A stretch of DNA of 64,000 bases, taken from the NCBI RefSeq assembly GCF_002807665.1, contig NZ_PEAY01000001.1, positions 372,001 through 436,000 on the forward strand, written 5' to 3'. Made by a program: the position numbers and the translations under genes. The stretch comes from Neoalteromonas facilis. GTDB lineage: Bacteria > Pseudomonadota > Gammaproteobacteria > Enterobacterales > Alteromonadaceae. This document shows, piece by piece, positions 1 to 64,000 of the stretch. The notes below the pieces were generated by a model. It searched no databases and was not told where the DNA came from. It worked only from the letters and a program-made list of their open reading frames with translations. The first letter of the stretch is position 1. Each line of letters opens with the position of its first letter.

Positions 1-1
1 A

Positions 2-475
2 ACACCCAAGAGTTTAGATAAAATCGATCGTCGTATTTTAATCGAACTGCAAAAAGATGGACGTTTATCCAATGTCGAACTTGCTAAAAGAGTTGGGTTA
101 AGCGCAAGCCCGTGTCTTGAGAGAGTCAAACGATTGGAAGGGCAGGGGTATATTACGGGTTACAAGGCCATGGTTGATCCTGAGAAACTTGGGGCAGCCA
201 TGTTAGTGTTTGTTGAAATAACGTTAACTAAAACATCGGTTGATATCTTTGCAGAATTTTCTGCTGCGGTTAAGTTGCATGATGATATACAGGAATGTCA
301 TTTGGTATCGGGCAATTTTGACTTCTTATTGAAAACACGAGTCGCGGATATGTCGAGTTATCGACGCTTGTTAGGCGATACGCTACTTAGGCTGCCTGGT
401 GTGAGTGAATCGCGGACATATGTGGTCATGGAAGAAGTCAAATCGACAACACAAGTACATATAAGCCTTAAATAG
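2..475 (+). CDS. lrp: Leucine-responsive regulator Lrp (5' end outside window)
   Basis: An open frame runs from base 2 to a TAA at 473-475, giving 157 residues; the few N-terminal residues lie before the window. The N-terminal part is an AsnC/Lrp winged helix (SLDKIDRRILIELQKDGR, then the recognition helix around LSASPCLERVKRLE), followed by the RAM/Lrp ligand domain ending in VVMEEVKSTT. Full-length Lrp is about 164 residues, so almost all of it is present. Lrp is a global regulator of amino-acid metabolism that wraps DNA as octamers or hexadecamers. It sits directly upstream of ftsK, as in enterobacteria and Alteromonadales, which supports Lrp itself rather than another family member. A TTG at 134 in the same frame lies inside the DNA-binding domain and is not the start. 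Confidence 0.93.
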   Translation, partial: TPKSLDKIDRRILIELQKDGRLSNVELAKRVGLSASPCLERVKRLEGQGYITGYKAMVDPEKLGAAMLVFVEITLTKTSVDIFAEFSAAVKLHDDIQECHLVSGNFDFLLKTRVADMSSYRRLLGDTLLRLPGVSESRTYVVMEEVKSTTQVHISLK

Positions 476-603
476 CAATCCAGAGTGGAAAATTATCACT
501 CTCTTTAGGTGGGTTGTGGTACCCTTTATAGCTAGATAATAAAAATAAACAGTGGACGCTTAAAGCAGCATCACACTGAGTTAAATCGAGTAATTCTAGG
601 GTT

Positions 604-3072
604 ATGGCGCGATTATCAGGTATTCAGCGATTGTTCGAAGTCGGCATGATGTTGGCGTGTACATTCGCATTTTTCTTATTGCTCTCAATCGTCTCTTTTA
701 ATCCAGCCGACCCAGGCTGGAGTCAAGTAGGCTTGCAAACCAATGTTCAAAACTGGGGCGGGGCAACAGGCGCTTGGGTGGCAGATATTCTGTTATTCTT
801 TTTTGGTTATCTTGCATACGCGGCGCCTATCGGTTGTGCGTTGATTGGCTGGTTCCTATTTCAGCACGTTAAAACTCTGGCTGAATTTGATTACTTAACC
901 ATAGGGTTGAGGATCATTGGCTTTGTATTATTTATGTTAGGTGCGTCAAGTTTACTTAGTCTTAACGCTGACAATATATACAGTTTTACTGCGGGCGGTA
1001 TGGTGGGAGACGTAATGAGCTCTGCGCTGATGCCATATTTTAACCTGGCCGGCACGACACTGCTTCTACTCTGTTTTGTCCTAACCGGCATTACGTTAAT
1101 GACGGGTCTATCTTGGCTTTTTGTTATCGATAGTATCGGCCGGTATACAATCAAAACCGCTAAAGCGACTACGTCGTTACCCCATAAATTTCAACAGCTA
1201 GAATTGCCTTCGATGAAACGCTTAAGCAATAACAACGAAGAGCTGTCTAGTGACGTAACCATTACTCGATTACGCGCCACGCCGGAAGATAATCCGAGCG
1301 CAGAGCCGGTCAAGCAACAACCCCATTTTGGTATTCCTGATGAAGTATTTGAAAACGATGTGTCCAGTCAGTCTTCTGATGCAGATTCTGAGGTGCCTGC
1401 GATCAGTCGAATAGACAGTTTAAAACAGCGTTTCGCCTCACGTCGTTCTATTGACAGAGAACATACAAGTGAACAAAACGAAGAGCAGTTAGTTAATAGT
1501 ACTACTGGCGGTGCTACCACATCACAGGGCAAAGCCGCCACGCAGGACGAAGTCGTCGTTAAATCTGAACCTTCGACGCCTATGCCTTCTTTTGACTTAC
1601 TTGAGCGACCAGATAAGCACGAGAACCCAATCTCACCGGAAGAGCTAGAACAAGTAAGCCGTTTAGTTGAACAAAAACTGGCAGACTTCAATATAGAAGC
1701 CAGTGTAGTAGGGGTGTACCCCGGCCCAGTGATCACACGATTTGAACTTGATTTAGCACCCGGCGTGAAAGTGAGCAAAATAACAGCCTTGTCTAAAGAC
1801 CTCGCCAGAGCGATGTCTGCTATTTCGGTTCGTGTCGTTGAAGTTATACCAGGCAAATCTGTGATTGGTCTGGAATTACCTAACAAAAATAGAGAAATGG
1901 TGCGCCTAAGTGAAGTCATTACCTGCGAAGCGTTCCAGTCTGCGGCTTCACCATTAACGATGGTGCTGGGGGCGGATATTTCGGGTAAACCGGTTATTGT
2001 TGACTTAGCCAAAATGCCACACTTACTTGTCGCGGGTACAACGGGTTCAGGTAAATCCGTTGGCGTAAACGTTATGATTTTGAGCTTATTGTACAAATCT
2101 AAGCCTGAAGACGTGCGTATGATCATGATTGATCCGAAGATGTTGGAATTGTCGGTTTACGAAGGAATTCCACACTTACTTGCCGAAGTTGTTACCGATA
2201 TGAAAGAAGCCGCTAATGCGCTGCGTTGGTGTGTAGGCGAAATGGAACGGCGGTATCGCTTAATGTCTGAGTTAGGCGTAAGAAATTTAAAAGGCTATAA
2301 CGCAAAGATATTAGCGGCGATAGAGTCAGGCACGCCAATTAAAGATCCGTTATGGCGTCATGAAGAGAGTATGCTGAATGAAGCGCCTGATTTAGAAAAG
2401 CTTCCGTCAATCGTTGTCGTCGTTGACGAATTTGCTGACATGATGATGATTGTGGGCAAAAAGGTCGAGGAGCTAATTGCGCGTATTGCACAAAAGGCGC
2501 GTGCAGCAGGCATTCACTTGGTATTGGCAACTCAGCGACCATCCGTCGATGTTATTACAGGGCTAATTAAAGCCAATATTCCAACCCGAATTGCGTTTCA
2601 AGTGTCGAGCAAAATTGACTCCAGAACCATTCTTGATCAGCAAGGCGCTGAAGCTTTATTAGGTGCTGGTGATATGTTGTATTTACCGCCAGGAACGGCT
2701 GTTCCGACACGTGTTCATGGAGCTTTTGTTGATGACCATGAAGTGCATGCCGTTGTAGCGGATTGGAAACAGCGCGGTGAACCAGAATACATCGATGAAA
2801 TATTGAACCCTGAAGCGACGGCTGAGATTTTACTTCCTGGCGAACAACCGGAAGGCGAGGATCAAGAGATGGACGCTTTTTATGATGAAGCGGTTGCTTT
2901 TGTAACACAAGCCCGCAAGGTATCGGTAAGTAGTGTGCAACGAAAATTTAGAATTGGTTACAATAGAGCCGCCAGAATTGTTGAACAAATGGAACTAAGC
3001 GGCGTCGTAAGTGCATCGGGCCATAACGGCAATAGAGAGGTATTAGCTCCACCTCCGCCACCAAGGGATTAA
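604..3072 (+). CDS. ftsK: DNA translocase FtsK
   Basis: This 822-residue septal DNA pump couples division to chromosome segregation and activates XerCD at dif. The N-terminus has four predicted membrane helices (about residues 14-175). A short hydrophilic linker (about 190-340) follows, far shorter than the E. coli linker. The motor has Walker A GTTGSGKS near residue 478 and a Walker B ending in VVVVDEFAD near residue 605. The C-terminal winged-helix gamma domain (about 755-815, [18 protein letters not shown]) reads KOPS sequences. The end is proline-rich (APPPPPRD). lolA starts 3 bases downstream, so the two are probably co-transcribed. A weak GGG lies just before the ATG at 604. Confidence 0.97.
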
Positions 3073-3075
3073 AAG

Positions 3076-3690
3076 ATGATTAATAACTTTGTAATTGCGC
3101 TTGTCTTTACAATTACGAGCCTATCGAGCATGGCAAGTGACGATGCCAAATCACAATTAAGAAGTATGCTCAAGGATATCAATACCTATCAGGCATCCTT
3201 TACACAGATTGTAAAAGATGCCCAGAAGAATCTGGTACATGAAGCGTCGGGCTCCATAGTCATTGAGCGCCCACAAAAGTTGTATTGGCATACCGAACTG
3301 CCAGATGAGGTTTTATTGGTAGCTGATGGGCAATCCGTATCACAAGTCGATTACTTTGTTGAGCAAATAACCGTGGTCGATCAAAGTGATGCCGTTCAAG
3401 ACAATCCTATTATGCTGTTAGCATCAGACAATGATGCGGATTGGCTTAATGTAAACGTGACCTTTAGTGAAGACGCGTTTGTTGTCACCCCAATAAATGA
3501 AAGTGCGATAACGCAACTCAAGTTAGTGTTCGATGATAATCAGTTAAGCAGCTTAGAAAGTATCGACACACAACAACAAAAAAGTGTATTAACGTTTACA
3601 GGCAGAGTGATCAATCAAGCTGTACCTGCTGATCGTTTTATCGTCGAGAATATTGGTGGATTCGTGCTGGATGACCAACGCAAACGATAA
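3076..3690 (+). CDS. lolA: Outer-membrane lipoprotein carrier LolA
   Basis: This 204-residue periplasmic chaperone takes lipoproteins from LolCDE and passes them to LolB at the outer membrane. A signal peptide is visible (about residues 1-20, ending LSSMAS). The mature part has the LolA pattern: TYQASFTQIVKD near residue 36, then ASGSIVIERPQKLYWHTE, which gives the half-barrel with aromatic and arginine lid residues. It starts 3 bases after ftsK. Its 3' end overlaps the start of rarA by 20 bases, so translation is probably coupled. The order ftsK-lolA-rarA is standard for the class. Confidence 0.93.
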   Translation: MINNFVIALVFTITSLSSMASDDAKSQLRSMLKDINTYQASFTQIVKDAQKNLVHEASGSIVIERPQKLYWHTELPDEVLLVADGQSVSQVDYFVEQITVVDQSDAVQDNPIMLLASDNDADWLNVNVTFSEDAFVVTPINESAITQLKLVFDDNQLSSLESIDTQQQKSVLTFTGRVINQAVPADRFIVENIGGFVLDDQRKR

Positions 3691-5014
3691 TTTATCACTT
3701 TTTCCTCCACCAGAGCTCAACGCTCCACTTGCCGCGCGTTTACGTCCAACTTGTCTTGAAGACGTTGTTGGTCAACAACATTTAATTGCAGACGGTAAGC
3801 CGTTGGCGGAAATTCTGCGCCAAGACGCCTCTACATCAATCATATTGTGGGGCCCTCCAGGCACGGGCAAAACGACGTTAGCAGAACTCATTGCACAACA
3901 CAGCAATGCAAACTTCATCCGTATATCGGCGGTGACTGACGGCGTAAAAGAGATCAGAGGCGCTATCGAAAAGGCGACTCATGCTTTAGAGCAGCATCAG
4001 CGTACGGTGGTATTTGTGGATGAAGTACACCGTTTCAATAAATCCCAGCAAGATGCGTTTCTACCGCATATAGAGTCTGGTTTGATCCAATTTATTGGCG
4101 CAACAACAGAGAATCCTTCGTTTTCGCTTAATAACGCGTTGCTCTCACGTACGCGTTTGTTTGTATTAAAGTCTTTAAGTACAGAGGATTTAGAAGCGTT
4201 GATTATAAAAGCAACCAAAGCGATAAATCATAGCCGTGAAAAGCCTCTGACCGTTACGCCACAAGCGATTAAAAGCCTTCTTAATGTTTCTTCAGGAGAT
4301 GGGCGAAAGTTATTAACTCAGTTTGAACTGGCCGTTCAGTTATGCGATGGCGATACTGTTGAGTTGGCTCATGTCACTATGGCTCAGGGGGAAACCTCGA
4401 CCGCGTTTGATCGCGGCGGTGATTATTTTTATGATCATTTGTCGGCTTTTCACAAGTCAGTAAGAGGATCTTCTGTTGATGGAGCCTTGTTCTACTTTGC
4501 ACGTTTAATACAAGCGGGTTGTGAGGCCACTGTTGTAGCTCGTCGTTTATTGGCGATAGCCAGTGAAGATATTGGTAATGCAGATCCAAAAGCTTTACAA
4601 GTGTGTCTAAATGCTTGGGATATCTATCATCGCGTAGGGGCATCTGAAGGTGAAAGAGCGATAGCGCAAGCAATTGTATATTGCGCATTGGCCCCTAAAA
4701 GTAATGCAGTTTACGCAGCATTTAAAGCAGCAAAGCAAGCAGCTCAAAAGCACCCTGACGCACCAATCCCCAATCACTTACGTAACGCGCCAACGGCTGT
4801 TGCACGCTCTCAAGGACATGGGGAGGGTTATCGCTATGCACATAATGAGCCCAATGCCTATGCTGCCGGTGAGGTATATTTACCCGAAAATGTTGACGGT
4901 GGATTTTATTACCCTACTGAACGCGGGTTTGAAAAGCAGTTGAAAGCCAAGCAAGATTTTTTGGATAGTCTTGATTTACATTTTCATCAAAATAACGGGA
5001 ATCACGCAGAATGA
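3671..5014 (+). CDS. rarA: Replication-associated recombination protein RarA (MgsA)
   Basis: A 447-residue AAA+ ATPase that acts at stalled replication forks with SSB. Walker A GPPGTGKT lies near residue 61 and a DEVH-type Walker B (VVFVDEVHRF) near 116; sensor-1 GATTENPSF follows. The C-terminal MgsA tetramerisation region includes residues resembling IASEDIGNADP. The ATG at 3671 gives MTNANDNLSLF, matching the usual family N-terminus, and was chosen over a TTG six codons upstream. The gene overlaps lolA by 20 bases and crcB by 4 (ATGA), so lolA-rarA-crcB looks like one translationally coupled unit. Confidence 0.95.
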   Translation: MTNANDNLSLFPPPELNAPLAARLRPTCLEDVVGQQHLIADGKPLAEILRQDASTSIILWGPPGTGKTTLAELIAQHSNANFIRISAVTDGVKEIRGAIEKATHALEQHQRTVVFVDEVHRFNKSQQDAFLPHIESGLIQFIGATTENPSFSLNNALLSRTRLFVLKSLSTEDLEALIIKATKAINHSREKPLTVTPQAIKSLLNVSSGDGRKLLTQFELAVQLCDGDTVELAHVTMAQGETSTAFDRGGDYFYDHLSAFHKSVRGSSVDGALFYFARLIQAGCEATVVARRLLAIASEDIGNADPKALQVCLNAWDIYHRVGASEGERAIAQAIVYCALAPKSNAVYAAFKAAKQAAQKHPDAPIPNHLRNAPTAVARSQGHGEGYRYAHNEPNAYAAGEVYLPENVDGGFYYPTERGFEKQLKAKQDFLDSLDLHFHQNNGNHAE

Positions 5015-5379
5015 ATTACCTGTATGTCGCCATTGGCGGTGCCATTGGCGCCAGTCTCCGATATTTTGTCATGTTAAGAGCAGAAGATTGGTTTGGAAAA
5101 GGCATGCCCTTTGGTACACTAGCGGTTAACGTAATTGGCTCCTTTTTATTAGGTGTATTTTATGCGCTAATGCATCAAAATGCGCCGATTGATAATGCGT
5201 ACCGCGCGTTTTTTGCCATAGGTGTATTGGGCGCATTTACTACGTTTTCAACCTTCTCGTTTGATACGGTTTTGCTACTCCAACAGGGAGAGTGGTTAAA
5301 AGCATTGGCCAACGTTGGACTTAATGTATTTGTTTGTATTATCGCCGCAGGATCTGCGGTGTATTTAGTGAAAGGATAA
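5011..5379 (+). CDS. crcB: Fluoride channel Fluc/CrcB
   Basis: A 122-residue four-helix membrane protein that forms the dual-topology dimeric fluoride exporter. Family marks are GAIGASLRY near residue 10, PFGTLAVNVIGSFLLG (32-47, with the conserved Asn) and the phenylalanine-rich GAFTTFSTFSFD (about 75-86), which lines the ion path. Its ATG overlaps the rarA stop codon, so expression is probably tied to rarA. I see no fluoride riboswitch: the 9-base gap to serS and the upstream coding sequence leave no room for one. A single gene suggests a homodimer. Confidence 0.93.
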   Translation: MNYLYVAIGGAIGASLRYFVMLRAEDWFGKGMPFGTLAVNVIGSFLLGVFYALMHQNAPIDNAYRAFFAIGVLGAFTTFSTFSFDTVLLLQQGEWLKALANVGLNVFVCIIAAGSAVYLVKG

Positions 5380-6675
<1,296 letters not shown>

Positions 6676-6676
6676 G

Positions 6677-7018
6677 TTACAAGCACTTGGCAGGTTTAGG
6701 TAAACCTGCCAATTTTGTTGCCTGTTTAGCTGGTCCATTGGGAAAGAGTCGATGTAAATATCGGCTGTTGCCCTTATCGGGGCCTAACGAAGCAGCCATG
6801 GCTTTCACTAGTGCTCTAATAGCTGGGCTGGTTTCATATTCCAGGTAAAAGTTACGCACAAACCAAATAACTTCCCAGTGAGACTCGGTCAAAGTAACGT
6901 TGTCTAATTCTGCTATATACAAAGCAACAGACTCAGACCAGTCTTGAACGTTCTTCAAGTAACCTAATTTATCCACCGGTATAGAACGTTCGTCTACAAC
7001 TATCGCGTTGTCACTCAT
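6677..7018 (-). CDS. tusE: Sulfur-relay protein TusE (DsrC family)
   Basis: A 113-residue protein that accepts persulfide sulfur from TusBCD and hands it to MnmA for 2-thiolation of wobble uridine in tRNA Lys, Glu and Gln. The conserved C-terminal swinging arm ends in PKPAKCL with the penultimate cysteine. The second cysteine of true sulfite-reductase DsrC is missing, which fits TusE rather than DsrC. The ATG at 7018 ([10 protein letters not shown]) was preferred over an upstream in-frame start. The gene overlaps tusB by 4 bases and converges on serS with one base between stop codons. Confidence 0.94.
6687..6719 (+). terminator. Intrinsic terminator of serS, inside the tusE coding sequence
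   Basis: A perfect inverted repeat (TTGGCAGGTTT at 6687-6697 against AAACCTGCCAA at 6702-6712, loop AGGT) is followed by TTTTGTTG on the + strand. It starts 12 bases after the serS stop. The same bases encode the conserved C-terminal residues of TusE on the other strand. Downstream of the stem in the tusE direction there is no U-run, so it should act only on serS transcripts. Confidence 0.8.
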
Positions 7019-7278
7019 AATGAAATACTTCTCTTTGCAGACACTTGCCACTTAGCAGCTTCATTAAGGGGTATCGTTGCAATGTCAGGAAATTGAATAC
7101 CTCTGACGTACATATGCTCCTCACAGGCATAAATATCGCACATAAGATGCTCTTTTAATTTGTCACAATAATAAAGCGCATCTTCCATGACAATTACGGT
7201 ATCTTGGCTATTGATAAGTTGAAGCCGGTCATCAGATGTAACGTCAGACTGAAGTTTTCGAATAACCCAAAGTGTCAT
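7015..7278 (-). CDS. tusB: Sulfur-relay subunit TusB (DsrH family)
   Basis: An 87-residue subunit of the hexameric TusBCD complex in tRNA 2-thiouridine synthesis. It is recognised by position between tusC and tusE, by size (about 95 residues in E. coli) and by the DsrH-like core with a hydrophobic strand, EDALYYC and a cysteine. It overlaps tusE by 4 bases and follows tusC with one base between. Sequence conservation of TusB is low, so the call leans partly on context. Confidence 0.88.
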
Positions 7279-7279
7279 C

Positions 7280-7636
7280 TTAAAAGCTCACCACAAAATC
7301 ATATTGATCAGTCAAAGCCGATAATTGGTTTGTGTCCAATATTTCGGCCCCCTCAATATCATTGATAAAATTAACGCAACGCTGCGTAAGACTCTGTTCG
7401 CAGATATATACATGCTCAACATCAAAAAAGTTAAGGGACTTGAGTCTTTTTTTCGCATCTTTTGTTTTAAACACATCCTGCGTAGCAGCCGTGAGCACAT
7501 GAAATACACCATCATTGATCAATAAAACATCGCAAGAATGACCGTAACCGCCTGCAGCCATAGCAAAGTCTAATGCATCTTTACTTTCAGTCGTTTGATG
7601 TGGTGCTTGTGAAATGATGCTGAGAATGGTTGCCAT
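7280..7636 (-). CDS. tusC: Sulfur-relay subunit TusC (DsrF family)
   Basis: A 118-residue DsrE/DsrF-like subunit of TusBCD. It shows the family start with a beta strand, then APHQTTESKDALDFAMAAG and a central strand leading into DGVFHVL. It shares its first base with the last base of tusD (7636). No catalytic cysteine is expected in this subunit; transfer runs through TusD to TusE. Length matches E. coli TusC (119). Confidence 0.92.
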   Translation of the reverse strand: MATILSIISQAPHQTTESKDALDFAMAAGGYGHSCDVLLINDGVFHVLTAATQDVFKTKDAKKRLKSLNFFDVEHVYICEQSLTQRCVNFINDIEGAEILDTNQLSALTDQYDFVVSF

Positions 7637-8025
7637 TAAAATTGCACCAACTTATCTGCGTCGTGCAAACGGGTAAAGAATTCTCCAATACCAACTTGCT
7701 CGAACGGTTGATGTAAATTGTATCCATTCGCTTCATATTCATGGGAGAGGGCAGTATCAATAACGCCGCGCTTCTCAGCTGATGATACGCAAACCAGTAA
7801 AGGGATATTAAATTCTAGCGAAAACTCACGCCATGCAGTGTTTGCATTAAATTCATCAGATGGTACATGGAGATAACCATTCGCATTTGCACAACCAGCT
7901 TGATAGAAAAAAACGTTGTTGATGGCATGTCCAGCAGAGAGAAAAGTGCGCAATGTAAACAAAGCTTCTTGCATACGTAATGCATGTTCAGGACTGCTGG
8001 TAATTAGGCAACTTACTGTTTTCAT
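7636..8025 (-). CDS. tusD: Sulfur-relay subunit TusD (DsrE family)
   Basis: A 129-residue subunit that receives sulfur from TusA on its active cysteine and passes it on to TusE. Visible marks are NVFFYQAGCANAN (about residues 38-50), then CVSSAEKRGVID carrying the conserved cysteine, and the C-terminal DKLVQF typical of TusD. I chose the ATG at 8025 because a GGA lies 5 bases upstream on the - strand; an ATG at 8031 is possible. It is the first gene of tusDCBE. The terminator of the upstream yccA-like gene ends only about 8 bases before this start, so tus expression may depend on read-through or a promoter hidden there. Confidence 0.93.
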   Translation of the reverse strand: MKTVSCLITSSPEHALRMQEALFTLRTFLSAGHAINNVFFYQAGCANANGYLHVPSDEFNANTAWREFSLEFNIPLLVCVSSAEKRGVIDTALSHEYEANGYNLHQPFEQVGIGEFFTRLHDADKLVQF

Positions 8026-8032
8026 ATACATC

Positions 8033-8060
8033 CAAAAAAAACACCCCATAGAAGGGGCGT
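8033..8060 (-). terminator. Intrinsic terminator after the yccA-like gene
   Basis: Read on the - strand, ACGCCCC (8060-8054), loop ttctat and GGGGTGT (8047-8041) form a 7-bp stem with one G-U pair, followed by eight T (8040-8033). It lies 28 bases after the stop codon of the Bax-inhibitor-like gene and just before tusD. Confidence 0.8.
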
Positions 8061-8087
8061 TTTCTTTAATTAAACCCTAACAATCTA

Positions 8088-8756
8088 TTAGTCATCACCA
8101 CCAAAGGCACCCAATAGGTGTAGAAGTGAAGTGAAAATATTATATATGTTTAGGTACAAGGATACAGTAGCCAAAATATAGTTTGTTTCGCCACCATTAA
8201 TAATGCGACTTGTATCGAACAGGATAAAGCCAGACATTATGAAAATAATGGCTGCATTAAGTGCTAGAAATACCGCTGGCACTTGGAAGAATATGTTGGC
8301 AATGGCTGCAATCAACACAACGACCATACCGACTACAAGGAACCCACCAAGGAAAGAAAAATCTTTCTTTGTCGTCAATGCATAGGCTGATAGCGATAGA
8401 AACACGATAGCGGTGCCGCCTAATGCCTGCATAATGATGGATGGACCGTTAGCAAATCCAGCATAGAACGACAATATCGGACCAAGCGCTGCACCAAATA
8501 ATCCGGTAAATAGGAATACTAAACCAATACCTGCCGCAGAATTAGCCTTACGGTTAAGGATGAATAATGTAACGATACCACCAATCATAAAGCCAATAGA
8601 TGCTAAGCGACTGATCCCTACAGCCATGGCAATACCCGCACACAAAGCACTAAACGCCAGTGTCATCGATAGCAACATATAAGTACTGCGAAGTACTTTA
8701 TTCGTCTGAATAGCAGACTCTTGTGCTGAACTAGCGTACATCGAACGATGTTCCAT
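8088..8756 (-). CDS. yccA: YccA/Bax inhibitor-1 family membrane protein
   Basis: A 222-residue integral membrane protein with seven predicted helices and a short soluble N-terminus (MEHRSMYASSAQESA). The conserved end FILFDTSRIINGGETNYI followed by ATVSLYLNIYNIFTSLLHLL is the BI-1 signature, with the di-aspartyl region near the C-terminus. The E. coli homologue YccA is a substrate and modulator of the FtsH protease and protects SecY. In many gammaproteobacteria yccA is adjacent to tusE, as here with tusDCBE, which supports the name. It ends in an intrinsic terminator. Confidence 0.9.
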   Translation of the reverse strand: MEHRSMYASSAQESAIQTNKVLRSTYMLLSMTLAFSALCAGIAMAVGISRLASIGFMIGGIVTLFILNRKANSAAGIGLVFLFTGLFGAALGPILSFYAGFANGPSIIMQALGGTAIVFLSLSAYALTTKKDFSFLGGFLVVGMVVVLIAAIANIFFQVPAVFLALNAAIIFIMSGFILFDTSRIINGGETNYILATVSLYLNIYNIFTSLLHLLGAFGGDD

Positions 8757-8960
8757 TTTTACCCTCCAACAGGTGTTAACGTCTTATAACAGATTACAGC
8801 GAAAACGGGATCGCTTGTTTATAGAGTACTTTGTATGGTGTTTAGTTCCAATTTTCAAGTGCTTTCAAATAGCTAAACGACAGATTTCTCGATGAATTGT
8901 ATCAATTCCGCCCGAACTGACTAATTACTAGGCAAACGAACATTTTTTTTGAATTACTAC

Positions 8961-8989
8961 TTTACAAGCACAACGTTCATCATTAACAT
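8961..8989 (+). promoter_or_regulatory. Likely sigma-70 promoter of tRNA-Ser
   Basis: TTTACA (8961-8966), a 17-base spacer and TAACAT (8984-8989) lie 11 bases before the tRNA. The GC-rich stretch CGCAGC after the -10 box resembles a stringent-control discriminator. Inferred from position and match only. Confidence 0.5.
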
Positions 8990-9000
8990 TCGCAGCACTT

Positions 9001-9092
9001 GGAGAGGTGGCAGAGTCCGGTTGAATGCACCTGACTTGAAATCAGGCGAAGGGTCAAACCTTCCGGGGGTTCGAATCCCTCCCTCTCCGCCA
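9001..9092 (+). tRNA. tRNA-Ser (anticodon UGA)
   Basis: Acceptor stem GGAGAGG pairs with the 3' CCTCTCC; the anticodon arm CTGA-CTTGAAA-TCAG gives anticodon TGA, reading UCA and related codons. A long variable arm and GGTTCGAATCC T arm are present. CCA is encoded (9090-9092). It stands alone with its own promoter and terminator. Confidence 0.97.
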
Positions 9093-9097
9093 AATTT

Positions 9098-9125
9098 AAA
9101 GGGCTGCAGAAATGCGGCCCTTTTT
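9098..9125 (+). terminator. Intrinsic terminator of tRNA-Ser
   Basis: AAAGGGC-TGCA-GAAA-TGC-GGCCCTTTTT starts 6 bases after the tRNA CCA. The GC-rich stem with GAAA loop and a T-run make a strong terminator. Confidence 0.88.
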
Positions 9126-9534
9126 CGTAATTGTTACATAACCGTTACCAACTCTACTAGAAATCATAATTTTCTCATTCATATTATCAAAACCTGCTTA
9201 TCATTCGAGTTATTCACCAATCTAAGTCGCGGATCTATTTTTTCACGCTTAAACCTTTTCTTATTTACGTTGCTCTAACTGACACATATTTATTGTGCTG
9301 AGTTAAAACGCGAACAATTGCATGCTTTAAATTACGATATTAATTTCTGTAAATAAAATGTCAGCTTTTTTTACAGAATAGATCTTTTTTTGAACGTCAA
9401 CTCGAACAGATAAGCTACAACACGTTGATATTTAAAGCGTTTATAAAGTTGGCCCAGGATATGCTTTTGTAAAGCGAACGTAAACAATCTTTCTTTACAG
9501 CAAGAATGACAATTTAAATCCAAGGAGCTATGGC
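9126..9534. other. Intergenic region before the PEP-CTERM gene
   Basis: About 400 AT-rich bases without a credible gene. The only strong elements are a sigma-54-like promoter (9449-9465) and the ribosome-binding site AAGGAG at 9522-9527. The large upstream space would suit enhancer-binding sites, but I could not define one. Confidence 0.6.
9449..9465 (+). promoter_or_regulatory. Sigma-54 (RpoN) type promoter of the PEP-CTERM gene
   Basis: TTGGCCCAGGATATGCT carries the invariant GG (9451-9452) and GC (9463-9464) separated by exactly ten bases, as in TGGCAC-N5-TTGC promoters. The -12 element reads ATGC rather than TTGC. Transcription would start near 9476, about 60 bases before the ATG. PEP-CTERM genes in other bacteria are often RpoN-dependent through PrsK/PrsR, which makes the match more believable. 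Confidence 0.6.
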
Positions 9535-10140
9535 ATGATTAAACGTTTATTAGCAGGAGTATTTGCATTAACTGCTTCAGTGGCAGCATACGCGGTACCC
9601 ATTACAGATGTTCAAGACTATACATCGAATACCGCTAGCGAATATTTTGTCGATAACGACGCAAACAAATACGATTCTGGTATTTGGCGTGGTGCATCAG
9701 AAGACTGGGGATGGGTTCACAATGCTATCGCTGGTACTTTTTCGTCAATTATTCTTGAAATCTCCGCATTTGATATTGATAGTCCTGACGAAATTGATAA
9801 TGTTTATGCGTGGGACGGTTCTGATTGGTTTCTATTAGGAAACCTAATGGGAACGGATGATACTTGGGAATTTACAGTCTTTGACCTGACTGGTTATGCT
9901 TGGGCAGAGACTCAGGTGAATGCAGGGCTTCAACTTTGGCTAGATATTGATGTTGCTAATGAAGGTTGGTTAGTAACGCTGGCCAAATCAACCCTAAGTG
10001 TTGACGGTGGTAACCAACAATGTGTACCTCAACCAGGTGCACCTTGCACATCTACAAATGTATCAGAGCCGTACACTGTTGCGCTATTAGGTCTAAGCCT
10101 ATTCGGTCTTGCGTCAGTACGTCGTCGCAAGCAAGCATAA
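9535..10140 (+). CDS. PEP-CTERM sorting-signal exported protein, unknown function
   Basis: A 201-residue exported protein. A signal peptide (about 1-20, ending AAYA) precedes an acidic, tryptophan-rich body with many D/N residues. The C-terminus is a three-part sorting signal: SEP (a variant of the PEP motif) near residue 177, a hydrophobic stretch (YTVALLGLSLFGLASV) and the basic tail RRRKQA. Exosortase is expected to cut there and release or anchor the protein at the envelope. A pair of cysteines (about 161 and 169) flanks a proline-rich linker. AAGGAG lies 7 bases before the ATG. No exosortase gene is in the window, so it is an orphan target. Its binding or structural role is unknown; such proteins are often linked to exopolysaccharide or floc formation. 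Confidence 0.85.
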   Translation: MIKRLLAGVFALTASVAAYAVPITDVQDYTSNTASEYFVDNDANKYDSGIWRGASEDWGWVHNAIAGTFSSIILEISAFDIDSPDEIDNVYAWDGSDWFLLGNLMGTDDTWEFTVFDLTGYAWAETQVNAGLQLWLDIDVANEGWLVTLAKSTLSVDGGNQQCVPQPGAPCTSTNVSEPYTVALLGLSLFGLASVRRRKQA

Positions 10141-10184
10141 GTTAAGGTTAATAACCTAAACTGTTTAAAATCTAAGTGTTGAAT

Positions 10185-10218
10185 AAAGCCCGACGTTAAT
10201 AGCTCGGGCTTTTTTTTA
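10185..10218 (+). terminator. Intrinsic terminator of the PEP-CTERM gene
   Basis: AAAGCCCGA (10185-10193), a 10-base loop and TCGGGCTTT followed by a long T-run, 45 bases after the stop codon. Confidence 0.88.
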
Positions 10219-10517
10219 TTTCATTTTTGTAATGGTAATCTGGCAAAACTATTGTTTTACCGACTTTTTAGCGCTTGAGCTTTCAGGAATATCTGTCCTT
10301 GCTACAGATGTTAAGGCTCATTTATCAATTCTAAGTGGTCACACATTTCCATAAATAGCCACAATACTTGTTAGTTAATTTGGCATATTTCGTAACAACT
10401 TATCATACCCATTGATATTTATTGACTATTGGCAAATCAACTGAGAATAACTATTATTGCCAAATCAGACGCTATTGTCTTAACTTATCCAGTACTCAAC
10501 ATAATAAGAACACTACA
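10219..10517. other. Intergenic leader region before uvrY
   Basis: About 300 bases without a gene. A two-part fold is possible: TGAGC (10276-10280) with GCTCA (10316-10320) outside, and ATCTGT (10291-10296) with ACAGAT (10304-10309) inside. It has no T-run after it, so it is not a classical terminator. It could be a leader element of uvrY; this is inference. Confidence 0.35.
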
Positions 10518-11162
10518 GTGATAAAAATTCTTTTGGTCGATGACCATGATCTCGTGCGGACAGGCATAAAAAGGATTTTACAAGATGTTAAGGACTTTTC
10601 CGTTGTTGCTGAGGCAAAGAACGGCGAGGATGCTGTTGCTGTTTGCCGTAAAAATGCCCCAGATGTCGTGTTGATGGATGTCAATATGCCCGGTATCGGT
10701 GGGTTGGAGGCAACGCGCCAAATTATGCGTTTGTCAGAAAATACGCGCGTAATCGGGCTGTCAATGCAAAGTGAAAGTCCTATTCCAGCAAAAGTCATGC
10801 ATAACGGCGCTTTTGGTTTTTTAACTAAAGATGCTGAGCCAGACGAAGTCATTAACGCTATATATAAGGTAGCGGCCGGACAAAAATATTTAGCGCCCGA
10901 CATAGCGCAGCAAGTCGCGTTAGGTTTTCTGGATATGAACGATAGCAATCCGTTTGACCAATTAAGTGATCGTGAGCTGGAAATAACAATGATGCTCACG
11001 AAGGGTCAAAAAGTACCGGATATCGCCAACTACCTGAATATCAGCGCAAAAACAGTCAACACCTACCGTTATCGAATGTTTGAGAAACTTAACGTTAAAA
11101 GCGACGTAGAATTGACCCATTTGGCATTACGGCACAAGTTAATCAGCGCCGAACAGTTTTAA
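10518..11162 (+). CDS. uvrY: Response regulator UvrY (GacA family)
   Basis: A 214-residue NarL/FixJ-type regulator paired with the BarA kinase; it activates the Csr small RNAs and so controls carbon storage, motility and biofilm genes. Receiver domain: IKILLVDDHDLVRTG at the start, phospho-acceptor in VLMDVNMPG near residue 54, lysine in FLTKDAEP. The C-terminal LuxR helix-turn-helix has LSDRELEITMMLTKGQKV and SAKTVNTYRYRMFEKLNV. The GTG at 10518 gives the family N-terminus; a longer in-frame extension upstream is unlike any UvrY. Its stop overlaps the uvrC ATG (TAATG), as in E. coli. Confidence 0.95.
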   Translation: MIKILLVDDHDLVRTGIKRILQDVKDFSVVAEAKNGEDAVAVCRKNAPDVVLMDVNMPGIGGLEATRQIMRLSENTRVIGLSMQSESPIPAKVMHNGAFGFLTKDAEPDEVINAIYKVAAGQKYLAPDIAQQVALGFLDMNDSNPFDQLSDRELEITMMLTKGQKVPDIANYLNISAKTVNTYRYRMFEKLNVKSDVELTHLALRHKLISAEQF

Positions 11163-12991
11163 TGACTGACGATTCTCCCTTTAATATCGAGACGTTTCTT
11201 GCTCATTTAACTCATCAACCTGGTGTTTATCGAATGTATAACGATAAACACGATGTCATATACGTTGGCAAAGCGAAAAACCTAAAAAATCGGGTCTCTA
11301 GCTATTTTAAGTCTCAACATGACAACCCCAAAACTCAGGCACTTGTTGCCAATATTTCGTTTATAGATGTAACTGTAGTCAGCAGTGAAACCGAAGCCTT
11401 TCTGCTGGAAAACAACTTTATTAAGAAATATCGGCCTCGATACAATGTGGTGTTGCGCGATGACAAAAGTTATCCATACATCATGTTATCAGCGCATGAA
11501 CACCCACGCTTAGCCTTTCGCAGAGGAACACCAAAGAAGGGGGCGGGTGAATATTTTGGTCCTTATCCATCAGCTTGGTCAGTTAGAGAAAGCCTACGCT
11601 CAATGCAGCGCATCTTTCCTGTAAGACAATGTGAAGATAGCTATTATCGCGCTCGTTCTAGGCCATGCTTGCAATACCAAATGAAACGTTGTTCTGCACC
11701 TTGTGTCGAGGGGTATGTGTCTGACGCAGAATATGCGGAACAAGTAGATTGGGTTCGGTTATTTCTGAAGGGCAAGAATAAAGAAGTCATCGATCGCTTG
11801 GTCGTTAAAATGGAAGAGGCAAGTGTTTCTCTTAATTTTGAGGCTGCGGCTCGTTATCGGGACCAAATCGCAGCACTGAGAAAAATTCAAGAACAACAAT
11901 TTGTGGCCGGTACACAACAAGAGCTGGACATATTCGGGATCTATGTTCATAGAGGAAGTGCATGTGTTCACGGATTATTTATTCGTGATAATCAATTATT
12001 GGGCAGTAAATCTTTTTTCCCCAAGGTACCTTCGCTTGCGAATGAAGCTGAAATATTCGAGTCATTCCTTACACAGTTTTATTTAACTGGGAATAAAACA
12101 ATCCCCAAGCAAATAGTGGTTCCCACAGCCTTAGAGGATCAAAAAGCTATTGTTGAGGCTCTTTCTCAACAGGCGAAAAGAAAAATCCAGTTGTTTATTG
12201 GTGCTCGCAATGAAAAAAGGCGATACCTGCAGCTCGCGATGAACAACGCAAAGAACCAATTAGAAGCACAGCAGAACCAACAGAAATCCGTAATTGCACG
12301 ATATACAGCACTTGAAGAAGTTTTGCAGTGGGACATGCCGATCCAACGAATGGAATGCTTTGATATTAGTCACACCTCGGGTCAACAAACGGTTGCGTCC
12401 TGCGTGGTGTTTAACAGAGAAGGGCCGTTAAAATCAGATTATCGACGCTTTAACATAGACGGCATTACACCAGGCGACGACTATGCCGCCATGGATCAGG
12501 CGTTACGACGTCGGTACAGCAAGGTAAAGGAAGTTGATAAGGTGCCTGATGTGTTATTGATCGACGGCGGTAAAGGTCAGTTATCTCAGGCTGAACGTTG
12601 CTTTGAAAACTGGCCATTAGAGAAAAAGCCATTATTAATAGGTGTGGCAAAAGGCACGACTCGCAAGCCCGGGCTTGAAACACTGATCATTGCGGGAACA
12701 CATGAAACCATTCCAATGGATCCTGATTCACCCGCACTTCATCTCATTCAACATATTCGCGATGAATCACATCGTTTTGCTATTGCGGGCCATCGCAACC
12801 GTCGACAAAAGATTAAAACAACGTCATCACTAGAGTCAATTCCAGGTATCGGGAACAAACGTAGACAGGCATTATTGAAATATATGGGTGGATTACACGG
12901 GCTTAAAAAAGCCAGTAAAGATGAAATTGCCAATGTACCTGGAATTAGCAAAGAGCTCGCTGAAACAATATACGACTACCTTCATAGTTAA
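11162..12991 (+). CDS. uvrC: Excinuclease ABC subunit C
   Basis: A 609-residue dual-incision nuclease of nucleotide-excision repair. The N-terminal GIY-YIG nuclease (about 17-95: PGVYRMY, then VIYVGKAKNLKNRVSSYF) makes the 3' cut. A UVR motif near 205-240 contacts UvrB. The RNase H-like C-terminal nuclease (about 370-530, with ECFDISHTSG and LLIDGGKGQ) makes the 5' cut. The tail is a double helix-hairpin-helix (SIPGIGNKRRQALL; NVPGISKELAETI). Length is normal. It is coupled to uvrY by a one-base overlap. Confidence 0.97.
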   Translation: MTDDSPFNIETFLAHLTHQPGVYRMYNDKHDVIYVGKAKNLKNRVSSYFKSQHDNPKTQALVANISFIDVTVVSSETEAFLLENNFIKKYRPRYNVVLRDDKSYPYIMLSAHEHPRLAFRRGTPKKGAGEYFGPYPSAWSVRESLRSMQRIFPVRQCEDSYYRARSRPCLQYQMKRCSAPCVEGYVSDAEYAEQVDWVRLFLKGKNKEVIDRLVVKMEEASVSLNFEAAARYRDQIAALRKIQEQQFVAGTQQELDIFGIYVHRGSACVHGLFIRDNQLLGSKSFFPKVPSLANEAEIFESFLTQFYLTGNKTIPKQIVVPTALEDQKAIVEALSQQAKRKIQLFIGARNEKRRYLQLAMNNAKNQLEAQQNQQKSVIARYTALEEVLQWDMPIQRMECFDISHTSGQQTVASCVVFNREGPLKSDYRRFNIDGITPGDDYAAMDQALRRRYSKVKEVDKVPDVLLIDGGKGQLSQAERCFENWPLEKKPLLIGVAKGTTRKPGLETLIIAGTHETIPMDPDSPALHLIQHIRDESHRFAIAGHRNRRQKIKTTSSLESIPGIGNKRRQALLKYMGGLHGLKKASKDEIANVPGISKELAETIYDYLHS

Positions 12992-13048
12992 CTTTTCACG
13001 ACTAAGTGTGTACACTGCGGGTGTTTTGAGTCTAAGAGTAGTAAGCAC

Positions 13049-13612
13049 GTGTGGACAATTCCTAACATCGTTACTTTGTTTCGTGTCGTTTTAATTCCGG
13101 TGTTTGTAATTGTTTATTTTCTCGATTGGAAATGGGCACAATATGCGGGTGCATTTATCTTTTGGTTAGCTGCAATAACCGATTGGTTCGATGGGTATCT
13201 CGCGAGGAAATTACAGCAATCAACGCCATTCGGCGCATTTCTGGATCCTGTTGCGGACAAATTGATTGTCGGCGCTGCATTGCTCATGATTACACACACC
13301 TATAATAGTGTTTGGATAACAGCACCCGCTATTATTCTTATGATGCGCGAAATTTATATTTCGGCATTGCGTGAATGGATGGGCCAACACGGGTTGAGTG
13401 ATGTCGTAAAAGTTAACTTTACCGGTAAAGCCAAAACAATGGCGCAGATGTTGGCACTCATTGGACTTTTATCCGGATTGGAATATTTCATGGGCATCCG
13501 TATTTATTGGGTTTCCTTAGGTTATATTCTGCTGTACTTTGCAGCGGCACTCTCTCTATGGTCAATGGTAACGTACACGACAGCGGCTTGGGTACATCTC
13601 AAGAAAGCATAG
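13049..13612 (+). CDS. pgsA: CDP-diacylglycerol-glycerol-3-phosphate 3-phosphatidyltransferase
   Basis: A 187-residue inner-membrane enzyme making phosphatidylglycerol phosphate, the first committed step to phosphatidylglycerol and cardiolipin. The CDP-alcohol phosphotransferase motif D-x2-DG-x2-AR-x8-G-x3-D-x3-D is complete (DWFDGYLAR ... GAFLDPVAD, about residues 44-70). Five to six membrane helices are predicted. The start is the GTG at 13049 (family start MWTIPNIVTLFR). It follows uvrC and precedes the Gly-Cys-Leu tRNA operon, the same order as E. coli uvrY-uvrC-pgsA-glyW-cysT-leuZ. Confidence 0.96.
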   Translation: MWTIPNIVTLFRVVLIPVFVIVYFLDWKWAQYAGAFIFWLAAITDWFDGYLARKLQQSTPFGAFLDPVADKLIVGAALLMITHTYNSVWITAPAIILMMREIYISALREWMGQHGLSDVVKVNFTGKAKTMAQMLALIGLLSGLEYFMGIRIYWVSLGYILLYFAAALSLWSMVTYTTAAWVHLKKA

Positions 13613-13679
13613 AATTGTTTAAAATATCGGCGTTCAGGCAAAAGTCGCTTAAAAACACAGCAAACAGACATTTTAGTAG

Positions 13680-13707
13680 TTGACAGTGGAGTCTTTGTCG
13701 GTAGAAT
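13680..13707 (+). promoter_or_regulatory. Sigma-70 promoter of the tRNA-Gly-Cys-Leu operon
   Basis: TTGACA (13680-13685), 16-base spacer, TAGAAT (13702-13707). The first tRNA starts 18 bases later. This is a near-consensus promoter in the right place. Confidence 0.7.
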
Positions 13708-13724
13708 TCGACCCCACGTTGCAA

Positions 13725-13800
<76 letters not shown>

Positions 13801-13844
13801 ATACTTCTGTATTGACACTCTGCGACGAAGACCATCTCTTATAT

Positions 13845-13918
13845 GGCGGAATGGCAGAATGGCTATGCAGCGGATTGCAAATCCGTGGATCTCGGTTCGA
13901 CTCCGGGTTCCGCCTCCA
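13845..13918 (+). tRNA. tRNA-Cys (anticodon GCA)
   Basis: GGCGGAA acceptor stem pairing with TTCCGCC, anticodon arm GCGGA-TTGCAAA-TCCGT with anticodon GCA, T arm CGGTTCGACTCCG, encoded CCA. Second tRNA of the operon. Confidence 0.98.
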
Positions 13919-13951
13919 TATAAAGAGAGCAGGGCAACCTGCAACCATCCT

Positions 13952-14038
13952 GCCCGGGTGGTGAAATTGGTAGACACAAGGGATTTAAAATCCCTCGCGC
14001 GAAAGCGTGTGCCGGTTCAAGTCCGGCCCCGGGCACCA
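13952..14038 (+). tRNA. tRNA-Leu (anticodon UAA)
   Basis: GCCCGGG acceptor stem, anticodon arm AGGGA-TTTAAAA-TCCCT with anticodon TAA, long variable arm CGCGCGAAAGCGTG typical of class II tRNA, T arm CGGTTCAAGTCCG, encoded CCA. Third tRNA of the operon; the convergent porin-like gene ends 4 bases beyond it. Confidence 0.98.
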
Positions 14039-14042
14039 TTTC

Positions 14043-14783
14043 CTAGAATCGGTAAGCAAATCCGACTGAAATAACAGGATAATATTCAAAATCTGAAATA
14101 TCATCCTCCAAATTACGCGCTTCCTGTTCTACTTCCTGCTGTAGCTGCACCGCAAACGGATTCGTACTGTCATTCACATCAAAGGTTACATTATCAACGC
14201 CGACTAATTGCGCGCTCCCTGTAGCGTCAAGCGACACAGTGGGTGAGCCTGATAATAAAACGCCGACCTCAAATGAAAATTTAAAACCATTACCGTAGGT
14301 ATTTCCCCATCCAACACCGAGGTAACCTGCGGTCCCATCGCCAAGTTCTACATTGGTGGTTAAAGTAAGAGGGTCGGTTGAGCTGCCGCGGTATGATAAG
14401 TCACCGATATCAAAAACTTCATTGCCTAAACTGACCGCGGTACCATTGAGCTCATTGCTATTCGAATATACACCCGCAGACAATCGAAACGCTCCAGAAA
14501 ATGGTCGATAATCCACTAGTGCGCCAATGGACGATAGATCAATTTCACCGGTGTAATTAATATCATCTTCTTCAAAATCATCATCGTAAGTGTAGGAATT
14601 AAATTGGATACGGCCATTCCATTTTTCATTAAAGGCATAGTCAGCCTCCAACCCAAGCCCTAACGTGCCTAACTTTGCACCTAATGAAAACCCTTGTTGG
14701 GTATTATCATTGGCCAATGCAGCGGGTGTACACAATAGTGAGAGAATCGCTGCAGTACTGAAAGTGGTGGTAGTTATTTTCAT
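14043..14783 (-). CDS. Outer-membrane beta-barrel protein, unknown function
   Basis: A 246-residue exported protein. A signal peptide (about 1-24, ending AALA) is followed by alternating hydrophobic strands such as GLEADYAFNEKWNGRI, and the sequence closes with FAYRF. The terminal phenylalanine is the recognition signal for the BAM complex. An internal acidic stretch (about 95-150) and a helical, Gln/Glu-rich segment near 205-225 would be loops or a plug. The ATG at 14783 was preferred because it starts the signal peptide with a lysine and has GAG 7 bases upstream; an ATG at 14795 is also open. It resembles small OmpW/opacity-type barrels, but I cannot name it. Confidence 0.75.
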   Translation of the reverse strand: MKITTTTFSTAAILSLLCTPAALANDNTQQGFSLGAKLGTLGLGLEADYAFNEKWNGRIQFNSYTYDDDFEEDDINYTGEIDLSSIGALVDYRPFSGAFRLSAGVYSNSNELNGTAVSLGNEVFDIGDLSYRGSSTDPLTLTTNVELGDGTAGYLGVGWGNTYGNGFKFSFEVGVLLSGSPTVSLDATGSAQLVGVDNVTFDVNDSTNPFAVQLQQEVEQEARNLEDDISDFEYYPVISVGFAYRF

Positions 14784-14930
14784 GTGCTTGCTCATTGTTT
14801 GTTTTTTAACAGCCTTTAAATAATAGTCCTATTTGGCCGGAATATTTTCTTATTACATCAAAATATGAGAGTTGGAAGGTTAAGAGAATTATTGAATAAT
14901 GCCGATACATAACGCTTACAAATAATATTC

Positions 14931-15779
14931 ATGCAAACAAAGGTTCCATTATTCGTAGACGCTATTTGGCTGTCTAAGCATATGAGAAGCAATAATGTCA
15001 TTTTATTGTATACGCGCATTGCAGATATCAAGTCGGGAGAGATTGAAGCGTTAGCCGGTCGCGTCATTCCCGGCGCGCAATTATTCGACTTTGAAAACGA
15101 GTTCTGCGATCAAGATTCTAATCTTCCGCATACCATGCCACCACCAGAAAGGTTTAGTGAATGTGCGCGCAACCTTGGAATAAGCAAGAATAGTCATGTG
15201 GTTATTTACGATTCAAAGGGGCTTTATGCATCTCCAAGAGTTTGGTGGATGTTTAAAGCTATGGGGCATGAACGCGTTAGTATTTTGCACGGCGGTTTAG
15301 ATGGCTGGAAACAAGCGGGTTTACCGACAATGAATGAATTGTCCGTTAGTACTATTAAAGGCGACTTTGTTGCATTGCCGAATACTGCGCTTTTTATATC
15401 GGCTAATGAAGTGCTAACCGCTAACAACTCTTCGACTAGTAATACATTGGTTATAGATGCCCGCAGTTCAGAACGTTTTTCTGGCAATGTCGATGAACCA
15501 AGGCCTGGCCTTCGCAAAGGGCATATACCGGGTTCCGTTAATTTGCCCTTTAGTGACACACAGCAAAACGGTGTATTACTTGGCGACCAATTGTTAAACG
15601 AAAAATTCAGCGCCCTGGGTGCATACAAAAATAAACGGTTGGTATTTTCTTGTGGTTCAGGTGTTACGGCTTGTTGTCTTGCGTTAGCGGCTTATCAATT
15701 GGGTCATCGTAATATGGCTGTGTATGATGGTTCATGGACAGAGTGGGGGGCTAATAATGAACTCCCTGTGGAGGTTTAA
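14931..15779 (+). CDS. sseA: 3-mercaptopyruvate sulfurtransferase (two-domain rhodanese)
   Basis: A 282-residue cytosolic enzyme with two rhodanese domains (about 8-130 and 155-275). The first is inactive; the second carries the catalytic loop CGSGVTAC near residue 240. CGSGVTA is the mercaptopyruvate-type loop, whereas thiosulfate-type rhodaneses have CRKGVTA. The interdomain segment [20 protein letters not shown] contains the conserved arginines. The gene runs 2 bases ahead of the sirtuin gene and 3 bases more to a LysE-type exporter, so the three may form an operon. Confidence 0.9.
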
Positions 15780-15781
15780 AA

Positions 15782-16489
15782 ATGAGCAAGCCTAACGTTG
15801 TAGTACTCACGGGCGCTGGTATTTCTGCGGAATCAGGCTTAAAAACATTCAGAGATAATAACGGATTGTGGGAAAACCATCGCTTAGAGGATGTCGCAAC
15901 GCCTGAAGCATTTCATCGAAACCCAGATTTAGTCTATCGTTTTTATAATGAACGTAGACGCCAACTGCAATCACCTGACGTCACGTTCAATCAAGCACAT
16001 ACCGCACTTTCAGATTTAGAAGATGTTCTCGGAAGTAACTTAACCTTGGTCACTCAAAACGTAGATAACTTGCATGAGCGCGCAGGTTCAAAACGTGTCT
16101 ACCATATGCACGGAAAGTTACTGTCAGCTCGATGTTGTAAATCGGGCCAACAATTTGCGATAGATTGCGATTTTGATGGGCGTGATCGATGCCACTGCTG
16201 CTCACCAACAGCTACAATTAGGCCTGATATCGTTTGGTTTGGTGAAATGCCAATGTACATGGACGTTATCGAAGATGCCCTGACACAAGCAGATTGGTTT
16301 ATTAGCATTGGTACGTCTGGAAATGTATATCCTGCGGCAGGTTTTGTCGAAATAGCAAAGTTTTCGGGTGCAAAAACCGTTGAGTTAAACCTTGAGCCGA
16401 GTAACAATAACCACCTGTTTGATATACAAATAAACGGTCCCGCAACACAAGTTGTCCCGCAATTTTTAACATCAACCTTTATGGAATAG
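15782..16489 (+). CDS. cobB: NAD-dependent protein deacylase (sirtuin, CobB class)
   Basis: A 235-residue class III sirtuin. NAD-binding GAGISAESG lies near residue 10, [12 protein letters not shown] with the catalytic HMHG near 100-115, and [10 protein letters not shown] near 148. Zinc-binding cysteines are RCC and RCHCC. The Tyr/Arg pair in FYNERRRQ (about residues 51-58) marks preference for succinyl- or malonyl-lysine as well as acetyl-lysine. It starts 2 bases after sseA. Length and motifs are complete, so it should be active. Confidence 0.93.
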
Positions 16490-16492
16490 TTC

Positions 16493-17152
16493 TTGAGTAC
16501 ACTATTACAACATTACTGGCTTGAATTCCTAACCATTGCCTCTGTGCATTTGGTTGCTGTAGCCAGTCCGGGGCCTGATTTCGCTGTAGTGGTAAAGAAC
16601 AGTGTAAAATATGGGCGTAACGCTGCTTATGCGACAAGTATTGGTATAGGTGTCGGCATATTGATTCATGTTGCTTATTCGCTATTGGGTTTAAGCTTGT
16701 TGATCAAGACAACGCCATGGTTATACGCAACGTTTAGCTATATTGCTGCAGCCTACTTACTTTGGTTGGCGTGGGGTGCCATTAGGGCTAAAGCTACCGT
16801 TCAGACACAAGAAACTGAGATTAATACTCATGCAGTAAACGTTGAAACTATTAGCTGGCTTCGCGCTTTTTGGGTCGGCTTTTTAACCAATGGATTGAAT
16901 CCAAAAGCGACTTTGTTTTTTATGTCGTTGTTTACCGTTGTAATAAGTACAGACACCCCATTTAGCGTACAATTAATATATGGAATATACCTGAGCATCG
17001 CTACTGGTATATGGTTTGTTTTATTTTCTTATTTACTCGGAACAAGTCGAGTTCTCTCCTTTATAGGAAATAAAGGATATCTTTTAGATAGGGCCATGGG
17101 TGTGCTGTTAATCGTATTGGCAACCAATCTTTTGTTATTCCAACCTGTGTAA
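16493..17152 (+). CDS. LysE/RhtB family amino-acid exporter
   Basis: A 219-residue membrane protein with six predicted helices. The family signature is near the start: ASPGPDFAVVVKNSVKYGR, and a later GFLTNGLNPKATLFFMSLF. RhtB-type transporters expel homoserine, threonine, lysine or similar amino acids by proton exchange; the substrate here cannot be told. It starts with TTG at 16493, 3 bases after cobB, with no other suitable start close by. Confidence 0.88.
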   Translation: MSTLLQHYWLEFLTIASVHLVAVASPGPDFAVVVKNSVKYGRNAAYATSIGIGVGILIHVAYSLLGLSLLIKTTPWLYATFSYIAAAYLLWLAWGAIRAKATVQTQETEINTHAVNVETISWLRAFWVGFLTNGLNPKATLFFMSLFTVVISTDTPFSVQLIYGIYLSIATGIWFVLFSYLLGTSRVLSFIGNKGYLLDRAMGVLLIVLATNLLLFQPV

Positions 17153-17206
17153 TAACTTGGCCATTTTCACTTATAATCACCTTAAACTTAGAATACTCAC
17201 ACTAAT

Positions 17207-17953
17207 ATGCAATCAGATAACGAAAACAAAAATGAATATACGGGAAAAATTGCGAAGGCCTTAGCTGGAGAGGTTGAATTAGATGCTGTAGAGGCGTTTA
17301 AGCAAGCAAACGAATTAACCAAAGGAAATTTTAGTACCTTCATTTTGTCGGGGTTTATCGTTGCAGCCACAGTAATCGTCACAATTTTTATGCTTTTGCA
17401 AATACTCGGTGTTCCAATTGAACAATATAACGATATGAACGCTACTCAATCCGCTATTGTCGATGTGACTTTAGTATTGTTGATTTCGCCATTAATGGCT
17501 GGACTCATGATGATGGGGGTGAAATCAGCTAGACAGAAAAATGTGAAAGTAGGTGATTTATTTAACTGGGTATCGATTACGGTTGTACTTGCACTCGGCT
17601 CTTTAATTGCGTCAATTTTAGTGCAAATCGGTATGATGCTTTTCATTATTCCCGGTATTTACTTTGGCATCGCGACTACGTTTACCCTACCTTTAATTGC
17701 AGATAAAAAACTGACGGCTATCAGTGCACTCATATTGTCGGTTAGAGTAACCACGAAATATTTCCTACAAATTTTTATATTTTTTATTATTTCCATTGTC
17801 TTATTTATGTTTGCCGCTTTTACCTTTGGTATCGCGCTTATTTGGGTATTACCTTTGTATTTTAATGCTAAGGGAATTCTTTATGATAAACTTTTCGGTG
17901 ATGAGCAAGGTGTAGATGCTTCGACTTCAAACGCATCGGTTTTTGATGCTTAA
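17207..17953 (+). CDS. Multi-pass membrane protein, unknown function
   Basis: A 248-residue protein with a soluble N-terminus (about 1-40) and five or six strongly hydrophobic helices between 42 and 230. The end is polar and acidic. A glycine-rich break IIPGIYFGIATTF lies near 148-160. I do not recognise the family; it has the general look of the membrane-spanning proteins related to glycerophosphodiester phosphodiesterase membrane domains or DUF975, but this is weak. It is upstream of a Bax-type gene by 15 bases and may share its transcript. Confidence 0.7.
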   Translation: MQSDNENKNEYTGKIAKALAGEVELDAVEAFKQANELTKGNFSTFILSGFIVAATVIVTIFMLLQILGVPIEQYNDMNATQSAIVDVTLVLLISPLMAGLMMMGVKSARQKNVKVGDLFNWVSITVVLALGSLIASILVQIGMMLFIIPGIYFGIATTFTLPLIADKKLTAISALILSVRVTTKYFLQIFIFFIISIVLFMFAAFTFGIALIWVLPLYFNAKGILYDKLFGDEQGVDASTSNASVFDA

Positions 17954-17968
17954 CGATGTGAGGTGGGT

Positions 17969-18757
17969 ATGAACATAAAGCAAATAGTTTGGTGGTTACT
18001 AGTAACGCTTTTCGTTGGTTTCTCTTTTCTATATCCCGTTTTATATGGACCGAAACCACTTGTACCTGAACCGCCTGTGACAGCTCGAGAAGCGGAACCA
18101 GAAATGCCTGATTTTGCAAGCATTGGGCAGGTGAAAGATAAAAAGTCAGCGTTTTTTGACTACTTATTACCCGAAGTCGAGCGCCAAAATGATTACATCA
18201 TGGGTTTACGACTGAAAATAAAGGCGATCGCTGAAGCTTATGAGCAAAGCGGCGTTTTAAGCGCTGCAGATACTAGTCGTCTTCATTGGTTAGTAAAAGA
18301 GTATAAAGTAGATTCCACGCTCCCCATTAAAGAACAGTTATCAGCGTTGTTACGCCGTGTCGATATAATACCGGCGGATTTAGTATTAGTACAAGCTGCA
18401 AACGAAAGTGCGTGGGGAACATCAAGATTTGCTACCCAAGGATACAACTTCTTTGGTTTATGGTGCTTTAGAGTAAATTGTGGCTTTGTACCTAAGCAAC
18501 GCACAGATGGTGCGGTTCATGAAGTAGCTAAATTTAAGAACCTCGCGCATGCGACATATACCTACATGCGCAACCTAAATCGTCACCAAGCTTACAAATC
18601 GTTGCGAGAAATTCGTTACAGACTCAGGGTTAATCAGCGCCCAATAACGGGTACTGCATTATCAGAAGGCTTGATGCAGTATTCCGAAAGGGGAGAAGCC
18701 TACATCGATGAGCTACAACATATGATACGCATTAATAGGGAGTTTATATCTACATGA
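17969..18757 (+). CDS. Bax-type glucosaminidase-like protein
   Basis: A 262-residue protein with one N-terminal membrane anchor (about 5-27), a proline-rich linker and a lysozyme-like domain of the glycoside hydrolase 73 type. The likely catalytic glutamate is in QAANESAWGTSRFA (about residue 148), followed by GYNFFGLWCF. This matches the E. coli Bax protein and predicts a peptidoglycan-cleaving enzyme acting in the periplasm. The ATG at 17969 has GAGG 5 bases upstream and was preferred to the GTG two codons earlier. It overlaps the next gene by 4 bases. Confidence 0.85.
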   Translation: MNIKQIVWWLLVTLFVGFSFLYPVLYGPKPLVPEPPVTAREAEPEMPDFASIGQVKDKKSAFFDYLLPEVERQNDYIMGLRLKIKAIAEAYEQSGVLSAADTSRLHWLVKEYKVDSTLPIKEQLSALLRRVDIIPADLVLVQAANESAWGTSRFATQGYNFFGLWCFRVNCGFVPKQRTDGAVHEVAKFKNLAHATYTYMRNLNRHQAYKSLREIRYRLRVNQRPITGTALSEGLMQYSERGEAYIDELQHMIRINREFIST

Positions 18758-19398
18758 GTTTTCAACGTATTATCAGCATTGTGTTTTTCCTGCTGGGTTC
18801 CGGATTCGTGCATGCTGAAGACGTAATAGAAGTCGAATACAAAGGTTTCTATAGTCATGTAAAAAAACTAAACGGTGAGGATACTCAGGCGCTGCAATTT
18901 GCGTTTGGATTCCAGCATGTAACTCAATCGAGATTATGCAAACTTATTTCTGCCGATATCGTCACACAAAAACAAACGATTCCGTTGGTGATCACGCCAG
19001 AAAATAGGTTTACCGTTCCCTCTGAACGAGCGCTAAACCTCGCCGATGCAACGGTTCGTATCGTTACCAATGATCTAGCAAATCAATGCGATATGTCAGT
19101 TCAACTGGAAACCAAACCTGAATATTTGAAACAGTATTATGAACCCAAGGATTTGCAGTTAATTTTCGAGCAATACGCAGCATTTTTTAATGAAATGGGG
19201 AGTTTCCTATCTTTTATGATGCCGCAAGTCGATGGGTTAACTGTGCACTTCTCCGATCATGATCTAGATTATGAATTAAAAGACGCACCCAGTATCGTCA
19301 ATGGGGTATTGCAACTCAATAGTGATTGGTTAAAACAAGGTAAGCTACTTGTATTACCTCAGATCCCTCTGAGAATAACAGCTAGAACCCACCGGTAA
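18754..19398 (+). CDS. Exported protein of the DUF2987 type
   Basis: A 214-residue protein with a signal peptide (about 1-22, ending FVHA). The body starts VEYKGFYSHVKKLNGED and has two cysteines (SRLCKLISAD and NQCDMSV) that could form a disulfide. It resembles DUF2987 proteins of Alteromonadales and Vibrio as I remember them; the assignment is tentative and no function is known. It is translationally coupled to the Bax-type gene (4-base overlap), so the pair may work together at the cell wall. Its stop codon directly abuts the stop of the convergent patatin gene. Confidence 0.7.
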   Translation: MSFQRIISIVFFLLGSGFVHAEDVIEVEYKGFYSHVKKLNGEDTQALQFAFGFQHVTQSRLCKLISADIVTQKQTIPLVITPENRFTVPSERALNLADATVRIVTNDLANQCDMSVQLETKPEYLKQYYEPKDLQLIFEQYAAFFNEMGSFLSFMMPQVDGLTVHFSDHDLDYELKDAPSIVNGVLQLNSDWLKQGKLLVLPQIPLRITARTHR

Positions 19399-20298
19399 TC
19401 AACTATCCAAGCTTAACTGATAGCGGATTTGTTCTGCTAGCCGGTTAACACTCTCTTCACCGCGTGCAGCTAATTCAGCTGCACGATGAAATTCTAGTAA
19501 GCCAACATCGCGTAATTGCGGTTCAATTAGGATGTCAGGTGGATCGCCAGCGAGTCTCGAACGCGTGACTCTAGCCTGTAAAATTTCAAGCGAACTACTC
19601 ATAACCCCCATAATACCGGGCATTGACCTTTTTTCTTCTTTGGGACCGGGTGAAAACCACTGACGTAGAACAGATGTTTTTGAATTTAAGAACTCGTCGG
19701 TTTTACGCTGCATCTTTTCGTGTTCAATGCTGTTTTGCTCTAACACCTGCGGCCTAAAATCAGCACTCAAATTAGCTGCGATAACAAAATCAGCACCTAG
19801 CTGTCGACATAGATTTACCGGTACAGGGTTGACTACAGCACCATCCACTAGGTATCGATTGCCGTGTTCAACAGGTGAAAATAAACCCGGTATTGCACAT
19901 GATGCGCGAATACAATCGCCAAGCACACCTGAGTTAAAGACGACTTCTCTGCCGCTATATAAATCTGTAGCAACAGCAGCAAAAGGTTTGTTCATTTCTT
20001 CAAACGAATTTGCACAGAATTCTGTAGCAAGTTTATCAAAAACCTTCTGACCCGAAGCGATACCACCACGTCGTATACCAACGCCTAAAAGGGCAAATAC
20101 CTGCCATTCGGTCAGAGAGCTAGCCCATTCCTCTAACTCTATTAACTTTCCGCTTGCGTAAGCCGCACCTACATAGGCACCAATCGAGCAGCCAGCTACG
20201 ATATCAATGTTAATCCCCATTTTTTCAAGCGCTTTAATTATGCCGATGTGAGTCCATCCACGCGCTGCGCCTGCGCCTAGGGCTAATCCAATTTTCAT
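19399..20298 (-). CDS. rssA: Patatin-like phospholipase RssA
   Basis: A 299-residue patatin-family serine hydrolase. Oxyanion-hole GAGAARGWTHIG lies at residues 8-19, the nucleophile elbow GCSIG near 36-40, and the catalytic aspartate in DGAVVNP near 152. The C-terminal RLAGDPPDILIEP also matches E. coli RssA. The dyad is intact, so lipase or esterase activity is expected, though the physiological substrate is unknown. AAGGA lies 7 bases before the ATG. It follows ttcA by 12 bases. Confidence 0.9.
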   Translation of the reverse strand: MKIGLALGAGAARGWTHIGIIKALEKMGINIDIVAGCSIGAYVGAAYASGKLIELEEWASSLTEWQVFALLGVGIRRGGIASGQKVFDKLATEFCANSFEEMNKPFAAVATDLYSGREVVFNSGVLGDCIRASCAIPGLFSPVEHGNRYLVDGAVVNPVPVNLCRQLGADFVIAANLSADFRPQVLEQNSIEHEKMQRKTDEFLNSKTSVLRQWFSPGPKEEKRSMPGIMGVMSSSLEILQARVTRSRLAGDPPDILIEPQLRDVGLLEFHRAAELAARGEESVNRLAEQIRYQLSLDS

Positions 20299-20310
20299 AT
20301 GTGATCCTTG

Positions 20311-21225
20311 TTAGCTAAGCGAAATAATTTGCGGCTTGTCGTCTGACACATCAGGTTGTGAAACGGGAAAATTTGGCTGATCAAAGCCTGTATCGCCACC
20401 TTCGACAGGCGCGTCGGTCGTTTCTACTGATTTGAAATCGAATAGTTCTGAATCCGCTAAATGTGACGGAACAACATTCTGCATTGCACGGAACATAGAC
20501 TCAATGCGGCCTGGATATCGTTTGTTCCAATCCTGTAGCATCATCTTAATGTTCTTTCGTTGCAGGTTTTCTTGCGAACCACACAAGTTGCACGGAATAA
20601 TGGGAAAGTTTACCGCATCACTGTAGCGCTGAATATCTTGCTCTGAGCAGTATGCCAATGGCCTAATAACGATGTGCTCACCGTTGTCACTGACTAATTT
20701 AGGCGGCATTGCCTTTAACTTGCCACCATGAAACATATTCAAAAACAAGGTTTCCAGCATATCATCGCGATGGTGACCAAGCGCAATTTTGGTTGCCTTT
20801 ATTTCTTTTGCAGTTCTGTACAATATTCCGCGTCGAAGTCGAGAACATAACGAACAGGTTGTCTTACCTTCCGGTATTTTGTCCGTAACAATGCTGTAAG
20901 TGTCTTCTTCTACAATTTTATAATTCACCCCTAAATTATCCAGGTAATCAGGAAGAACATGTTCGGGGAAGCCTGGTTGCTTTTGGTCAAGATTCACAGC
21001 TGTAATAGTGAAATCAATCGGCGCAATCGCTTTCAAAAACAATAATATGTCGAGTAGGGTGTAGCTATCCTTTCCGCCGGATAAACACACCATGACATGA
21101 TCGCCATGCTCTATCATATTGAAGTCAGCAATCGCCTTGCCGACATTTCTACGCAGGCGTTTTTGGAGTTTGTTGATACTGTATTGGCGCTTGGCGTCAG
21201 CGCGAGTGTTAACGCTAGAGTTCAT
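20311..21225 (-). CDS. ttcA: tRNA 2-thiocytidine synthetase TtcA
   Basis: A 304-residue cytosolic enzyme that thiolates cytidine 32 of certain tRNAs using ATP and an Fe-S cluster. The ATP-binding PP-loop SGGKDS is near residue 49. Two cysteine pairs, CSLC (about 124-127) and CNLC (about 214-217), hold the cluster. The C-terminal 40 residues are an acidic, low-complexity tail. It follows uspE and comes before rssA; the fnr-uspE-ttcA neighbourhood is conserved in gammaproteobacteria. Confidence 0.95.
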
Positions 21226-21328
21226 GTAAGTCTGAATAAGAATACTAATGCGCCTATTGTAAAACTTATTGTTGCGTTAAAAAACAGCTGACGTTTTTTA
21301 TTTTGAGTACCCATCTTTCATTGGCGTG

Positions 21329-22258
21329 TTATCCGTGAATAGGTGATTCAAAGTCATCAGGTTTAATGGCTAGCACATCACAGTTCAATCCATCTATAAC
21401 GGCTTCTGCGGTATTACCAATTAGCGCTGCAGACAATCCCGCCCGGCCAATCGTACCAATAATGACCAGTTCAGCATCTAATGACTTTGCCTGTTGAGGA
21501 ATTGCAGCCTCCGGTAACCCTTGGATTACATGGCAGTTTTCAGGTGCTACTGAGTGTTTGTGCGAAAACTTTTGCATCTCATTTTGATGATGACGCTTTA
21601 CATTTTCGTTATAGCCTTGTGGATCGAACTCAGGCATTTCTATTGCTAAATTAACAACAGTTCCTGGGTATGCATTTACAAGGTGTAAATTCGCTTTTAA
21701 AAGCTCTGAATATCCTTTGGCGGTTTCAACCACTTTGTCATTTAAGCGCGCATGCTGGCCATCTTCAGTACCAACGTTCACACTGGCAATTACATTGCCA
21801 TTCACTGGCCAATCATGTTGTTTAACCATCAGTACTGGCGTAGGTGACTTTCTAAGGATATGCCAGTCTGTCGGCGTGAAAAGTAATGATGCGAGATCAT
21901 CATGCGAGCCTGCAGCTTTTACAATTAGGTCAGCTTGTAACTCTAACGCCGCCTTAATCGCTGATTCATAAACGGAGTTATCCCATACTACGCTAACTTG
22001 AACCTCTACATTGTCTGACCCGTACGGTTTAACCAAAGTTGATAGCCATTCAGTTCTATCAGTTAATACCGCTTTACGCATTGCATTGCGTTCGTCGGCA
22101 GACAACATGGTCGTGAGTTCATATGAAAAGTCATAAATACACATGAATGCCGTCACTTTAGCATTGCATTTTGCGGCTAATTCACAGGCGCGGGCAAGTG
22201 CTGTTTGCGTTTCAGCTTCTGGGTCGATAACAACTAGGATATTTTTATATTCAAACAT
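21329..22258 (-). CDS. uspE: Universal stress protein UspE (tandem Usp domains)
   Basis: A 309-residue protein of two Usp domains (about 1-150 and 160-305). The second ends with the nucleotide-binding type pattern GTIGRAGLSAALIGNTAE. In E. coli UspE responds to stress and affects motility and aggregation, and it lies beside fnr as here. An FNR-like half site and a long hairpin sit upstream (22325-22350). Confidence 0.92.
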   Translation of the reverse strand: MFEYKNILVVIDPEAETQTALARACELAAKCNAKVTAFMCIYDFSYELTTMLSADERNAMRKAVLTDRTEWLSTLVKPYGSDNVEVQVSVVWDNSVYESAIKAALELQADLIVKAAGSHDDLASLLFTPTDWHILRKSPTPVLMVKQHDWPVNGNVIASVNVGTEDGQHARLNDKVVETAKGYSELLKANLHLVNAYPGTVVNLAIEMPEFDPQGYNENVKRHHQNEMQKFSHKHSVAPENCHVIQGLPEAAIPQQAKSLDAELVIIGTIGRAGLSAALIGNTAEAVIDGLNCDVLAIKPDDFESPIHG

Positions 22259-22324
22259 TCTATTTTCCGTTTTTGATGTCTAGTTACAGTGTAAACGGGA
22301 TAAAAAAATTTGCTAGTTGAGGGA

Positions 22325-22350
22325 CTTGCGTTAGATCAACCTAACGCAAG
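22325..22350 (-). promoter_or_regulatory. Hairpin with embedded FNR-like site between fnr and uspE
   Basis: CTTGCGTTAG (22325-22334) and CTAACGCAAG (22341-22350) form a perfect 10-bp stem with a 6-base loop, starting 10 bases after the fnr stop. No T-run follows immediately in the - direction. The same bases contain TTGCG-TTAG-ATCAA (22326-22339), an FNR box with one perfect half. It could be a terminator-like attenuator, an FNR operator for uspE, or both. Confidence 0.5.
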
Positions 22351-22359
22351 CAAAGTGAA

Positions 22360-23106
22360 TTATTCGATGGTACAAGAGGGGATTTCTGCAGAATGCAATT
22401 TCTCCGACATCTTATCGAAGTCTAAAATAGTGATCAGTTTACCTTCTACACTGATAACACCTTCTTTTTGGAAACGTGTTAACAGGCGGCTAATCGTTTC
22501 AACCGTTAGACCTAAATAATTGCCTATATCATTTCGGGTCATGGTTAAGTTAAATTGCTTGGGTGAAAACCCTCGCTCTTCGAAGCGCTGTGACAAATGT
22601 GCGATAAAATACATTAACCGTTCTTCGGCAGTGCGCTTATTTAATAACATCATTAAATCATGGTCGTGTTTAATTTCAGCGCTCATAAAACTCATGATTT
22701 GTTTGCGTAATTTAGGAAATTTCGCAGACATTTCATCGAGCGTTTCATAAGGAAGCTCACACACCATAGCGGTTTCTAATGCCTGACAGAAACTTTTATG
22801 TGTGTTTTCGCGCAGCGCATCAAATCCAATAATGTCCCCGGGGAAATGGAAACCAATAACCTGTTCTTCGCCGTCTTCATCACTAATAAAGGATTTGAAC
22901 GAGCCTGAACGCACTGCAAATAGAGAATGAAAAGGATCACCTGCGCTAATAAGTTTGTCGTTTTTATGCAATGGCTTTTTACGCTCGATGATTTCATCCA
23001 GCGACCCCATTTCCTCTTCACTAAGTGAAACTGGAAGACATAAGTGACTAAAACTACAGGTTTGACAGTGTATTGACAGGTCACTGCGACCTAATTTGCT
23101 GTGCAT
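22360..23106 (-). CDS. fnr: Oxygen-sensing regulator Fnr (EtrA)
   Basis: A 248-residue CRP/FNR-family activator. Cysteines at 14, 17, 23 ([12 protein letters not shown]) and 116 (AMVCELPY) match the four ligands of the oxygen-labile [4Fe-4S] cluster. The recognition helix [14 protein letters not shown] is the same as in FNR, so it should bind TTGAT-N4-ATCAA. The ATG at 23106 has AAGG 6 bases upstream and was preferred to a TTG ten codons earlier. It closes a - strand run of cbb3 oxidase and assembly genes that carry an FNR box at the operon front. Confidence 0.96.
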
Positions 23107-23137
23107 TATGCACCTTAGTGGTTGCCCAAAAGACAAC

Positions 23138-23812
23138 TTACGTTATAAATCTTACGCCATTAAAAATCAAGTAAACACCATAACTAGCAAGTAATAAAGC
23201 TATGAATTGTTTCAGGTAATTCGCGCGAAGAATCGAGGTTAAATTGCTCGAGCCGATACTGACCGCTAGCATTAAAGGCAGTGTTCCTAAGCCAAACATA
23301 AGCATGATAAGACCGCCTTGTAATGACGAGCCTGCTGCCATGCTCCAACTCAACGTGGAGTACACAAGTCCACACGGCAACCAGCCCCATACTATGCCAT
23401 AGGAAAGTGCATGAATAGGCGACCTAAAGGGGATTAATCGTTTAGACACAGGTTGAATAAAACGCCAAAGAAAACCGCCGAGCTTTTCCAATTTGAGCAA
23501 ACCGCGATACCAATTGCCAATATAACTTCCAAGCAGCACCAACATAATACCGCTTAGAATGGTTAGAATTGATAATCCATGGCTTTTACTTGCATGACTA
23601 ATGATCGTGCCGACATATCCAGCAAGCGCTCCCGCAACGGCATAACTGGCTATACGGCCGAGGTGATAACTTAATGAGTAGATGAGTGGATTTGCATTTC
23701 GAGGAATAGCCGATTGAAGTGCTACTGTAATTCCTCCACACATTCCTAAGCAGTGAACACCGCCGGCTAATCCGATCAAAAATGCGGCGAAAAGATTAAA
23801 TTCACTCGCCAT
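23138..23812 (-). CDS. TauE/SafE-like (UreH-type) membrane protein of the cbb3 locus
   Basis: A 224-residue six-helix membrane protein. Conserved marks are VHCLGMCGG near residue 20 and WLPCGLVYS near 146; these paired cysteines resemble the DsbD/CcdA-like membrane family. Homologues are regularly found after ccoS and are thought to help metal or redox steps in oxidase assembly, though this is not proven. It overlaps the ccoS reading frame by 11 bases and precedes fnr by 31 bases. Confidence 0.85.
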
Positions 23813-24005
23813 CTTTTTCTAGATCTTGTTTACGCTTTTCTGCAAGTGCTTTTTCCTCTGGCGATAAATCGTCATCAAACAAGATACTGTAACCCTGTCT
23901 TTCAAGGTCATCGAACTGATTTGATCTAACCGCCCAAAAGAAAACACCTATTGCGATAGCCACAATGATGATAGCGATTGGGATCAATACATAAATAATG
24001 GTCAT
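23802..24005 (-). CDS. ccoS: cbb3 oxidase maturation protein CcoS
   Basis: A 67-residue protein with one N-terminal membrane helix (about 4-26) and the conserved FFWAVRSNQFDDLERQG, followed by a charged tail. CcoS is needed for haem and copper insertion into the oxidase. It lies 9 bases after ccoI and overlaps the next gene. Confidence 0.93.
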   Translation of the reverse strand: MTIIYVLIPIAIIIVAIAIGVFFWAVRSNQFDDLERQGYSILFDDDLSPEEKALAEKRKQDLEKDGE

Positions 24006-24014
24006 TTTAGCGCT

Positions 24015-26417
24015 CTAACTTCTCTTTCTTAACAGCCTTGTGGAATTGGTCACAACGATAATAGAACTTAGGGACATACCTACAGCAGCCATCCAAGGCG
24101 CTAAAATGCCCGAAACAGCAAAAGGTAGTATCAGTAAGTTATATCCCACAGACCACGCTATATTTTGTTTTATTTTACGTTTTGTCCGTAAGGCCATATC
24201 AATCAGTTCCGGTGTGGCTGAAATGCTGTCATTTAACAAAACAACATCTGCTGAACTCTTCGCCAGATCGGATGCATTCCCAACAGCAATGGAAATATCC
24301 GCTTTCGCTAAAACGGGCGCATCGTTTACACCATCACCAATCATCATAATCTTTTTCCCTTGAGATTGGCTTTGTTCTACGAATTTAAGCTTATCAAAAG
24401 GAGTTTGCTTGGCAATGTAAGTTGGAATATTCAATTGTTCGGCTATCATTTTAACGTTTGATTCGGTGTCTCCACTGAGCAGTACTTTTTCTAGCGGCGT
24501 ATCCTGTAGTGTTTGTTTCACACCAGGCTTGAGTGTGTCATTTAACCAATATATCGCAATTAGGTTATTTTCTTCAGTTAACCAAACATTCGCAGAATCA
24601 ATATGCGCAACACCTTGTTTTAATGCTTGGTCTACAGCCTGTTCACCGACATATTGAGGGCTACCGATGCGATACACTTTGCCGTTAACCTCACCCTCAA
24701 TACCACCACCGATGGTGATTTTCGTATTCTTCACTGAAAGCAATGGCCAACCAGCAAATGCTTTAGCGATAGGGTGTTCTGATCGTGACTCTAGTGTGGC
24801 TGCTACTTCCATAGGATCTTCACCAGAATAATGTGGTGAGCGCCATTGACTATGAACTGAGAATTTACCCTCAGTTAATGTGCCGGTTTTATCTAACACA
24901 AGGGTGTCAACCGTATTTATCTGCTCTAACGCGTCTGCTCGTTTAAGTACAACTCCCAAGTTATTTAGACGTGCCATTGCACAGGTTAGGGCGGATGGCG
25001 TGGCCAATCCCAATGCGCAAGGGCAGGTAGCGACTAATACTGCTATGGTGATCCAAAACGCATGTTCACTACCAACCCATGACCAAAACAAATAGGTACA
25101 TGCCGATATAACGAGCACTGCAACAACAAAATAGCGCGAGAATTTATCTGCAATTTGGGCGATATGGGGTTTAGTTGCCAACGCTTCTTCTTGCATCAAC
25201 ACGATCTGATTGACTAATGCATCTTTTAACCGTGTCGTTACTTTAACTGTCAGTGAACCGCTTTCATTCACAGTACCACCGTAGACTGTGCTCCCCGAAA
25301 TCTTGGTTGCTGGTTCAAATTCACCATTTAACATAGACTCATTTACCTGACTTTGCCCATCAACAACCACGCCATCAACAGGAATTGTTTCCCCGGGCTT
25401 TACCAGTACTATTTGTTCAGGTTGCAGCTGTTTTGCTAAAACGGTTTTGTGCCCATTAGACACAACTAACGTCGCTGAAACAGGCATATACTGCAGCATA
25501 TTGGCTGATATCAATGCCGCCTTGTGGCGAGCCCGATGCTCTAAAAAGCGTGATAACAATAAGAAAAAGATAAACATGCATATAGATTCAAAATACACTT
25601 CGCCTTTTTCTAATAGGGTTGATTTGATACCCGCCACATAGGTCCCAATTACAGCCAGAGTAACAGGTACATCCATATTAACCGTTTTTGCCGCAATCGC
25701 TTTCATCGCGCTAACGTAAAAAACACTACCGGAATACAATACGACTGGCGTTGTGAGCACTAAACTCACCCAGTAGAAATAATGCCGGGTTTCTAAATCG
25801 ATGTTGCCAAACCAGTCAAAATATAACCCTGCCATCAACATCATAACTTGCATCGTCATGATGCCTGCGAGCCCAACTTTTTTGAGTAGTGTTTTTTGTT
25901 CGGCCCTAAAGCTCTCTTCGTGTTTATCAGGTTGGAAGGGAGAGGCGTGGTAGCCAATTTTTTGAAAATTAGCAATGATAGCGCTCAGGGAAATTTGAGA
26001 TGGATCCCAATCAATAAGCGCTCGGCGACTCGACACGTTAACCGACACTTGAGCAATACCTGGGGTTTTGGCCATTTGTTTTTCTATTAGCCAACCACAA
26101 GCAGCACATGTAATACCTTCGATGGTTAATTGGATCTGCTTTTTATCACGCTTGTCATGGACAAATTCTTCCTGCACTTCGGCTTGGTCAAATATGGCTA
26201 ACTTATCCAACGTAGATTCAAGAAATCCATCGCCTTTTGCTGCAGGTTCTGTTCTAAAGGTGTAGTAATCTTCCAACCCGTTATCAACAATGGCCTGAGA
26301 AACTGCCTGACAGCCAGGGCAACACATGTCACGAGACTTATCAGCAATAACAACGCTGTATTTCGAGCCTTCATAATTTGGAAGCCCGCAGTGATAACAT
26401 GTAGGTGTAGTGCTCAA
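24015..26417 (-). CDS. ccoI: Copper-exporting P1B-type ATPase CcoI (FixI)
   Basis: An 800-residue pump supplying copper to the cbb3 oxidase. N-terminal CCPGC (32-36) and an HMA domain with GITCAACG (about 100) bind copper. The membrane CPC motif sits in ATCPCALG near 467. Phosphorylation site DKTGTLTEG lies near 509, the SEHPIAK loop near 551, and GDGVND near 695. The actuator loop reads MLNGE instead of the usual TGE, keeping the glutamate. It overlaps the ccoH/fixH stop codon by 4 bases. Full length, probably active. Confidence 0.95.
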   Translation of the reverse strand: MSTTPTCYHCGLPNYEGSKYSVVIADKSRDMCCPGCQAVSQAIVDNGLEDYYTFRTEPAAKGDGFLESTLDKLAIFDQAEVQEEFVHDKRDKKQIQLTIEGITCAACGWLIEKQMAKTPGIAQVSVNVSSRRALIDWDPSQISLSAIIANFQKIGYHASPFQPDKHEESFRAEQKTLLKKVGLAGIMTMQVMMLMAGLYFDWFGNIDLETRHYFYWVSLVLTTPVVLYSGSVFYVSAMKAIAAKTVNMDVPVTLAVIGTYVAGIKSTLLEKGEVYFESICMFIFFLLLSRFLEHRARHKAALISANMLQYMPVSATLVVSNGHKTVLAKQLQPEQIVLVKPGETIPVDGVVVDGQSQVNESMLNGEFEPATKISGSTVYGGTVNESGSLTVKVTTRLKDALVNQIVLMQEEALATKPHIAQIADKFSRYFVVAVLVISACTYLFWSWVGSEHAFWITIAVLVATCPCALGLATPSALTCAMARLNNLGVVLKRADALEQINTVDTLVLDKTGTLTEGKFSVHSQWRSPHYSGEDPMEVAATLESRSEHPIAKAFAGWPLLSVKNTKITIGGGIEGEVNGKVYRIGSPQYVGEQAVDQALKQGVAHIDSANVWLTEENNLIAIYWLNDTLKPGVKQTLQDTPLEKVLLSGDTESNVKMIAEQLNIPTYIAKQTPFDKLKFVEQSQSQGKKIMMIGDGVNDAPVLAKADISIAVGNASDLAKSSADVVLLNDSISATPELIDMALRTKRKIKQNIAWSVGYNLLILPFAVSGILAPWMAAVGMSLSSIIVVTNSTRLLRKRS

Positions 26418-26908
26418 GGTTCAAACCGTATGCTAGATGTCTGTGGTAACGCTATTACTTGTTGGATCTTCCAGGATTCATCGAGAGGTAGCAGGGTGAC
26501 CCTCCATTTACCGTCGAGCACTTCTTCAGTGAACCCTCGGTAAACCCCTTGTGCATCGGTTGAAAGCAAAATATCGACGTCACGATCTTTCAATGTCACG
26601 TGATAAAGGGATAATTTTAACGCTTCGCTAGAACGCGGCGTACCCGATAGAAACTTCAGCGCTATAGATCCATCTGCAGCAAAGGTAAGCTCAGTTTTAA
26701 TATTCAACGTTCGGGCTGTTTGAATTTTATCAAGCCTTGCATTAATGGCACGGCCTTCTTTGTAATAATCATCAACGACTAAGCTATCCGTTGTATTCGA
26801 TGCTAAGTGGAACATTATAAAACCCACAATAAACGACGACATGGGTACAGCGATTAAAAACCATGGCCAAAATTGTTTATACCATGGCGTAATGTTCGTT
26901 TTTGTCAT
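26414..26908 (-). CDS. ccoH: FixH/CcoH family cbb3 assembly protein
   Basis: A 164-residue protein with one membrane helix (about 14-36) and a periplasmic domain. The family mark DDYYKEGRAINARLDK lies near 46-61. CcoH is required for stable assembly of CcoNOP. It lies downstream of a strong terminator after ccoP, and its ATG region has no gene between it and ccoP, so the usual ccoG is absent here. Confidence 0.9.
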   Translation of the reverse strand: MTKTNITPWYKQFWPWFLIAVPMSSFIVGFIMFHLASNTTDSLVVDDYYKEGRAINARLDKIQTARTLNIKTELTFAADGSIALKFLSGTPRSSEALKLSLYHVTLKDRDVDILLSTDAQGVYRGFTEEVLDGKWRVTLLPLDESWKIQQVIALPQTSSIRFEP

Positions 26909-26926
26909 TGAAATTTAGTTTCCTAT

Positions 26927-26953
26927 ATAAAAAAGCCCCGCGATAACGGGGCT
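26927..26953 (-). terminator. Intrinsic terminator after ccoP
   Basis: On the - strand AGCCCCG (26953-26947), loop ttatcg, CGGGGCT (26940-26934), followed by TTTTTAT. It separates the structural operon ccoNOQP from the assembly genes ccoH-I-S, which lie 19 bases further on. It may be leaky, giving lower levels of the assembly proteins. Confidence 0.85.
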
Positions 26954-26973
26954 ATTTTGACACCAAACTAGGT

Positions 26974-27924
26974 TTAATTCGATAAGCTATAAACGTACGT
27001 TGCGACAACGTGAATCTTATCTTCGCCTAACGTTTTGGCGAAAGAAGGCATCACACCATTACGACCGTAATTCAACGTTTCTGTAACGGCACGCTCACTA
27101 CCGCCATATAGCCAAATGTTATCAGTAAGATTTGGGGCGCCAAGCATTTGGTTACCTTTACCATCCATACCGTGACAAGCAGCACAAGCGGCGAAACGAA
27201 CTTTACCCGCATCTTTAAGTGATTGGTCAACCTCACGTCCACTTAGACTCAATGTATAAGCAACCACTTCTTTAATCCCTTGTTCGCCAAAGGGAGCGAG
27301 CCAACCAGGCATAGCACCTTTACGACCATTACGAAGCGTTTCTTTGATCTTGTCTCCCGTACCACCATACAACCAGTCATTGTCGGTTAGGTTAGGGAAA
27401 CCGCCGTTTTGACCGCGAGCATCAGAGCCGTGGCACTGTGAACAGTTTTGTAAGAACAAACGTTGACCAACTTTTACCGCTTCTTCATTCTTAACGAGTT
27501 CTTCAACCGGCACCTTTGCGTATTCAGCAAAGATCGGATCAAAACGTTCGTTCGCAAACTTAATTTCACGGTCATATTGAACCAGTGCGCCTGAATCGAT
27601 AGCCGCCTGTTGCTTCGCGTTAGATTCTTCCAGAGTTAAAACGCCTTGGTTTGAACTTGTCCAACCCAATAAGCCTTTATAGCTTCCGAGTCCAGGATAA
27701 AGCACCAAGTAAACTAGACCCCATACGATGACGATATAGAACAAAATCGTCCACCATCTAGGTAAAGGGTTATTAATTTCTTCTATTCCATCAAATTCGT
27801 GCCCCATGCTTTCGCCTTCAGGAATACCTGTGTTATTGGCTAAACACCAACGCAAAAGCAGGTAACAACCGAATATGAGCCCGAGTGTTATTACCGAAAT
27901 CCAAATTGTCCAAAACATGCTCAT
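26974..27924 (-). CDS. ccoP: cbb3 cytochrome oxidase subunit III CcoP (di-haem c)
   Basis: A 316-residue membrane-anchored cytochrome with two c-type haem sites: CSQCH (about 158-162) and CAACH (about 243-247). Two N-terminal hydrophobic segments (about 5-27 and 56-78) suggest the long, two-helix form of CcoP. It carries electrons from the bc1 complex to CcoO. It overlaps ccoQ by 4 bases. Confidence 0.97.
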   Translation of the reverse strand: MSMFWTIWISVITLGLIFGCYLLLRWCLANNTGIPEGESMGHEFDGIEEINNPLPRWWTILFYIVIVWGLVYLVLYPGLGSYKGLLGWTSSNQGVLTLEESNAKQQAAIDSGALVQYDREIKFANERFDPIFAEYAKVPVEELVKNEEAVKVGQRLFLQNCSQCHGSDARGQNGGFPNLTDNDWLYGGTGDKIKETLRNGRKGAMPGWLAPFGEQGIKEVVAYTLSLSGREVDQSLKDAGKVRFAACAACHGMDGKGNQMLGAPNLTDNIWLYGGSERAVTETLNYGRNGVMPSFAKTLGEDKIHVVATYVYSLSN

Positions 27925-28106
27925 GAGTTTTCAGACTCCTGTGTCTTATTTTTTGTGTTCTTGTTGTCTTCTTCATCAGCAAACACTAGGTTGGCTGCCT
28001 CGTCGAATTTTTGCTTGTTGCGACTACTAAATGCCCACAAGACAACACCGATGAAGGAGACGAATACGATGACAGTAAATATGCTGCCGATTACACCTTG
28101 ATCCAT
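27921..28106 (-). CDS. ccoQ: cbb3 oxidase small subunit CcoQ
   Basis: A 61-residue single-helix protein (helix about 8-28) with the typical VVLWAFSSRNKQKFDEAANL and a charged tail. CcoQ stabilises the CcoP contact with the core complex. It sits 2 bases after ccoO and overlaps ccoP by 4. Confidence 0.94.
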   Translation of the reverse strand: MDQGVIGSIFTVIVFVSFIGVVLWAFSSRNKQKFDEAANLVFADEEDNKNTKNKTQESENS

Positions 28107-28108
28107 AA

Positions 28109-28714
28109 TTACTTCAAATGTGTGCCAAGTGACTGTAGGTAGGCGATAAGCGCTTCCATTTCGGTTTTACCCTGAACAGCAGCTTTAGCACCTGCAATAT
28201 CTTCATCAGTATAAGGAACACCTAAATTCTGGAAGATCTGCAATTTCTTACCGGTTTCGTCACCTGATAACACATTCTCCTGCAACCATGGGTAGCCGGG
28301 CATATTGGATTCTGGAACAACGTCTCTCGGGTTTATTAAGTGAACGCGGTGCCATTCATCACTGTAACGACCACCAACTCGCGCCAAATCAGGACCTGTG
28401 CGCTTAGAACCCCAAAGGAAAGGGCGTTCCCACACAGACTCACCGGCAACAGAGTAGTGACCATAACGCTCTGTTTCAGCACGGAAAGGTCTAATCATTT
28501 GGCTGTGACAACCATAACACCCTTCACGAATGTAGATATCACGACCTTCCATCTCAAGCGCAGTGTAAGGACGCAAACCTGTTACAGGCTCCATTGTCTG
28601 CTGCTGAAACATTAAGGGCGTAATTTGAACCATCGCGCCGAAGCTGATAGCGACTAATATTAGAACCGTTAGTAGACCAACGTTCTTTTCAATTAACTCA
28701 TGTGGATTAGCCAT
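28109..28714 (-). CDS. ccoO: cbb3 oxidase subunit II CcoO (mono-haem c)
   Basis: A 201-residue membrane-anchored cytochrome c. One N-terminal helix (about 15-35) is followed by [18 protein letters not shown], where CYGCH is the haem site, and by a conserved methionine ligand in [11 protein letters not shown]. Length matches the family. It is 10 bases downstream of ccoN. Confidence 0.97.
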
Positions 28715-28724
28715 TGTTTACTCC

Positions 28725-30158
28725 TTACGCTGCCTGGCTTGCTGGCTCTTGGCCAAAGCTTTCTTTAGGGGCTCTAATTGTCATGTAGGCGTTGTATGCC
28801 ATGATCAACATACCAACAACAATGAACACACCACCAAGGAAACGAACGACATAGAACGGCTTAGAGGCTTCTAATGATTCTACAAAGCTATAGGTTAGTG
28901 TGCCGTCAGCGTTAACTGCGCGCCACATCAAGCCTTGAAGAACACCTGAGATCCACATCGCTACAATGTAAAGAACAACACCAATGGTCGTTAACCAGAA
29001 ATGAACATTAACCAACTTAACTGAGTACATGCCGCGTTGGCCAAATAACACTGGAATAAGGTGATAAATTGAACCGATAGACACCATCGCAACCCAACCT
29101 AACGCACCAGAATGCACGTGTCCAACAGTCCAGTCTGTGTAGTGAGATAGCGCGTTTACCGTCTTAATACTCATCATCGGACCTTCAAACGTCGACATGC
29201 CGTAGAAAGATAGAGAAACAATCAAGAAGCGTAACACTGGGTCAGTACGTAGTTTATGCCACGCACCTGACAACGTCATAATCCCGTTAATCATACCGCC
29301 CCAAGAAGGAACAAATAGGATTAACGACATCACCATACCCAACGACTGAGTCCAATCAGGAAGCGCAGTATAATGAAGGTGGTGAGGACCGGCCCAAATG
29401 TACAGTGAAATAAGTGCCCAGAAGTGAACCACCGAAAGACGATAGCTGTAAACTGGTCGGCCGGCTTGTTTTGGTACGAAATAGTACATCATCCCTAGGA
29501 ATCCTGCCGTTAGGAAGAAACCTACCGCGTTGTGGCCATACCACCATTGCATCATGGCATCGACTGCACCCGCATATAGAGAGTAAGATTTGGTGAAAGA
29601 CAATGGAATCGCCATGCTGTTACCGATATGCAATACCGCAACGGTCAACATAAATGCGCCTAAAAACCAGTTAGCAACATAGATGTGAGACGTTTTACGG
29701 ATCACCAGGGTTCCGAAGAAGTTGATGATGTATGCGACCCATACTAAAGCGATCAGGATATCAATCGGCCATTCAAGCTCAGCGTACTCTTTGCTGCTGG
29801 TGATACCTAATGGCAAGGTAACAACGGCACTTAAAATAACGGCCTGCCATCCCCAAAACGTAAACGACGCTAGTTTATCGCTGAACAATCGTACCTGACA
29901 GGTACGCTGAACGATGTAGTATGAGGTAGCGAATAGGGCGCAACCACCGAACGCAAAAATAACCGCGTTGGTATGAAGGGGACGCAATCGTGAATAGGTT
30001 AACCATGGGAGGTCGAAGTTTAAAGCAGGTGCAAATAACTGCGCTGCAATAAGGACTCCAACGGTCATCCCAATGATGCCCCAGATGATTGTCATCACGG
30101 TAAATTGCCGAACCACTTTATAGTTGTAGTCTGGCTGTGCTTGGCTGATTTCACTCAT
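28725..30158 (-). CDS. ccoN: cbb3 cytochrome oxidase catalytic subunit I CcoN
   Basis: A 477-residue haem-copper oxidase subunit with about 12 membrane helices, which reduces oxygen at very low oxygen tension and pumps protons. Histidine ligands are visible in [14 protein letters not shown] (low-spin haem), [10 protein letters not shown] and GPHHLHYTA (CuB) and [11 protein letters not shown] (high-spin haem). The ATG at 30158 ([14 protein letters not shown]) was preferred to a TTG seven codons upstream. The FNR box at 30305-30318 lies 147 bases upstream. Confidence 0.97.
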
Positions 30159-30304
30159 TTGACGGATCTTCCACTGCAATTTAAAAAAGTGTTTTCACTG
30201 TTTGTCCTTGGCGATTTATGCTTTATTTTGTATCGGCCAAGTGGTTTTTGACGGTGCGATAATAATGCTTTTAAATACATAAAGATACCCAAAGCACAAA
30301 ACAG

Positions 30305-30318
30305 TTGATCTCGGTCAA
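30305..30318. promoter_or_regulatory. FNR box in the cco divergent promoter region
   Basis: TTGATCTCGGTCAA fits the palindrome TTGAT-N4-ATCAA with one mismatch. It lies 147 bases before ccoN and 44 bases before the small + strand gene at 30362. Activation of ccoNOQP by Fnr at low oxygen is the likely role, given that fnr closes the same gene run. Confidence 0.75.
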
Positions 30319-30361
30319 TAAACGATATTCAAACGTTAAACACAGGTTAATATTTAGTTAA

Positions 30362-30826
30362 ATGTCGATGCAAAAATACGCAACTTTTTCACTCGTAACC
30401 ATTATCGCTATTGTCACATTTATATTTATAAAAAACGGCAGTGAACATCCAATAGCACCAACAGGGCAAAGTGCTTTAAATATAGCAGGGGATCACCTAT
30501 GCATCATGTCAGATCGAGAATGTACTGTTAACCTAGATAATCAGGCTTTTACAATTTCATTTGTAGAGCCACCACAGATAGAGGAAGAGAGCTTTGTTAG
30601 CGTTAAATCGACAGCCTCATTTAGCGTCGAAGCGGGCTGGATTGAAGGCGTGAATATGTATATGGGAAAAACACCGGTAATTCGTAATGCGGAATCAACT
30701 ACATCATACGAGGGCCTGTTCTTCTTAGGGAGTTGCAATCTGACGCAAATGGAATGGCAAATGACACTCGTTATAAACAAAAAAACGCAGCCAATAAGCG
30801 TGCGTTTTTTTACTACCGTTGAATAA
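30362..30826 (+). CDS. Small exported or membrane-anchored protein, unknown
   Basis: A 154-residue protein with an N-terminal hydrophobic helix (about 6-23) that could be an anchor or signal peptide, then a soluble domain. Three cysteines (HLCIM, ECTVN, SCNLT) in the presumed periplasmic part. I do not recognise the family. It is transcribed divergently from ccoN across the FNR box, so it may be co-regulated with the oxidase. An intrinsic terminator is embedded in its last codons (30779-30811). A second in-frame ATG at 30368 is possible. Confidence 0.65.
   Translation: MSMQKYATFSLVTIIAIVTFIFIKNGSEHPIAPTGQSALNIAGDHLCIMSDRECTVNLDNQAFTISFVEPPQIEEESFVSVKSTASFSVEAGWIEGVNMYMGKTPVIRNAESTTSYEGLFFLGSCNLTQMEWQMTLVINKKTQPISVRFFTTVE
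30779..30811. terminator. Bidirectional terminator inside the 3' end of the small gene
   Basis: AAAAAAACGCA (30779-30789) and TGCGTTTTTTT (30801-30811) form an 11-bp palindromic stem flanked by A-run and T-run, so it can end transcription from both sides. It lies within the coding sequence ending at 30826 and 27 bases past the stop of the convergent bacterioferritin gene. Confidence 0.75.
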
Positions 30827-30837
30827 TAAGACTAGCG

Positions 30838-31305
30838 TTACATTTGAGACTGCAAATAATTTGCTAATCCAACGCGCTTTATCAAGCCTAATTGTTGCTC
30901 TAGCCAGTAAGCATGGTCAACTTCTGTATCATCAAGCAATTCCAACAAAATATCGCGTGTAACATAGTCTTGTTCTGTTTCGGCTAATGCCATCACTTCC
31001 CTGAGCTTATTTGCAACTTCATATTCGACTCGAAGATCACTTGCTAGCATTTCAGGAACGTCTTTTCCTACCATAAACCCAACGCGCGTTTGCATGTCAG
31101 GTGTACCTTCTAAAAACAAAATACGCTCAATCAGTTTAGTTGCATGGCCTTTTTCATCATCAAATTCATGATTGATGCGCTCATAAAGTTTATTTAAACC
31201 CCAATCGAGATACATTTGTGAATGAATAAAGTATTGATCCATCGCTGCTAATTCATAAGCGAGTAGGGTGTTCAAGCCCTCGATAATATTGTGCTTACCC
31301 TGCAT
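30838..31305 (-). CDS. bfr: Bacterioferritin, ferroxidase-type subunit
   Basis: A 155-residue four-helix ferritin subunit. In E. coli numbering it keeps the diiron ligands E18, E51, H54, E94 and an E-x2-H pair (128/131, shifted by one residue). The haem ligand Met52 is lysine, so it should oxidise iron but not bind haem. The ATG at 31305 has a perfect AGGAGG 9 bases upstream, embedded in the last codons of the preceding bacterioferritin gene; an ATG at 31314 would overlap it. It forms a coupled pair with the haem-type subunit. Confidence 0.92.
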   Translation of the reverse strand: MQGKHNIIEGLNTLLAYELAAMDQYFIHSQMYLDWGLNKLYERINHEFDDEKGHATKLIERILFLEGTPDMQTRVGFMVGKDVPEMLASDLRVEYEVANKLREVMALAETEQDYVTRDILLELLDDTEVDHAYWLEQQLGLIKRVGLANYLQSQM

Positions 31306-31306
31306 G

Positions 31307-31783
31307 TTATTCATCCTCCTCAATTTGGCTCTGTAGGTAATTCTCTATACCCATAGCCTCTATTTGATACTGTTGAGTTTCTAGCCAGTCGATGTAGTCT
31401 TCTTCGTAGGTCAGTATATCTTCAAGCAGATCACGACTTACATAGTCTTGTTCAGATTCGCACAGCGCGATTGCCTTCTTGAGTAGCGGAACTTGCTCGA
31501 GTTCAAATGTCATATCACACTTCAACATCTCTGCTGTGTCTTCGCCGATGTAGAGCTTGCCAAGCTTTTGTAAGTTGGGTAATCCCTCAAGAAACAGGAT
31601 CCGCTCGATAAGCTTATCTGCTTGTTTCATATCCTTAATCGACTTTTTGTAACTGGTTTCATTCAAATTACAAAAGCCCCAATTTTTATACATGCGGGCA
31701 TGCAAAAAATACTGGTTAATGGACGTAAGCTCTGAAGTTAATACTTCATTGAGAATTGCAATAACGCTTTTATTACCTTGCAT
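31307..31783 (-). CDS. bfr: Bacterioferritin, haem-binding subunit
   Basis: A 158-residue ferritin subunit. It keeps E18, E94, E127 and the haem ligand M52, but the ferroxidase residues E51, H54 and H130 are D, Q and Y. It should therefore bind haem between dimers and not oxidise iron well. Such split roles are known from Pseudomonas, Neisseria and Magnetospirillum, where both subunits build one 24-mer shell. The ATG at 31783 gives MQGNKSVIAILN. A Fur-box-like site lies 90 bases upstream. Confidence 0.92.
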   Translation of the reverse strand: MQGNKSVIAILNEVLTSELTSINQYFLHARMYKNWGFCNLNETSYKKSIKDMKQADKLIERILFLEGLPNLQKLGKLYIGEDTAEMLKCDMTFELEQVPLLKKAIALCESEQDYVSRDLLEDILTYEEDYIDWLETQQYQIEAMGIENYLQSQIEEDE

Positions 31784-31872
31784 TGGGTGTCTCGCCAAAA
31801 GAAATTAGGCAAAAGTATAGCGCAAACTCACCGAAATTCAATTTTTCTTTAAATATCATACAGATACAAAGT

Positions 31873-31891
31873 GATAACGATTCTCAATTCG
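31873..31891. promoter_or_regulatory. Fur-box-like site upstream of the bacterioferritin pair
   Basis: GATAACGATTCTCAATTCG agrees with the 19-base Fur consensus GATAATGATAATCATTATC at about 13 positions. It lies between the antiporter stop and the bfr start, the expected place for iron control. Confidence 0.5.
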
Positions 31892-31906
31892 TCTACTATT
31901 CTTATT

Positions 31907-33493
31907 CTATTGGTCCGTAACACATATACGATCTTCAACAAAAGCTAAGCTTTCTTCTGCAAAACCAAGGCCCGCTTCTTTGAAGAAGTTGAATACTTTG
32001 TCTACGCCACTGTCCTGCAATGCTGACACTTCATCTTCGTAGCGAGCAATTGCGGCTATTTTGCCTTTAAAATCTACCGCTTTTAATTGTTCAGTAATGT
32101 TTATGGCGTCATCTATTGAAGGCAACGCTAGCATGACAAGTTCCACTTGGCTGACGTCCAAGCTTTCCCAAAGATCGGCATCTTCACCGTCGCCGGTAAT
32201 AACCTGCAGTCCCTGTTTTTGTAATTTGCGAATTTTACTTCTATCGGCATCCATACCCCAGACTGCATCTCCGGCTAAATGACTCAATGAACTGAAGGCT
32301 CCCATACCGACGCGCCCCATACCAACAATCAAAAAACGTCCTTTTTCCATGACAGGGTACTGATCTTCAGGCAAGCGTGTAGCTTTTTCCCACTTCTTAA
32401 GGGAGGCATTGTATTGACTGTAGAGTTTGTGCGCAGAACGATACACCACGCTGGTTAGTACGAACGATATCGAAACTGCCAGTGCAATAATCACCAACCA
32501 TTCCGTTGTCATCAGTCCTAAGCTAACCGCAAGTGCAGCAACTATAAGTCCAAACTCACTGTAATTTGTCATTACCAAGCCGGTAAGGAAGCTTGTGCGA
32601 GCGCGTAGACGTAACACAGTCAATAAAACGTAAAATATAAAATATTTAAGTGGCAGTAGTAATGCGATGATTACTGCAATACCTAACATTTCCCATGTGG
32701 GTAGGGCTGTTAAACCAATGCTAATAAAGAACCCGATTAAAAATAGATCTTTAAAACTTAATAATGCTTTGGCCATTTCAGCAGATTTTGCGTGGGTCGC
32801 AAGTAGTAACCCCATGACCAAAGCACCGAGATCGCCTTTAACACCAACAAGTTCAAACAACTGATAGCCGCCCAGTGCGAATATAAACCCTGTTAACGGC
32901 AGCAATTCACCGTGGCCGGACGCATTAACAATTTTGCCAAATATAGGGGCTAACGGTAGCAAAAGTAGCAGTCCAATGGCCCAGACATCCGGAAGCTTAC
33001 CAGTGGCGACAACCAGAAATACGACGGCAAAAATATCTTGCATAACCAAGATACCCATTGCGACCTTACCATGACGGGTTTTACTTTCTCCGTTCTCTTC
33101 TAAGACCTTCATCACACACACTGTACTAGAGAAGCTCAGAGCAAATACTATTAGTGCCACGGTACTGACTTGCATATCAGCAATATAAGAAACACCTAAC
33201 ATTGACAGTGCCGCTATAATGACGCCTGCAAGCCCCATCCAAATCCCAGTGTGTAGCACACTGCCAAGCCAAACTTCGCGTTTAGCTAGATCTTGCATGT
33301 TTAACTTAAGACCAATGGTGAACAACATAATTGTGATGCCTAACGACGCAATTTGGTCTAACGACGCACTGGCTTCGAATCCTGAAAAGTGAAGAATGAA
33401 ACCTGCCGCTAGATAGCCAACTAGCGGTGGAATACCGATTAGCTTGACGCCAAGCCCACAAATGAAAGCAAAAAGAAGAAAGATATATTCCAT
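31907..33493 (-). CDS. Kef/CPA2-type monovalent cation:proton antiporter with RCK domain
   Basis: A 528-residue protein. The first 385 residues form about 12 membrane helices of the CPA2 antiporter fold (FTIGLKLNMQDL near 57; FSSTVCVMKVLEENGES near 119; FFISIGLTALP near 264). The C-terminal soluble part (about 405-520) is a Rossmann-type RCK/TrkA-N domain with FLIVGMGRVGMGA and the following GMDADRSK. It resembles KefB/KefC/YbaL; the glutathione-binding residues cannot be judged by eye. Potassium or sodium efflux is likely. Confidence 0.88.
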   Translation of the reverse strand: MEYIFLLFAFICGLGVKLIGIPPLVGYLAAGFILHFSGFEASASLDQIASLGITIMLFTIGLKLNMQDLAKREVWLGSVLHTGIWMGLAGVIIAALSMLGVSYIADMQVSTVALIVFALSFSSTVCVMKVLEENGESKTRHGKVAMGILVMQDIFAVVFLVVATGKLPDVWAIGLLLLLPLAPIFGKIVNASGHGELLPLTGFIFALGGYQLFELVGVKGDLGALVMGLLLATHAKSAEMAKALLSFKDLFLIGFFISIGLTALPTWEMLGIAVIIALLLPLKYFIFYVLLTVLRLRARTSFLTGLVMTNYSEFGLIVAALAVSLGLMTTEWLVIIALAVSISFVLTSVVYRSAHKLYSQYNASLKKWEKATRLPEDQYPVMEKGRFLIVGMGRVGMGAFSSLSHLAGDAVWGMDADRSKIRKLQKQGLQVITGDGEDADLWESLDVSQVELVMLALPSIDDAINITEQLKAVDFKGKIAAIARYEDEVSALQDSGVDKVFNFFKEAGLGFAEESLAFVEDRICVTDQ

Positions 33494-33580
33494 GGCGAGG
33501 TTTCCCTAATGAAAAAATATTATCGCGTTTCAGAGCTGATTTTGGTGGAATGATAGGGTATATGTAAATAAAAAACGTAT

Positions 33581-33964
33581 CTAATGCTTATCTTTTAAGC
33601 GTTCAGACAATGCATTTAACTCCATAAGCAAGGCATTTTCTTTAATTCTCAATGCACCTAATTCAAACGTTATCTCAGCCTCGCGTTGTTTAACTTGCTC
33701 GTATGTCATGTCACGTGTGGCTAATGGCGTGGAGGGATTTGTTTGTTGCCCCGAGGGGGCAGAGCTTTCCATAGATTGTTGTTCACGACGAGCCTTATTT
33801 CGCTCAGCTCTATCTATAAGCTCTAGCTTGTCAGCAAAACGAGTTAAGGCGACTCGATTAATATTAATGCCCAGCTCATGACATTGCTCTAGTGTCTTAT
33901 CATACTGGCGATAGTTATTGGCGCGGATGAGTCGTTTGACCAAATCCACTTTATCGTCTTTCAA
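33581..33964 (-). CDS. Small helical protein with a phage Mu Gp27-like N-terminus
   Basis: A 127-residue cytosolic protein in two parts. Residues 5-50 (RLIRANNYRQYDKTL ... GININRVALTRFADKLE) resemble the DUF3486/Mu Gp27 helix-turn-helix type, in which a segment like ISRSALHRYGKKLE recurs. Residues 88-127 are a coiled coil. A serine/proline/glutamine linker joins them. Function unknown. It may be the last gene of a unit with the hydrolase and Baeyer-Villiger genes upstream (67-base gap). No other phage gene is near, so it is not evidence of a prophage. Confidence 0.6.
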   Translation of the reverse strand: MKDDKVDLVKRLIRANNYRQYDKTLEQCHELGININRVALTRFADKLELIDRAERNKARREQQSMESSAPSGQQTNPSTPLATRDMTYEQVKQREAEITFELGALRIKENALLMELNALSERLKDKH

Positions 33965-34031
33965 TGAGAGCCTCGTTTTATATACTTCTTTATCTACTTG
34001 TTATCGGCCAGTCAGCTAAAATGTTTCGAGG

Positions 34032-34949
34032 TTAATCTGCACCGACAAATTGTTTTACTGCGTAAGCTGTCCTGCTTGGTGCTTCTACCATCGGCATGTG
34101 CCCTAAATCATACCAAATGTGTGCAGTACAGTTTAATCCTTGCTGCCATTCATTAGCGCCTGAGACATGGATCAACTCGTCTTTTGCGCCCCAGATAACA
34201 AGTGCAGGGCAATGACAGTTAGGCAAATCGGCTTTAAGGTAACCTTCGTTTTGATTGAAGTCACCCCATATTTGCTGAAGCTCTTGCTCTTTAGCCATAT
34301 ATTTTTCACAAACCGCGTCTTTAACAACAGAAGGGATAAAAGGTGGGCGTGCCATTACCATATTATAAAAACGTTTGAATGCTGCTTTATTATCGATGAA
34401 AAAAGGGTTTTCGCCGTTATTAATTAGTTTATCCATAGTGCTTGGGATTGGCGTTTTAAGTCCTGCGGGATCAATTAAAGTCACAGACGCACATTTTGCT
34501 GTATGACAGGCTAAGTGAGCGGCAATCAAGCCTCCCATAGAGTTACCTACGATGTGTGCTTTGGTGTGGCCCAGTTGTTCTATTAACAGCGCAATGCGAT
34601 CGGCTTGGGCTTTTGGCGTATAGCTCCAGCGTTGATCAAATCCCGTTGCACCATGTCCAGCCATGTCAGGGATCACCACAAAGAAGTGTTCATTCAGATT
34701 GTTGGCAAAACGCAACCAAACCGTATGGTCTGCGCTAAAGCCATGCAATAAAATGAGAAGAGGCTTTGATTCATTCGCGTTTTGCCAAAAATGATATTCA
34801 ATACCATCTAACATGGCAGTGCGTTTTTTGAATCCATAAAGCTTTTCTTCAAGGTCATTTGCGAAATCATATAACCAATGGCCAAAACGAGGATAGGTTT
34901 TCCAATAAACCACAATAACGAGCAGAACAAGTACAAACAAAATGGACAT
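34032..34949 (-). CDS. Membrane-anchored alpha/beta hydrolase
   Basis: A 305-residue hydrolase with one N-terminal membrane helix (about 2-18). Oxyanion region LHGFSADHT lies near 70, the nucleophile elbow GNSMGG near 138, the acid in WGAKDELIH and the histidine in LGHMPMVEAP near 285, so the triad is complete. Substrate unknown. It follows the Baeyer-Villiger monooxygenase by 57 bases on the same strand, suggesting that it cleaves the ester product. Confidence 0.85.
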   Translation of the reverse strand: MSILFVLVLLVIVVYWKTYPRFGHWLYDFANDLEEKLYGFKKRTAMLDGIEYHFWQNANESKPLLILLHGFSADHTVWLRFANNLNEHFFVVIPDMAGHGATGFDQRWSYTPKAQADRIALLIEQLGHTKAHIVGNSMGGLIAAHLACHTAKCASVTLIDPAGLKTPIPSTMDKLINNGENPFFIDNKAAFKRFYNMVMARPPFIPSVVKDAVCEKYMAKEQELQQIWGDFNQNEGYLKADLPNCHCPALVIWGAKDELIHVSGANEWQQGLNCTAHIWYDLGHMPMVEAPSRTAYAVKQFVGAD

Positions 34950-35006
34950 GATTTATTCCTTTAAAATGAGAAAGAGCGCTGAAAACGGAGTGATTTTTGT
35001 GATTTA

Positions 35007-36479
35007 TCAGCTAGTAAAGTGATCGTTTTTTCTAAAACGAGAACATAATCGGCGGTAACTAAAACTAAAACCAGGAAACATTGCGATTACTTTACCACTT
35101 TTGCTTTTATACCAAGATTGACAGCCACCAGTATGCCATACAGTACTCTGCATTTCTCTATGTACCATGCTGGTATAGCGCGCCTCTGCGTCACGCGTAA
35201 CTTCAATAGCGTTTGATTTCGAGCCTAGCACTATTTTTATCGCTTTCATTATGTACTTCATTTGTGACTCAATCACAAAAAGTGCTGAAGTATGGCCAAT
35301 CCCCGTATTAGGTCCTGTCACAATAAATAAATTGGGAAATTCAGGTACGCTTGTCCCAAGATATGCACGTGGATAATCACGCCAGAAATCGCTTAATTTA
35401 GCCCCGTTTTTGCCGAAGACAGGGTATGAAATCAAACCGTCTGTAGCATCGAAACCCGTCGCATAAATAATAACGTCTAAGTCTATTGAATCATTTTTTT
35501 GGGTAATGATACCTGTTGGCGTTATTTCAGATACGCCATCATATTTGTCATGAAAGACCGTATTGGTATTTGTAAGTGCTGGATAAAGCGTATTAGAGAT
35601 AATGACTCGCTTACATCCTATAGTGAAGTCTGGAGTAAGTTTTTGCCGTAGGTCTGGATCTTTCACTTGCCTATTTAAATGACGTTTCGCAGGCCTTGTA
35701 CCAATGCTTTCTAGCAATCTAGTCGAATATTTAAATCCTATGATACGAAACTCAAGCATCCAATAAATAAACCATCGTAACAAATACGCTACCGGCTTAA
35801 ATTTTAGTAACCAGCGCTGCCACGGTTTAAACGTCACATCTTTTCGGGGTATAACCCAATGTGGCGTTCTTTGAAACACATGTAGCGTTTTAACACTATC
35901 TACAATGGCGGGAATGACCTGAGCCGCGCTCGCACCGCTGCCGATTATGGCGACCCGTTTATTGTGTAATTCGACCTGATGATCCCACTGGTTTGTATGA
36001 AAACTAGCGCCAGCAAACGAATCTAGACCTTTAAATGGGGGGGTAACTGGCTGACTGAGTGGCCCGGTGGCATTGATAACAAATCGCGTCTTTATATGCT
36101 CTTGGTTATTTAATTTAACCGTCCAATGCTTATCAACATCATTCCAGCGTATTTCCGTCACGTTCGCGTTACAACGTAACTTATTTTTTAGTTGATATTT
36201 GTTAAATATATGCTGAGTGTATGCTTCCAATTCTGGTTGCTCTGCATAGAGCCTTGTCCAATCATAGGGTTCAAATGAAAGACTATACAGTGGAGATTGA
36301 ACGTCTACCGCTGCACCAGGATAGGCATTTTGCTTCCAGGTTCCGCCCGCAAAAGAACGTCGCTCAAGCATAATAAAATCATCGACACCTTGTTTTAATA
36401 GGTTTATCGCTGCGGTTTGACCGCCAAAGCCACTTCCGATGATAACAACAGTATATAAAGGCGCTTCTAAATCATTCAT
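35007..36479 (-). CDS. FAD-dependent monooxygenase of Baeyer-Villiger type
   Basis: A 490-residue flavoprotein. The first Rossmann motif GSGFGGQTAA is at 15-24. The Baeyer-Villiger fingerprint F-x-G-x3-H-x3-W is present as FAGASFHTNQW near 152, and the second dinucleotide motif IGSGASAAQ near 180. FMO relatives would have Tyr or Phe in place of the final Trp. It should use NADPH and oxygen to turn a ketone into an ester or lactone; the ketone is unknown. It is first in a - strand unit with an alpha/beta hydrolase. Confidence 0.88.
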   Translation of the reverse strand: MNDLEAPLYTVVIIGSGFGGQTAAINLLKQGVDDFIMLERRSFAGGTWKQNAYPGAAVDVQSPLYSLSFEPYDWTRLYAEQPELEAYTQHIFNKYQLKNKLRCNANVTEIRWNDVDKHWTVKLNNQEHIKTRFVINATGPLSQPVTPPFKGLDSFAGASFHTNQWDHQVELHNKRVAIIGSGASAAQVIPAIVDSVKTLHVFQRTPHWVIPRKDVTFKPWQRWLLKFKPVAYLLRWFIYWMLEFRIIGFKYSTRLLESIGTRPAKRHLNRQVKDPDLRQKLTPDFTIGCKRVIISNTLYPALTNTNTVFHDKYDGVSEITPTGIITQKNDSIDLDVIIYATGFDATDGLISYPVFGKNGAKLSDFWRDYPRAYLGTSVPEFPNLFIVTGPNTGIGHTSALFVIESQMKYIMKAIKIVLGSKSNAIEVTRDAEARYTSMVHREMQSTVWHTGGCQSWYKSKSGKVIAMFPGFSFSYRRLCSRFRKNDHFTS

Positions 36480-36520
36480 GCACAGATTTCATAATACAGT
36501 TAACGCTACTCAGGCAAAGA

Positions 36521-36539
36521 TATAGGTGCTATACCTATA
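36521..36539. promoter_or_regulatory. Palindrome overlapping a TATAAT box between divergent genes
   Basis: TATAGGT (36521-36527), spacer GCTAT, ACCTATA (36533-36539) form perfect 7-base arms. The right arm overlaps TATAAT at 36536-36541, a -10 box suitable for the + strand gene at 36581. It is a likely operator for an unidentified regulator. Confidence 0.55.
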
Positions 36540-36580
36540 ATATAAAGTAGGAGTCTAACAAGAATAATAACGGAGTGTGT

Positions 36581-38221
36581 ATGGAGCAGCGTGTAATTTT
36601 AATATTAAGCATATTATTGGTTACGGCAATGCTCGTCAGTTATTGGATAACACCAATACTATGGTTGGTTGGATTGTTATCCATTCTACTTTGTTTAGCT
36701 ATCTATGATCGCTTTCAGCACAAACATTCCATTCTACGTAACTTCCCGTTGCTTGGCAGAGGCCGATGGTTGATTGAGAAAATGCGCCCATTTCTTCAGC
36801 AGTACATCATTGAGCCAGACACCGGCGGAGCTCCCATTGAAAGGATGTTTCGGAATATAGTGTATCAAAGAGCCAAGAACAGCCGCGAGACCATTCCTTT
36901 TGGCACTCAAGTTAACACCTATCGTGATGGCTATGAGTGGATTGGTCATTCTTTATCGGCACGGGATGTGGAGCAGTTAGACTGCGACCCAAGAGTGACC
37001 ATTGGTGGTAAACAATGTACGCAACCCTACAGCGCCAGTGTATTAAATATTTCAGCGATGAGCTTTGGGGCATTAAGTGAAAACGCCATCAGAGCACTCA
37101 ATAAAGGGGCTGCTGAAGGCGGTTTCTACCATAACACGGGGGAGGGCGGTTTAAGTCCGTATCATTTAGCGCATGGTGGGGATATTGTCTGGCAAATAGG
37201 TACTGGGTATTTTGGGTGCAGAAGTAGTGACGGTAAATTCGATCCTAGTAAGTTCGCTGAGAACGCGAACAATCCATCCGTTAAAATGATTGAAATCAAA
37301 CTGTCTCAGGGCGCAAAACCGGGTCACGGCGGCATTTTACCTGCAGACAAAAACACTCCAGAAATAGCCAATATACGTGGGGTTGAGCCGTTCACGCAAG
37401 TCGATAGCCCTGCTCGACACTCGGCTTTTAAAACACCACTCGAAATGATGGCATTTATCGCTCAATTAAGGGAGTTATCAGGCGGCAAACCAATTGGTAT
37501 TAAACTCGCGCTAGGGCGGCGAAGTGAATTTGTTGCGATGTGTAAAGCCATGTTAGAAACATCGATAACACCCGATTTTATCACGGTCGATGGTGGAGAA
37601 GGGGGTACAGGCGCTGCCCCACTTGAGTATTCCAACTCGATAGGTACACCACTTAAAGAGGCATTAGTTTTTGTAGATGATATGTTGACCGGTTTCGGCC
37701 TACGAGATGACGTTAAAATTATAGCATCGGGCAAAATTATCACGGGTTTCCATTTAGTTAAACATCTTGCATTGGGTGCAGATGCCTGTAACAGCGCAAG
37801 AGGCATGATGTTAGCGTTAGGTTGTGTTCAATCATTGTCCTGTAATACCAATAAGTGCCCTACAGGTGTAGCAACCCAAGACAAACGAATGGCAAAAGGA
37901 TTAGTGGTAGAAGATAAATATAAGCGGGTTCATTCATTTCACAAAAAAACGGTTCATGTGACCGCTGATATTCTTTCCTCTACCGGTTTGAAACACACTA
38001 CCGATCTGAACCGTACACATATATATCGCCGCGTGAATCAAGAAAATGTTAAACGCTATGACGAAATATTTCCGCTTGTACCTAGAGGGTCTTTCAATAG
38101 TGGAAACATTCCTGAACGCTATAAAATTGAAATCGAAGAAGCGAGCGCTGCATCATTCCTGCCTAATGAAGAATTGGCACATGTAACGCAGGGGGAAGCT
38201 ATCCCTATTAGACGTGTATAG
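36581..38221 (+). CDS. FMN-binding glutamate synthase family protein, membrane-anchored
   Basis: A 546-residue protein with N-terminal membrane helices (about 5-50), then a glutamate synthase alpha-subunit-like FMN barrel (about 130-480). Active-site landmarks are ISAMSFGALSENA, the GGEGGTGAAPLEY loop near 340 and the 3Fe-4S cysteines C-x5-C-x4-C (CVQSLSCNTNKC) near 412. The amidotransferase domain of true GltB is missing, so it is not a glutamine-dependent synthase; the reaction is unknown. The ATG at 36581 has GGAG 5 bases upstream. Confidence 0.85.
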   Translation: MEQRVILILSILLVTAMLVSYWITPILWLVGLLSILLCLAIYDRFQHKHSILRNFPLLGRGRWLIEKMRPFLQQYIIEPDTGGAPIERMFRNIVYQRAKNSRETIPFGTQVNTYRDGYEWIGHSLSARDVEQLDCDPRVTIGGKQCTQPYSASVLNISAMSFGALSENAIRALNKGAAEGGFYHNTGEGGLSPYHLAHGGDIVWQIGTGYFGCRSSDGKFDPSKFAENANNPSVKMIEIKLSQGAKPGHGGILPADKNTPEIANIRGVEPFTQVDSPARHSAFKTPLEMMAFIAQLRELSGGKPIGIKLALGRRSEFVAMCKAMLETSITPDFITVDGGEGGTGAAPLEYSNSIGTPLKEALVFVDDMLTGFGLRDDVKIIASGKIITGFHLVKHLALGADACNSARGMMLALGCVQSLSCNTNKCPTGVATQDKRMAKGLVVEDKYKRVHSFHKKTVHVTADILSSTGLKHTTDLNRTHIYRRVNQENVKRYDEIFPLVPRGSFNSGNIPERYKIEIEEASAASFLPNEELAHVTQGEAIPIRRV

Positions 38222-38244
38222 CAATAAAGAGCGATTGATCATTG

Positions 38245-39246
38245 ATGAAGCAAAAAAATGAAGTGAAGTGGGGCGTTCTTGGGTGTGGTCATATTGCACA
38301 AACCTTTATGAAAAGTATCGAACCCGTTGCCAATACCCAGGTCATCGCGTGCGCTTCGACTAGCGCAGAAAGGGCACAACTTTTTGCATCAAAATATACA
38401 TTAGAATATGCGTACGATGATTATCAATCACTGATTGATAACCCTTTGGTTGATGCGGTCTATATTGCCAATACTCATAACGCACACTATTTATCTGCGG
38501 CCGCTTGTCTAGCCGCAGGTAAGGCGGTGCTGTGTGAAAAGCCGCTAACGGTTAATGGTAACCAGGCTAAGCGTTTGTTTGCTCTTGCTCGAGAGCATAA
38601 CGTTTTATTAGTCGAAGCCATGTGGACGCGTTTCTTACCCGCGATACGACAACTGAAACACGATTTACAGTCGGGCGTTATCGGAGATATTAACAGCGTA
38701 CAGGCAAACTTTTCATTTAATGGGCATTTCGATGATACGCATAGGCTGAAAAATATGCAGACCGCCGGCGGAGCGTTATTAGATTTAGGTATTTACCCCT
38801 TAACACTTGCTGATATTGTGTTTGAGACGGATCCAGTTGAAGTCAGTGGGAATGCAAAATTTTGTAATACCGGCGTAGATGAGTCCAACAACCTTACGCT
38901 TGTATACTCAGGCGAAAGATATGCAAAACTATCATCAAGCTTTGCCAGTACGATGCCAACAGAGGCCAAAATAAGTGGTACGAAGGGATATATAGAAATC
39001 CCTAATTTTTTAGCGGCGCAGAACTACATCGTTTACACCAAAGCAGGTAAAACCAAAAAGGAATATCCCTTTCGCTATGGACGAGAGTTTAGTGCACAAA
39101 TAGAAGAGTTTATAAAAAGCCTAAATACTGGGGAAATAGAATGTCCTTTATCCAGCAAGCAACACACGTTACGAGCGTTAGGTATTATGGATGAACTGCG
39201 ACACCAATGGCATTTTAATTACCCAGCACACATCGAATCCACTTAG
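38245..39246 (+). CDS. Gfo/Idh/MocA family NAD(P)-dependent oxidoreductase
   Basis: A 333-residue two-domain dehydrogenase. NAD-binding GVLGCGHIAQTF lies near residue 12, the conserved EKP in VLCEKPLTVNG near 97, and the substrate domain has GGALLDLGIYPLTLAD near 180. It is closest in appearance to the trans-dihydrodiol dehydrogenase or glucose-fructose oxidoreductase group, which act on sugars or diols; the substrate is unknown. The ATG at 38245 was chosen over the TTG one codon before. It follows the FMN protein by 23 bases, so they may be co-transcribed. Confidence 0.87.
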   Translation: MKQKNEVKWGVLGCGHIAQTFMKSIEPVANTQVIACASTSAERAQLFASKYTLEYAYDDYQSLIDNPLVDAVYIANTHNAHYLSAAACLAAGKAVLCEKPLTVNGNQAKRLFALAREHNVLLVEAMWTRFLPAIRQLKHDLQSGVIGDINSVQANFSFNGHFDDTHRLKNMQTAGGALLDLGIYPLTLADIVFETDPVEVSGNAKFCNTGVDESNNLTLVYSGERYAKLSSSFASTMPTEAKISGTKGYIEIPNFLAAQNYIVYTKAGKTKKEYPFRYGREFSAQIEEFIKSLNTGEIECPLSSKQHTLRALGIMDELRHQWHFNYPAHIEST

Positions 39247-39269
39247 CACTTTGACTACAGAATCATGTC

Positions 39270-41399
39270 CTAGCTGAGATATTCCGCTAGTGTTTCTAAT
39301 AGGAGTGTTTTGTCTATTGGCTTCGTCAAAACATCATTCATCCCGACTTCGATGCATACAGCTCTGTCAGATTTTTGAACGTTAGCGGTCAATCCAATAA
39401 TAGGAATATTTACATTGAATTGGTCTCTAATAATACCGGTAGCCGAAACCCCGTCTAGAACCGGCATTTGCATATCCATCAAAATTAGATCGGGTTTAGT
39501 TTTTATTTTATTGATAATCTCAACTGCTTCTTGGCCATTTACAGCTACTAACGTTTTATACTGTTCAGCGGCTAAAATTGTCGTCACGATTTCAGCATTA
39601 ATCGGATTATCTTCAACCACTAGAATAACTTTGCCTTGACCATCAACGTTGCGCCGATTGAGTACTTTATCTCGCGCATTAATAAGCAGTTGACGTACTT
39701 GCTGCTTTTCTAATGGCTTTTTGGTTAGGCGTTTTATGCTGGATTTCAGATCGTCGGGAATTTCAACTTGATCATAGGCAGCGGTCATCATAATAGTCTG
39801 AAGAGGGCAGGAGTTACAGCTCTGTTGCAACTGCCTTACAACATCAAAACCATCTAAATCAGGCATGAACAAGTCAATTATAAGCACATCTACACACGGA
39901 GATTGTTCGAGGAATCTCACACCCGATTCATATTGTTGTACTTCAAAGCCGAGCGCTACCGCTTGGGCATAGACAAACTCCCTGGTTGCTTCCAAGTCAT
40001 CTACAACAGCACAGGTTAGCTTGCGCCCAGTATTGAGATCACTAACATTTACCGGAGGTGCTTGGCCTATTTTAATTGGAATGGATACGCTGAAAGTACT
40101 ACCTCGGTCTACTTCACTCTCAACGCTTATGGTGCCGTTAAAGAGTTCGACAAGTTTTGACACAATACTCAGTCCTAATCCAGTCCCGCCGAATTTTCGC
40201 GATGTTGAACTGTCAGCCTGAGTAAATGCCTGAAATATCTTGCTTTGTTGCTCAACTGTCATGCCAATGCCGCTATCTTGGATTTGGATATCCAAATGAT
40301 GAGCTTTATTTTTAACGGTTACTGCTACGGATAATCGTATTTCACCTTGGTGAGTAAACTTTATCGCATTGGTTACAATGTTGGTTAAAATTTGTGACAG
40401 TTTACCGGGATCAGAATAGATATAATGCGGCAATTCATTTGGGCAATCGTAGACAAACCTAATGTTTTTTTGTCGACATAATATATCAGTATTGGTACAA
40501 ATATTATCCATTACTTCCAACAGTGAAAAGTCAGTTAGACTCAGCACCATTTTACCGGATTCAATTTTTTCAAAATCTAAAATATCGTTAATGAGATCAA
40601 GCAGTTGTTGTCCGGAACGTTTGGCTTTACTGATATAGGATTGCGCTTTTTCAGGATTGGCTTCGGCTAAATCGAGCATGCCAAACATGCCTGTCATTGG
40701 TGTTCGAAGTTCATGCGACATATTGGCCAAAAATTGCGACTTTACTTGTTTAGCTTCTATCGCTTTTTGTTCGGATTGTTGCGCTGCAGTGACTGATTCC
40801 TTAAGTTTTGCAATGTAATTCACTAACGCAGCGCGCATTGGTTCAAAGATAAACACGACTTCTAAGAGCAACACTAACAAAGTAATTAACCACACCATAG
40901 TTTCTAGTCGATACAGTTTTTCTGTGCGCTTGCTAGCGTCATATTCAAAAGCCTCAACGACGGCGTTTAAATCATACAACAAGGTGTCTACATCATTCTG
41001 TTTAAGAATTTGAGATTGGATTTGCGATGAAGTGGGGTTTTGTATGAATGCATATGCGTCTTCGATATAGGTTTTTACTCTACTTTGAAGATTGGCGTCA
41101 CCATAATAAAGCTCTAACACGCGTTCAGGAAGGTATTCTATATTCACTAAAAATTGATTGTTTGATTCAAATGTCTCAACGGCTCTTGTAAGCGGCTCAA
41201 TGAAGTTCCCGTTATCAATTTGCTTAAATGAGAGCAGGGCAATTCGCTGGCTTAACATGCGCTGCTGGCCTGCGATGTTAATGATACATGCATCATCTTG
41301 TTGCTGATCAATCAAATAGCTCAACCACCCCCACGTAAAGGTGACCAAACAAGCAATTATAGTTACAGCGATAAAATATTTGAGTCGAAGGTTTTGCAT
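39270..41399 (-). CDS. Hybrid sensor histidine kinase with two receiver domains
   Basis: A 709-residue membrane kinase. Two membrane helices (about 8-28 and 165-185) enclose a periplasmic domain starting IAGQQRMLSQRIA, which resembles the PilJ/NarX type four-helix sensor. The HisKA domain has MSHELRTPM near 228 and the HATPase has GTGLGLSIV near 405. The first receiver has its aspartate in IIDLFMPDLDG near 505. The second has LILMDMQMPVLDG near 639 with TKP later. There is no Hpt domain. It is divergent from the receiver and GGDEF-EAL genes. Confidence 0.92.
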   Translation of the reverse strand: MQNLRLKYFIAVTIIACLVTFTWGWLSYLIDQQQDDACIINIAGQQRMLSQRIALLSFKQIDNGNFIEPLTRAVETFESNNQFLVNIEYLPERVLELYYGDANLQSRVKTYIEDAYAFIQNPTSSQIQSQILKQNDVDTLLYDLNAVVEAFEYDASKRTEKLYRLETMVWLITLLVLLLEVVFIFEPMRAALVNYIAKLKESVTAAQQSEQKAIEAKQVKSQFLANMSHELRTPMTGMFGMLDLAEANPEKAQSYISKAKRSGQQLLDLINDILDFEKIESGKMVLSLTDFSLLEVMDNICTNTDILCRQKNIRFVYDCPNELPHYIYSDPGKLSQILTNIVTNAIKFTHQGEIRLSVAVTVKNKAHHLDIQIQDSGIGMTVEQQSKIFQAFTQADSSTSRKFGGTGLGLSIVSKLVELFNGTISVESEVDRGSTFSVSIPIKIGQAPPVNVSDLNTGRKLTCAVVDDLEATREFVYAQAVALGFEVQQYESGVRFLEQSPCVDVLIIDLFMPDLDGFDVVRQLQQSCNSCPLQTIMMTAAYDQVEIPDDLKSSIKRLTKKPLEKQQVRQLLINARDKVLNRRNVDGQGKVILVVEDNPINAEIVTTILAAEQYKTLVAVNGQEAVEIINKIKTKPDLILMDMQMPVLDGVSATGIIRDQFNVNIPIIGLTANVQKSDRAVCIEVGMNDVLTKPIDKTLLLETLAEYLS

Positions 41400-41704
41400 C
41401 TAAAGAAATCTATTCCATACGTCACACCATTAGATACTGAAGTATTTAACGGAACATATATACGAGCGTAGACTACTGGAGAATTAAAGGATAAATTTTT
41501 TATACCTTTTTTTAGAAGCGTTTCTAAAACTAAGTTAATGAAACCTATTCGTATAACTTTCGAATAGCTTTCTATGCACAAAAGTTACAATAAGATAGAT
41601 TTTATTTGTCTCGTTGGTTTGAAGGAGTTTAAAACAAGAGCTACATTCAATTTATTAGTGCTATAGAAAATATCTTCAAGTAAGCATGGTCTGAGGAGTT
41701 CAGT
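41400..41704. other. Divergent intergenic region before the receiver gene
   Basis: About 305 AT-rich bases between the hybrid kinase start and the receiver gene. It should hold two back-to-back promoters. I see no clear operator; the only decisive element is GAGGAG at 41693-41698, which sets the unusual receiver start. Confidence 0.5.
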
Positions 41705-42226
41705 ATTAAAGATCCAGACAATGAGGCGAACAATAAAGAGTCACATGATGCTATTGATAAATCTTTAGAGTCGCTTATAGAAACGCAATCTAGCAATGCA
41801 AAGATCTTGATTATTGAAGATTGCCCAGTAATGACAGCTATGTATGAAACCATGCTGGCAGAAAGAGGGTCGTGTGAATCGGCAGCCACGGCTAAAGAAG
41901 CGATTTCACTATTAAAAACAAAATCCTTCGATCTTGTGCTTCTTGACCACCATTTGCCTGACGCTACAGGTTTACAGTTGTGTAAAAGTATTCGCAGACA
42001 ATTCTCTCAGCGTGTCCTGCCAATTATTATTATTACCGGCACGAACGACCGTCAATTGGAACAACAATTTTGGGAAGCACAGTGCTCAGACTTTGTCACA
42101 AAACCATTTGAAGCGAGTACTTTGAGACATAGAGTGGCTTCGCACGTAAAACTTAAATTAGCGTTTGATTTATTACATAAGCTTTCGAATCAAGACGAAA
42201 ACCAAGCGATGTTGTTCTCGCGGTGA
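41705..42226 (+). CDS. Stand-alone receiver protein, apparently with an AUU start
   Basis: A 173-residue response regulator without an output domain. Receiver: AKILIIEDCPVM (about 33-44) supplies the acid pair, LLDHHLPD near 81 the phospho-acceptor, and ITGTND and VTKPFEA the switch Thr and Lys. The frame is open from 41684 but has no ATG, GTG or TTG before the receiver; the first TTG (41807) would cut off strand beta-1 and has no ribosome-binding site. A perfect GAGGAG at 41693-41698 stands 6 bases before ATT at 41705, so AUU initiation, as known for infC, is the best reading. Alternatives are a point mutation or a sequencing error. It is 130 bases ahead of the GGDEF-EAL gene. Confidence 0.75.
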   Translation: MKDPDNEANNKESHDAIDKSLESLIETQSSNAKILIIEDCPVMTAMYETMLAERGSCESAATAKEAISLLKTKSFDLVLLDHHLPDATGLQLCKSIRRQFSQRVLPIIIITGTNDRQLEQQFWEAQCSDFVTKPFEASTLRHRVASHVKLKLAFDLLHKLSNQDENQAMLFSR

Positions 42227-42356
42227 TTTAATGTGGAATAAATCGTCATCGACGATTTTATTAATTCGTCACATAAGTGAGTTTAGATAACAGTGCAGAC
42301 AACAGGCTTTGTAGAGTCATATTTAACAGACGCGCCATACAAAGAAGCAGAGGTCT

Positions 42357-44945
42357 GTGTTTTATGAAAAAAAGGAATACGTAGTACGCATGGATACTAA
42401 GGTGAATTTACAGGATGTATTTAAAGATTTTGTTGCGCGGAATAAGGCCTATTTTTCGCAGCTATTGTTAGGTCTGAACCATACCGCTAGGGCCGATTTA
42501 CTGTTTGTTGCAGCGGTTAACAATGATTCGAGTATCGCATCTACATTGTGCGCCACTTCAAACAATTCAATTATCAAAAACTTCAATTACTCTCTGTCAG
42601 AAAGTCCATGTGAGGATGTATTATCAGGCACGCCTTGTGTGCATACGAACAATGTCACTAAAGCATATCCCAACGATAAAATGCTCATTGATATGGCGTT
42701 TGAGGGGTATGTAGGTTATCCCATATTGGTCAATGGGATCCCGATAGGTCTAATCGTAGGTCTGTTTAAGGAGCCGATTCAGGTTATAGAGCGATTCGAA
42801 TATTTATTCGAACTTTTTGCGACCAATATTAACTTACTTTTTGACGCAGAATACCGGGCTGAAAGACTGGAAAACCAAACTCTATTATTAGAAGAAATTT
42901 GTGAGATATCCAACGTTGGTGCCTGGGAGTTTGATGTCGTAAAACAATCTTTGTTTTGGTCGAAGCAGGTTTACTATATACACTCAATTCCGCTGAATAC
43001 GGTGATAACACCTGATGTTGCAATAGCCTATTATCAGCCCTCAGACATTCCGCTAATAACCGAAGCCTTTGAAACCTTATTGCGCGATGGCACTGGCTAT
43101 GAGTTGACACTCCAAATCATTGACGCTAACGAAACACCTAAATGGATTAAAACCACAGGGCGAGCCAGCTTTGATAGCGAAGGTAACGTGGTAAGAGTAT
43201 TTGGCGCAATTGAAGATATAACCGTAGAAAAAGAACGCATCGACATAGAGATCGATCGTGTTAGCTATCTCAATAATATTCTAAACAGTTTTAAAGACGC
43301 TGTTGTTATCTCAGATACCAAGGGCATCATTCAAGTCGTTAATAATTCAGCAAGTGATGTATTCCAGTACGCTAGCGAAGAGCTTATCGGAAAAAATGTT
43401 TCAGTGTTAATGCCTGAACCCTATGCATCCGAACATCAAACTTATATCAGAAAGTATTTAGATTCAGGTGACAGTAAAATCATTGGGGTGGGGCGCCAAT
43501 TACCGGCTAAACGCAAAGACCAAAGTATCTTCCAAATGGAGTTATCTCTGACGGAGTTTTATTTCCAGGGAAAGTGCCAATATATAGGGGTTATTCGCGA
43601 TATCAGCGAACGCATTAAAGCGCAAGATGCGATCTATAAAATGGCATTTACAGATCCAACCTCGGGTCTAAAAAATCGCTCTTGGTTTGAACGTGAGGTT
43701 AAAAGTTTATTATCTGTCGCATCGATCAAAGATCATTACGTGTTTGCCACGATCGTTGATATAGACAAGCTAAACAGTATAAACCAACGCTTTGGTATGC
43801 AGGCTGGAAATAAAGCGATAAAAGCAATAGCCGAAACCTTATCTAAATTGAACAGTTCTGATTTCCATGTATATAAAACTGGCGAGGATTCCTTCGTCGT
43901 GCTGTCAGTGCGAAGTAGTGAGAATGAAGAATCCCTGCAGACCCATGTTCAAACCATAGAAGACTTACTGCATAGTCAATCGGGTATCCAAATACAACAT
44001 TTGTCTGGGTTGATTTCAGTTACTGTGAGTATTGCCAGCATCATTGTATCTGCGAGAAACGCTTCTGTAGAAACACTCGTTAGCTATCTTGAGTACTCTA
44101 AACGCAAAGCCAAATTGCTGTCACCGAAAGGGAGTTTTTTACTGTCTGGCGATAATTTGATTGAATACCAACGGACGACCGGTTTAAGAAGTGCGTTGGA
44201 AAAACTAACGGAGTCTGGCGAACTGCGCTTAGTAATGCAGCCACAATTCACCTCGCGAACAACGTTTAATTGTTCAGAAGCGCTTATACGTTGGCAATCA
44301 AAAGAGTATGGTTTTGTCAGTCCTATGGAATTCATTCCTCTCGCTGAAGAGTCTAATGCCATTATTTATATCGGAGAGTGGGTTATCAACGAAGCCTGCC
44401 GACTTATATCGGAAGCTAAGAATAAGGGAATTGAAACAAAGATCGCCGTAAATATTAGTGGCAAGCATTTATTATATGCCGAATTTAAATCGTCTTTGAT
44501 TAAAACCCTTTACAAATGGAATATTGAGCCCAGTAGTCTGATATTAGAGTTAACAGAAACGGCTTTAATCACTAACATTGATGCAGTAACCACTATGATG
44601 ACAGAGTTGAAAGCACAAGGCTTTTATTTTTCTATTGATGATTTTGGTACTGGTTATTCAAGTCTGGCTTACCTCAAAAGTTTGCCTATCGATGAGCTTA
44701 AGATTGACAAGCAGTTTATCGATATGATTGATGAGGATAAAAAGACCTCTACAAGCATCGTTAATTTGATTATCGATATGGCAGCAGTCTTGAATGTATC
44801 CACAGTTGCAGAAGGGGTGGAAACCGAAGTCCAATATGACTATCTACAGAGTAAAAATTGCCACGCAGTGCAGGGGTATTTGTTGTCTAAACCACTGGAA
44901 GAACAAGCCTGGTTTGAGGCGTTAGCTAAACTAAAAAGTGAATAA
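42357..44945 (+). CDS. GAF-PAS-PAS-GGDEF-EAL protein, probably a c-di-GMP phosphodiesterase
   Basis: An 862-residue cytosolic signalling protein. GAF-like domain (about 15-165), PAS (about 175-290, with WIKTTGRASFDSEG), PAS (about 305-420), GGDEF (about 430-590) and EAL (about 610-855). The GGDEF active site is degenerate: the motif reads TGEDSF near 508, so cyclase activity is unlikely. The EAL domain keeps SEALIRW near 640, the glutamate in LELTETALI, DDFGTGYSSL and AEGVETE, so it should hydrolyse c-di-GMP. The start is uncertain: GTG 42357 has GAGG only 3 bases upstream, while ATG 42390 has AAGGA 14 bases upstream. Confidence 0.9.
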   Translation: MFYEKKEYVVRMDTKVNLQDVFKDFVARNKAYFSQLLLGLNHTARADLLFVAAVNNDSSIASTLCATSNNSIIKNFNYSLSESPCEDVLSGTPCVHTNNVTKAYPNDKMLIDMAFEGYVGYPILVNGIPIGLIVGLFKEPIQVIERFEYLFELFATNINLLFDAEYRAERLENQTLLLEEICEISNVGAWEFDVVKQSLFWSKQVYYIHSIPLNTVITPDVAIAYYQPSDIPLITEAFETLLRDGTGYELTLQIIDANETPKWIKTTGRASFDSEGNVVRVFGAIEDITVEKERIDIEIDRVSYLNNILNSFKDAVVISDTKGIIQVVNNSASDVFQYASEELIGKNVSVLMPEPYASEHQTYIRKYLDSGDSKIIGVGRQLPAKRKDQSIFQMELSLTEFYFQGKCQYIGVIRDISERIKAQDAIYKMAFTDPTSGLKNRSWFEREVKSLLSVASIKDHYVFATIVDIDKLNSINQRFGMQAGNKAIKAIAETLSKLNSSDFHVYKTGEDSFVVLSVRSSENEESLQTHVQTIEDLLHSQSGIQIQHLSGLISVTVSIASIIVSARNASVETLVSYLEYSKRKAKLLSPKGSFLLSGDNLIEYQRTTGLRSALEKLTESGELRLVMQPQFTSRTTFNCSEALIRWQSKEYGFVSPMEFIPLAEESNAIIYIGEWVINEACRLISEAKNKGIETKIAVNISGKHLLYAEFKSSLIKTLYKWNIEPSSLILELTETALITNIDAVTTMMTELKAQGFYFSIDDFGTGYSSLAYLKSLPIDELKIDKQFIDMIDEDKKTSTSIVNLIIDMAAVLNVSTVAEGVETEVQYDYLQSKNCHAVQGYLLSKPLEEQAWFEALAKLKSE

Positions 44946-44971
44946 AAAAGGAGCTCAATGAGCTCCTTTTT
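44945..44971. terminator. Bidirectional intrinsic terminator
   Basis: AAAAAGGAGCTC (44945-44956) and GAGCTCCTTTTT (44960-44971) form a 12-bp stem with a 3-base loop, flanked by A and T runs. It serves the EAL gene and the convergent CBS-domain gene. Confidence 0.88.
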
Positions 44972-44982
44972 ATTGGTCAACG

Positions 44983-45585
44983 TTACGCTGAAATCTTTTG
45001 TTCTTGATTGTTTTGTCTATCCTCTAGGCCAGTTAAATGCTCTAACCATCCTCTAAATGTAGAGGGCTCTGCCATACCGTCTGGTAGATGAAAGTGACGT
45101 GACAGGTCGTGTAAGGTTACGATCCCTTTTATTTTTTTATGATCATCTGTCGTCACTAAAATAAAAGGGTCTTCATGCGTTTTAAAGCTGCCAAGCAACC
45201 TATTGATTGATGAACGCTGCAATTCTCCAAACGTAATCGACAACAGTTCAGACTTTTTACGCATAAAATCTGAGACCTTTAATTCATGTCGGTCATACCC
45301 ATCGGCGACACGCTGAATAATGTTTTGCTGGCTCAAATCTGCACCGTCAATAATTCCCGCAAACTGCAGTTGTCTATCGACTACAAATCTCAATCGAACA
45401 TGGGCCTTCTTCATTACATAGGCTGCTTCAACGGCCTTTGTATTGGCATCTATGACCAGTGGTCGTTGAATATCGAAGTCGGTTAGTAACGCTTTCGCAG
45501 GTGAGCGTAGGGTTAAATACGTTTTATCTTCTGGCCAACAAAAACCAGTAACTTCACTACATTTTGTGATTTTAAACTGAGACAT
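44983..45585 (-). CDS. CBS-domain protein
   Basis: A 200-residue soluble protein with two CBS motifs: about 40-85 (RPLVIDANTKAVEAAYVM ... FAGIIDGADL) and about 105-170 (SDFMRKKSELLSIT ... IKGIVTLHDLSRHF). CBS pairs bind adenosyl nucleotides and act as energy or ion sensors; no catalytic domain is attached. The histidine-rich FHLPDG and the tail after 175 are unassigned. It is the second gene after the small exported protein (56-base gap) and converges on the GGDEF-EAL gene. Confidence 0.8.
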   Translation of the reverse strand: MSQFKITKCSEVTGFCWPEDKTYLTLRSPAKALLTDFDIQRPLVIDANTKAVEAAYVMKKAHVRLRFVVDRQLQFAGIIDGADLSQQNIIQRVADGYDRHELKVSDFMRKKSELLSITFGELQRSSINRLLGSFKTHEDPFILVTTDDHKKIKGIVTLHDLSRHFHLPDGMAEPSTFRGWLEHLTGLEDRQNNQEQKISA

Positions 45586-45641
45586 AATATTTTCCTCATA
45601 AGTGGCTTAATGTTGTTCATGTAAACAACAACGACTTTGGT

Positions 45642-45941
45642 TTAGGAAAATTGTGGCGGAGCTCGTATATTGTTCGTTTTCGCAATGGGAAGCACCCATG
45701 CGTTTTCAATTAAAGGAATAACACTGTAAGACTGCGGAAATCCTTCCAGTGCGAATAACGTAATAGGATGAGTGTCAGGATCAGAGTCTAATACTTCAGG
45801 CTCAAGGTCAGAGCCGTCGACTATAACGAAAGCCTTTGCGCCATTACCATTGTCAGCAAGTGCATCAAATGCGCTGTTATAAGCAACGGATGATGTACTT
45901 ACACATGCTAACAGTAATGTGACAAACAAGATACGTAACAT
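45642..45941 (-). CDS. Small exported protein, unknown
   Basis: A 99-residue protein with a clear signal peptide (about 1-20, ending SVAYN) and an acidic mature part rich in Asp and Pro (EVLDSDPDTHPITLFA). No cysteine in the mature region and no motif that I know. Probably periplasmic. It may be co-transcribed with the CBS protein. Confidence 0.6.
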   Translation of the reverse strand: MLRILFVTLLLACVSTSSVAYNSAFDALADNGNGAKAFVIVDGSDLEPEVLDSDPDTHPITLFALEGFPQSYSVIPLIENAWVLPIAKTNNIRAPPQFS

Positions 45942-46266
45942 AAAGAAGACTGCATTAACCTCGCTATAAACTTAAGACAATAATAGTCAGTGAAAGTTTG
46001 AAAAAGACAGGGGATTGTTACCAATGCATTAAGATTTGCGTTTAATGACTTGTACAGCGTTATGCGAATACCTTATTTAACATAATATACATTATGCGCA
46101 ATTGTGTATTGGGTGGTTATGCTACAGAGGATACGTTAAGCCCGTGTGATATACACGCCTAGGTTCGTTATTAGAACCTTCCACGGCGACGCTAATAATT
46201 CACCTGAGCTTATCGGCATTTTACACCTATAGCTTCAGCTCAATTAGAAAACTCTAACCTGAATTC
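45942..46266. other. Intergenic region with consecutive small palindromes
   Basis: About 325 bases without a gene. CGTGT-GATAT-ACACG (46143-46157) and AGGTTC-GTTATTA-GAACCT (46162-46180) are neighbouring inverted repeats. They have no T-run. They could be operators or RNA stems of an unknown element; nothing else is visible. Confidence 0.4.
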
Positions 46267-46989
46267 CTATTTTTTATACCCGTAGTATTTATCTCTAGAG
46301 ATTTCTTCAAATCGACTAATGAATGCAACTTTTCCAACAATTTCCAAATAGTTTTCTTTGTTAACAATCGCATCATCTAACAGCGCGAAATCAAACCTTA
46401 CATAAAGATAAGAAACGCTTACTGAGAATGCTGGAGAAAAATCTTGTCTATTCTTTATTTCGATAAAAGATACATATTGACGGTTAATGTCGTAAAAAAG
46501 CGTTCCAATAAGTGCCCGATTTGCTTCTTTTGCAAAACCTGGGTAGTTAACCTCAAATGAAAAACTAGCTAACGCTGTTGTTTTTGAGGTCAAGGTTAAC
46601 GTGTCTATATTGACGACTTCAAAGATATTGAGTCCTAGATTATTTTGCACTCCATTGTTTTGCTGCAAGTACTTTCCCATTCGCTTTTGAAACGATTGCT
46701 GTTGTTTCTTTGTTGGTTTAGCGTCGTTAACTCTTAAAAGCTTCCAGCGTTCTTCATATGAGAGATTTGGTGAATATAGCTCAATTGAACTTTCTGGTAT
46801 TCCATCCTCTATAGATTCTCGTTTTACCTTAAATTCCCATTCATCATGCATAGATGCTTCTATCCGCTCTAAAGCTTCAATTACCAGCGCCTTGTATGAA
46901 TTGATATTTTTCGGTCGCAATTCAGAAGCAAAGGTCTCTGATAACATCAAAGGCATTAGTAACAGTAGTAAACCGTTGATTTTGCTCAT
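46267..46989 (-). CDS. Exported protein, unknown function
   Basis: A 240-residue protein with a signal peptide (about 1-22, MSKINGLLLLLMPLML, ending TFA). The body is mixed helix and strand; a lysine/glutamine-rich stretch lies near 90-110 and the end is basic (YYGYKK). No known motif. The ATG at 46989 was preferred to the GTG at 47001. It lies 108 bases after a TPR gene on the same strand. Confidence 0.6.
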   Translation of the reverse strand: MSKINGLLLLLMPLMLSETFASELRPKNINSYKALVIEALERIEASMHDEWEFKVKRESIEDGIPESSIELYSPNLSYEERWKLLRVNDAKPTKKQQQSFQKRMGKYLQQNNGVQNNLGLNIFEVVNIDTLTLTSKTTALASFSFEVNYPGFAKEANRALIGTLFYDINRQYVSFIEIKNRQDFSPAFSVSVSYLYVRFDFALLDDAIVNKENYLEIVGKVAFISRFEEISRDKYYGYKK

Positions 46990-47096
46990 AGATAAAAGCA
47001 CTCGTTAAATAGATGTATATGTTGAGCCTAATAAAATAACGGTGAAGCCATGGTAAAATAACGTGAACCTTTGCACTATGGATAAGGTCATCAATG

Positions 47097-48023
47097 TTAA
47101 AACGATTGCAGTACGGCTATTAATTCTGGGTCATCCGTAGTTTTAGCTTTATTTAAGTAAATTTCAGTTTTGTACTCAAGACTGGATAATTTGTAGAGTT
47201 GTGCTAACCGAAAATATGCCCATTCAATGGGTGGGATTTCATTTGAAGAAATGTTTTGAAGTTGGATAAATAATGTTAGTGCGACTGTCCCCTCCTCTAA
47301 ATATTTTTTTGAAAAAACAGCGTTTCGCCCTATTTGGTACAAAGCATTTAAGTAAGTTACGGATTCATTCTGATTATTGTTCGGTACTTTACCTTGGACA
47401 AATGCACTTGTTTTATAAGTGTCAACAGCTTGCTTAAATGCCTGATATGCGTTCTCGTACTGTTGATGTTTCTGCAATAGCAAACCATGACGATAATGAA
47501 AATCAGGTACATCGCTATAGTCACTGCGAAATTTGTTTAACCTTTTACTTAATTCATCATCACGGGATAATGCGGATAAAAAACTGACTTGCGCTTTAGC
47601 GCCCGCTATTGGATCTAATTTACTTATTTCACTTATTTGCTCTAGCCCTAACTTCTCACTTCCGCCAACAATGCTGGGGGCGCCAATATAGTAATGCATA
47701 AGCCCTAATCGATAACGAATATCATGTGGGCTTAGTTTCACCGCTGTTTTTAGGCATGATAATGATTTAGACGCATAACTAAGCGCCCAGATAACCGATT
47801 CTTCCGCTTGCTTGCCCATAATGCGGCCGCACAAAAAGTTAACTTCCGGGTGGTCTGGCTTACTTTTTAGCAATTTTGTAATTATGTTTTCAGCGCTATC
47901 AAGATCTTCATCGATAGCCTCTCTAGCACGGACCAACTCAGTGTCCAATGATTCTAAAACGCCTGCATCTACGCTATTACTTAAAAAGCAGGCAAAACAT
48001 ATTCCCAACGTTATTTTCATCAT
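47097..48023 (-). CDS. Exported TPR-repeat protein
   Basis: A 308-residue protein with a signal peptide (about 1-20, ending VDA) and repeated helical pairs of TPR type, for example PEVNFLCGRIMGKQAEES near 59, ALSYASKSLSCLKTAVKLSP near 81 and YENAYQAFKQAVDTY near 190. A cysteine pair is in the mature part. TPR domains bind partner proteins; the partner is unknown, but the exported neighbour at 46267 is a candidate. Its family resembles small periplasmic TPR proteins of Alteromonadales. Confidence 0.72.
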   Translation of the reverse strand: MMKITLGICFACFLSNSVDAGVLESLDTELVRAREAIDEDLDSAENIITKLLKSKPDHPEVNFLCGRIMGKQAEESVIWALSYASKSLSCLKTAVKLSPHDIRYRLGLMHYYIGAPSIVGGSEKLGLEQISEISKLDPIAGAKAQVSFLSALSRDDELSKRLNKFRSDYSDVPDFHYRHGLLLQKHQQYENAYQAFKQAVDTYKTSAFVQGKVPNNNQNESVTYLNALYQIGRNAVFSKKYLEEGTVALTLFIQLQNISSNEIPPIEWAYFRLAQLYKLSSLEYKTEIYLNKAKTTDDPELIAVLQSF

Positions 48024-48275
48024 TTCATACCACCACTAATTTTGACGTTTCCTGATTATGTTTTCCGTCGGGAGTGCTAGGTAGTGCCATAAGTCACTAT
48101 TTTTGGGGGTTAATAAATAATGCTTGCTTCTGCGCTGTACTCCTATGCTAGAACCGTTTTGGATAAATGTTCTGTAATCAACCTTGTAAACTAGGTCAAA
48201 TCAGATCCATGCACTAGAAAGCAATTTAAACCTAAAATCAGCTACACTTTAATTTTTCATCTTTAAAGTTTCATT

Positions 48276-48974
48276 ATGCAAACCAAACAACGAGGAAACG
48301 CAGAAGCTATCTATCGCGGTCAAACAATGGATCGGCTCGAAACATTCGTTGCCGCGGCACTTGCCTTTGCAGTCACAATGCTCGTTATATCAGTTGATAA
48401 TGTTCCCACTTCATTCGATGAATTTATCTATGCAGCTAAGCTCATTCCTAGTTTTGCTGCCAGTTTTTCAGTCGTAGTGTGGATATGGGCTAGCCATGCA
48501 AATTGGTGCCGACGATATGGCCTTGAAGATACAGCGGCCATAGTGTTAAGTGCCTTTCTTGTTTTTGTTGTTCTAGTATACATATACCCTCTCAGAGCTA
48601 TGATGCAGGGACTCTTTTCTGTTCTAAGTGGCGGGTATTTACCACATGAATTGAGCTACTCCTCCTCATCAGAGGTACGTTTCACTTTTCAATTCTTTGC
48701 TGTTGGGTTTCTGCTTCTCGGCATCAATTTTATTGCTTTGTATGTGCACGCGTTGAGGGCTCATTACGACAAAGCATTGAGTAGTTATGAACGATTTTCT
48801 ATCTACGGTGAGGTTCAAGCATGGACCATTGTTGCTTGCGTGTCGGGAGCATCTTTCGCATTAGCGACACTTCTCCCGATACACAAAGTGGGATACGCGG
48901 GTTACGCCTTTTTCTTACTCTTTCCGCTCCTATGGATACACGGAGCAATACGGAAAAAGAGGAATCCAGTATGA
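48276..48974 (+). CDS. TMEM175-like membrane protein lacking the FSD motif
   Basis: A 232-residue protein with six predicted membrane helices. Helix 1 reads RLETFVAAALAFAVTMLV and aligns with the TMEM175 start RLEAFSDGVIAIIITIMV as I recall it, but the FSD motif is replaced by FVA. Bacterial TMEM175 proteins are potassium channels in which this region helps shape the pore. The later HANWCRRYG after helix 2-3 is also family-like. It may be an altered channel or a repurposed relative. No operon partner. The ribosome-binding site is weak. Confidence 0.65.
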   Translation: MQTKQRGNAEAIYRGQTMDRLETFVAAALAFAVTMLVISVDNVPTSFDEFIYAAKLIPSFAASFSVVVWIWASHANWCRRYGLEDTAAIVLSAFLVFVVLVYIYPLRAMMQGLFSVLSGGYLPHELSYSSSSEVRFTFQFFAVGFLLLGINFIALYVHALRAHYDKALSSYERFSIYGEVQAWTIVACVSGASFALATLLPIHKVGYAGYAFFLLFPLLWIHGAIRKKRNPV

Positions 48975-49285
48975 TCTTAAAACATTTACTAAGTTGAACT
49001 AGACCTATTAAGTTACGTTATTGCCTTATTGCCTTATTGGCGTAATCATGTAATCGTTAAAATGATTGTTGCCCCCTACTTTCTTGGCATGTGTGAGGCT
49101 GAATGCTGAACCTGTAATAATGCTGCAAATATCTGAACCTAAGTTTGTTTATCAAATCTCCGGATTGCACAGATTTCTGTTATTGATTGAAAAGTATTAA
49201 AAAGAAGAATAATGCACTATTTCGATGCGCAGTATTATAGTGAGTCTACACTAATACAATTTCATTCGATCTGGAGTTGATGCAC
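48975..49285. other. Intergenic region before the acyl-CoA dehydrogenase
   Basis: About 310 bases. Two adjacent copies of ATTGCCTT followed by ATTGGCG lie at about 49020-49042. Otherwise AT-rich and featureless, with GGAG at 49273-49276 serving the next gene. Confidence 0.5.
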
Positions 49286-50425
49286 ATGAGCGATATTGAA
49301 GAATTACAATTGTTTCGTGACATGGTGTTGCGTTTTTTGGAACAAGAAATCATCCCCCATTATGAAGAGTGGGAAGAAAACCACCATACCCCTAGAGACG
49401 TTTGGAATACCCTCGGTGAAGCAGGACTATTATTGGTTGATATGCCAGAAAAATACGGTTCAGCGGGAGCAAGCTTCGACGTCGCCCAGATGATCCAAGA
49501 AGAAATGTGCCGCCTTGGACTGCACGCGCTGGCTACTGGATACAATATTCATGCAAATATAGTCGCCCCGTACATCCTAAACATTGGCACTGACGCGCAA
49601 AAAGAAAAATGGTTACCGCCAATGGTCACGGGGGACGTATTAACAGCTTTGGCTATGACAGAGCCAGGTGCCGGCAGTGACGTAGCCAATATGCGCACAA
49701 CTGCAGAAAAAGATGGTGATGAGTACGTCATTAATGGGTCAAAAACTTTTATCACAAACGGCAATATGGCAGACATGATTATTGTTTGTGCTAAAACAGA
49801 CGCGAAAGCCGGGGCGAAAGGCATCTCGTTGTTTTTAGTCGACACGTCATTACCCGGGTTCAATACTGGGAAACCGATTAAAAAGATAGGACAACACAGC
49901 AGTGATACCGCAGAACTGTTTTTCGAAAACCTTCGTGTGCCAGCTGACGCATTGCTTGGCGAAGAGGGTAAAGGCTTCGCATATTTAATGCAGGAGTTAC
50001 CTAGAGAAAGATTAGGTTGTGCAATACAAGCGATTGGTCATGCACAAGGAGCGTTAGAGCTTACTATTGATTACGTAACTCAACGCAAGGCGTTTGGTCA
50101 ATCAATCGGTCAATTCCAAAATACCCGCTTTAAACTAGCTGAGTGTCAAACTGAATTAGAGCTTTGCCGGGCTATGTTCGAAAAACATACCGAAAAATAC
50201 AAGCAAGATAAAATGACGGTGACTGACGCGGCGATGTTAAAATTAGCGGCAACAGAAATGCAATTACGAATGGTGAATGAGTGTCTGCAATTATTCGGTG
50301 GTTATGGCTATACCGAAGAATATCCGATATCTCGCTTCTACCGCGACGCAAGGGTGCAAACCATTTATGCGGGTAGTTCAGAGATCATGAAGGAAGTTGT
50401 GGCGCGTGGCATTTTAGGCCGTTAA
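49286..50425 (+). CDS. Acyl-CoA dehydrogenase, long-chain/isovaleryl-like
   Basis: A 379-residue flavoenzyme making trans-2-enoyl-CoA. FAD and substrate signatures are TEPGAGSDVANM near 131 and QLFGGYGYTEEYPISRFYRDARV near 335. At the place of the medium-chain catalytic Glu it reads YAGSSE, but GALELTIDYVTQRKAFG near 260 has a glutamate aligned with the long-chain/isovaleryl catalytic base. The ATG at 49286 has GGAG 9 bases upstream; ATG 49280 and TTG 49277 are alternatives. The hydrolase 22 bases on is probably co-transcribed. Confidence 0.92.
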   Translation: MSDIEELQLFRDMVLRFLEQEIIPHYEEWEENHHTPRDVWNTLGEAGLLLVDMPEKYGSAGASFDVAQMIQEEMCRLGLHALATGYNIHANIVAPYILNIGTDAQKEKWLPPMVTGDVLTALAMTEPGAGSDVANMRTTAEKDGDEYVINGSKTFITNGNMADMIIVCAKTDAKAGAKGISLFLVDTSLPGFNTGKPIKKIGQHSSDTAELFFENLRVPADALLGEEGKGFAYLMQELPRERLGCAIQAIGHAQGALELTIDYVTQRKAFGQSIGQFQNTRFKLAECQTELELCRAMFEKHTEKYKQDKMTVTDAAMLKLAATEMQLRMVNECLQLFGGYGYTEEYPISRFYRDARVQTIYAGSSEIMKEVVARGILGR

Positions 50426-50447
50426 ACCAAACAACAAGAGCGTTTAT

Positions 50448-51413
50448 TTGATAATGATTTGGCTTTATTCATTTATAGCAATATTGGCCCTAATACTGAT
50501 TGTAAGTTTATTGCTTACTCGACTGTGGGATCGGTCACTTAAACGTTCCTACCCTTCCAGTGGTGAAGTAACGCGGGTATCTGGTGGTTCTGTTCATTGG
50601 ACAGTTAGCGGTGAAGGGCCAACCGTAATTCTTGTCCATGGGTTAGCGGGCAACATGCATAACTTCTCAGCCATGGAAAAGCGATTAGCGCAACATTACA
50701 AGGTGTACTGTCTAGACCGCCCTGGTAGTGGGCATTCATCTAGACGACTCAGCACTGACGCCAGCTTCGACAATCAGGCTAAAATGCTGATTGAATGGAT
50801 GAATAAACAACATATTGATAGCGCTTTATTTGTTGGTCATTCAATGGGCGGCGCCATATCACTGAACATCGCGATCCAAGCGCCAGAAAAAGTCAAAGGT
50901 CTTGCACTCATTGCACCGCTGACTGCACCTTTGAATATAAAACCATCATTGTTTGCGCGTTGGTATTTTCGTAGTCCTAAATTGCGCTATGTCGTTGCAA
51001 GAGGATTTTCACCGCTTATCAATCGGAAAATTGGGCGCAAACAGGTCAATATTATATTTAAACCTGAGCCCCCTACTCCTGATTTTGGGTATCGATATGG
51101 CGGTGCGCTGTCGATGCTTTCAACCGCTTTTCTAGCGGCAAGTGGTGATTTAGCTTCGGCTCAGAGAAGCTTAAAACAACAAATGAAATATTACGATAAG
51201 ATCACCTGCCCCGTCGGTGTGTTGTACGGTGACGGTGATCGCGTACTTTCATGCAGCGAACACACATCGGCAATCAAACAAGCTTTGCCCAATGCTGACA
51301 TCAGAATCTTGGAAAATCGAGGTCACATGCTGCCAATTACAACAGTTGATGAGTGCATAGAGTTGATCGACGATATTCAAGCCAAAACGATAAACAAGCC
51401 TGACAAGGACTAA
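50448..51413 (+). CDS. Membrane-anchored alpha/beta hydrolase
   Basis: A 321-residue hydrolase with an N-terminal helix (about 5-23). LVHGLAGNMHNF near 64, nucleophile elbow GHSMGGA near 126, acid in YGDGDRVLS near 263 and histidine in ENRGHMLP near 288 complete the triad. The TTG at 50448 has AAGAG 7 bases upstream; an ATG two codons on is less well placed. It follows the acyl-CoA dehydrogenase and its stop overlaps the stop of the convergent hydrolase by 4 bases. Confidence 0.85.
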   Translation: MIMIWLYSFIAILALILIVSLLLTRLWDRSLKRSYPSSGEVTRVSGGSVHWTVSGEGPTVILVHGLAGNMHNFSAMEKRLAQHYKVYCLDRPGSGHSSRRLSTDASFDNQAKMLIEWMNKQHIDSALFVGHSMGGAISLNIAIQAPEKVKGLALIAPLTAPLNIKPSLFARWYFRSPKLRYVVARGFSPLINRKIGRKQVNIIFKPEPPTPDFGYRYGGALSMLSTAFLAASGDLASAQRSLKQQMKYYDKITCPVGVLYGDGDRVLSCSEHTSAIKQALPNADIRILENRGHMLPITTVDECIELIDDIQAKTINKPDKD

Positions 51414-52357
51414 TGGTTTGCTAAAAATTCCAGCACGGGCTGGAGTGTGACATCAGGCGCTTCCTCCTGAGGCACATGCCCTAAATTTTCAAAAACAACT
51501 AGTGTACTGTTGGCTATATCTTGGTTAAATTTTTGCGCAAATTTTTGCGGAATTAACTGGTCTTTAGCGCCCCATAATATGAGTGTCGGCACGTTGATAG
51601 TGCCGATACTCTTGACTAACGGGCCAGGTTTAGTCTGAATAAACCTTTCTTTCAACGCAGCCCTATTCCCTTGTCTGCGTGTTAATTGATAGTAGCGATC
51701 GACCAAAGCCTCATTCACCAACGAGGGATCACCGTATACGTTCTCAATACTGTTGCGCACAATAAAACGTGGCAAAAAATTATGTAAAAGTGTTTTTGCC
51801 AACGGGTTTTGGCTCAGTTTAAATGCAATGGGCACGGATGCTGACTCGTAAGGGTAACCCGAAGCATCGACTAATATTAATTTTTCGACTCGCTCTGGTG
51901 ATAGAACCGCACTCGCCCACGCAATATAGCCACCCAGTGAATTCCCAGCAATGATTGCCCTTTCTATGTTGAGCTTGTCCATAAGGCCTATCAATAGGTC
52001 TACATAACGCTCAATCGTATAGTTGCTATTGGGTTCTGGGCCTGTCAACCCGAATGCGGGTAAGTCAAAAGCAATAACTCGCCGTTGCGTTGATAATTCC
52101 TCTACCCACCCCGACCATGTGTGCAGTGAAGCCCCGGTACCGTGCAACAATATGATAGGTGTTTTGTCATTATCAGGACCGAGTTCCTGAACATGAATAG
52201 GAAAACCGTCGACATCAATAAAAGCCGAGCCTTTGGTCATCCATTGTTCTTTTAGTGTTTCAACGGGGATATCAGATACTTTATTAAAATGAATAAAACT
52301 TACAATTACGACTATTAATGAGGCAAGTACCCATAAAAACACTTTTAAAAGACCCAA
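51410..52357 (-). CDS. Membrane-anchored alpha/beta hydrolase, TTG start
   Basis: A 315-residue hydrolase with an N-terminal membrane helix (about 3-24). LLHGTGASLHTW near 71, elbow AGNSLGGYI near 135, acid WGAKDQLIP near 258 and histidine ENLGHVPQEEAP near 286. A perfect GAGGAG (52370-52365 on the - strand) stands 7 bases before the TTG at 52357; a TTG at 52372 overlaps it and is unlikely. It looks related to the neighbouring hydrolase on the opposite strand. Confidence 0.85.
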   Translation of the reverse strand: MGLLKVFLWVLASLIVVIVSFIHFNKVSDIPVETLKEQWMTKGSAFIDVDGFPIHVQELGPDNDKTPIILLHGTGASLHTWSGWVEELSTQRRVIAFDLPAFGLTGPEPNSNYTIERYVDLLIGLMDKLNIERAIIAGNSLGGYIAWASAVLSPERVEKLILVDASGYPYESASVPIAFKLSQNPLAKTLLHNFLPRFIVRNSIENVYGDPSLVNEALVDRYYQLTRRQGNRAALKERFIQTKPGPLVKSIGTINVPTLILWGAKDQLIPQKFAQKFNQDIANSTLVVFENLGHVPQEEAPDVTLQPVLEFLANH

Positions 52358-52582
52358 AACACCACTCCTCAAAGAATACTAGACTATGCTTAACCCACTC
52401 TATAAACGTAAAAGCAACTATAAATTACTATCTAAAGGTATACGTTTCATTCTGGTAATCAGCACAATTTAAGCGTATCGTCTTTTACAAATTATTGAAA
52501 TATGGCAGAAAATGCCATTCAAACGTACCTATATTATTTGCTTTAATAGGTTGTTCATACTGAGGAGTGAGTTTTAATTCTT

Positions 52583-54031
52583 ATGGCGAAAGTTCAACAC
52601 GAATCTGGTTACACCCGTGCTGTAATGGAATTGATTAATAAGATTGAAAACTCGTCTGAGCAAATGGATAGCTTAGTGCAAGATGCTGCTCTTTATTTCG
52701 AAACTGCTGCTTTTCAAAAGAATAAGCTTACTACCATCAAAGCACGTTACGCTGAAAAGAATAATGAGCTCGCAAATTCAGGTAAGAAAGCAGCTGAAAC
52801 AATCAGTACTGAATTACAGAATATTGAGCAATCATTAAAAAATGAAACAAGTACACAAGAGGAAGAGCGCCAAGCACGTTTAGAAAAAGTCATCGCTGTT
52901 TGTGACGAGATTTTGTCTCTTAGTGAAGGAAAAGACGCCGAAGAGACACTAGATAAAAGTGCTAAGTTTCTCGGTACAGTACTTTTGTTGTCACCAATGG
53001 AGGGAAAGCGACTTCCTGAGGTCCATCAAAGATTAAAACCTGCATATAAAGCTGTTTTGAGTGTAAGACTACTTGATGAATTGATGAATGAGCAAAGCGT
53101 CAAAAATCAATACCTGGTTAAACACTATGACAGCGAGAAACGTTTCAAAGATGACGAGCAAGATGTTCAGTTATCTACGGTTATTTATCCTATTATGTTC
53201 GCTGCGATGTTCCAAGATATTGGCATGCAACATCCCGATGCTCAGAAAATTTTGAAGGGTTCTGATAAGAAACTGGATCCCTATCGAGTGCTAGATCCTG
53301 AAGATCGCAAAGAAATGCTCAAGCTCACTTATCAGCATACTCTTGACTACATCGAAAATGGCTTAGGGATGCGTAAATATATCGGAAATAGTCGAGAAGA
53401 AAGAGATGTGTTTATGAAAGAACAGACCAATGCACTCTCTTTCATCAAATTAATTCTCCGAGATATTGTCAAACCTCAGCATGGGCTGGGTGAAATAATA
53501 AAGATTCCGCAAATTTATGCCTCTGTTGTGCTATCAACAAAACGTGATTATCGTGCAGCTGAACTGCCCAAGGGATGTATTTTGATTGAGCAACTAGCTG
53601 AAAAAGGCAGTATCAATAAAGTCGTTGCTAAATACTTCACCAGATTGGTTGGGCACTTCCCGCAAGGCTATGGCATTACCTACATACCGCTTAGTGACCA
53701 AGGAGAAGAACTCGATCGTTACGAATACGCAATTGTATCGAGCCTTAAGCCTGATGACCCCTTTGAACCGTCCTGCAGAGTGGTAACGCGTAACCTAACC
53801 TACATAGCGTCAGGCCCTAACATGACAATTAAGCGTGGCGTGAACTTGTTTTTCCCAAAAGCGCGCAAGAAACTGGCTAAAGTCGACAAAGAAAAACTAA
53901 TTAAAATCCTAGAAAAGCTTAAACACGAGTTTAATGAAGAACATATCGAAAATCTAATCCCACCCTGTTGGCTACCGCATGATTACTTTTCATTGAAAAA
54001 GAACCAAAATTTATGGAGCAAAGCCTACTAA
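52583..54031 (+). CDS. Protein with a degenerate HD-GYP-like domain
   Basis: A 482-residue soluble protein. Residues 15-115 are mainly helical and highly charged, with a coiled coil near 60-110. From about 195 the sequence follows HD-GYP phosphodiesterases: MFAAMFQDIGMQHPDAQKILKG (where the family has LLHDIGK-type residues), YQHTLDYIENG, STKRDYRAA near 323, and FTRLVGHFPQGYG near 355. The metal-binding His of the HD pair is Gln and other ligands are not recognisable, so c-di-GMP hydrolysis is doubtful. It may be a binding protein. Not previously known to me; the relation rests on pattern only. Confidence 0.65.
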   Translation: MAKVQHESGYTRAVMELINKIENSSEQMDSLVQDAALYFETAAFQKNKLTTIKARYAEKNNELANSGKKAAETISTELQNIEQSLKNETSTQEEERQARLEKVIAVCDEILSLSEGKDAEETLDKSAKFLGTVLLLSPMEGKRLPEVHQRLKPAYKAVLSVRLLDELMNEQSVKNQYLVKHYDSEKRFKDDEQDVQLSTVIYPIMFAAMFQDIGMQHPDAQKILKGSDKKLDPYRVLDPEDRKEMLKLTYQHTLDYIENGLGMRKYIGNSREERDVFMKEQTNALSFIKLILRDIVKPQHGLGEIIKIPQIYASVVLSTKRDYRAAELPKGCILIEQLAEKGSINKVVAKYFTRLVGHFPQGYGITYIPLSDQGEELDRYEYAIVSSLKPDDPFEPSCRVVTRNLTYIASGPNMTIKRGVNLFFPKARKKLAKVDKEKLIKILEKLKHEFNEEHIENLIPPCWLPHDYFSLKKNQNLWSKAY

Positions 54032-54196
54032 GGACTTTGGCGTTTCTCTGCGTAAAAAGATAGCTGAATTCGGAGTCTAATTGCCCCAACACCGGCACGA
54101 CATTTGATCTTACTCTTGTCGACTTATTCGTTTAGTCATTAACTGACATTTTAAAGATAAAAGAACGCTGGAACGAGGAATGATCCGGCCCGAGGA

Positions 54197-54664
54197 CTAA
54201 ATCATGTTTAGTGGTAATTGGGTGCTATCTTTGATCCGCTCCATGGCAAAACTAGACGTGACGTCACTAAGCTGGATCCCACTGATAAAGCGCTTATAAA
54301 AATGGTCATAGCCTTTCATGTCTGCAACTAACACCTTCAACATGTAATCGTACTCTCCACTCAATCGGTATATTTCAACAACTTCTTCAAACGATGTGGT
54401 GTGATTAGCGAATTGCTTTAACCATTTAGGATCATGATGAGATGTCTTGATATGAACAAATACGGTTAACCCGAGATTTAATTTTTCAGGGTTTAACAAC
54501 GTCACTTTCTTATCGATCACACCCAATTCCTGAAGTCGTTGAATACGGCGCCAACAAGGCGTCGTGGTTAATCCGATAGACTCAGCGATTTCTGCAGTAG
54601 ACAAATTGGCGTCTCTTTGGAGAATTTGTAAAATCTTTTTATCTATAGCATCAATTGCCAGCAT
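54197..54664 (-). CDS. Lrp/AsnC family transcriptional regulator
   Basis: A 155-residue regulator. Winged helix: AIDAIDKKILQILQRDANLS, then LTTTPCWRRIQRLQELGVI. The RAM ligand domain ends SSFAMERIKDSTQLPL. It differs from the Lrp at the window start in the recognition helix and is more like the DecR/YbaO group, but that is uncertain. The gene stands alone; the target is unknown. It lies downstream of the propionate operon on the same strand but after a gap of 324 bases and a terminator-like hairpin. Confidence 0.85.
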   Translation of the reverse strand: MLAIDAIDKKILQILQRDANLSTAEIAESIGLTTTPCWRRIQRLQELGVIDKKVTLLNPEKLNLGLTVFVHIKTSHHDPKWLKQFANHTTSFEEVVEIYRLSGEYDYMLKVLVADMKGYDHFYKRFISGIQLSDVTSSFAMERIKDSTQLPLNMI

Positions 54665-54956
54665 AATTTACTCTCAATATGCGCATTAAGCAGAATAGTT
54701 TAGCTAACAGATTAACACAATTGCAGCGCAATCGACATCAGTCAATTATACTCGATGAATGAATACTCAGACGCAATATAAGGCGCAAACCATTAGTGTT
54801 GTAAGCACTCTATTGGCAATAAAGGGCAATTAGCATCAAAACCAAACGCTGAATGTTTTTGTGCATTTAAACCCGTCAAATGAGACTTATTTAATGCCTG
54901 AAAGAAGTGTTAGTGCGATTTTGAGAGAAATTGAGAGCGAACGATAAATGAAAAGC
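54665..54956. other. Intergenic region between the Lrp-type regulator and prpF
   Basis: About 290 bases without a credible gene. It should include the promoter of the Lrp-family gene. I see no clear box. Confidence 0.5.
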
Positions 54957-54977
54957 GCTGGGACACAATGCCCCAGC
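54953..54977 (-). terminator. Probable terminator of the propionate operon
   Basis: GCTGGG (54957-54962) and CCCAGC (54972-54977) form a 6-bp stem with a 9-base loop, 12 bases after the prpF stop. On the - strand it is followed by GCGCTTTTC, a weak U-run. Confidence 0.5.
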
Positions 54978-54988
54978 TGTACTATTAT

Positions 54989-56176
54989 TTAGCTTCTCGG
55001 ATCTGGGATCCGAACATTCCCTTCCATGAGAACGCGGGCGCTGCGGCTCATAATGGCTTTTTTTACCTGCCACTGCCCATTTACATTTTCTGCTGCGGCA
55101 CCTACTTTAAGCGTGCCCGACGGGTGACCAAATGTCACACTTTCGCGCTCTACTCCGCCAGCTGCAAGGTTCACTAAAGTACCCGGTATTGCTGCAGCGG
55201 TTCCAATGGCAACAGCAGCCGTACCCATCATCGCGTGATGCAATTTACCCATTGATAGTGCCCGCACCAAAACATCAATATCGTTTTCGTCAACAATTTT
55301 ACCGCTTGATGAGGTGTAGCCTTTAGAATGTGCTACAAATGCCAGTTTAGGCGTGTGTTGGCGCGCTTGAGCTTCAGAGAGATCGTTAATTAACCCCATC
55401 GCTAAAGCACCCTCGGCTCTTAGAGTTTCAAGCTTTGTTAACGCTTCAGGGCTTTCGTTGATCACCGGCTGAAGCTCAGTGCCGTCATAGCCTAATGATT
55501 CAGCATTAACAAAAATGGTCGGGATCCCTGCGTTGATCATGGTGGCTTGAATGTCACCGAAAACGGATGACGAAAGCGTATCAACAACATTACCCGTAGG
55601 AAATAAAGCGCCCTCGCCGTCCCCCGGATCAAGGAACTCAACGACCACTTCAGCTGCCGGGAATGTAACTCCATCAAGTTCAAAATCGCCGGTTTCTTGC
55701 ACTTCACCGTTGGTGACAGGAATGTGCGCGATGATGGTCTTTTGTATATTGACCTGCCAAATCTTAACCGTAACGGTACCGGAGCCTTTTTGCGTCAGCA
55801 ACGGGTCTTTAACCAGACCTTTTTCTATCGCAAAAGCACCTACCGCAGCGGTTAAATTCCCACAGTTCCCACTCCAATCAACAAATGCTTTGTCGATTGA
55901 AACCTGTCCAAATAGGTAATCTACATCATGGTCAGTCGTGGTACTTTTACTCAATAGTACCGTTTTACTGGTACTCGATGTCGCTCCGCCCATGCCATCT
56001 GTATGTTTCCCGTAAGGATCCGGGCTTCCAATCACGCGTAGCAATAAAGCATCTCTCAATGAGCCAGCGGTTTGGGCATATTCAGGTAAGTCATCGACAC
56101 TGAAAAACACACCTTTGCTGGTACCGCCACGCATGTACGTAGCAGGGATCCGGATCTGTGGTTTATGCGCACTCAT
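54989..56176 (-). CDS. prpF: 2-methylaconitate cis-trans isomerase PrpF
   Basis: A 395-residue enzyme of the PrpF/diaminopimelate-epimerase fold that isomerises the AcnD product so that aconitase can hydrate it. Family motifs: YMRGGTSKGVFF at residues 14-25, DGMGGATSSTSKT near 60, and DWSGNCGNLTAAVG near 99. It shares one base with acnD. Last gene of the operon. Confidence 0.95.
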   Translation of the reverse strand: MSAHKPQIRIPATYMRGGTSKGVFFSVDDLPEYAQTAGSLRDALLLRVIGSPDPYGKHTDGMGGATSSTSKTVLLSKSTTTDHDVDYLFGQVSIDKAFVDWSGNCGNLTAAVGAFAIEKGLVKDPLLTQKGSGTVTVKIWQVNIQKTIIAHIPVTNGEVQETGDFELDGVTFPAAEVVVEFLDPGDGEGALFPTGNVVDTLSSSVFGDIQATMINAGIPTIFVNAESLGYDGTELQPVINESPEALTKLETLRAEGALAMGLINDLSEAQARQHTPKLAFVAHSKGYTSSSGKIVDENDIDVLVRALSMGKLHHAMMGTAAVAIGTAAAIPGTLVNLAAGGVERESVTFGHPSGTLKVGAAAENVNGQWQVKKAIMSRSARVLMEGNVRIPDPRS

Positions 56177-58776
56177 CAGTTCGCCTCACCAGCTGCAAGG
56201 AAGTCTTTAGCAAAACGCTGTAATACACCGCCCGCATCGTAAATAGAGACTTCTTCGGCTGTATCCAAACGACATTTGACATCCGTTGTAACGGTGTCGC
56301 CATTCGTACGGTTAATGGTTAAGGTTAAAATTGCCCCTGGCGCAATATCACCCGAAACATCGAAAGTTTCAGTTCCATCAATCGCTAACGTGTTTCGGTC
56401 TGTGCCTGGCAGGAACTCTAGTGGTAAAACCCCCATACCAATCAAATTAGTACGGTGAATACGTTCAAATCCTTCAGCAACAATAACTTCAACGCCAGCT
56501 AATCTAACGCCCTTGGCAGCCCAATCACGTGACGATCCCTGACCATAATCAGCGCCGGCGATGATGATCAACGGTTGTTTACGCTCCATATAGGTCTCGA
56601 TCGCTTCCCACATGCGCATAACGGTACCTTCAGGTTCAACACGCGCAAGTGAACCTTCTTTAACCTTGCCTTGTTCGTCCAGTACCATTTCGTTACGTAA
56701 ACGCGGATTCGCAAAGGTCGCACGTTGTGCCGTTAAATGGTCTCCACGGTGCGTTGCGTAGCTATTAAAGTCTTCTTCAGGCAGGCCCATTTTCGCCAAG
56801 TACTCACCCGCCGCGCTGTCAGCCATAATGGCATTAGATGGCGACAAGTGGTCAGTCGTTATGTTGTCACCAAGTACGGCCAAGGGACGTAATTTCGATA
56901 GACTGCGCTCACCGGCTAGTGCGCCTTCCCAATACGGTGGTCTGCGAATGTAGGTACTCTGAGGACGCCATGCGTATAACGGGTCGTTGTCTTCACCATA
57001 GTCGACACTGAGATCAAACATAGGGTTGTAGACTTTTCTGAATTGTTCAGGCTTAACGCTTTGCGCGATAACCGCATCAATTTCTTCATCACTCGGCCAG
57101 ATATCAGCCAATCTGACTTCGTTACCATCCTTGTCTAGTCCCAAAACGTCTTTCTCAATATCAAAACGAATTGTTCCCGCGATAGCGTACGCCACGACTA
57201 ATGGCGGAGACGCTAAGAACGCTTGCTTGGCATAAGGGTGAATACGGCCATCGAAGTTTCGGTTGCCCGACAAAACAGCTGTTGCATATAGATCACGTCG
57301 CTTAATTTCATCAACGATTTCAGGACGCAGCGCACCACTCATACCATTACACGAGGTACAAGCAAACGCGACAATACCAAAGCCCAATTTTTCCAACTCA
57401 GGTAACAAGGCAGCTTCTTCCAAATACAGCTGCACGGCTTTTGAACCAGGTGCCAATGAGGTTTTAACCCATGGTTTACGCGCCAACCCTTTGGCATTTG
57501 CATTGCGAGCGATCAATCCTGCCGCAATCATGTTACGAGGGTTACTGGTATTGGTACAGCTAGTGATCGCAGCAATAATCGTTGCGCCATCTGGCATCTC
57601 ATCTTGTGCGTGAGGAGGCACAGGTGCTGAAATACCTTTTACTTTTAAATCTGCTGTCGATACGCGGCTATGCGGATTCGAGGGGCCAGCGATATTGCGC
57701 ACCACAGACGATAAATCAAACGTTAATACGCGCTCATATTCAGCCGCGACTAAATCATCTGCCCAAAGACCTGTGTGTTTTGCGTATTGCTCAACAAGCG
57801 CCACTTGTGCATCTTCACGTCCCGTTAGACGCAAGTAGTCAATGGTGTGTTGGTCAATGTAGAACATTGCCGCACTGGCACCGTATTCAGGCGTCATATT
57901 GGAAATGGTGGCGCGATCACCTAGGGTTAAGTGCTTCGTGCCTTCACCAAAGAATTCTAGATAAGTCGAAACGACCTTCGCTTGGCGCAAGAATTCCGTT
58001 AAGGCTAAAACGATATCGGTTGCAGTAATACCAGGGTTTGGTTTGCCGGTTAATTCAACACCTACAATATCAGGCAAGCGCATATAAGATGCTCGGCCTA
58101 GCATAACACTTTCAGCTTCTAGGCCACCAACACCCAACGCAATAACGCCTAGCGCATCAACCATTGGGGTATGGCTGTCAGTGCCAACAAGCGTGTCAGG
58201 GAAAGCAACACCGTCGCGTTGTTGGATCACAGGTGACATACGCTCTAGGTTAATTTGGTGCAAGATCCCGTTACCCTGTGGGATCACGTCAATGTTTTTA
58301 AATGCTGTTTTGGTCCAGTTAATAAAGTGAAAACGATCTTCATTACGGCGATCTTCAATCGCACGGTTCTTTTCAAACGCATCCTTTTCATAGCCAGCAT
58401 GTTCCACTGCCAACGAGTGATCAACCACAAGTTGTGTTGGTACAACAGGGTTAACTTTTGCCGGATCGCCACCTTTAGCCGCTATAGCATCTCGTAAACC
58501 CGCTAAGTCAACTAATGCCGTCTGCCCTAAAATATCATGACAAACCACACGCGCGGGATACCAAGGAAAGTCCAGATCACGCTTACGTTCGATGATTTGC
58601 TTTAACGAGGCCGTTAAGGTCTCGGGCGAGCACCGACGAACGAGGTTTTCAGCCAATACACGTGATGTATAGGGGAGTTTCTCATAAGCACCGGCTTCAA
58701 TAGCATTTACGGCTTCGCGGGTATCGAAAAAATCGATTCCCGCTCCCGGTAATGGTTTTCTATAGTCGTGATTCAT
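56176..58776 (-). CDS. acnD: Fe-S 2-methylcitrate dehydratase AcnD
   Basis: An 866-residue aconitase-family enzyme of the 2-methylcitrate cycle; it dehydrates 2-methylcitrate and needs PrpF. Cluster cysteines are in TSCTNTSNP near 412 and FACTSCNGMSGAL near 475. DSHTPMVDALGV is near 204 and the swivel domain has YGQGSSRDWAAKG near 737. It starts 6 bases after prpC. An AcnD-PrpF pair replaces PrpD in this organism. Confidence 0.96.
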   Translation of the reverse strand: MNHDYRKPLPGAGIDFFDTREAVNAIEAGAYEKLPYTSRVLAENLVRRCSPETLTASLKQIIERKRDLDFPWYPARVVCHDILGQTALVDLAGLRDAIAAKGGDPAKVNPVVPTQLVVDHSLAVEHAGYEKDAFEKNRAIEDRRNEDRFHFINWTKTAFKNIDVIPQGNGILHQINLERMSPVIQQRDGVAFPDTLVGTDSHTPMVDALGVIALGVGGLEAESVMLGRASYMRLPDIVGVELTGKPNPGITATDIVLALTEFLRQAKVVSTYLEFFGEGTKHLTLGDRATISNMTPEYGASAAMFYIDQHTIDYLRLTGREDAQVALVEQYAKHTGLWADDLVAAEYERVLTFDLSSVVRNIAGPSNPHSRVSTADLKVKGISAPVPPHAQDEMPDGATIIAAITSCTNTSNPRNMIAAGLIARNANAKGLARKPWVKTSLAPGSKAVQLYLEEAALLPELEKLGFGIVAFACTSCNGMSGALRPEIVDEIKRRDLYATAVLSGNRNFDGRIHPYAKQAFLASPPLVVAYAIAGTIRFDIEKDVLGLDKDGNEVRLADIWPSDEEIDAVIAQSVKPEQFRKVYNPMFDLSVDYGEDNDPLYAWRPQSTYIRRPPYWEGALAGERSLSKLRPLAVLGDNITTDHLSPSNAIMADSAAGEYLAKMGLPEEDFNSYATHRGDHLTAQRATFANPRLRNEMVLDEQGKVKEGSLARVEPEGTVMRMWEAIETYMERKQPLIIIAGADYGQGSSRDWAAKGVRLAGVEVIVAEGFERIHRTNLIGMGVLPLEFLPGTDRNTLAIDGTETFDVSGDIAPGAILTLTINRTNGDTVTTDVKCRLDTAEEVSIYDAGGVLQRFAKDFLAAGEAN

Positions 58777-58782
58777 ACTGGC

Positions 58783-59907
58783 TTACCCGCGTTGTGCAAT
58801 AGGAACAACCGGACGTAGGTCTTCACCGGTATATTCAGCTGAAGGACGAATAATACGGTTGTCTGCGCGTTGCTCCATGACGTGCGCAGCCCAGCCTGTA
58901 AGGCGAGACATAACGAAAATAGGCGTAAATAACTTCGTCGGAATGCCCATGAAGTTATAGGCAGATGCGTGGAAGAAATCAGCATTACAGAACAATTTCT
59001 TTTCACGCCACATAACTTCTTCACAACGCACAGATACTGGATATAGCACCGTATCGCCAACATCAGCGGCTAATTTTTCAGACCACAATTTAATAATTTC
59101 GTTACGTGGATCGCTTTCCGAGTAGATCGCGTGACCAAAGCCCATGATTTTCTCTTTGCGTTCCAGCATGCCCATCATTTCTTCTTCAGCATTTTCAGGT
59201 GAGGTGAATCGCTCGATCATTTCCATTGCCGCTTCGTTTGCACCACCGTGCAGTGGACCACGCAAAGAGCCTATCGCTCCGGTTACACACGAGTGCATAT
59301 CAGACAACGTTGATGCACATACACGCGCAGTAAAGGTTGATGCGTTAAATTCGTGCTCTGCATACAAGATCAACGACACATGCATAACCTGCTCGTGCAG
59401 TGACTTAGGCTTTTCGCCGTGTAACAGGTGTAAGAAGTGACCACCAATGGAATCATCATCAGTTTCAACATCAATGCGGACGCCATCGTGTGAAAAACGG
59501 TACCAGTAACAAATGATACTTGGGAAACACGCCAGCATGCGATCTGTAACGTGTTGCTGCTGTTCAAAGCTTTCTTCCATTTCTAAATTTCCCAGCATTG
59601 AACAACCGGTACGTAAGACGTCCATAGGATGTGCATCGGCGGGAATGCGTTCTAGTACATCTTTCAACGCTTGCGGTAAACCACGTAAGCTTTTCAATGT
59701 AGCTTTATAATCATTTAATTCTTGTTGCGTTGGCAGATGCCCCTTAAGGATCAAATGAGCCACTTCTTCAAACTGACAGTTCTCTGCCAAGTCTTTAACG
59801 TCATATCCGCGGTATGTTAATCCCGATCCTGACTTACCTACTGTCGATAATGCGGTTTTCCCAGCAACTTGACCTCTAAGTCCTGCGCCACTTAACACTT
59901 TAGCCAT
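58783..59907 (-). CDS. prpC: 2-methylcitrate synthase PrpC
   Basis: A 374-residue citrate-synthase-family enzyme joining propionyl-CoA and oxaloacetate. Catalytic residues are His in SLRGPLHGGANEAA near 230, His in MGFGHAIYSESDPRN near 270 and the aspartate in CNADFFHASAY near 320. The ATG at 59907 has GGAG 9 bases upstream; a TTG five codons earlier overlaps that site. It lies 34 bases after prpB. Confidence 0.96.
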   Translation of the reverse strand: MAKVLSGAGLRGQVAGKTALSTVGKSGSGLTYRGYDVKDLAENCQFEEVAHLILKGHLPTQQELNDYKATLKSLRGLPQALKDVLERIPADAHPMDVLRTGCSMLGNLEMEESFEQQQHVTDRMLACFPSIICYWYRFSHDGVRIDVETDDDSIGGHFLHLLHGEKPKSLHEQVMHVSLILYAEHEFNASTFTARVCASTLSDMHSCVTGAIGSLRGPLHGGANEAAMEMIERFTSPENAEEEMMGMLERKEKIMGFGHAIYSESDPRNEIIKLWSEKLAADVGDTVLYPVSVRCEEVMWREKKLFCNADFFHASAYNFMGIPTKLFTPIFVMSRLTGWAAHVMEQRADNRIIRPSAEYTGEDLRPVVPIAQRG

Positions 59908-59941
59908 TCGTTTATTCTCCAATTAGGTTCGTTCAGTAAAA

Positions 59942-60820
59942 TTAATTTTTATTCGATTCAGCAAACAGGGCATCGAGCTTTTGCTCGTAATCGTGGTAGC
60001 CCAAATAGTCATACAATTTCATGCGCGTTTGCATCATGTCTACCACGGCTTTTTGGTCACCGTCTCGTAGGATTGCTTCGTAAACGGTTTCAGCCGCTTT
60101 ATTCATGGCTCTGAATGCGCTTAATGGGTACAGCACCATCGCGGCGCCCCACTCACCCAACTCTTTTGCATTCCATAATTCAGTTTTGCCAAATTCAGTA
60201 ATATTAGCCAAGATTGGTACGTCCAACGCTTCAGAAAACGCGCGATAATGTTCTTCTGTCTGAATAGCTTCAGCAAAGATACCGTCAGCACCGGCAGCAA
60301 CATAGGCCTTTGCACGCGCTATAGCGGCTTCTAAGCCCTCTTGTGCAAATGCATCAGTTCTTGCCATGATGAAAAAATCAGGGTCCGTACGAGCGTCTAC
60401 GGCTGCTTTAATGCGATCGACCATTTCTTCCGTTGACACAATGGCTTTGTTGGGACGGTGTCCACAACGCTTTTGTGCCACCTGATCTTCCATGTGCACA
60501 GCTGCAGCGCCAGCTTTTTGCATATCCTTAACGGTTTTCGCAATATTAAACGCCCCGCCCCAACCGGTATCGATATCAACCAGTAACGGAAGATCACATG
60601 CAGCAGTGATGCGCTGAACATCCACTAACACATCGTTCAGCGATGTCATACCCAAGTCAGGTAAACCATAAGATGCGTTGGCAACGCCTCCTCCAGATAA
60701 GTAAATCGCTTTGTGGCCAATTTGCTCAGCCATCATGGCTGCATACGCATTTATCGTACCTACAATTTGAAGGGGGTTATTTTGAGCGAGCGCTTCGCGA
60801 AAGCGTTTACCTGGAGTCAT
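59942..60820 (-). CDS. prpB: 2-methylisocitrate lyase PrpB
   Basis: A 292-residue PEP mutase/isocitrate lyase family enzyme that splits 2-methylisocitrate into pyruvate and succinate. The signature KRCGHRPNK with its catalytic cysteine is near 117, and [11 protein letters not shown] near 80 binds metal. It starts 9 bases after the GntR gene, so both are on one transcript. Confidence 0.96.
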
Positions 60821-60829
60821 GATTGCCTC

Positions 60830-61495
60830 TTATGATTGCTTTAATTTAGATTCAATATTATTGCGTGAGTAAAGAATATGGCGTCGCATTAGCATTTCTG
60901 CCAGTTCTTCATCTCGGTGATTGATTGCATTAACGATTTGTTGGTGTTCGTTGAACGCTGTAGATACACGAGGACCAGCCATACCAAGTTGCACGCGATA
61001 CATGCGCACCAAATGGTAGATCCCGTTGATCAAAAGGTGGATTAATTGTTGGTTTTTGCTGCCAAGTACAATACGGTAATGAAAATCAACATCTCCCGCT
61101 TCCTGATAGTACGACTCACCATCTTTAACGCTGCTCGCATGCTGACTAAGCAAAGCGTGCAACTCAGCAATATCGGCTTCACTCATATTTCGGGCGGCTA
61201 ATCGCGCAGCCATACCTTCAAGTGATTCTCTGACTTCGTAAAGCTCAATAAGCCCCTCAATGGATAGCGTTACTACCCGCGCGCCGATGTTTGCCTTACG
61301 TTCGATAAGGTTGCAAGAGGCTAACCGATTAATCGCTTCTCGCACAACCGCTCGACTTACTTGATAGTTTGTCGACAATTCAGTTTCGCTGAGTTTACTG
61401 CCTGCCGATATGACGCCTTCGACAATGTCCTGACGTAACTGATAAAACAGCTTATCTGACGATGTGATAGCAGGTTCTACTTGCACGGAGATCAC
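60830..61495 (-). CDS. GntR/FadR family regulator of the propionate operon
   Basis: A 221-residue regulator: winged helix (about 10-75, with LSETELSTNYQVSRAVVREAINRLA) and an FCD ligand domain (about 90-210) with His residues for a metal. The start is GTG at 61495; a second GTG at 61486 is possible. First gene of the prp operon and probably its autorepressor: two copies of ATTGTCGACAAT flank its promoter, and a third core copy lies inside its own coding sequence. The ligand may be 2-methylcitrate, as for other prp regulators; not shown here. Confidence 0.9.
   Translation of the reverse strand: MISVQVEPAITSSDKLFYQLRQDIVEGVISAGSKLSETELSTNYQVSRAVVREAINRLASCNLIERKANIGARVVTLSIEGLIELYEVRESLEGMAARLAARNMSEADIAELHALLSQHASSVKDGESYYQEAGDVDFHYRIVLGSKNQQLIHLLINGIYHLVRMYRVQLGMAGPRVSTAFNEHQQIVNAINHRDEELAEMLMRRHILYSRNNIESKLKQS
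61369..61378. promoter_or_regulatory. Intragenic GntR operator copy
   Basis: TTGTCGACAA, the core of the two upstream palindromes, recurs inside the GntR gene, 142 bases centre to centre from the site at 61510. It may allow looping or block elongation. Confidence 0.5.
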
Positions 61496-61509
61496 TCTTG
61501 CCCAACAAC

Positions 61510-61521
61510 ATTGTCGACAAT
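61510..61521. promoter_or_regulatory. GntR operator, proximal copy
   Basis: ATTGTCGACAAT is a perfect 12-base palindrome matching the FadR/FCD-type pattern TNGT-N-ACNA. It lies 15 bases before the GTG start of the GntR gene. Confidence 0.75.
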
Positions 61522-61561
61522 AATAGCGCCTATTTTAAATATTTCCAGTTATTATGGCTTA

Positions 61562-61573
61562 ATTGTCGACAAT
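61562..61573. promoter_or_regulatory. GntR operator, distal copy
   Basis: A second identical palindrome ATTGTCGACAAT. Its centre is 52 bases from the proximal copy, close to five helical turns, so both sites face the same side of DNA. Confidence 0.75.
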
Positions 61574-61617
61574 TTAGACAAGAATGTTGATTTAAGACAA
61601 ATTATTTATAAAAGCGC

Positions 61618-61950
61618 TTAGGCTTTCTTAACGAATTGAGATTTAAGCATCATCGCACCCATACCATCAACTTTGCAGTCGATGTCATGATCGCCATCGA
61701 CGATACGGTTAATTTTGGCTTTTGTGCCAATCTTAATGACACTGGATGAACCTTTAACTTTAAGATCCTTAGCTAGCGTAACTGTATCGCCTTCATACAA
61801 GGTATTGCCTACTGCATCTTTTCGGGTGGGTACGTCCTCAGCGCTATCACCGGCTTGCCATTCATGTCCACATTCAGGACAGACAAGCAACTGCTGGTCT
61901 TCATAGGTATATTCAGATTGGCATTGTGGGCATGGAGGTAAAGCAGACAT
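61618..61950 (-). CDS. phnA: Zinc-ribbon protein YjdM/PhnA
   Basis: A 110-residue protein with an N-terminal zinc ribbon (CPQC near 9 and CPEC near 26) and a C-terminal SH3-like barrel ([18 protein letters not shown]). Despite its old name it is not needed for phosphonate use in most bacteria; the role is uncertain. The ATG at 61950 has AGGA 7 bases upstream. It stands upstream of the propionate operon but is probably a separate transcript. Confidence 0.92.
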
Positions 61951-62019
61951 TAACATTTCCTATAGACATAAACGCGCATTGTAACATTAGCTAAACGCTC
62001 ATGCCGCTGTAATTTATGT

Positions 62020-62166
62020 TTATCTATCCATGCATTTATTACGATTTGACGCACACCGCTTTGAACAATACTTAACATTGTCCCAATCACGCGCCCACTT
62101 TTTGCGCCAGCGAAAAGGTCTTTCACACACTGCGCAAATTTTCTCGGGTAATTCAGACTTTTTCAT
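62020..62166 (-). CDS. DUF2256 family small cysteine-rich protein
   Basis: A 48-residue protein: the ATG at 62166 gives [18 protein letters not shown], followed by RWRKKW, then a second pair of cysteines YCSKRC, and ends CMDR. C-x2-C and C-x3-C look like a zinc site. The gene overlaps the 3' end of the photolyase gene by 14 bases. DUF2256 is known to travel with photolyase or cryptochrome genes, so it may help them, but its function is unknown. It is below the usual length cut-offs and easy to miss. Confidence 0.85.
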
Positions 62167-63691
62167 CATCCTCTAATCGACACAAAAACACGTCTGCGTC
62201 GTCACGCATCATTGACACGTTGTTAGGGTCCATTTTGGACAGCGTACTGTAAATCATGCTCATCCGCCTATTGCTACCCAGGCGCTCTTGATTGCGTGCT
62301 ACAAAATCCCAATACAAATAATTAAACGGACACGCTTGTGGCCCGGTTTTCTCTTTAACATTGTATGCACAGGACTGGCAGTAATTAGACATCTTGTGAA
62401 TATAACTTCCGCTTGCTGCATAAGGTTTACTGGCGAGTTTTCCACTATCCGCATATAAAATCATGCTCGACACATTGGGCATTTCGACCCACTCATAGGC
62501 GTCTGCGTAAACAATCAAGAACCACTCATTCACATATTTCGGGTCAATACCCGCTAACAATGCGAAGTTACCGATTACCATCAATCGCTGAATGTGATGA
62601 GCATAGGCATTATCACGCGTTTCACTGATGCATTGATGCAAACAATTCATGTCAGTGTCAGCTGTCCAAAAGAACGAAGGTAGTTTTCTGTAGGCTTCAA
62701 GCTGATTGCGGTCAGCCAGCTCCGGCATGAAGTGCCAATAGAATCCTCGAATGTATTCTCGCCATCCTATGACCTGACGCACGAACCCTTCCACACTATT
62801 CAGTGGCGCCTGACCTGCGTAATAGGCCTGAATGGCAGCATCGACGACTTCATTAACGTTTAGCATGCCACAATTTAGGTAAAAACTAATGTGCGAATGA
62901 AACATCCAAGGCTCACCTGACACCATCGCGTCTTGATAGCGTCCGAAATCGGGCAAGCGCTCAGCAATAAAGGCATTCAAGACATCTAATGCTTGGTCAC
63001 GCGTAACCGCAAATGCGAAATTATCAAGCGAACCGAAGTGATCAGAGAAGTGTTTCTCGACCAGTGTTAGCACTTCTGCCGTTACGCGGTCTGATTGATG
63101 TAACGTGCGCTTCGGAACTTGCATATGCTGCGGCATCGCTTCACGATTTTGATGGTCATAATTCCATTTTCCGCCAACAGGTTTACCCTGCTCCATCAGG
63201 TATCCTGTTCTTTTGCGAACTTCTCGATAGAAGTACTCCATACGCAGCTCTTTCCGACCCTCAGCCCAGTTTGCAAAAAAGGACTGTGGCATCAAAAAGC
63301 GATTGTCTTCTGTGATTTCGACACCTATATCCCAATCAGACTGCCATGTTTTCATGTCTTCAAGTAAGCGATACTCGGCGGGCTGCGCAACAATTACTTT
63401 ATTTAAGTTATAGCGCTCTAGCATCCACTTAGTTTGGTCTTTTAAACTGCCTTGATTCTCTGGATGCTCATAATCGATATAGGTAACACGCAGACCTTCT
63501 TCTTGAAGCGAAGCCGCAAAATGCCGCATTGCCGAAAACAAGAAGGCTATTTTCTGCTTATGATGCTTTACATAGCTTGCTTCAGATCGAACCTCGGCAA
63601 TTAAGACATGGTCGTTTGCGACGTCGACATTGTCCAAGCTGCTCATATCACGAGACAGCTGGTCACCCAAAATCAGTCTAAGTGCCCCCAT
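62153..63691 (-). CDS. Iron-sulfur bacterial photolyase/cryptochrome ((6-4) type)
   Basis: A 512-residue flavoprotein of the photolyase-related FeS-BCP group (PF04244). Four cysteines at 350 (DMNCL), 438 and 441 (CQSC) and 454 (QACPF) have exactly the spacing of the [4Fe-4S] ligands in Agrobacterium PhrB, a (6-4) photolyase. AHHIQRLMV lies near 365. The enzyme should use FAD and light to repair (6-4) photoproducts. It lies 2 bases after the CPD photolyase and overlaps the DUF2256 gene. Confidence 0.92.
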
Positions 63692-63693
63692 AT

Positions 63694-63999
63694 TTATCCT
63701 GCTTTTACTACGTCATAGGCTTGTAGTGCTTTTTGCCGTGATGCCTTAAGATCAACGATGGGTTTCGGATAATCCTTACCCAGCACAATACCCGCTGCAC
63801 GTAAAACCTCACTGGGTGCTTCCCAGGGTTTATGAATGTATTTTGCAGGTAGCTTCGACAATTCTGGGCAGTAGGTTTTGACATACTCGCCATGTTTATC
63901 GAACTTTTCGCCTTGTAGCACAGGGTTGAATATTCTGAAATACGGCGCAGCATCAGCTCCAGAACCGGCAACCCACTGCCAGCTTGCAGAATTACTTGC
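63694..63999 (-). CDS. phrB: CPD photolyase (C-terminal part; 5' end outside window)
   Basis: The last 101 residues of a class I DNA photolyase. WQWVAGSGADAAPYFRIFNP is the FAD-binding core motif, followed by KFDKHGEYVKTYCPEL and KYIHKPWEAP, all typical of PhrB. The gene runs past the window end on the - strand. It repairs cyclobutane pyrimidine dimers and is 2 bases upstream of the FeS photolyase gene. Confidence 0.95.
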   Translation of the reverse strand, partial: ASNSASWQWVAGSGADAAPYFRIFNPVLQGEKFDKHGEYVKTYCPELSKLPAKYIHKPWEAPSEVLRAAGIVLGKDYPKPIVDLKASRQKALQAYDVVKAG

Positions 64000-64000
64000 T

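Follow-up and report, generated by a model that had tools for sequence, protein, structure and literature searches.

Which codon starts translation when no canonical start precedes the folded core of a protein is the question raised by a receiver frame of Neoalteromonas facilis, located in a window of 64,000 nucleotides (positions 372,001 to 436,000 of contig NZ_PEAY01000001.1). Behind an in-frame TAA at 41681–41683, the frame is open on the forward strand from 41684 to the TGA at 42224–42226, and it contains no ATG, GTG or TTG until the TTG at 41807. The initial annotation, which had reported that no canonical start precedes the receiver core and that GAGGAG stands six bases ahead of an ATT at 41705, is borne out on both points. 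The Shine-Dalgarno (SD) motif GAGGAG occupies 41693–41698, where UGAGGAG can form seven pairs with the anti-SD sequence, and it is separated by the six-nucleotide spacer TTCAGT from the candidate AUU initiation codon (ATT, 41705–41707), which is followed by AAA G, as in this genome's infC frame. Start prediction usually presumes ATG, GTG or TTG (PMC5472188). Read from the ATT, the gene (41705–42226, forward strand) encodes 173 aa plus a stop codon and is REC-GGDEF-like, without a GGDEF domain.

The anti-SD pairing ahead of ATT 41705 amounts to −8.7 kcal/mol, close to the −9.3 kcal/mol of the infC frame and stronger than that of all 31 reference ATGs (median −4.7, best −8.6 kcal/mol, 4 of them 0), a crude set of first ATGs, taken from frames in which 250 aa or more follow, not all of them true starts. 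Pairing of this strength is found ahead of 0.7% of the 6000 near-cognate codons sampled, which corresponds to a chance of approximately 2.8% over the four in-frame candidates. Other controls were less favourable: GAGGAG, six bases and ATT occur once in the window against 0.32 expected, and at least once in 28 of 100 shuffles, while GAGGAG with an ATT at a spacing of 4–9 nt was observed three times against 1.54 expected, so that the motif on its own is unremarkable in the window. An SD of five bases with an in-frame ATT was found in 6 of 1337 coding stretches of 41 codons lacking canonical codons. Base shuffling produced the combination in 1.5% of trials, and shuffling the region by codons did so in 12.6%; when any of ATT, ATC, ATA or CTG was allowed, these values rose to 18 of 1337, 4.9% and 23.1%, respectively.

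The coding signal ahead of the core was compared among the window's 59 non-overlapping open reading frames of 110 aa or more, which are ORFs and not proven genes. The receiver is alone among them in possessing a long, start-less and codon-biased upstream stretch, with 41 codons and a coding log-odds of +6.84, where the second-longest start-less stretch extends to 21 codons and scores +1.35; exclusion of the receiver from the training set left these values at +6.87 and +1.33. Within the receiver frame, with stops omitted, the score is −2.4 for 41632–41680, +0.2 for 41684–41704, +4.9 for 41705–41752 and +1.8 for 41753–41806. A score as high as that of the 16 codons 41705–41752 (+4.87) occurs in 2.7% of 5801 stop-free windows from intergenic DNA, in 0.3% of 9736 windows read in a wrong frame and in 15% of 17377 windows within coding sequence. 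The start-less coding stretch constitutes the stronger evidence, whereas the SD by itself is moderate evidence. Because the ATT at 41705 has an SD and also sits where the codon signal begins, AUU 41705 is favoured and has better support than any other start of the frame. The apparent AUU start of the initial annotation stands to that extent, while the actual use of the AUU by ribosomes is what we infer from the SD pairing and the coding stretch.

Concerning RNA structure at the start, both the SD and the ATT can be enclosed by a weak stem, and the structure was not unusual in any of three windows (z of −0.04, 1.09 and −0.93). A riboswitch or other known RNA was sought and rejected, as the two Rfam matches within 41300–42500 both lie far below their gathering scores. 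Re-initiation after the mini-ORF ATG GTC TGA (41686–41694) is a further candidate mechanism.

The protein carries a Response_reg domain (Pfam PF00072, E 1.2e-23) at 41804–42136 and, numbered from the ATT as residue 1, retains E38/D39, D81, T111 and K133, which we take to be the phospho-site residues of the receiver family. The nearest relatives found are REC-GGDEF diguanylate cyclases: two come from other genera (54% identity in G021 and 53% in G018), and the third, at 46%, is a paralogue encoded on contig 2 of its own genome. Pfam analysis identified a GGDEF domain in all three relatives and none in the window receiver frame. The relatives continue past the receiver with a linker reading SNQD, SNKD or SSFD and then a full GGDEF domain; the window protein ends instead in a C-terminal tail (42185–42223) in which SNQD, aligning with this linker, is followed by the nine residues ENQAMLFSR and the stop. 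In view of the REC-GGDEF matches, the kept linker and the absent GGDEF domain, the gene is most simply read as a REC-GGDEF gene minus its enzyme domain. The initial annotation had described a stand-alone receiver, which is correct insofar as an output domain is absent, but it had missed both the kinship to REC-GGDEF cyclases and the loss of GGDEF.

How the domain was lost was also considered. An internal deletion was suggested by the resemblance, by eye only, of ENQAMLFSR to the GRNQ near the end of a GGDEF protein (that of locus L017 terminates in GRNQIKT). The tail aligns to LTGLxNRR in one alignment and to the middle of GGDEF in another, and since neither sets it at the GGDEF C-terminus an internal deletion is no more than a candidate route. 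No direct repeats were found in 41380–42400, which has no bearing on a deletion either way. A terminator-like hairpin of eight pairs, three of them G-C, lies at 42240–42258 on the forward strand, 13 nt past the stop codon, and is weak evidence, as the scan returned two such sites in the region against 0.7 expected.

Of the 50 positions at which the other three proteins do not vary, 44 are kept by the window receiver and the six changes are mild; the same test applied to each of these three proteins in turn gave 44 of 48, 44 of 55 and 44 of 55. All 173 codons are free of stops and frameshifts, and the per-codon score exceeds that of 23 of 46 window ORFs. The retention of the phospho-site residues and of 44 of 50 invariant positions argues that the receiver is not long dead, and a long-dead pseudogene appears unlikely.

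The receiver has a narrow distribution. At E ≤ 1e-35 a match was present in 3 of 395 genomes drawn from the family, its own genome included, in draws that overlap, are not independent and sample a larger family; a later draw searched at 1e-27 added two proteins of 36–39% identity. At strict cut-offs, the genome searches returned nothing beyond the two relatives of 53–54% and the 46% paralogue, three congeners yielded no match to the receiver as DNA or, at 1e-35, as protein, and a genome-contig collection yielded only eight distant receivers of 25–40% identity. Plasmids provided 2573 matching records, all below 60% identity. A phage origin was considered and rejected, as blastn against phages returned nothing and viral contigs contained no relative. 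A relative close enough for a direct measure of selection was not found in the collections searched. The three nearest relatives found (46–54% identity) start with ATGs situated 18, 22 and 21 residues ahead of the core and none of them shares the ATT start; in an ungapped count from the core, their ATGs would fall 15, 11 and 12 codons past the ATT, at places where the receiver frame offers no canonical codon.

Downstream of the receiver lies a PAS-PAS-GGDEF-EAL gene (42357–44945, forward strand). Its own start is ambiguous between GTG 42357 (SD −5.2 kcal/mol) and the in-frame ATG 42390. The GGDEF motif of this gene reads GEDSF, the EAL and DDFGTGYSS motifs are present, and its product is likely a phosphodiesterase judging from these motifs. 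The EAL gene has a 48% paralogue, which lies close to the REC-GGDEF paralogue of contig 2, a neighbourhood that the initial annotation had also missed: this cluster (2722–8034 of locus L039, on a contig of 28.6 kb) comprises the REC-GGDEF gene on the reverse strand and the PAS-GGDEF-EAL gene on the forward strand, with one gene between them that appears by eye to be PAS/methyl-accepting-like. Both kinds of gene also occur within approximately 9 kb in G021. On the Pseudoalteromonas plasmid NZ_CP077771.1 (L063, 359–3903), an EAL-domain gene is placed divergently beside a diguanylate cyclase whose receiver matches that of the window at 34%, a pairing of the same type. On the other side of the receiver, a hybrid histidine kinase with HisKA, HATPase and two REC domains (39270–41399, reverse strand) is divergently oriented; it has a 72% relative in the congener G002, where the 18 kb around that relative contain no orthologue of the receiver or of the EAL gene.

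Taking these data together, we favour the reading, to which we assign a probability slightly above one half (about 0.52), that translation of the receiver begins at AUU 41705, downstream of a strong GAGGAG, that the protein is a GGDEF-less descendant of a REC-GGDEF protein and that its output is low and IF3-sensitive. Ribosomes would initiate at this AUU to produce a 173-residue receiver, derived from a REC-GGDEF diguanylate cyclase that would have lost GGDEF either through an internal deletion or through truncation and erosion. Since IF3 acts against AUU, the level of the receiver would be expected to be low and to rise when IF3 is limiting, by analogy with infC; the tie to IF3 raised in the initial annotation has its sole basis in the known behaviour of AUU starts. 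The protein is presumably still phosphorylatable and, devoid of its enzyme domain, may act as a phosphate sink or as a partner binder in a cyclic-di-GMP circuit; this circuit may take in the downstream EAL gene, and the partner could be the kinase or the EAL protein. Several points weigh against this reading: none of the three nearest relatives found has the ATT, AUG-to-AUU switches are very rare, the RNA at the start is not unusual in structure, and the gene, having already lost one domain, may be decaying.

No other single explanation does as well, and its odds are about even against recent damage, a base error, a different start and a dead gene combined. The initial annotation had named a mutated ATG or a base error as the main alternative; it is retained here as a rival, to which must be added a frameshift version, overlooked at the time, that starts from the ATG at 41686. 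In its general form this rival, which we regard as unlikely although it deserves serious consideration, holds that the start was recently damaged or misread, by a base change at an ancestral ATG, GTG or TTG at 41705 or by an insertion or deletion of one base just after ATG 41686, be it real or an assembly error. Any such damage would have to be recent, as the receiver looks selected. A base change at 41705 accounts for the SD equally well, the receiver is otherwise intact, and the missing GGDEF domain already represents one earlier damage to the gene; against it, AUG-to-AUU switches are very rare, with a single case reported among 61,358 reconstructed AUG starts (PMC5622118). As for the indel version, the ATG of the out-of-frame ATG GTC TGA (41686–41694, forward strand) is only 19 nt upstream in another frame, and an N-terminus reading MSEEFSIKDP would result, but the five codons 41690–41704 score −0.7 and this ATG is nearly without an SD (−0.2 kcal/mol, though 4 of the 31 reference ATGs have 0), which leaves the SD before the ATT to chance (approximately 3%).

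Initiation at the TTG (41807–41809, forward strand), the first canonical codon of the frame, would produce a 139-residue receiver with its first strand clipped, the upstream codons being a relic. The fold would barely suffer in Pfam terms, as the TTG encodes the second residue of the domain and only one model position is lost (E 1.2e-23 becoming 5.4e-23); yet the codon has no SD pairing (0 kcal/mol), 41 codon-biased codons would go untranslated and the three relatives carry 19–23 residues ahead of this point, and we consider this start improbable. Marginally less probable again is an unexpressed pseudogene of a REC-GGDEF diguanylate cyclase in which start and catalytic domain have both been lost. 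Two losses in a single gene, and a lineage restriction evident from the lack of DNA or 1e-35 protein matches in the three congeners, are in keeping with such a relic, but the uninterrupted 173 codons, the phospho-site residues, the retained invariant positions with their mild changes and the ordinary codon score are not what it would predict.

Whether other receivers of this kind start similarly was surveyed in 33 loci, 30 of which have a receiver core within reach (the large hybrids L016, L020 and L025 do not, and GGDEF was not checked in all 30). A canonical codon is absent before the core in 2 of these 30 REC frames, the window receiver and L061 (1456–2388, forward strand, contig C28 of G118, another genus), where ATT AAG GGC stands 8 nt past GGAG with a pairing of −5.6 kcal/mol. 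In L017, from the same genus as L061 (forward strand, contig C12 of G012), an ATC at 1462 lies 6 nt past AAGGAG (−8.3 kcal/mol), and the only canonical codons as far as the core are two TTGs downstream of it (0 and −3.5 kcal/mol) and a GTG at the core (0 kcal/mol). Both are REC-GGDEF-like frames with a GGEEF motif by eye; they share 52% identity, and the alignment does not extend to their N-termini. In L007, L009, L012 and L021, too, a near-cognate codon pairs better than all canonical ones, with a margin of 0.2 to 2.0 kcal/mol, which urges caution with regard to SD strength alone and leaves as notable only the absence of a canonical codon in two frames and the wide gap in L017. The pattern of three frames in 30 is no more than suggestive; that receivers of the REC-GGDEF group would repeatedly use near-cognate starts discriminated by IF3, and so couple cyclic-di-GMP signalling to the translation-initiation state, seems to us doubtful.

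Few bacterial genes with an AUU start are on record; pcnB of E. coli is one. The pcnB frame of the present genome (L056, 1396–1480) has no ATG, GTG or TTG in its first 28 codons and presents an ATC at codon 5, nine bases past AGGAG, and this pcnB likely starts at AUC on the basis of its sequence. Its infC frame (contig 1, reverse strand) reads GGAGG, 8 nt and ATT AAA GGC, with no canonical codon among the first 24. With both of these starts predicted, the organism probably has further genes of this class. The infC gene of E. coli starts with ATT and sigR of Streptomyces with GTC, the latter being repressed by IF3 (PMC5472188). In Staphylococcus aureus, the AUU of cvfC1 and the AUA of ccpN sit behind extended SDs, and reporters of these starts gave approximately 10% of AUG in RPMI, with ccpN reaching up to 30% in rich medium (PMC13009471), while a conserved ATT, accompanied by a putative ribosome-binding site that is likewise conserved, has been proposed for ainS of Vibrio fischeri (PMC5601948). 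An AUU start for a receiver or diguanylate cyclase gene was not found in the literature searched, i.e. titles and abstracts, with most subscription journals outside the search.

If the favoured reading is true, an AUU-start receiver would link a cyclic-di-GMP circuit to the level of IF3, in parallel to sigR, whose start codon ties an oxidative-stress sigma factor to the same factor. It would further show how annotation clips such proteins, here to a TTG inside the fold, and would provide an example of a lone receiver born from an enzyme by loss of the catalytic domain.

Among the known systems, infC shares with the receiver gene an ATT behind a strong SD, the lack of a canonical codon nearby and the string ATT AAA G, but infC is essential and its non-canonical start is well characterised, whereas the start proposed here belongs to a receiver gene and is seen in a single genome. 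The sigR gene likewise encodes a regulator and has a non-canonical start that follows an extensive SD; its product is, however, a sigma factor and its GTC start has been shown by experiment and is conserved across Streptomyces (PMC5472188). At the protein level, the receiver resembles the PleD-class REC-GGDEF diguanylate cyclases (PDB 1w25 and 6zxb), with identities of 54, 53 and 46% to three proteins of the REC-GGDEF type, and having in common with these cyclases a receiver with phospho-site residues, while the catalytic GGDEF domain is absent from the window protein. CheY-like single-domain response regulators are likewise composed of a receiver only, without an output domain. By sequence score, however, the window receiver is nearer to PleD than to CheY, its best solved relatives being PleD and a REC-GGDEF protein, with CheY entries after them, and it keeps the SNQD linker of its REC-GGDEF relatives.
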